Below, piece by piece: positions 1-23,801 of a DNA stretch of 23,801 nucleotides. Both the position numbers and the translations under genes were made by a program. The notes under the pieces are model-generated. The model was not told the origin of the DNA, ran no database searches, and saw only the letters and a list, made by a program, of their open reading frames with translations. Position 1 is the first letter of the stretch, and every line of letters begins with the position of its first letter. The DNA comes from a virus, in IMG/VR virus record IMGVR_UViG_3300034061_000934, positions 1-23,801 of that record; one strand, written 5' to 3'.

Positions 1-1876
1 TTATTTGCATTGTACCAACTGTGGCAACTACAACTTTAAATGTTTGACATTGAGCGTTATAAGCATTATTATCTTTTAATAAAAATGGATCAGTCTTAAT
101 GTCATTATAAGGATAGTTAGGATAGTAATATTGTGTACCTTCTCTTTCATAAGTACCAACATTTCTTAACATACCTTTTGCTACAATAGATTTGTTTGTA
201 GCCCTATCACCTCTTACAATTTTATATGCAACTATATCAGCTTTTTGATCAGCTGTTAGATTAGAGTTATCAATTAACGATGTTACCTGTTGTGTATTTA
301 TTTTAACACCAATAGGATATAAAGCATTTGCTGTTTGTAGTTCTGGAAGATTATAGTTTGGAGCCTGTGACTCAAACATTGGACTAACTAGAATATCAGG
401 AAACTTATGATGACGAATCTTTTGTCCAGCTAAAGCTCCATATAAAAGAGTGTTACATGGATATTCTTCATTAGATTCCCAATATGCAAAATCACCAAAT
501 TTATATGGTGTAGCATTTCCAATATTAGGTCCTAAAGCATCTCCAACTACAGTTGCAGTGTTGTATATTTTCCAATAAGGAGCAGTTGTTCCTGTACCAA
601 TAAAATCAGCATTTGTAGATTTATTAACAATTACTAAATCATCAGCTGTAGCAGCCCTACCAGGAATATGAAAACCATCTGTTTGCTTACCATTTCTCAA
701 TAAGAAAACAATTTCAAATGCATATATTTCATCACGTAGATATCCACGTAAATTAGTAGCATTTAGTTCATCAGCGTAAGTTTCTCCAGCTGGAATTTTG
801 TAAGTTTGCCATTGAAGATCAATTTTACTAGCAATACTTTGATAATTAATTTTATCAATAGATGTAAGTTGATCCCATACAAGAATATCTTGTACAGCTG
901 TTAAATCTTGTGCAATCTCATAGTACGGAAACTTTTCAAATATATCAGCAATTGCTAAACTAATAGCTGTTACATCTTGTCCTGTATAAGTAATTTGATT
1001 TGTAGCACCATCAATAAAATATGTACCTACTAATTGAACAGAGGTGATATCATTTATTGTTTTAATTACAGCTAGATTGTAATATTCAAAGTATCCTGTT
1101 AAATCAATATTGCTTATATCAACTACAATAGATCTACCTACAGCGTAATCAAAGTTAGCTGTGGTTAATTTTGGATTAGCAATAGGAGTTGGATTAGTTA
1201 CTGAATAGTAAGACGTATAAGCATCTCCTTGTGCACTACAATATTGAATAGCAAATTGATATGTACCAGCTCTTAAATCTCCCCCATTAATAATACTATT
1301 AACACTTAAATCTGGAATACTAAAATTAGGTTGTATCTTTAATTTATTACAATCAAGTATTGGTGTTACAATAGGATCACAAATAACACCATCTGGAAAA
1401 GTTGTAATATATGGAATGTTATCAAGATCTAAATATCTTCTAGGGTTTAATCCATCTGTCCAATAAATCTCTGTACTACAATTTGAAATCTTGTGTACAG
1501 CTTTTTGTATTGGATAGTTAATATTAAAGTTTAAACAAAGTCCTTCTACGTACATGTGATAGATACAATCGTTGTTATCCATGTATCCAATCTGAGAAGC
1601 CCCAGTTTCAGGATTGGTTAAAAAGAATATATGTTGATTCTTCTCTTGAATAAAATGTGTTCCAATAAGAAGAAAGTTCTCAGGAAAGTTTAGACATAAC
1701 TCATTACCTGGTTCATTTTGGTAGTTTACAGCAGTGGCACTAAAATTCTCAACAGATGCATTTAAGGCATACGTAAGCTTACCCTTCTCAACCTGATTTA
1801 CAGATGAGTCCATGTTTAGTCCAGTTCTACCTAAACTAAATTCCTGTCTAATATTTCCTTGTTCTTGATCTGCCAT
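1..1876 (-). CDS. Muzzle/stabilization-type tail protein (partial, C-terminus beyond the left edge)
   Basis: An open frame of 625 codons starts at ATG 1876-1874 and runs off the left edge without a stop. The N-terminus carries the pattern GLNMD - VEKGKLTYALNA - NYQNEPGNELCLNFPE, which I recognise from proteins annotated as stabilization or muzzle proteins in crAss-like phages and related Bacteroidetes phages. These close the distal end of the short tail. Further on it reads CIYHMYVEGLCLNFNINYPI and YWTDGLNPRRYLDLDNIPY, then long beta-rich stretches. There is no signal peptide. The gene begins five bases after the 322-aa ring-type gene, in the tail operon, which fits a tail-tip role. The family call is from memory of conserved N-terminal motifs; the enzymatic or structural role is inferred. 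Total length is unknown because the gene is cut. Confidence 0.72.
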   Translation of the reverse strand, partial: MADQEQGNIRQEFSLGRTGLNMDSSVNQVEKGKLTYALNASVENFSATAVNYQNEPGNELCLNFPENFLLIGTHFIQEKNQHIFFLTNPETGASQIGYMDNNDCIYHMYVEGLCLNFNINYPIQKAVHKISNCSTEIYWTDGLNPRRYLDLDNIPYITTFPDGVICDPIVTPILDCNKLKIQPNFSIPDLSVNSIINGGDLRAGTYQFAIQYCSAQGDAYTSYYSVTNPTPIANPKLTTANFDYAVGRSIVVDISNIDLTGYFEYYNLAVIKTINDITSVQLVGTYFIDGATNQITYTGQDVTAISLAIADIFEKFPYYEIAQDLTAVQDILVWDQLTSIDKINYQSIASKIDLQWQTYKIPAGETYADELNATNLRGYLRDEIYAFEIVFLLRNGKQTDGFHIPGRAATADDLVIVNKSTNADFIGTGTTAPYWKIYNTATVVGDALGPNIGNATPYKFGDFAYWESNEEYPCNTLLYGALAGQKIRHHKFPDILVSPMFESQAPNYNLPELQTANALYPIGVKINTQQVTSLIDNSNLTADQKADIVAYKIVRGDRATNKSIVAKGMLRNVGTYEREGTQYYYPNYPYNDIKTDPFLLKDNNAYNAQCQTFKVVVATVGTMQI

Positions 1877-1881
1877 AATTA

Positions 1882-2850
1882 TTAATTATTTCTTCTCCTG
1901 CCGTATCTGTTAGTTCTGTTAGGTAACTCATACATTTGGAATCTGTTCAAGTCATTTTTAATTCTTCTTTGCTTCTCCCAAGGAGTTTGTTTCTTGATTT
2001 CAATATCAGCCATGATAAACGCTTCATCATGTAACTGTTTGTAATAAGCTAGCTTTTGTTGTATTTGTTGGAAGGTCTCATCATTAATTTGATTTGAAAG
2101 AGTTTCAAACACTTTATATTTAATGAATGCTTCTACAAATTCTCTAATACGATAGTTATCAGGAATTAATTGATTACCTATATTATCATACTCTGTAGCA
2201 TAAAATAATAGATGTACTACACCATTTCTGAAGTTAGTAACAAATTTATTATCTCTAATGTCAAATGAATCATAACCAGCAGAACCAGGGGTGAACTCAT
2301 GTACTGTTGGAGGTGGAGCATAAAACTCCCAAGCATTGCTGTATTCAACCTCACAGTTGTTTCTTGCAGAAATGTTACCTGGTTTTAATAAATATTCTTG
2401 TCTATAAGATCTAGCTATTGCATTGTTTGTTTTGTATACAGCTTGTATAAGCTCAGGCATACATGTAGGACAACCTGTTGTACAGTTAGGTTCTACGCAA
2501 GGAACTCCACCACTAGTGATAGGTGCTATTTGAATAGTTGTTTGAGATGCAGCTTGTGAGTAGAATGAGTTAGCTGATTGATAAGGATAACCTGGAATCT
2601 CAGTACACATCCAAGCTTCTCTAGCAGCATAAAAGTTATCAGGAAGCCTAGCTTGGAAGTCTTCAATATAAAGAACTTGCTCAGCAATAGCATAAGTTGT
2701 CCTACCTAACTTGTTTAAACACTTGTTTAAATAAGTAGGGAAAAGCAAATCATCCACAGCTCCTGTGTCAAAATAGCTTTTTAATTCTTCTTTAACAGTT
2801 GCATAAACTGGTTCAGGAGATACAAATCTGTACTTATAATAGTATGACAT
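1882..2850 (-). CDS. Connector/ring-type tail protein (322 aa)
   Basis: A soluble protein without signal peptide or membrane segment. The N-terminal third (about residues 10-75) is helical and has a VKEELKSYFDTGAVDDLLFP pattern and an LNKLGRTTY segment, resembling the ring/adaptor proteins (historically called tail tubular proteins) of crAss-like podoviruses. A Cys-rich loop around residues 118-132 has C-x4-C-x3-C-x2-C spacing and may bind metal or form disulfides. The C-terminus (about 290-322) is strongly basic and ends in an RRRNN tail. It lies between the 158-aa gene (3-base gap) and the muzzle-type gene (5-base gap), so these are cotranscribed. Its neighbours suggest it builds a ring of the portal-tail junction. 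It could instead be the tail hub; the sequence alone does not decide. Confidence 0.6.
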   Translation of the reverse strand: MSYYYKYRFVSPEPVYATVKEELKSYFDTGAVDDLLFPTYLNKCLNKLGRTTYAIAEQVLYIEDFQARLPDNFYAAREAWMCTEIPGYPYQSANSFYSQAASQTTIQIAPITSGGVPCVEPNCTTGCPTCMPELIQAVYKTNNAIARSYRQEYLLKPGNISARNNCEVEYSNAWEFYAPPPTVHEFTPGSAGYDSFDIRDNKFVTNFRNGVVHLLFYATEYDNIGNQLIPDNYRIREFVEAFIKYKVFETLSNQINDETFQQIQQKLAYYKQLHDEAFIMADIEIKKQTPWEKQRRIKNDLNRFQMYELPNRTNRYGRRRNN

Positions 2851-2853
2851 AAT

Positions 2854-3330
2854 TTATTTTTTCCACTCACGATAGATGTGTTGATACGTATCGTTTGTTT
2901 TTATATAATGTGAGAGCAATCTTGATGTAACTCTTGAAGGTTTAAAATACCACAAGTCTATGTTTCTTAGTCTGGCAGTTTCTTTAAACCATACCCAGCC
3001 AAAAAAGTAACCCTCTGTGTGATAATTAAAGTTGTATATAATTTTTCCCTTCTCTTTAGACTTTTGCCAGTCTACTGGTAAGTTAATGTACTCCTTACCA
3101 TTGATATCCTTAACCTTCTTTCTTTTCTTTTTATTGATTGAGAACTCACCAAACCCAAAAGGTAGCTTTGCTTTTTCTCCAGTTTCTAGTATATAACTTT
3201 TAAAATTCTCATTATAAGAATATAAAATGTTTCTCCACTCATCAAATGTAATTTTAATTGTGGGATGCTTCTTGCAAAAGTTATTGTAGTTTTCTTTACT
3301 GGAGCTTCTCCAATCAATTTTTATCCTCAT
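2854..3330 (-). CDS. Small basic conserved tail-module protein, function unknown (158 aa)
   Basis: A Lys-, Trp- and Tyr-rich protein with no signal peptide or transmembrane segment. About residues 65-75 are a dense basic patch (KKKRKKVK). Aromatic residues cluster at 86-127 (WQKSKEKGK, FFGWVWFK, LWYFKPSR). I do not recognise a named domain. Start ATG 3330-3328 shares its A with the TAA stop of the 244-aa gene (TAATG), which indicates translational coupling. Its conserved-looking position between two ring-type genes points to a role in tail assembly, possibly as a chaperone or small connector component. That role is inference from position only. The basic patch could also contact DNA or RNA. 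Confidence 0.55.
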   Translation of the reverse strand: MRIKIDWRSSSKENYNNFCKKHPTIKITFDEWRNILYSYNENFKSYILETGEKAKLPFGFGEFSINKKKRKKVKDINGKEYINLPVDWQKSKEKGKIIYNFNYHTEGYFFGWVWFKETARLRNIDLWYFKPSRVTSRLLSHYIKTNDTYQHIYREWKK

Positions 3331-4064
3331 TACTGGGTTGGTTGTGCATTAGGAGCTTGCCCATCAACACCGTTATCTGCCATATCTGTTTTAATACTAA
3401 AATATGTAGATAATAATTTTTGAGACGTAAGCTCTAATACTTGTTTCTCAAGATATCCTGGACAACCATATTCTTTATCCAAAGGATTTTTGCAGTATTC
3501 TTCATCAGTAACCTCAGGACCAGTTCCACAACCACATTCTGGATACGCAATATCATTAGGAATATCTTCTTCAAAGAATGCTGATATCCTAACTGATTTT
3601 AAATTTGGATTACTCAAATATAAGTAACCTTCATTTGCTATCCAATAGTATGTTTGTTTTTTAATAATAGGAAGTCCCAGTAAGTTTAAATATCTATTGA
3701 TTGTAATCTCTTTAAACTTTGTACCCATTCCTCCCATAGCGTTTATAGAATAAACACCTTGTATTAAATATTGATAATTTCCTTCTGTAATCCTAGGAAG
3801 TTTATATTTACTTCTAGAAACAGTACACGGATCTACGTAATTACAACAGTCAGAAATAGGAACTTCTACCATTTCCAAACATTGGATGGTATTAAAGACA
3901 GTATCAGTAGCCCAAAGCTTTCTGAGATTTGTCTCACGTTTAACTAATAACTGTGTGTTGTTTCTAATCTCTGATGCAATAACCCTATCTGTGATAACGT
4001 TATCTGTGGATATAAGCTTATGCATTCCACGCACATCTGAAACTAACTTACGTAATGTTGCCAT
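3330..4064 (-). CDS. Connector/ring-type structural protein (244 aa)
   Basis: A soluble mixed alpha/beta protein. It starts with a helical N-terminus (MATLRKLVSDVRGM), followed by a TDRVIASEIRNNTQLLVKRE segment and a beta-rich middle containing YYWIANEGYLYLSN. Cys pairs occur near residues 72-81 (SDCCNYVDPC) and 176-191, so metal or disulfide stabilisation is possible. The overall pattern resembles ring or tail-tubular proteins in crAss-like structural modules; that resemblance is from memory and not from alignment. Its ATG overlaps the phosphoesterase stop by one base (TAATG), and its own stop overlaps the next ATG the same way. It is therefore the second gene of a tightly coupled operon. 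The C-terminus is a Gln/Pro-rich short tail. Confidence 0.58.
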   Translation of the reverse strand: MATLRKLVSDVRGMHKLISTDNVITDRVIASEIRNNTQLLVKRETNLRKLWATDTVFNTIQCLEMVEVPISDCCNYVDPCTVSRSKYKLPRITEGNYQYLIQGVYSINAMGGMGTKFKEITINRYLNLLGLPIIKKQTYYWIANEGYLYLSNPNLKSVRISAFFEEDIPNDIAYPECGCGTGPEVTDEEYCKNPLDKEYGCPGYLEKQVLELTSQKLLSTYFSIKTDMADNGVDGQAPNAQPTQ

Positions 4065-5305
4065 TATAAATACTGTTTAAATATATTTGTCATTCCTGAC
4101 CCTTGTTCTATTAAGAATCCAGTCACTTCTGCTTTAGACATTGTATGACCGTTCTTATCATCCCAAAGGCTTTTAGCATTAGAAAATGCTGGTATTTGGT
4201 AAAATTTAATACCATTAAAGTCGTGACTTACTTCATGGTGTTTGTCTCCTGTGAATATGTAGAAGTTGTTATGGAAAGACCATCCTTCTCTAAATTCTAT
4301 TGGGAATAGTGCTGCTAACTTAGCAGGTTTGATTGCATCCCCATGGTTAAACATCATTGCTGAATTACCATAGCTTATATACTTTCTATACTTAGGAGAG
4401 CAGTCAAAAGTTAATCTATCTGTATTTCTAAAATACGTTTGTAACCAATTAACCATGTGCCATCCTACAAACTCATCATGATTACCTGCTACGTATACAA
4501 CATTCACATTCTCAGCGTATTGTAATAACATTGTAATCATCAACACCTCATGTCCACAGATGTATTCAAAAGATGTATGGTATGTATGAGTGTTTGTTTG
4601 AGGAGTGCCTTTTGTGGTCATTCCTGTAAACTCACTGTTAAACTCATCAGAACCAATAATGTATGTAATTTGCTCTAAGTTGTTAGAAAGCTGTGCTTGA
4701 TTAGCAATCAACTCTACCTTGTACATAATATTAGAAAGTCTATCAACTATATCATTGTTGCCATCAATATCATATTTGTTTAAATGAGAGTCTTGTTTGT
4801 TAATAATTAACATACCGTTACTCTTACCATTTATAAACTTAGGACTCATAATATCCTGACTAACAGGCTCATATGAAGCTAAAAAGTCCACAAAGCTATC
4901 TTGAAACACTTGCTCTGCAGACTTCTTTCCTAACCAGGCTTTTACTTGCCAGTGTGGACTATCTCCGTTTCCCCAATAGTTTTGTACGTATTTAGTTATC
5001 TCCCACTTATCTGTGTCTATCTTACACTTCTCAATAAGCTCATCAAGGCTTTTAATCTCTTCTGTAACGTTAGCTACAATCTCTCCAGTTCCTTTCACTA
5101 GGTCTTCTGTAAACTTAACTACAGTGTCCTCTAAATCAGATATATAGTTCCCAGTGATGGCCTCTTCTTCTCTCTTTCTAATATCTGTTAATAACTCATC
5201 AATCTCTAATTCTGTCACTCCTAGCTTGTCAGCGTAATATTTCTTTGATTTTTTCCAGTGTAACATCTGCTGTAGCTGCTCCAAAAGGGGTTGGTTTCCA
5301 GACAT
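4064..5305 (-). CDS. Metallophosphoesterase with N-terminal helix-turn-helix-like segment (413 aa)
   Basis: A calcineurin-like phosphoesterase, expected to hydrolyse phosphodiester or phosphomonoester bonds with two metal ions. Visible metal-site motifs are D172-S-H174 (motif I), G218-S-D220-E-F-N223 (motif II, normally GDxxD/N), G274-N-H276-D-E278 (motif III, GNHD/E), H321-G-D323, and G353-D-K-H-H357 near the GHxH position. The last deviates from the canonical motif but keeps histidines. Residues 8-45 look like a small helix-turn-helix (KYYADKLGVTELEIDELL). A coiled segment and a Trp-rich patch (about 101-125) follow. No signal peptide is present. It is the first gene after a strong terminator and has its own candidate promoter, and it leads the ring/muzzle operon. 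Nuclease, nucleotidase and phosphatase activities are all possible. The HTH suggests nucleic acid as partner, which is inferred. Confidence 0.85.
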   Translation of the reverse strand: MSGNQPLLEQLQQMLHWKKSKKYYADKLGVTELEIDELLTDIRKREEEAITGNYISDLEDTVVKFTEDLVKGTGEIVANVTEEIKSLDELIEKCKIDTDKWEITKYVQNYWGNGDSPHWQVKAWLGKKSAEQVFQDSFVDFLASYEPVSQDIMSPKFINGKSNGMLIINKQDSHLNKYDIDGNNDIVDRLSNIMYKVELIANQAQLSNNLEQITYIIGSDEFNSEFTGMTTKGTPQTNTHTYHTSFEYICGHEVLMITMLLQYAENVNVVYVAGNHDEFVGWHMVNWLQTYFRNTDRLTFDCSPKYRKYISYGNSAMMFNHGDAIKPAKLAALFPIEFREGWSFHNNFYIFTGDKHHEVSHDFNGIKFYQIPAFSNAKSLWDDKNGHTMSKAEVTGFLIEQGSGMTNIFKQYL

Positions 5306-5334
5306 ATAGGTTTTAAGTTTGGTTAAAATTAAAG

Positions 5335-5367
5335 TAAAGGTATGAAACTTTTTTGATATTTTCCAAA
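5335..5367 (-). promoter_or_regulatory. Candidate Bacteroidetes-type promoter for the phosphoesterase/tail operon
   Basis: On the minus strand TTTG (5367-5364) is followed after 21 bases by TACCTTTA (5342-5335). This resembles the -33 TTTG and -7 TAnnTTTG boxes of Bacteroidetes promoters, except that the last G is A. The start codon lies 30 bases downstream of the -7 box. It sits just after a terminator and before a new operon, where a promoter is expected. It is a motif match only. Confidence 0.5.
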
Positions 5368-5368
5368 T

Positions 5369-5380
5369 TTAGTTAACTAA
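5369..5380. repeat. Perfect 12-bp palindrome TTAGTTAACTAA
   Basis: A perfect inverted repeat without spacer, two bases upstream of the candidate -33 box. It could be an operator or activator site for a dimeric regulator. In such AT-rich DNA a chance palindrome is also possible. Confidence 0.45.
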
Positions 5381-5395
5381 TTTAATTATATAGTT

Positions 5396-5410
5396 TAATC
5401 AATTTGATTA
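5396..5410. repeat. 15-bp palindrome TAATCAA-T-TTGATTA
   Basis: Two 7-base arms form a perfect inverted repeat around one central base, between the terminator T-tract and the candidate promoter. Together with the palindrome at 5369-5380 it gives two dimer-type sites 27 bases apart (about two and a half helical turns). A regulatory role is inferred. Confidence 0.45.
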
Positions 5411-5416
5411 GAGTTT

Positions 5417-5475
5417 AAAAAAAAAACCCCCAGCCTAGAAAGGCCAGGGGATGCCCTGTAAACCAACAAACAGGG
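5417..5475 (-). terminator. Double hairpin intrinsic terminator closing the fibre cassette
   Basis: Read on the minus strand, the RNA first forms a perfect 6-bp stem (CCCTGT/ACAGGG, 5475-5470 with 5459-5454, 10-base loop). It then forms a GC-rich imperfect hairpin (5450-5427) followed directly by ten U residues (5426-5417). This is a classical Rho-independent layout, 12 bases after the stop of the 203-aa gene. On the plus strand the first stem is followed by TTTTT, so the element may work in both directions. Confidence 0.88.
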
Positions 5476-5486
5476 TTTTTACTATC

Positions 5487-6098
5487 TTATGAGCAATTGT
5501 TTAAAAATTGCCAGAATGATTGATGAGTTAATGATGTATCACTATAAGCTAACACCGTTGATCCTAACTTTAACTGTATTGTAAAATATACAGGAGTTGC
5601 TGATCCAGAAGGCTCGTAATACAATATCCTAGCTGTAGAAGGCTGTGTATCAGTTAAACTTACATTAGCTGTAGATGCAGGGAAAGTTGTAACTAATTCT
5701 ACGTATGATGCAGGAGGAGCGTTGTTTACAATTATATCATAAACTACAGCACAAGCAGCATTATCATTACAGTTGTTATATTTACAAATTGGTTGTCCTA
5801 AGTAGATAGTTGGAACAATAGGAGCTTCTGTTGTAGAAGTACTTGTTGTAGAACTAGTAGTACTAGTTGTTGTAGCAGGAGCACCTGATACATCTAAATA
5901 AAGATCTCTTTGACAAGCTCCTGTAGATCTAACTAAAACTTCTGTAGTTCCATCAGGAACAGTTGCATTATAGCCAGCTACCAAAGACGCTCTAGATACA
6001 CCAGAGATGATTATTGTTGAAAATCCATTTGAATTTGAGTAGATGTTAAATGGTCCTGTATCAGAACCAGCTGTTGTCAAAGTTATTAATACTGTCAT
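5487..6098 (-). CDS. Modular tail/fibre protein with Thr-rich linker (203 aa)
   Basis: Three parts are visible. Residues 1-75 are a beta-rich module (ITLTTAG, GPFN, ASLVAGY, VLVRSTGAC). Residues 76-90 are an almost pure Thr/Ser linker. Residues 95-203 form a Cys-bearing beta domain (CKYNNCNDNAAC, then regular beta strands) that may be immunoglobulin-like. The first module matches the N-terminus of the 416-aa protein encoded just upstream, including the STGAC motif and the following Thr run. No signal peptide is seen. The position at the end of the fibre cassette suggests a virion surface protein or adhesin. The function is not recognised beyond that. The last gene before the double terminator, it probably shares the fibre transcript. 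Confidence 0.6.
   Translation of the reverse strand: MTVLITLTTAGSDTGPFNIYSNSNGFSTIIISGVSRASLVAGYNATVPDGTTEVLVRSTGACQRDLYLDVSGAPATTTSTTSSTTSTSTTEAPIVPTIYLGQPICKYNNCNDNAACAVVYDIIVNNAPPASYVELVTTFPASTANVSLTDTQPSTARILYYEPSGSATPVYFTIQLKLGSTVLAYSDTSLTHQSFWQFLNNCS
5829..5873 (-). repeat. Thr/Ser codon run (linker, residues 76-90 of the 203-aa protein)
   Basis: A 45-base low-complexity stretch of ACT/ACA/AGT/TCT codons encodes a Thr/Ser linker. Similar DNA occurs at 7118-7141, 7776-7796 and 12136-12192 and shares short words such as gtagtactagttgta, so the runs could support recombination between modules. Confidence 0.7.
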
Positions 6099-6112
6099 GT
6101 TGGTTTATTTAA

Positions 6113-7363
6113 TTAAGGTAATTTTGTCCAATTAGATCCACCATCTGTAGATCTCCAAAGTCCAGTTGTTTCTGAAGCAACTGCTACAGTTGCATTGTAA
6201 GAGATGGATACTCCAACCCATTCTTTAGAACTTCCCACTGCAGAAAGTGTACCAAATGAAACTGATCTATATAAAGTGCTTGCACCAGTTGGAAGAGCTA
6301 TAATATTTGTACCACTTCCATCTATAGCTACATCATACCATTTAGAAGAAACCCCACCAAACTCTACGAATGAATTTCCATAATTTGTACTTTGTAGTAA
6401 TTGAATATTTGCAGGAGTGTATCCATAAACTCCAGCTTGATTAGCAACAACAACCTTTGACCCATCAGCAGATGTGCTCACTGCCCAATATGTTTCTTCA
6501 AACCCACGTGCAAACACATTAAGAGCTGGAGTTAAAGGAGTTGTTCCTTTTCCTACACAAGCATCAAGTCCACCTAAATAAAAATTAGGACTAACAGCAT
6601 ATTGACGATCACCTGAACTACTTATTGCAACATCAGTTGCTACTTGTTCGCCAATAGTAGTAGCAAATGATACTCTTGTAAAAGACACTCCGTAATCTGA
6701 AGATCTCCAAACCTGAGCTATACCAAATTGTCCACTAGTTGCTTCACTTAAATTCATTGCTGCAATTAATACATATTGCCCTGTTCTATTTGTAGTAATT
6801 GAATAAAATGAATTAGTTACACCACCTGTAGCATTCCAATTAACACCATAGTCTGTAGATCTTGAAATAACAGCTGCTTGTCCTTGGGGTTGTGTAAGAC
6901 AATACATGTATTGACCTGTTCCACTTACAGCAACTCTTTGAAGTGTATTTGCTCCAGCAATAGTAACTGATCTATAGGTAAGTCCATAGTCATTAGAAAT
7001 ATATAATTTATTATTTGATCCACATACCACTGCAACATATTTTCCATCATTTGAGCTAGTAACGTCATCTCTGCTTACAGAAATATTGCTAAATCTAAGG
7101 TTGTTAGTTGGATTAATTGTAGTGGTTGTAGTTGTAGTACTAGCACATGGAATAGCTTGTGATATTACATTTGTACAAGCTCCAGTAGATGTTACTGTCA
7201 CTTGACTAGCAGAGTTATCTACATCAACAACTTTACCTGCAAGCAATTCTGCTTTTGTAGCAGTTGATGGACTTACACTTCCAACATCTGCTGTAAGATT
7301 AAAGTTTGGTCCTAAGTTAGCACCTAACCCAGCTCCTAATGTTAATGTTATATTTATTGCCAT
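6113..7363 (-). CDS. Asp-box beta-propeller tail protein with shared N-terminal module (416 aa)
   Basis: Residues 1-70 form a beta module related to the N-terminus of the 203-aa protein (ITLTLG, LGPNFN, AELLAGKVVDV, VTSTGAC). A poly-Thr linker at 75-82 follows. Residues 90-416 carry five Asp-box (BNR) motifs: SNDYGLTY at 123-130, STDYGVNW at 169-176, SSDYGVSF at 221-228, STNYGNSF at 325-332 and STDGGSNW at 405-412. Spacing of 45-50 residues for the first three, with a wider gap later, fits a beta-propeller with one or two degenerate blades. Asp boxes occur in sialidases and in non-catalytic sugar- or protein-binding propellers. I see no convincing sialidase arginine triad, so binding seems likelier than hydrolysis. 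Position in the fibre cassette suggests a host-surface adhesin. The start has an A-rich leader (AAATAAAAAATG). Confidence 0.72.
   Translation of the reverse strand: MAINITLTLGAGLGANLGPNFNLTADVGSVSPSTATKAELLAGKVVDVDNSASQVTVTSTGACTNVISQAIPCASTTTTTTTINPTNNLRFSNISVSRDDVTSSNDGKYVAVVCGSNNKLYISNDYGLTYRSVTIAGANTLQRVAVSGTGQYMYCLTQPQGQAAVISRSTDYGVNWNATGGVTNSFYSITTNRTGQYVLIAAMNLSEATSGQFGIAQVWRSSDYGVSFTRVSFATTIGEQVATDVAISSSGDRQYAVSPNFYLGGLDACVGKGTTPLTPALNVFARGFEETYWAVSTSADGSKVVVANQAGVYGYTPANIQLLQSTNYGNSFVEFGGVSSKWYDVAIDGSGTNIIALPTGASTLYRSVSFGTLSAVGSSKEWVGVSISYNATVAVASETTGLWRSTDGGSNWTKLP
7118..7141 (-). repeat. Poly-Thr codon run (linker, residues 75-82 of the 416-aa protein)
   Basis: Eight consecutive Ser/Thr codons join the shared N-terminal module to the Asp-box propeller. 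The linker occurs at the same place, after the STGAC-containing module, as in the 203-aa protein. Confidence 0.7.
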
Positions 7364-7376
7364 TTTTTATTTTATT

Positions 7377-8249
7377 TTATATACATCCTCCATCACACCC
7401 TGCAAATGTATTCAACACAAGATAACTTCCTATATCACCACTTACTACTGTATATGTTGATGTAGTTAAAGATACTCCTGCATTATTAGCACAATTGGCA
7501 TCATTAATTATATTTCCAGTTGTATAAACATTTGCATATGTATCAGGCGGCCCACATGGAACATATATATTTAATTCTACATAAATTGTATCTCCTACTC
7601 CAACATTGTATGTTCCACTAGAAGTATCTGTTCTAGTTTCAATTGCAGTTCCGTTTACATATAATTTCATTTCTCCAGCAGGTCCACCTGTTTCACTAAA
7701 ACTCCATTCTAAAGTAGCATATCCTACAGGAGTGTTACAAACTACAGTGAGTCCATCATAATTACATTGAGGTAAAGTGGTTGTACTAGTTGTAGTGCAT
7801 GGATAGTTTGAATAACAACATGCTCCATAAATTACAGCACTTAAACGAGCACCAACAACTGAACCTCTCAATATACCACAACCTGTATATCCTCCAGATG
7901 GTTCTTGAGTCATGCAACCTATAATACCTGCTGCTTGACCATAAGGAAGATAAAAATAATATGTATTTCCAGAACAATCCTCGTATGATATAGTTTGACT
8001 AAATCCAAATGCTAAATTATTTTCTACTATAACATCTCCTACGCAAGGACAAGGGAAGTCTTGATATTTAGGAGCTCGTGTATTAGAATAGCTTTCCCAA
8101 GGACTAACATAAGGATCTATATAATAATATGTATTAGCCTCTCCTTTAGTCATAATGTTACCATCAAGAGGAGGAGTTGTTCCAGCCTTCTGTCTGTATC
8201 CCATTGTAGCAAGATCTGCTCCTGTTACTAAAAAATTATTAACTTTCAT
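7377..8249 (-). CDS. Cys-rich tail/fibre-associated protein with Thr linker (290 aa)
   Basis: The N-terminal 65 residues contain a GEANTYYYIDPY motif of a kind I associate with appendage proteins of Bacteroidetes phages. Cysteines are frequent at 67-163 (FPCPCVG, EDCSG, IGCM, TGCG, ACC, YPC), suggesting disulfides or metal sites. A Thr-rich linker lies at 152-158. Residues 160-290 form a beta-rich C-terminal domain with more Cys (GGPAGEMKLYVNG, TIYVELNIYVPC) that could be a beta-sandwich. There is no signal peptide. Its ATG overlaps by one base the stop of the 573-aa fibre gene, so the two are translationally coupled and may form one appendage. The precise function is not recognised. Confidence 0.58.
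   Translation of the reverse strand: MKVNNFLVTGADLATMGYRQKAGTTPPLDGNIMTKGEANTYYYIDPYVSPWESYSNTRAPKYQDFPCPCVGDVIVENNLAFGFSQTISYEDCSGNTYYFYLPYGQAAGIIGCMTQEPSGGYTGCGILRGSVVGARLSAVIYGACCYSNYPCTTTSTTTLPQCNYDGLTVVCNTPVGYATLEWSFSETGGPAGEMKLYVNGTAIETRTDTSSGTYNVGVGDTIYVELNIYVPCGPPDTYANVYTTGNIINDANCANNAGVSLTTSTYTVVSGDIGSYLVLNTFAGCDGGCI
7776..7796 (-). repeat. Thr/Ser codon run (linker, residues 152-158 of the 290-aa protein)
   Basis: A short TTTSTTT linker separates the Cys-rich N-terminal half from the beta-rich C-terminal half, the same type of hinge as in the two neighbouring proteins. Confidence 0.6.
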
Positions 8250-9970
8250 TATTGGTTTAATTTAGCTTCTAATTCTGCTATGCGTTTTTCTAATTGTGCT
8301 ATTTTTAATGTATGTACATCTGAATAGTTAACCACTAATTTATCTTCTCCTGATACAACATCTGGTAAAATTGCTTGTACCTGTTGTGCAGAATATCCAT
8401 ATCTAACTTGATTAGACTCTTCATCTGTACGAGTAAATTTAATTACTTGTATTCCTAATACATCAATATTAGGATTTGTTTCTAATACATTTTTAAATCT
8501 AATATCTGATGTTTCATAGAATGAACCAGCATTTAATTGAGAACCACTAATTGTAACTCCTGAATTTGCTGTTGCACTATTTGATGTTCCATTAGCTGTA
8601 AGTACATAACCAGCTGTTGTAGGAGAAATAGAATTAAATCCTGCTCCATTAGCTCCACTAGTTCCAGAGGTTCCTGAAGATCCACTATTACCAGAGGTTC
8701 CTGAAGTTCCAGTTGTTCCACTTGTTCCATCTACTCCACTTGTACCAGTTGTTCCACTTGTACCAGTTGTTCCAGATGTGCCTGTAGTTCCACTTGTACC
8801 TGTAGTTCCTGAAGTACCAGTAGTTCCACTTGTACCAGAGGTGCCTGACGTACCAGAAGTCCCTGACGTTCCACTTGTACCAGACGTACCAGTGGTACCA
8901 GATGTGCCTGATGTACCAGTGGTACCACTAGAACCAGCTGTTCCAGATGTTCCTGAACTACCAGCAGCACCTACAGGAACTATCATGAATGTTTCACCAC
9001 TTACAGGATTTGTACCCTGAGCTGCAGTTTGAGTAACTATAAATCTTTCAAAACCCACTTCAAAAGGAGAAGTAGATACAATTTCTAATATTTTAAATCT
9101 AGAAGAATCAACCGTACTAACTAGCTTAAGTGCTGAGAAAGGGTTCAGTGCATCTAGATATGCTGAGAAGTCAGCACTAGGATTATATGATAAATCACTG
9201 ATTGCAATTTGAGAAGCAGATGCTAACCAACTTGCATCATTTAAAGTGAAATATGTAACACCAGGGTTAACGTTTGTATTTGTACTAGGATTAAATCTCC
9301 ATTGTGCAAGACCTCCTTCAAAACCTGATGTACCAGAAGTTCCAGTCGTTCCTGAAGTTCCAGTGGTTCCTGAACTACCAGAGGTACCATCTATTCCAGA
9401 AGTTCCAGCTGAGCCAGAAGTTCCATCTATCGCACTTGTTCCAGAAGTTCCATCTATTCCAGAGGTTCCTGAAGAACCATCAGTTCCTGAACTTCCTGTA
9501 AGACCACTTGTACCATTTGCACCACTGGTTCCATTAATACCACTAGTTCCATCAGCACCTCTTGCACCAGATGTTCCACTGGTTCCTGAAGCACCGTTTG
9601 TACCACTTATACCAGAAGTACCAGAAGTACCGTTACCACCAGAAGTACCATTTGCACCAGATGTACCAGATGTTCCAGAAGCTCCTGGAGTTCCGTTAGC
9701 ACCAGAAGTTCCTGATGTACCACTAGTTCCACGAGTGCCAGAAGAACCAGACGTACCAGAAGTACCTGTTCCTCCACCACCTGTACCAATAGAATCATCT
9801 ATTTTTGATAGTGCACAGTCTAGATTATCTCCAGTGTGAATTCCTGTATTAGGTAAGTTAGGTCCATTATATATAACATGATCTGCTGTTGTCTCACAAG
9901 GAGAGCATCCAGAAGTTTGATTAGGATGATAATAAGCGTCATAGCAAGGTGTACCAGGTAAACAAGACAT
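8249..9970 (-). CDS. Gly-Thr-Ser repeat tail fibre with C-terminal S74 intramolecular chaperone (573 aa)
   Basis: A trimeric fibre in all likelihood. Residues 1-60 are a Cys-rich N-terminus ending in an anchor motif, Y34-x-G-P37-x-L-P40-x3-I44-x-T-G-D48, shared with the 367-aa fibre. Two blocks of Gly-x-y repeats, mostly GTS, cover about 62-219 and 335-443. A globular beta domain (about 220-334) lies between them. Residues 488-573 are a Peptidase_S74 domain: SDIRFK at the start with Ser488 as candidate autocleavage nucleophile, YGYSAQQVQAILPDVV in the middle, and a C-terminal coiled coil (IAQLEKRIAELEAKL). This domain folds the trimer and cuts itself off in phage endosialidases and other fibres. 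The Gly repeats lack the prolines of collagen, so a triple helix or polyglycine-II-type rod are both possible. It is coupled to the downstream 290-aa gene. It is the likeliest receptor-binding fibre here. Confidence 0.85.
   Translation of the reverse strand: MSCLPGTPCYDAYYHPNQTSGCSPCETTADHVIYNGPNLPNTGIHTGDNLDCALSKIDDSIGTGGGGTGTSGTSGSSGTRGTSGTSGTSGANGTPGASGTSGTSGANGTSGGNGTSGTSGISGTNGASGTSGTSGARGADGTSGINGTSGANGTSGLTGSSGTDGSSGTSGIDGTSGTSAIDGTSGSAGTSGIDGTSGSSGTTGTSGTTGTSGTSGFEGGLAQWRFNPSTNTNVNPGVTYFTLNDASWLASASQIAISDLSYNPSADFSAYLDALNPFSALKLVSTVDSSRFKILEIVSTSPFEVGFERFIVTQTAAQGTNPVSGETFMIVPVGAAGSSGTSGTAGSSGTTGTSGTSGTTGTSGTSGTSGTSGTSGTSGTSGTTGTSGTTGTSGTTGTSGTTGTSGTTGTSGVDGTSGTTGTSGTSGNSGSSGTSGTSGANGAGFNSISPTTAGYVLTANGTSNSATANSGVTISGSQLNAGSFYETSDIRFKNVLETNPNIDVLGIQVIKFTRTDEESNQVRYGYSAQQVQAILPDVVSGEDKLVVNYSDVHTLKIAQLEKRIAELEAKLNQ
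8642..8968 (-). repeat. Gly-Thr-Ser repeat block 2 (residues about 335-443 of the fibre)
   Basis: Near-perfect tandem 9-base units encode G-T-S or G-T-T triplets. On the plus strand they read as ccagaagttcct-like words and yield spurious Val-Pro-rich open frames. This block is purer (long GTSGTSGTS runs) than block 1, which suggests recent expansion. Confidence 0.85.
9314..9787 (-). repeat. Gly-Thr-Ser repeat block 1 (residues about 62-219 of the fibre)
   Basis: Tandem Gly-x-y triplets with more variation (GAN, GID, GIN, GLT, GAR) than block 2. They form the shaft between the N-terminal anchor and the central globular domain. Triplet count is likely variable between strains. Confidence 0.85.
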
Positions 9971-9989
9971 TTATAGTTGATTTAGAATA

Positions 9990-11093
9990 TTAAGGAATAT
10001 ACATGATGTAATAAGCAGCAAGTACAGGTTGAATGTTTGGATGACCTTGATTACTACCAGTGTTTGTGTTGCTTACATTTACAGTTGTTGCTACGGTGAT
10101 ACCTGTTGTAGAAGTTGTAGTTTGAACATTCTTTGGTGTTCTATTTACAATACCAATACTACCTGAACTATCCCAACCTTCTGGTGTATTACCAACAAAG
10201 TGACTATGTCCAGGATCTGTTACAATAGATGTAGCACTTGCTGTTGCACCATGTGTATGACTAGGAAGTTGATTAACATTTATAGCCACTGTGTTTGCAC
10301 CAGCAATATCTTCAAGATCATAATTTGGATTACCAGTGTAAACAGGATCTACAGCAGCGTTTAATGGACCACCAGGAACATTAAGAATAGCTCCTACACC
10401 AACTCTACCTCTTTTATCAGGAGTGCCGTTAGAGCCATTACATAAATAGATTTTATCCCATCCTAATGTTCCTATACCAGCACCTGTACCATCAAAGTTT
10501 GTAAGAGGACCGTAGTATTCAACCACTGTAAAAGGAACCATCTTTAAATAGTTCTGAGTTACATTACCTGATTGACTAGCTATGTAAGCAGCTATTAATG
10601 AATCTAATTCAGATAGTTTTACATAGTTTGTACTTACATCTAAACTTAATGCTGCTAAATCTGCCACTACAACACAAAGTCTTGTAATAACAGCTTGTAA
10701 GATAGCATGTGTGTCAGAAGAGGCTGTTACACCTGTAAGACAACCTATTGTATAATCTGCATTTAATACAGCAATATCAGCAGCAACTGCAGTCACCTGA
10801 GCTTGTAAACTACAAACAGATTTAACTAATGCTGTGAATAATTGAGTAGAATTAGGAGAAGTGATTCCTATTAAGAATCCATTTATAAGAGCACACTTAT
10901 CACCAGAAGCAATAGTTATAACATCACCTGTACCAGTTAATAATGGAACAAGTTTAGTTGTAATCATTTCTTCTACGTGAAGCAATGTATCTCCTGTAGT
11001 AATATTTAGAGCAGGGATAGTTGGACCTGTATATCTAACACATTGGTCAGATACAGTCTCAACACATCCATTAAAACAACTTGTACAAGACAT
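9990..11093 (-). CDS. Tail fibre with phage tail-collar (T4 gp12-type) C-terminal domain (367 aa)
   Basis: The N-terminus has four Cys in the first 18 residues and the anchor motif Y21-x-G-P24-x-I-P27-x3-I31-x-T-G-D35. A helical or repeat-like shaft follows (about 45-170). Residues 190-367 resemble the tail-collar / microcystin-dependent-protein family: GWDKIYLCNG (211-220), DKRGRVGVG, LPSHTHG with H279-x-H281, GHSHF with H296-x-H298, and the ending NIQPVLAAYYIMYIP. In T4 gp12 an H-x-H pair from each chain binds a central metal ion. The same role is plausible here. Placed one gene before the Gly-repeat fibre, it is likely a second receptor-binding or short tail fibre. No signal peptide. Confidence 0.82.
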   Translation of the reverse strand: MSCTSCFNGCVETVSDQCVRYTGPTIPALNITTGDTLLHVEEMITTKLVPLLTGTGDVITIASGDKCALINGFLIGITSPNSTQLFTALVKSVCSLQAQVTAVAADIAVLNADYTIGCLTGVTASSDTHAILQAVITRLCVVVADLAALSLDVSTNYVKLSELDSLIAAYIASQSGNVTQNYLKMVPFTVVEYYGPLTNFDGTGAGIGTLGWDKIYLCNGSNGTPDKRGRVGVGAILNVPGGPLNAAVDPVYTGNPNYDLEDIAGANTVAINVNQLPSHTHGATASATSIVTDPGHSHFVGNTPEGWDSSGSIGIVNRTPKNVQTTTSTTGITVATTVNVSNTNTGSNQGHPNIQPVLAAYYIMYIP

Positions 11094-11101
11094 TTTATAA
11101 T

Positions 11102-11368
11102 TTATTTATTTATTAACAATATTACTCTACTTGCAATCATCTCCACTGTAAAAGGTGCACAGTATTCTGGATTACAAAGTTTGTAAGTTAATATTTGTTT
11201 ATAGTGTAGTAAGTCACCAATTACCTGTCCTGGAATAAAATAATTCAAGGAGTATACAATATTATTATACTGATCATTAGCTAACGCAGTTAGTCTAAGA
11301 TCAATATCAGTTAATAGTGCAGGTATGCTAGCACACTCAATACAATCCGTTAATCTTGGTGATAACAT
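11102..11368 (-). CDS. Small tail-cassette protein, function unknown (88 aa)
   Basis: A short soluble protein with a DCIEC pair near residue 8 and another Cys pair (CNPEYC) near 65. The centre is helical. It is not recognised. Its start lies inside the last 32 bases of the 47-aa ORF in another frame, and it ends 8 bases before the 367-aa fibre start. Overlap on one side and close spacing on the other support a real coupled gene. It may be a structural adaptor or fibre chaperone; this is inferred from position. Confidence 0.55.
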   Translation of the reverse strand: MLSPRLTDCIECASIPALLTDIDLRLTALANDQYNNIVYSLNYFIPGQVIGDLLHYKQILTYKLCNPEYCAPFTVEMIASRVILLINK

Positions 11369-11480
11369 TTCTTATTCTTTGATTAATTTGTTTCAGCTTG
11401 TTATTACATGCTGAACACAAGCCATTAATTAATTGACATCCGCAGCCTACTTTAAGGCCACAATCTCTACAGTTTGCCAT
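11337..11480 (-). CDS. Cys-knuckle mini-protein (47 aa)
   Basis: A short ORF runs from ATG 11480-11478 to TGA 11339-11337. It starts one base after the TGA stop of the 186-aa gene. The first 25 residues hold three cysteine pairs: C4-x2-C7, C13-x-C15 and C22-x2-C25. The remaining 22 residues are a Lys/Arg/Ile/Asn-rich helix-like tail (KLKQINQRIRNVITK). The layout resembles a zinc ribbon or zinc knuckle joined to a basic helix. It overlaps the 88-aa gene start by 32 bases. Tight spacing on both sides, a Cys pattern that random DNA would not give easily, and a normal AT-rich codon choice support translation. A role as DNA/RNA-binding regulator or small virion component is speculative. Confidence 0.65.
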   Translation of the reverse strand: MANCRDCGLKVGCGCQLINGLCSACNNKLKQINQRIRNVITKINGLY

Positions 11481-11481
11481 A

Positions 11482-12042
11482 TCAATAGAAGTTATTTATA
11501 TAGTTGTTTCCAGAACAACCACAGTTGTTCCTAATAAAATTATCTAATTGTCTATCTGCCTGTAAATATAATCTGTTAGCTGTATCTATTGCACAGTTAT
11601 TAGCAGCAGCAATAGAGCCTTGAATCATATAATATATACTATTTAGATTCACTTTTGCTTGTGTTCTAATTGCACTATCACATTCCATCATATCAAGCTT
11701 CATGAAAGCATTATCAAATTTTTCTTGAATTCTTTCAGTACGCATTATGTTCTTTTCTACAAAGTTTAAATATGCAGGAGCAACAGAATATTTCATAAAG
11801 TATACACCATCTGGAAGAGGTTGCATACCTCCTGCAAGAGTATTAAGTCCTAATATAATAGAATTATAAACATTAAAATCTTGAGGTATAAAAGGAATAG
11901 ACACAGGAACAGTATATCCAGGAATAGTAATCTCCATAGTTGGAGCAACAACATTAGGAGGCTGTGTATCATAAACTGATATATCAGCAACACCTAGTGT
12001 TTTTGTATTGAAAGTATTTATTACTAAAAAATCTAGAGTCAT
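11482..12042 (-). CDS. Structural-module protein, function unknown (186 aa)
   Basis: The N-terminal half (1-90) is beta-rich with prolines (ITIPGYTVPVSIPFIP) and could be a virion-binding jelly-roll-like domain. The C-terminal half (90-186) is helical and carries several Cys (MMECDS, NNCAID, NNCGCSGN). The ATG lies only 5 bases beyond the U-tract of the hairpin at 12048-12097, so its mRNA must come mainly from read-through of that element. It starts the fibre cassette and may be an adaptor on which fibres assemble. I do not recognise a family with confidence. Confidence 0.55.
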   Translation of the reverse strand: MTLDFLVINTFNTKTLGVADISVYDTQPPNVVAPTMEITIPGYTVPVSIPFIPQDFNVYNSIILGLNTLAGGMQPLPDGVYFMKYSVAPAYLNFVEKNIMRTERIQEKFDNAFMKLDMMECDSAIRTQAKVNLNSIYYMIQGSIAAANNCAIDTANRLYLQADRQLDNFIRNNCGCSGNNYINNFY

Positions 12043-12047
12043 GTCTT

Positions 12048-12097
12048 TAAAATAAAAATGCCAGAGGACTTGAGATTATCCTCTCACCCTCTGGCAT
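12048..12097 (-). terminator. Strong hairpin with U-tract (terminator/attenuator) between the 379-aa and 186-aa genes
   Basis: A perfect 10-bp stem (ATGCCAGAGG at 12058-12067 with CCTCTGGCAT at 12088-12097) can extend inward through GAGGA/TCCTC pairing. On the minus-strand RNA it is followed by UUUUUAUUUU (12057-12048). This is an intrinsic terminator layout. No promoter fits in the five bases left before the next ATG, so partial termination is the likely function. Confidence 0.9.
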
Positions 12098-12123
12098 AGG
12101 TTAATATGATTCTACTTTTATTC

Positions 12124-13263
12124 TTAAGGAATCAAAGTAGTTGTTGTTGAAGTACTAGGCCAAATAGTAGTTGTAGTACTAGTTGTAGAAGTGATATCAC
12201 CACTTTCATCAGATACAAGACCCAAAGCAGCCTCTAATACATCTAAGATGTCTTGAGTTAACGCTTGTGGAGCAGCAATGATTACTTGAGAATCTTCAAT
12301 GATATAATCACCCCACTTGTAAGCAGATTTGTCATACTCATTAAACTTGATATACAAAGTATCGTAAGTAGTACCATCAGTTACCCAAGACTCAAAGTTC
12401 TCGTTGTAACCAACCATTCTGTACAAATGCTTCAAATAACCAGCTTGGTAGCTATAGAAGTTTTTCTCTAATTGTTGAATCTCTGCAGAAGTACCAGAAA
12501 CATAAGAACTACGTTGAGTAATTACAGCTTGAGCTACTTGGTTACAAGGATCAGCAACAATGAAGTCAGCAGTTGTAGCTGGACCAGAGAAGATGAATGT
12601 ACGGAAGTACATACGGTCATACTCCCAAGGGAATGCAGCCACATCACATGGTTGTCCATAGATAGTCAAAGGCTTACCGCTAATAACTAACTTAGCACTT
12701 GCATCATTACCAACTCTTTGGAATTGATAGAAAGTGTCAAAGCTAATGTTGTCAGGGTTGTTACCTGGAGCTTTTTGACGTAACTTGATGATTAATTCAT
12801 CAATTAAAGCAGGTACATCAACATCTGTACAAGGATCACCACCACATTCTAAACATGGAGCGTTTACAGTTACACTACGAGTGAAACCGTTGAAATACAA
12901 TGTGTCAATGTAGCTAGAGAATGCACGTAATGTTAAAGTTACAATTTCACCTGGTTTTACAGTGAAATCACCAACTTCTGTTACTTGGTTAGCAGCAACT
13001 GGATTACCTGTAACTTTGTACCATTCAGATACATTGTTTGCAGAAATCTTGTCAGAACGCTTAGAACCTTGTAAATACGTGTTTACTCTACCTTGAGCTA
13101 AATAGAAATAAGGAGCAGCTGCAATGTTACCTACAGTTGCAACAGCATAGTTATTGGTATAAATACCAAACTGACCAGCTGTTAAGTCTTGTGTTGATCC
13201 AGAGCTAGGTAATGTATTTCCTACTGGTACAACAAAGAGGGTGGTTAATGAAAAATCCGCCAT
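12124..13263 (-). CDS. Probable major virion protein (decoration/head-fibre or tail type) with Thr-rich C-terminal tail (379 aa)
   Basis: A mostly beta-rich soluble protein (VVPVGNTLPSSGSTQDLTAG, FTVKPGEIVTLTLRAF). A CLECGGDPC motif lies near 136-144 and precedes helical segments (IDELIIKLRQKA, DILDVLEAALGL). The last 25 residues are Thr/Ser runs interrupted by IWP (358-376) with no domain after them. CGT arginine codons and C-ending codons are more frequent than in most neighbours, as in the capsid gene, and a strong terminator follows. These point to high expression and hence an abundant virion component. Candidates are a capsid decoration or head-fibre protein. Family is not recognised, so the product name is inference. 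Start context is A-rich (AAACAAAATG). Confidence 0.55.
   Translation of the reverse strand: MADFSLTTLFVVPVGNTLPSSGSTQDLTAGQFGIYTNNYAVATVGNIAAAPYFYLAQGRVNTYLQGSKRSDKISANNVSEWYKVTGNPVAANQVTEVGDFTVKPGEIVTLTLRAFSSYIDTLYFNGFTRSVTVNAPCLECGGDPCTDVDVPALIDELIIKLRQKAPGNNPDNISFDTFYQFQRVGNDASAKLVISGKPLTIYGQPCDVAAFPWEYDRMYFRTFIFSGPATTADFIVADPCNQVAQAVITQRSSYVSGTSAEIQQLEKNFYSYQAGYLKHLYRMVGYNENFESWVTDGTTYDTLYIKFNEYDKSAYKWGDYIIEDSQVIIAAPQALTQDILDVLEAALGLVSDESGDITSTTSTTTTIWPSTSTTTTLIP
12136..12192 (-). repeat. Thr/Ser codon runs at the C-terminus of the 379-aa protein
   Basis: Two runs (TSTTSTTTT and STSTTTT) separated by Ile-Trp-Pro end three residues before the stop. The same DNA words occur in the linkers of the three fibre-cassette proteins, but here no domain follows. 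Confidence 0.7.
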
Positions 13264-13289
13264 TTTGTTTTATTTTAAATTATGAAAAA

Positions 13290-14021
13290 TTACTCGTTTG
13301 TTTGAATCCTCATCTGAGCTGATTGAACTGCAGACATGTTTTCTGTGTACATTGCTAAATTTTGAACTGTTAAATCTACTAATTCATCTTCTAAGTATAA
13401 TTCAAGTTCGCAATCTTGGTTGATTGATGGTTGTCCATCAAAGTCAGTATACCCTACTGAATCAATATACACTGGGTATCTCATATAAGAGATGTATATT
13501 TTACTTGGTGTAAATGTACCATCTGTAAATATAGAAATCTCATCTGAAGATAGTAAGTTAAAAGTCTCTTGATATTCAAAAGAAGGTCTATAATGAGTGT
13601 TGTTTAAAAGCACAGATAAATCACCATGCTTTGCCAAATCCTTATTAATCCATATCTTTCTATCAGTACATCTTCCTTTATTAGCCAAAACATATGAGTC
13701 TACATAGAACATATATTTAGGAACTAATAAATCTAAATTAGCAGACCATTGATTTAACTCTGCGTCTTTTATAGCTAGAGATAGATCACCATCAACGTAA
13801 TTCACTATCAATCTTTGTAGGTCTTCGTAACGCTTTTTAAAAGAGTCAAGGCCCATACCTGAAACTGTACTAAACCCATCAACCTTTTGCTTTATAAGCT
13901 TTATCTGAGCTTCATTTAAAGCTAAAATTTTGTCTTCTAGGTTAATTTGTTGATGCTCGTTAGTTGATAGTTTATTTAGTTTCTGGTCTATCTTATATAA
14001 TAAACTATCTACAGGGATCAT
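13290..14021 (-). CDS. Head-to-tail connector/ring-type protein (243 aa)
   Basis: The first 60 residues are helical (LLYKIDQKLNKLS, LEDKILALNEAQIKLIKQKV). A mixed alpha/beta portion follows, containing SDEISIFTDGTFTPSKIYISY-like strands, and a C-terminal helix (LTVQNLAMYTENMSAVQSAQ). The pattern resembles the ring/adaptor proteins that stack under the portal in crAss-like podoviruses. The resemblance is recalled, not computed. Start ATG overlaps the TGA of the 322-aa gene (ATGA), giving translational coupling. It is the first of three ring-type candidates in the window; the other two are downstream of the fibre cassette. Confidence 0.58.
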   Translation of the reverse strand: MIPVDSLLYKIDQKLNKLSTNEHQQINLEDKILALNEAQIKLIKQKVDGFSTVSGMGLDSFKKRYEDLQRLIVNYVDGDLSLAIKDAELNQWSANLDLLVPKYMFYVDSYVLANKGRCTDRKIWINKDLAKHGDLSVLLNNTHYRPSFEYQETFNLLSSDEISIFTDGTFTPSKIYISYMRYPVYIDSVGYTDFDGQPSINQDCELELYLEDELVDLTVQNLAMYTENMSAVQSAQMRIQTNE

Positions 14022-14986
14022 ACAGAGGCTAGTTTTTTAAGTTTCAATTTTTGTTCCAAAGTGATCAATGCATCTTGATTATCTTCATCTGCTAAGAATC
14101 TGATTAAATCATCTTCATCTTTTGCAATAGCATGTTCACCTTCATATACTTTGTCATTTGCTTTTATTCTATAAATAGAATGTGCAACTGCTTGTTTTAC
14201 TAAATCTTTAATATGGAGTAAGTTTTCACTCATGTCTGCAAATCTGTTAAACACTTCTACAGGATTTAAACCAGCGTGTTTACCATTTTTGAATTCAGTT
14301 TGTTTTAATAGGTTGTCTACTTGGTTATATACAGACTCTTCTTTAGAATCTTCACTAACTGGTAAACCTAATAATCTTGCTACCTTACGTTTCTTTTCAG
14401 GAGTCATTGCATCAAACTTAACAATAGCCTTGTTGATCAATTGTTTCTTCTTGAAAATTACTTGGTTTTCAATCTCATCATCAGCAACATAAAATTGTAT
14501 ATCTGCTGAATATTCACCACGCTCCCATGCTTGATAGCTAGAAGCAATTGTTGGATGAACTCTTAACCATGCAAACGCTAATTCTTGAGATGGATTACTA
14601 AAATCAAAGAAGTTATCACCATCCATTAACTTAACAGCTTGTACATGTAGCACATCATCTGTAGATGTAGACAATCCATAGTTCCAAAATTTAGAACGAG
14701 GACCTAAGTCAATATCACCCATAGCAGCTTCAAGTTTAGCTTTCAATGCTGTAACTCTTTCAACTTCTAACTCTCTTTCAAGATTATCACTAATGCGTCT
14801 GATGTAAGCAGCATTTGGATCAAGACCTGTTCTGTACTGTCCATCAAGTTCTTTATAAGGATACTTAAAAACACCTGTACCAGGAATTCTTGTTAAACCT
14901 TTTTGTGCAAGACCAGCCTGCATTGTTTGTAACTGAGAATTGTTATACTCTTTTTTTAACGTAGAGATTTTTCCTATCTTACCCAT
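14018..14986 (-). CDS. Post-capsid structural-module protein, function unknown (322 aa)
   Basis: A charged, largely helical soluble protein without Cys motifs, signal peptide or membrane segments. It has a basic N-terminus (KIGKISTLKKEYNNSQ), several amphipathic helices (NLERELEVERVTALKAKLEA) and a KKRKVARLLGLPVSEDSKEE segment. The C-terminus is acidic then basic. I do not recognise a fold. Its place right after the capsid gene would suit a head-completion, cargo or packaged protein. It has a conserved 5' leader (AACTACATATG) also found before the scaffold-like gene, and sits downstream of the folded intergenic element. The next gene overlaps its stop. Confidence 0.55.
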   Translation of the reverse strand: MGKIGKISTLKKEYNNSQLQTMQAGLAQKGLTRIPGTGVFKYPYKELDGQYRTGLDPNAAYIRRISDNLERELEVERVTALKAKLEAAMGDIDLGPRSKFWNYGLSTSTDDVLHVQAVKLMDGDNFFDFSNPSQELAFAWLRVHPTIASSYQAWERGEYSADIQFYVADDEIENQVIFKKKQLINKAIVKFDAMTPEKKRKVARLLGLPVSEDSKEESVYNQVDNLLKQTEFKNGKHAGLNPVEVFNRFADMSENLLHIKDLVKQAVAHSIYRIKANDKVYEGEHAIAKDEDDLIRFLADEDNQDALITLEQKLKLKKLASV

Positions 14987-15014
14987 ATGTAGTTGTTTTT
15001 TATTGGTTTATTTG
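14987..15014 (-). promoter_or_regulatory. Shared 5' leader before the 322-aa gene
   Basis: Minus-strand sequence AAACCAATAAAAAACAACT followed by ACATATG is nearly the same as the leader of the scaffold-like gene (AAACCAATTAAAACTCAACT, then ACATATG). A weaker version precedes the phosphoesterase (AACCAAACTTAAAACCTATATG). It lacks a Shine-Dalgarno motif, so it may be an A-rich translation enhancer. Confidence 0.5.
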
Positions 15015-15072
15015 CAGATGGTCCCCATTGAAGGGAATGCGGTGGGGCATGGAGCCCAAACCCATCCATCTG
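15015..15072 (-). ncRNA. GC-rich folded RNA element, outer stem with two inner hairpins
   Basis: CAGATGG (15015-15021) pairs with CCATCTG (15066-15072). Inside, TCCC/GGGA (15022-15025 with 15032-15035) and GGGC/GCCC (15045-15048 with 15054-15057) can form two small hairpins, giving a three-way junction. The stretch is far more GC-rich than its surroundings and contains no ORF. It lies in the capsid-gene 3' untranslated region. It is not followed by a U-tract, so it is not a standard terminator. Function is unknown. Confidence 0.5.
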
Positions 15073-15075
15073 TGT

Positions 15076-15117
15076 GAGAAGATTCCCCCTCGTTGAGGGA
15101 GGGGGGAACATCTTCTC
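15076..15117 (-). promoter_or_regulatory. Long stable hairpin after the capsid gene
   Basis: Arm 15076-15091 (GAGAAGATTCCCCCTC) pairs with 15099-15117 with only a small bulge. A shorter alternative, CCCTC-GTT-GAGGG at 15087-15099, competes with it. No U-tract follows on the minus strand, so it may act as an mRNA 3'-end stabiliser, a processing site or a weak terminator. Confidence 0.65.
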
Positions 15118-15126
15118 TGTGTAGTT

Positions 15127-15146
15127 TTAAGGATTTTAACCCTTAA
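15127..15146 (-). promoter_or_regulatory. Small hairpin directly after the capsid stop codon
   Basis: TTAAGG (15127-15132) and CCTTAA (15141-15146) form a 6-bp stem with an 8-base loop, 8 bases after the capsid stop. It is the first of several stacked folds in this gap. Confidence 0.45.
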
Positions 15147-15154
15147 CTCTTTTA

Positions 15155-16708
15155 TTAGAATTGAGGAATTTCTTCAATCAATACTGTTCTAGATAAATCT
15201 TCAATGAATACATCACAACGATCTTTCATCCAGATTTCGTATCCTGGGAATTTATTTGCAGAACTCATACCTTGAGACTTAGCAAAACCTAAGTGGTGAC
15301 GAGTACCATCAATATAACCCCAAGTCATAGAAGGAGCACCCTTCATACGTACTTCACGAATGTTGTTGATCATAGAACCATCAGACATTGGAGATACATC
15401 AAACACCATAAATACTGGAGTTGACTTCTTATTCTGACCAAATTCTAAGTTTGTTTGAGGAAGATCTAATTCTTTCAAGTGGATCAATTCAACACGACCA
15501 GTCTCACGTGTAACCATTGCATCAAATGCAAAGTTGTAAGTAATGTGTTGACCTTCTCCTTGTAAATATCTGTTACCAGAATCAGCCATGAAAGTTAAAC
15601 CTGAATTCAATGCATCATTCTTTAAAGCTTGTTGGAACACGTCAAAACCAGCTTCGTTAGTGTACATTTTAACTCTACGATCCTTAACATCAACACGTCT
15701 GTAGAACAAGTCACCAAACACTGAACGAATCAAGTTTGCAGTGAACTCACCACGGTTGTATTGTACTAAGTTACCGTTGTTACGCATTCTGTGGTAAACA
15801 CCAGCAGATGTACGCTTTAATTCTTGCTTAGAACCATTAGTCTTCACAGTACCAGGCTTAGCCCAGATCATACGCTTAACTTTCAATTCTAACATAGACT
15901 TACGCATCCAGAACTCAATAAATGGTTCCCACTTAACATCATTACGAGTTAAAGGTAATTGGTTACGTCTTTGAGGAGCATATACTAAAATGTCTAAAGC
16001 TTTACCAGAAGCATCAACCATCATCTTATCATCAGCCCACTCAGTGATTTTGTGCTCATAACCATATGCAGAACCTAAAGATTCAAACATTGTGATTTGC
16101 TCACCTAAACGAGGAAGACCTAATAAGTCTTGGTCAAATTCACCAATTGCAGCATCAACTAATTCCAATTCAATACCAACTCTTAAGAAGTTAGGACTAA
16201 CAAAATCTACAGTTGGATTGTCTGTAACTAAAGTGAAAGTGTATAAGTAACCCATGTTCCAGTTTACTGGATCTTTGATTACATAGAAACGAGGACCATA
16301 CTGACGAGTACCTACAGATACAATTGCATTCTTAGAGAACTCATTAGTATCAATTACTAATTGGAACTCTTGACCATCAATACCTGGCTTACTCAACTCT
16401 AAAGTTGTTGTAGGTACATCAATGATTTTAGGGAATTTGTATGGAACTTGTACCTGCCACTTCCAAGCATCACTATTGTTATCAATATAGTAAGGAGTGC
16501 TCTTGTTAATCATGTCCAAGAAGTCATTACTGTAAAGAGAGCTCTGGGTATACAAACTGATAATTTTCTTATCATAATCTGCTGGCTCTGTAGAGTGAAA
16601 GCTTTCCAAGTGGTTAGCATCTGTTAATTTACCTACAGCACGCTTGTCCATAGAAGCTACTCTTGCGTAAGTAAAACCAGTTAAACCTGGAATTGTTTGA
16701 ATTGCCAT
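15155..16708 (-). CDS. Major capsid protein (517 aa)
   Basis: Identified by position (terminase, portal, scaffold, then this gene), by length typical of an HK97-fold capsid subunit with an insertion, and by composition: soluble, mixed alpha/beta, without motifs of an enzyme. A beta-strand-rich body (PTTTLELSKPGIDGQEFQLV, then FVSPNFLRVGIELELVDAAI) and a long helix-bearing region (FWMRKSMLELKVKRMIWAKP) are visible. Codon choice favours CGT for Arg and C-ending codons more than most neighbours, consistent with very high expression. The start is preceded by an A-rich leader (AAAAAAATAAAAAATG). Strong RNA structure follows the stop. The capsid assignment is contextual but hard to replace with another gene here. 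Confidence 0.85.
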   Translation of the reverse strand: MAIQTIPGLTGFTYARVASMDKRAVGKLTDANHLESFHSTEPADYDKKIISLYTQSSLYSNDFLDMINKSTPYYIDNNSDAWKWQVQVPYKFPKIIDVPTTTLELSKPGIDGQEFQLVIDTNEFSKNAIVSVGTRQYGPRFYVIKDPVNWNMGYLYTFTLVTDNPTVDFVSPNFLRVGIELELVDAAIGEFDQDLLGLPRLGEQITMFESLGSAYGYEHKITEWADDKMMVDASGKALDILVYAPQRRNQLPLTRNDVKWEPFIEFWMRKSMLELKVKRMIWAKPGTVKTNGSKQELKRTSAGVYHRMRNNGNLVQYNRGEFTANLIRSVFGDLFYRRVDVKDRRVKMYTNEAGFDVFQQALKNDALNSGLTFMADSGNRYLQGEGQHITYNFAFDAMVTRETGRVELIHLKELDLPQTNLEFGQNKKSTPVFMVFDVSPMSDGSMINNIREVRMKGAPSMTWGYIDGTRHHLGFAKSQGMSSANKFPGYEIWMKDRCDVFIEDLSRTVLIEEIPQF

Positions 16709-16744
16709 TTTTTTATTTTTTTAATTAATGTTTATTGAAATTGT

Positions 16745-18031
16745 TTATTGAAACCATGAGGTAGATTTAACTGGTTGTTTAGATTTCACAGCACTTTTAC
16801 TAACCTGTCTGGCTACCTCACCAAACAATTCATTTGACTTTTTGGTGACACCATTCTTTTGAATCGTAGAAAGTGTAGGATCTTTTTCTAAGATCTTAAG
16901 TAAAAGAGCAACTTTTACTTTTCTTTCATGATTCTCAGGACGTTTAAGTTCTAGAATAGTACGATCAAAGTCTGTTAATGTTTCACCAGAACTTGTCTTA
17001 TACTTATCTGTTACTAAGAAATCTTGTAGTTCACCAGCCAGTTTTGGATTAAGAGGAATACCATCAAACTCTTTTGCTTTTAGCTTGTCTTGTAACACTG
17101 CTGTTACATTCTGAGCATATTGATGTTTATATTGAGCTTGTTGTTGTAATTGTATTTCTTTCTCTTGTTCCATTTGTTGAAGCTTTGCAGCTTCTTTCTT
17201 AACTAAGACCTTGTGATGCTTTGTAGCAACACTTTCTAGATCTCCGTAGTTCTTAAGTCTTTCAACTTCAGATGTAACATCTTCAGGATCAAGTCCTTGA
17301 TCAGCTAAAGCTTGTTTAATTATAGAAACCTGATTTGCTTCTTGTGCAAGATCCATTTCAGCAAAAGATTGAATTTGGTTATATGCACCAAAGTAATCTT
17401 TAGGATCAACTCCTTTTACAAATATGGCATCAAATGCATTACGATAATCTTCTCCAAATTGACCTAAGAAGTTATCAACCACTTCAATAGCTCCTTTCTT
17501 TTTCTCAGCATTAAACTTTTCTAAGAATTGTTCTGGAGTTGTAATTGTTTCTTCTTCGTCATCTTCTTGAGTAAATACACCCAATTTGAAAAGGTCTTTA
17601 GATAAAGATGAAAATGTTGATTCAGGAGCATCATCTCCCTCTTCATCAGCATCATCTTCTTTACTATCTTGTTTACTAGTTTTTGTAACTGGTTGATTAT
17701 CAGTGTCTTCTGAATCATCATCACCATCTTCATCTTCTCCACCTAATAAGAAGTCTGTTAAAGATTTCTTTTCATCAGGTTTTTTATCAGAAGTGTCATC
17801 ACTAGAATTATCTGCAACAGGTTTTTTACCAGAATTTGCAGAAGTAGTTTTTTTCTCAGGAGCAGGAGGGGGAGGGGGAGTGTCATTGATATCCTGAATA
17901 TCATCAGGATTAGATGTGGCACTATCAGGGCCCATTAAATCGCTTAACAATTCAGCGTTGCCCATTCCCATTTCCATTGTATCTTGGATACTAAAGTTCC
18001 CAAAACCTGGATTATCTAGATTTTCAGCCAT
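16745..18031 (-). CDS. Acidic scaffold-like capsid assembly protein (428 aa)
   Basis: Residues 1-50 include PDDIQDINDTPPPPPAP. Residues 55-160 are extremely Asp/Glu/Ser-rich and probably disordered (GEDEDGDDDSEDTD). Residues 260-330 form a Gln/Lys/Glu-rich coiled coil (KEAAKLQQMEQEKEIQLQQQ). The C-terminus is basic (KSAVKSKQPVKSTSWFQ), as expected of a scaffold that binds the capsid shell from inside. It is located between portal/SPFH and capsid genes, the normal position of scaffolds. No protease domain is evident. It is transcribed from a candidate promoter directly upstream. Whether it is cleaved or leaves intact cannot be told. Confidence 0.75.
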   Translation of the reverse strand: MAENLDNPGFGNFSIQDTMEMGMGNAELLSDLMGPDSATSNPDDIQDINDTPPPPPAPEKKTTSANSGKKPVADNSSDDTSDKKPDEKKSLTDFLLGGEDEDGDDDSEDTDNQPVTKTSKQDSKEDDADEEGDDAPESTFSSLSKDLFKLGVFTQEDDEEETITTPEQFLEKFNAEKKKGAIEVVDNFLGQFGEDYRNAFDAIFVKGVDPKDYFGAYNQIQSFAEMDLAQEANQVSIIKQALADQGLDPEDVTSEVERLKNYGDLESVATKHHKVLVKKEAAKLQQMEQEKEIQLQQQAQYKHQYAQNVTAVLQDKLKAKEFDGIPLNPKLAGELQDFLVTDKYKTSSGETLTDFDRTILELKRPENHERKVKVALLLKILEKDPTLSTIQKNGVTKKSNELFGEVARQVSKSAVKSKQPVKSTSWFQ

Positions 18032-18060
18032 ATGTAGTTGAGTTTTAATTGGTTTTGTAA
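18032..18060 (-). promoter_or_regulatory. Shared 5' leader before the scaffold-like gene
   Basis: Minus-strand AAACCAATTAAAACTCAACT runs into ACATATG. The match to the leader at 14987-15014 includes the exact ACTACATATGG end. No Shine-Dalgarno is present. Confidence 0.5.
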
Positions 18061-18062
18061 TG

Positions 18063-18093
18063 TAAAAGTATACTATAGTAAATTAATATCAAA
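18063..18093 (-). promoter_or_regulatory. Candidate Bacteroidetes-type promoter for the scaffold/capsid operon
   Basis: On the minus strand TTTG (18093-18090) is followed after 19 bases by TACTTTTA (18070-18063), close to the TAnnTTTG -7 box. The box ends 32 bases before the start codon, almost the same distance as in the candidate at 5335-5367 (30 bases). The 120-bp gap here is otherwise very AT-rich and has no ORF. Confidence 0.5.
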
Positions 18094-18151
18094 GAGATGA
18101 AGCTCTATATAGATCATTATTTAAGATAATATAGCATTAATATTTTTTACT

Positions 18152-18682
18152 CTAATCTAATTTATTAATAAAGTTGTCATTTATAAGTCTAATACTTCTT
18201 ATTGGAGCTAGGTCAGTAAGCGTAACTTGTTGAACTTCAACCCCCCACTTCTTAGCTTCCACTCTAACTTTCTTAGTAAGAGTGTTATCAAGTTCAGCAT
18301 CTGTACATTCATCTAATGTCATAGACATAATGACATTTTTAATGATGGCTTGTGACATATCTGATATAGCATCTTGGGCATCCCAAACTTCTAATAAGAA
18401 TATTTTAACGTCAGCTATCTTATATTTAACCAATCCTTTTACAACAATGTTTTGTTTATCTGCTGTATACAAAGATTGTGCATCAAGACTTAATGTTGTA
18501 GTGACAACATGCTGGTCAATCACCTCATCAAACATTGGGATTTTGAAATGTATTCCAGGTTCAAGAACTTTTTTAAATTTTCCAAACCTAAGTAATACAG
18601 CTTTCTCGTAATCTCTTATTATAATTATTGGGGTTAGTTGTAACCACCAATTAGATATAATCTCAATGAGTTTATCAAACAT
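18152..18682 (-). CDS. SPFH/band-7 (stomatin/prohibitin-like) membrane protein (176 aa)
   Basis: An N-terminal hydrophobic segment (about residues 8-22, IISNWWLQLTPIIII) would anchor or embed it in the inner membrane. An SPFH domain follows: EKAVLLRFGKF (26-36), LEPGIHFKIP (40-49, the stomatin PGxHF motif), LSLDAQSLYTADKQNIVVKG (64-83), and WGVEVQQVTLTDLAP (146-160). It ends after the SPFH domain and lacks the long C-terminal coiled coil of cellular stomatins and of HflK/HflC, which are typically well over 250 residues. The start lies 2 bases after the portal stop, so it is cotranscribed with terminase and portal. The stop is TAG. SPFH proteins form membrane scaffolds and modulate proteases such as FtsH; a phage role in protecting assembly, in membrane organisation or at lysis is inferred. 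Confidence 0.85.
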   Translation of the reverse strand: MFDKLIEIISNWWLQLTPIIIIRDYEKAVLLRFGKFKKVLEPGIHFKIPMFDEVIDQHVVTTTLSLDAQSLYTADKQNIVVKGLVKYKIADVKIFLLEVWDAQDAISDMSQAIIKNVIMSMTLDECTDAELDNTLTKKVRVEAKKWGVEVQQVTLTDLAPIRSIRLINDNFINKLD

Positions 18683-18684
18683 AA

Positions 18685-21267
18685 TTATTTAGTTTTCTTG
18701 CTAGCTCTGTTCTTAGCATTTGTTTGAGCAATCTTTAAGTCATTAACTTGATTCTCTCTTTCAACCTTTAATTTTTCTTTTTCTAATGCAATCTTTTGTG
18801 CAGCCAACGAGTTCTTAGCCTGGATGTCTGCCATCTTTGCTTGATAGTCGTTTGCAGCTTTAGATTGATCATTCATTAACTTATCAATTTCTAATGCATC
18901 AGGAATGTTATTCATATCTGCATCTGGTAATCCACCTTTAGATTCAGCAGCAATGATTGCAATCTCTTTTTTATTGATTCTATCCAACTCATTTTGATAA
19001 TCATCATGAGCCATTTTCTCAGCAGCTTGTTGTTGTGCAGCAGCAATTTGTTGATCAGCAATTTGTTTTTGCTGCTCCATTTGTTGTTGTTGCTGTTGCA
19101 TCTTCTGATCTTCTAATTGTTGCTGACGGTCTTTAAGTGTCTTAAATACCTTCTTCATCTGACGTACAGAGTTAGTGCTGTAAAGCTCAATGATATCATG
19201 TAATGATCCACCATTCTGAAGAACAGCTTGAGATAATCCTCTGATTTCATTAAACATTTTCTGATCTTCTGGTCTATTAGTTAAATACACTTTAAGATCA
19301 CGGAACTTAAGATCATTACCATTCACTTGTACAAATGCAGATTCTCCTTCATTAGTAATATAAGAAATAGTTGATTCAGGCTTCTTAGCTTCTGTGTATA
19401 ATGATGCGTCAATGATTGCTTGATAAAGCTGACCTAATACATACTCATGAGCAACAAATATAGGCTCAGTTTGAGAATAAGATTGTGTAATAGCAGTGTT
19501 AGTACCTGTAGCTGATTCACTAGCTGATACAGATCCCATACGTTGTCTAGACATACCTATTAATTCCCAACACTCATTCTTTAATTGTTGAGCTAGTGTA
19601 TACCTAGATTGGATCTCTTGCGTACGTGTAAGGTCAATATCACGGAACTGGTTAAATGATGATGGACTCTTCAAATTTTCTGGAGAATCATCAATAAACA
19701 TTACACCACGGTTACGTGCTTCCATTTCCCATACATCAAGAGCATCTTGAGCATCTCCATCTTTAGGAATAGGAATATGTCTAATAGATGTTAAATACAC
19801 CTTACCAACTTCTTTTTCTAACAGCTTGTATAACTGATTCATACAAACGTTATATAGAACTTGAAACGGTTTCATCATATCTACCAAACTTCTAGCTTCT
19901 GTATTCTTAACTTCATGAACTAATCCAATAATAGGACAATAGTTTAATAACTTGTAAGGTTTAATGTGATAGATGTCTGGACCAATCTTAACACCTTGGT
20001 ACCATTGATTAATCCAACCCCATTCTAAAGACTCTTCTGTAGGAATAGTTCCTGACTTATAGGTTTCATCAACAAGCATAGATTGCTCATTGCCCATTTC
20101 ATCTATATAAATTAACTTACCAATCTTCTTTTTAGAAATCCAATATGTACGTATAACAACATACTTGTAACCAAATGAACTAACATTAGATGTAAGACCT
20201 AAGAAGTCTTGTAAGCCATCATTGTTCTCTTTCATTTCAGACTCAATCACCATTCTTGTTTGTAACACTAATGGGTCATATGTATCATATTGCACTGAAT
20301 CAATACCTGGAATAGCATTAGGATTACCTAAATTAGATTCACGTACATTAATTAAACCATAGTCTTGTAACGAACTACGTAAATGATCTATCTCTTCTTT
20401 AGTAATATCAGGGAATGTTTCAATAATTTCAGATAGTTCCATCACCATAACTGTACCAGCAGCATATGCTCCTTGTGCACGTCCTGAAGGATCTGAAATA
20501 TATTTTCTGTCTGGTGTAGTTAAGAAGAATGTATTTTTAGGATTAGCCACTTCTACATTAAATCCCACCTTTGAGTTATCTTCATAAATGTGATAGAACT
20601 CTCTAGCTGAAATTAATAAATCTCTAAAAGCGTCCTCACTCTTTTCTTTCATTATGAATTCAGCTTTTTGAGCTGTTAGTACGTGGTTAGCCCATTTCTC
20701 TGCAACAGATGTGTAAGAATCAAGTTGATCCTGCACTTGATCCATTGTCATTTGTTGTAACTCTTCATCAGGAATTTCTTCTCCTCTTTGAGCAGCTTGT
20801 TCTTGTACCTTAGCTTTAGCTTGACTAATTACATATTCTTGTAATATACCTGTCTTAAATTCTAACTCTTCTGCTTTACTGTCATCATCAAAAGCTTTCA
20901 CACGGAAAGCATCTGGACGTTTAGAAATCTCACCTACTAATTCATTAATAGGTGTTGTCATTATAGAATAATGTTTTACATATGCAGGAAGCTGTAAATC
21001 AGCTGTTAACATATCTGTAAAACTTCTCACCTCAGGTTGTTGGTAAAAATCTTCATGTCTTAAAATACCCTTAACAAGATCGTAGTTCTTAACAAACGTA
21101 TCACGGTTCTTTACATACTCAGCATATGCTTTGTTTGCAAAGTAGTCCATTGTATTCTTTATCCAACTCTCATCCATCTTTTCCTTCTCAGTTTTAAACT
21201 GATCAGGGAAGATGTTTAAATAGGCATACCTAATCGTTGCGTCTTTTGTATATCTTATAATTGCCAT
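18685..21267 (-). CDS. Portal protein (860 aa)
   Basis: Large portal directly following the terminase, overlapping its stop by one base (TAATG). Order and size match portals of crAss-like phages. The N-terminal 600 residues form the body (clip, stem and wing; MTTPINELVGEISKRPDAF near 103-121; NPKNTFFLTTPDRKYISDP; a long helix region SMRQRMGSVSASESATGTNT-like near 560-590). Residues about 705-770 are a Gln-rich coiled coil (QKMQQQQQQMEQQKQIADQQ), probably the crown or barrel. At 782-790 an EF-hand-like loop D-x-D-x-N-x-I-x-D appears. A second charged helix (about 800-855) and a basic end follow. No transmembrane segments. It forms the dodecameric DNA channel at one capsid vertex. Confidence 0.85.
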   Translation of the reverse strand: MAIIRYTKDATIRYAYLNIFPDQFKTEKEKMDESWIKNTMDYFANKAYAEYVKNRDTFVKNYDLVKGILRHEDFYQQPEVRSFTDMLTADLQLPAYVKHYSIMTTPINELVGEISKRPDAFRVKAFDDDSKAEELEFKTGILQEYVISQAKAKVQEQAAQRGEEIPDEELQQMTMDQVQDQLDSYTSVAEKWANHVLTAQKAEFIMKEKSEDAFRDLLISAREFYHIYEDNSKVGFNVEVANPKNTFFLTTPDRKYISDPSGRAQGAYAAGTVMVMELSEIIETFPDITKEEIDHLRSSLQDYGLINVRESNLGNPNAIPGIDSVQYDTYDPLVLQTRMVIESEMKENNDGLQDFLGLTSNVSSFGYKYVVIRTYWISKKKIGKLIYIDEMGNEQSMLVDETYKSGTIPTEESLEWGWINQWYQGVKIGPDIYHIKPYKLLNYCPIIGLVHEVKNTEARSLVDMMKPFQVLYNVCMNQLYKLLEKEVGKVYLTSIRHIPIPKDGDAQDALDVWEMEARNRGVMFIDDSPENLKSPSSFNQFRDIDLTRTQEIQSRYTLAQQLKNECWELIGMSRQRMGSVSASESATGTNTAITQSYSQTEPIFVAHEYVLGQLYQAIIDASLYTEAKKPESTISYITNEGESAFVQVNGNDLKFRDLKVYLTNRPEDQKMFNEIRGLSQAVLQNGGSLHDIIELYSTNSVRQMKKVFKTLKDRQQQLEDQKMQQQQQQMEQQKQIADQQIAAAQQQAAEKMAHDDYQNELDRINKKEIAIIAAESKGGLPDADMNNIPDALEIDKLMNDQSKAANDYQAKMADIQAKNSLAAQKIALEKEKLKVERENQVNDLKIAQTNAKNRASKKTK

Positions 21268-23309
21268 TATGTAAACAATTTATTTCTTTTATATTTATTA
21301 TGAGAGGTTCCAAACATCCCACCTCTTGATTCTGTAAACAGTACGTTTCCTTTCTTCTTACTAAACATTGCCTTCACTCTATCATCAGATGTTCCACCAA
21401 TCTTACCCATAATAGGGTCCATCTTTAATGCTTGTGCAATAGCTAACTCTGCAGCAATGATTCTATCAAAGTTACCTGAATCATTGTATTGTATAATCTC
21501 TTCAAGCAATACAGGATCAAATATCTTACTCACACCTAGCACTTCTCTTATAGTATCACCAGCCTCATTTGTTTCTTTGAATATCACAGACTCCATATAC
21601 TTCTTTAAGCAGGTGTGAAGATACTCAATTATTTTGTCACTTGAACGATGAATTCCATAATCTCTTTTAACTGTTGTGTTTGGAACAATTTCTTTAAGCC
21701 ATTCAGGTTGTCTCTCTAAATAGTGAGCATCCCCTTTAGCCTTCATATATTCTATAAATGATATATCATCATTCTCACACAGTGTTCGTGCATTATAATA
21801 CTTGATAAGAAGTCTAGCTTGTTCTTCCCAAATTTCTTTCTTATCAGGTCTTGCACAGTACGAAGCTACAAACATATCTTGATACTTCTCACCACTAATT
21901 TCATGCATCCTTTTATATATGAACACAGAACCAAGTGAGCTTGAATATGCAGATTTACCTTGTCTATAAGGGTCAACTCCTGCTACATACAATCCATAGG
22001 GAGGGTTTTCTACAGGAAATTCATATATAACTATAGGAGCATCTTTTGTATCACTGTTCTTTAATGGAAAGTTAGATATAGGAAGCTTGTCTGTAAACTC
22101 ATGCTCAATACCATTTTCTCCAGAGAACAATATAACAGGAGTTCCTGTTCTTTCTTGTTGTAACAGTCTGGTTTTCTGTCTCTTAGCTGATTCAATATCA
22201 AAGATGTTGGTATCCTCATTCAGGAAGATGTCATCCACCTCCATTGGGTAGTACATCTTTTCTTTTAAATAAGCAATCCTATCTCCAGCCTTTTTAAGTC
22301 TTTCTAGATTCTTTTCTGTAATCTCTTTAGCTCTTTCCTCATCACCCACTAACATTTCAACATTATATAAATCTGATTCAGCAGGTTCATTTAAGAAAGC
22401 TCCTAGTGTAGATTTCTCTTTAGCTTCCATTCTATATTTAGCTGGGATGAATAAGCCATGTACACGCTTATCATCTTTAGCATTATTATATGTAAGAAAA
22501 TTAAAGTTGTCTACGTCAAACATCAGGGATTTTGCATCCTGAAATTTCTTCATATCACCACCAGTGCCTGTGAGAATTGGAGAACATCCCCAACCATAGG
22601 GTGTAGTGAAACCTGGTATAGCCGCCTGTAAACCTCTAAGAAAATTTCCTTTACCAATCTCATCTATAATTAATTTACGTGGTTTTGTACCTGCAATTGC
22701 TTCTTCATTATTACCTTCATCAAGGTTACGTATCAGAATGGAAGAGAATGGGATACGTTCACCAGATTTGGTTTTAATACCTAATGTGACCTGGTTTTTC
22801 CAGTTATCCTCAATTCTCTGCCATCTCCAATACTCAGGGATAAAGTTTAATCCTTTATCTATTTTATCCGTAATAAGTTTTATATCTGGTGCATTCAAAC
22901 CAGCAATAATATTCTGGGAGTTCTCATCAAATGTTGCACCCCATGCAATATAGGATGCTTCAAGAACGGATTTAGCAAAACGTCTAATACCTAGAATAAC
23001 CAAGCCTTTTTTTTCCTGTTGGGCCCTGTCAATTTCGTTTGTTACCAGCCACTCATTATCTCTTAAAAACGGATTAGCATATTTTTGTGCAATTCTTCCT
23101 CTTTCATCTATAACATCCACCTCAGTGTGCCATATATTTAGGTGCCAATATAAAAAGGGGTTGATATATACACCCCCCATCATAGCACCATTCAAACATA
23201 ATTCTCTATGAAAGTCAAAAAATGGTTTACATTCATCAGAATCCTTATCAGGAATACGTTTCTGATTTATAAACCAGTCTTTATAATCTATGTTCTGTAG
23301 TTCAATCAT
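21267..23309 (-). CDS. terL: Large terminase subunit (680 aa)
   Basis: Packaging ATPase and nuclease. The ATPase half has a Walker A-like loop G107-I-R-R-F-A-K113-S114 (an atypical phage-type P-loop), Walker B LIIDEIGK at 213-220 with D216 and E217, and a coupling motif TGTGG at 247-251. The nuclease half has D446 in AGVDPYR, E512 followed by NDD in LCENDD, and D615 in SGNFDRIIAAE, matching the acidic triad of RNase H-like terminase nucleases. Length is within the range for this family. The stop overlaps the portal ATG and the start overlaps the preceding 110-aa gene stop, so packaging genes are translationally coupled. Confidence 0.93.
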   Translation of the reverse strand: MIELQNIDYKDWFINQKRIPDKDSDECKPFFDFHRELCLNGAMMGGVYINPFLYWHLNIWHTEVDVIDERGRIAQKYANPFLRDNEWLVTNEIDRAQQEKKGLVILGIRRFAKSVLEASYIAWGATFDENSQNIIAGLNAPDIKLITDKIDKGLNFIPEYWRWQRIEDNWKNQVTLGIKTKSGERIPFSSILIRNLDEGNNEEAIAGTKPRKLIIDEIGKGNFLRGLQAAIPGFTTPYGWGCSPILTGTGGDMKKFQDAKSLMFDVDNFNFLTYNNAKDDKRVHGLFIPAKYRMEAKEKSTLGAFLNEPAESDLYNVEMLVGDEERAKEITEKNLERLKKAGDRIAYLKEKMYYPMEVDDIFLNEDTNIFDIESAKRQKTRLLQQERTGTPVILFSGENGIEHEFTDKLPISNFPLKNSDTKDAPIVIYEFPVENPPYGLYVAGVDPYRQGKSAYSSSLGSVFIYKRMHEISGEKYQDMFVASYCARPDKKEIWEEQARLLIKYYNARTLCENDDISFIEYMKAKGDAHYLERQPEWLKEIVPNTTVKRDYGIHRSSDKIIEYLHTCLKKYMESVIFKETNEAGDTIREVLGVSKIFDPVLLEEIIQYNDSGNFDRIIAAELAIAQALKMDPIMGKIGGTSDDRVKAMFSKKKGNVLFTESRGGMFGTSHNKYKRNKLFT

Positions 23310-23641
23310 TATTTTCTATTTGCTAAGAACTCAGCAGCAGCTCCTGATAACTCACCCTTTCCTCTAACTTCCACCTTTGCTTCTTCCATGCTTCTTAGCT
23401 TATCTACCACTTCTACTAGAGCAAGGTAGTTCTTCATCGTCTCTTGTACAAACTTACCTTGAGCTTCAATACTAGCTATTACCATAGGTAACATGCCTCC
23501 TTTAGCCGTAGGTTTCCACTCAATCCTATCTTTCAATTCATGTAGTGGATTTGCATCTACATATTGCTTCCATGAAACGAGTTGTGACTCAGCCCACTCA
23601 AGCTCTGTATTTATATATGTAGTTTTTTTAATAGTCGCCAT
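23309..23641 (-). CDS. Hypothetical protein upstream of terminase, candidate small terminase (110 aa)
   Basis: A small, helical, soluble protein: ELEWAESQLVSWKQYVDA, then a conserved-looking RIEWKPTAKGGMLPMVI, then a helix IASIEAQGKFVQETMKNYLALVEVVDKL split by no helix breaker. The end is basic. There is no clear helix-turn-helix. Position immediately upstream of the large terminase, with TAATG overlap, makes it a candidate small terminase or packaging-site recognition subunit. The sequence alone does not show a DNA-binding domain. It may instead be an unrelated accessory protein. Confidence 0.5.
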   Translation of the reverse strand: MATIKKTTYINTELEWAESQLVSWKQYVDANPLHELKDRIEWKPTAKGGMLPMVIASIEAQGKFVQETMKNYLALVEVVDKLRSMEEAKVEVRGKGELSGAAAEFLANRK

Positions 23642-23801
23642 CTTCTTCTTCTTTTAGTATATTATCAAGGTCCATGCCCTCTTTAATGATCTTATCAATC
23701 TCAGACTCATCTGTATGTGGAATGTCCATCTCAATCTCCGTCTTATATTTTTCTAAAGCAAAGACTAATTCTTTATCTGTCATTCCCCATATATCTCCAT
23801 A
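23628..23801 (-). CDS. Small acidic protein (at least 51 aa; possibly cut by the right edge)
   Basis: An open frame enters from the right edge and ends with TAA at 23630-23628, overlapping the start of the 110-aa gene by 14 bases in another frame. Within it, ATG 23783-23781 is preceded by GGAG and would give a 51-aa acidic protein (MTDKELVFALEKYKTEIEMD, ending EEEDGDY). If that start is correct the gene is complete. No domain is recognised. It is the first visible member of the packaging operon. Confidence 0.5.
   Translation of the reverse strand, partial: YGDIWGMTDKELVFALEKYKTEIEMDIPHTDESEIDKIIKEGMDLDNILKEEEDGDY

Follow-up and report, generated by a model that had tools for sequence, protein, structure and literature searches.

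The window, by which we mean the whole stretch of DNA analysed (23,801 nucleotides, IMG/VR record IMGVR_UViG_3300034061_000934), is a 23.8-kb virus record from a Crassvirales-type phage, with matches to Crass_capsid (5.6e-27), CrAss_Ring_1 (3.8e-10) and P22_portal (1.7e-14), each above its cut-off. On its minus strand, a small open reading frame occupies a slot between the portal gene and a gene that is called gene 77 here because its position matches the order TerL-portal-gene77-MCP given in a figure legend of PMC7886860. The features of the region are the following:

15155..16708, minus strand: major capsid protein (MCP), context (Crass_capsid 5.6e-27)
16745..18031, minus strand: gene-77-like protein, a putative scaffold, which borders the slot downstream (phrog_16294 3.7e-07; named by position)
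18032..18151, minus strand: AT-rich intergenic stretch from the slot to gene 77, alike in 17 loci with SPFH and still recognised where other cargo precedes it
18152..18682, minus strand: compact SPFH/Band_7 gene, 176 amino acids (Band_7 7.3e-27; fold match to stomatin, HflK/C and QmcA)
18155..18202, minus strand: short C-terminal tail in place of a coiled coil (AF2 model)
18203..18622, minus strand: SPFH domain, residues 21-160 (Band_7 match and AF2 model)
18635..18679, minus strand: amphipathic helix at the N-terminus (residues 2-16) that probably anchors the protein in the plane of the membrane (AF2 helices 2-10 and 12-16)
18685..21267, minus strand: portal protein, which borders the slot upstream (P22_portal 1.7e-14; phrog_6547 2.3e-102)
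21267..23309, minus strand: terminase large subunit, context (phrog_6681 1.2e-87)

The SPFH reading frame begins with an ATG, and two bases separate it from the end of the portal reading frame at position 18685, as the first-pass annotation had stated. A chance reading frame or a contaminating sequence was ruled out by the identical gene order of 29 loci. Downstream of the slot, the motif around TTAATGCTATATTAT in the AT-rich stretch keeps its place behind differing cargo, and it was also found behind cargo other than SPFH in the loci L134, L175 and L166. This motif may regulate gene 77 and the MCP, conceivably acting as a promoter; a search of the gap (18032-18151) for a sigma-70-like site gave none. 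Elsewhere in the window, positions 8249-9970 encode a collagen-like GTSGTSG repeat protein, the end of which may be an intramolecular chaperone domain. In a listing of 60 out of 140 named records, the portal nearest by score to that of the window (8e-72) belongs to Leptolyngbya phage Lbo-JY46 (PP438436.1), for which a cyanobacterial host is given.

Fold and membrane end of the SPFH protein

The product of the 18152-18682 gene matched Pfam Band_7 with an E-value of 7.3e-27 and 95 bits (gathering cut-off 23.6), and it contains the motif PGIHFKIP that had been read from the sequence at the outset. Its sequence matches in the PDB were stomatin, QmcA, HflK and HflC. An AF2 model made with an input of 16 phage sequences had a mean pLDDT of 78.7, and a Foldseek search with this model placed human stomatin, HflK/C, QmcA and prohibitin at the top, with an E-value of 3.7e-14 to stomatin and 63 PDB matches at E <= 0.001. 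Profile and fold thus bear out the initial identification of an SPFH/stomatin-like protein. The best NCBIfam families were HflK (TIGR01933, 77.3 bits vs a cut-off of 159.4) and HflC (TIGR01932, 51.5 vs 134.4); since these scores are below the equivalog cut-offs, the protein is best described as HflK/C-like and a member of neither family. The gene is under purifying selection, with dN of 0.08-0.15 vs dS of 0.97-1.66 in the three of six comparisons where dS was computable.

The first-pass annotation had also described an N-terminal membrane segment. A helix that binds the membrane is likely at this end, but its character is amphipathic, and no transmembrane stretch was found. Within the first 45 residues the best 19-residue Kyte-Doolittle mean was 1.24, and the hydrophobic moment of residues 2-17 was 0.53; because of these values, in-plane or monotopic attachment appears likelier than a transmembrane span. 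The helix varies among relatives: the moment was only 0.19 in L125 and L562 at the fixed positions used, and the hydropathy maximum of the L137 protein was 1.65. At the opposite end, the C-terminal oligomerisation region is missing, as had been noticed early on. The Band_7 match stops at residue 160, residues 164-176 have a pLDDT below 50, and the SPFH chains from full complexes in the Foldseek list are mostly about 240-304 residues long, vs 176 here.

A truncated protein of this kind could be a decoy directed at the host, an idea that goes back to the mixing with host rings suggested in the first-pass annotation. It would enter HflK/C, QmcA or prohibitin-like assemblies and block the closure of their cages, thereby altering the access of FtsH to phage or host proteins, and its association with the second phage protein described below, MZ, would be secondary. 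HflK and HflC are the closest curated families, the coiled coil that a cage requires is missing, and HflKC modulates the FtsH proteolysis of lambda CII according to the available text of PMC12005517. Nonetheless, we consider a decoy rather unlikely, in part because the 77 bits obtained stand against an HflK cut-off of 159, and in part because the SPFH domains of HflK/C are periplasmic (PMC12005517, available text) while that of the phage probably is not.

An optional slot between portal and gene 77

Relatives were surveyed for an SPFH gene next to the portal, as the first-pass annotation had proposed, and the close SPFH loci all carry it there, in the order portal, SPFH, gene 77, MCP (29/29). 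Slots were then scored in scans seeded with the portal or the MCP of phage Lbo-JY46, taking the best 80 loci of each; the slot was scored only where portal and MCP were both present (248/292 loci), which dropped 3/80 loci from the portal scan and 15/80 from the MCP scan. In these two scans, which overlap, include near-copies and, for the portal, started from an alignment containing SPFH-bearing phages, the slot held SPFH in 44, was empty in 29 and held something else in 4 of the 77 loci scored by portal, the corresponding numbers being 15, 42 and 8 for the 65 loci scored by MCP. Among the 12 slots with other content, nine (L134, L175, L248, L253, L258, L272, L276, L279 and L290) hold a cassette of two reading frames, one of about 80 amino acids and the other an 84-amino acid HExxH protein (HEHFHLKHPDW). 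This cassette alternates with SPFH in the slots of close sisters. L226 has a different HExxH reading frame (HEGLH), L166 has one of 73 residues, and in L118 gene 77 was not recognised. An extra reading frame of about 68 amino acids was seen between portal and SPFH in L130 (about 8514-8720), so a slot may accommodate two genes. The SPFH proteins themselves can diverge within the slot, those of L124, L125 and L137 being 29, 29 and 46% identical to that of the window.

A portal tree was built from 100 representatives, drawn from 218 loci that were clustered only inside one state (a procedure that favours the counting of changes). Along this tree the SPFH state changed at least 13 times, with at least 10 of the changes forced by well-supported branches. 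SPFH matches per whole record were one or none (15/26 and 29/43 records). The slot of the five annotated relatives contains no SPFH gene (0/5); a longer copy is present elsewhere in Lbo-JY46 and in Cellulophaga phage phi4:1, and the remaining three have none. Since the slot is optional and its state switches this often, the SPFH gene is accessory cargo that can be exchanged and does not belong to the packaging core. A core packaging role was discarded as the main reading also because close sisters lack the gene. The early description of SPFH as built into the terminase-portal operon therefore holds for the location, which is fixed among close loci, but not for the status of the gene, as the empty slots in both scans indicate.

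These observations bear on two further explanations. SPFH could be a morphogenetic factor that docks the portal, or the nucleation of the procapsid, at the membrane, a variant of the suggestion in the first-pass annotation that procapsid assembly is placed there. The fixed place directly after the portal agrees with such a role, as does the compact SPFH gene behind TerL in the podovirus MW202733. It is very improbable, however, since an optional slot with at least 13 state changes makes procapsid placement unlikely, the close sisters L134 and L288 have intact packaging genes and no SPFH, and in the phage G075 an SPFH gene lies about 8.5 kb from the terminase, adjoining MZ. The second explanation is that SPFH is a moron for superinfection exclusion or counter-defence that works with no protease: a patch of SPFH would change membrane domains so that the DNA entry of a rival phage, or a membrane-bound defence, fails. 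An exchangeable slot, a patchy distribution and a probably membrane-binding helix are all in line with it. We regard this as distinctly unlikely, as it leaves the linkage to MZ unexplained.

MZ, a candidate partner of SPFH

The MZ proteins have about 140-152 residues and an HExxH..EE signature, and they are putative membrane-anchored zinc peptidases. A hydrophobic helix is found at the N-terminus of most members and a lipobox-like start in some, and residues H101, E102, H105, E123 and E124 are invariant in 14/14 aligned members. No Pfam family scored above its cut-off, an NfeD match was found in none of six different members scanned, and there is no AAA domain. Structure searches with Foldseek (E <= 0.001) and VIA-align (Z 5 or more) returned no match and listed no zincin, although such a fold may still be present; the designation as a peptidase accordingly comes from the motif. 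In searches for a host origin, two pattern-based scans of genome contigs, one with MZ and one with the paired SPFH, found no relative at tblastn E <= 1e-3; scans of this type would miss distant relatives. Five phage records with an MZ-like match were viewed out of 16 (two from Salmonella and one each from Klebsiella, Pectobacterium and Bacteroides), and none of them has an SPFH gene annotated nearby.

MZ emerged from a comparison of 131 gene families between 10 records with SPFH and 11 without it, all of 91-118 kb. After SPFH itself it was the top correlate, present in 8/10 and 0/11 records, respectively (p 2e-4 before correction). In the same 21 long records, a second small family (ending ...LKSQEI...) was present in 8/10 and 1/11. 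When only records showing the conserved HNH-like gene that anchors the MZ locus (the anchor gene) were counted, MZ occurred in 23/29 with SPFH and 0/15 without it, figures that refer to records that were not dereplicated (44 rows, 40 different portals) and to MZ-positive records many of which had been found via SPFH. A scan with MZ yielded 52 loci and eight further long records, five of them with SPFH (four with a portal match, plus G075); the other three are uninformative on the slot because their portal match is missing too. Two additional SPFH-negative genomes had no MZ beside the anchor gene. Overall, with six more records added and G023 left out as too distant, the enlarged set of 49, likewise not dereplicated, gave 27/33 and 0/16. 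Wherever the SPFH slot was assessable, MZ was thus seen only alongside SPFH, a statement that covers a minority of the short MZ contigs. Since 6/33 SPFH-bearing records have no MZ, SPFH can act in its absence. This last figure would suit the insertion of SPFH into host cages discussed above, an idea that otherwise leaves unexplained both the absence of MZ from SPFH-negative records and the adjacency of the two genes described below.

The association was also considered on the phylogeny. Independent pairs were concordant in 2-4 cases and discordant in none, too few for significance (sign-test p 0.125-0.5). A likelihood model of dependent trait change was preferred over an independent one (LR 30, p 5e-6), a result that we treat as supportive only because the fitted rates sit on their bounds. 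Informative here are the close sisters that differ at both the SPFH and the MZ locus, distant as these are (L265/L134 and L101/L288). In the clade of the window, MZ and SPFH are mostly on opposite strands and tens of kilobases apart (G016, G012), and therefore the timing of their expression may differ; in G011 a single strand carries both, with about 7 kb between them. The window, a fragment, has no MZ inside. We infer that its phage carries MZ because MZ is present in the relative G016, the SPFH protein of which is 99% identical to that of the window.

A compact SPFH gene comes directly after MZ, on the same strand, in 10 of the 52 MZ loci, at distances from an overlap of 20 bases to a gap of 5 bases. 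By inspection, these ten loci represent about five sequence lineages, and the four other lineages share 45-50% identity with G075 in MZ and 66-76% in SPFH. In the other 42 loci, the anchor gene known from the window's clade is no more than 3 kb away, and MZ overlaps the 3' end of this gene in 33 and lies about 600 bases behind it in 9. G075, the only pair-bearing phage examined, is a distant relative of the window's phage, as its terminase and portal PHROGs are of the window's kind and its capsid PHROG differs. With the SPFH protein that is paired in G075, the slot SPFH proteins of L125 and G070 share 65 and 71% identity, and they belong to one subfamily with the paired proteins. This combination, direct adjacency in some phages and slot SPFHs of the paired subfamily in others, is the strongest evidence suggesting that MZ and SPFH work jointly.

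The reading that we find slightly better than even is that SPFH, as exchangeable cargo, provides the scaffold in a module of SPFH and a membrane protease that the phage encodes. While the pairing is supported by the genomics, the module further implies that MZ would contact SPFH, be catalytically active as a protease on some substrate and be of benefit to the phage. SPFH would lie on the surface of the inner membrane through its amphipathic N-terminal helix and form small oligomers, patches or arcs, closed cages being less plausible because CC1/CC2 are missing. These oligomers would collect or restrain MZ, and possibly the host FtsH, in the membrane and would thereby decide which envelope proteins are cleaved and which are left intact while infection runs. 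The likeliest uses of such a module would be envelope remodelling, superinfection exclusion or counter-defence. The first-pass annotation had linked SPFH to membrane proteolysis by way of host FtsH-type proteases; the link survives in another form, since the genomics ties SPFH to a membrane HExxH protein of the phage itself, which would supply the activity. Topology is a problem for the pairing, as MZ probably faces out and SPFH, having no export signal, probably faces in. The main domains of FtsH and HflKC are likewise on opposite faces of the membrane. The wider proposal, that phages encode a minimal SPFH-metallopeptidase membrane machine, organised as a two-gene cassette in one lineage and as split slots that tend to be gained and lost jointly in the window's clade, we place a little short of an even chance.

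Comparison with known systems

Other SPFH genes of phages were compared first. Accessory SPFH/band-7 genes (phrog_200 'lipoprotein', the Skarpretter band 7 protein, Lbo-JY46 and phi4:1) also place SPFH on phages, but the three copies viewed are about 260-283 amino acids long and located away from terminase and portal, and that of Lbo-JY46 has a lipobox-like N-terminus unlike that of the window. The prohibitin-like protein of MW202733 (podovirus ctgrD200) resembles ours in being a compact SPFH directly behind TerL, but it is 27% identical and comes from a different phage; no relatives of it were found in viral contigs. In this 45-kb genome (L296), the gene spans 3935-4498 and encodes 187 amino acids from the earliest start, the annotated start being internal. 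The phage-labelled record MT835563.1 was excluded, since its ORFs point to a piece of bacterial DNA. The phage-labelled OR851800.1 and OR851783.1 (S.Kent) match SPFH and resemble host DNA, and so do Salmonella contigs with HflK/HflC matches. Judged by titles and opening lines of abstracts, the PMC literature searched (with few subscription journals and no outside preprints) showed no paper that deals with an SPFH gene next to the portal or with a phage SPFH-metalloprotease pair, and the words SPFH, stomatin, prohibitin and protease are absent from the available main text of the Crassvirales papers PMC7886860 and PMC10136315.

Two cellular systems are closer in organisation. HflKC encloses FtsH (PMC12005517, available text), and the phage proteins share with HflK/HflC-FtsH the SPFH fold, the nearest NCBIfam families and an SPFH scaffold tied to a membrane HExxH protein, in the phage a putative protease. 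Unlike that system, the phage SPFH is single and has neither a transmembrane helix nor a coiled coil, and its putative partner has about 140-152 amino acids and no AAA domain. The available text of PMC10153343 describes stomatin in operons with the STOPP/NfeD protease, likewise a compact pairing of genes for SPFH and for a protease of the membrane (putative in the phage), and stresses CC1/CC2 for cage formation. However, STOPP is a Ser-Lys protease while MZ has the HExxH..EE signature with no NfeD match, and the phage SPFH stops before the C-terminal region that STOPP cleaves. Independently of these comparisons, the portal/gene-77 slot is a simple marker for further accessory cargo in crAss-like phages. 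If the proposed module is correct, it would point to proteolysis at the membrane as a strategy of phages from a widespread group. With about 150 plus 176 residues, the SPFH-protease pair would be small enough for study in its entirety, away from host systems that are essential. The role of an SPFH scaffold towards a membrane protease, which HflKC-FtsH has so far left open, could be tested with it, and the phage pair would join HflKC-FtsH and stomatin-STOPP as a third form.
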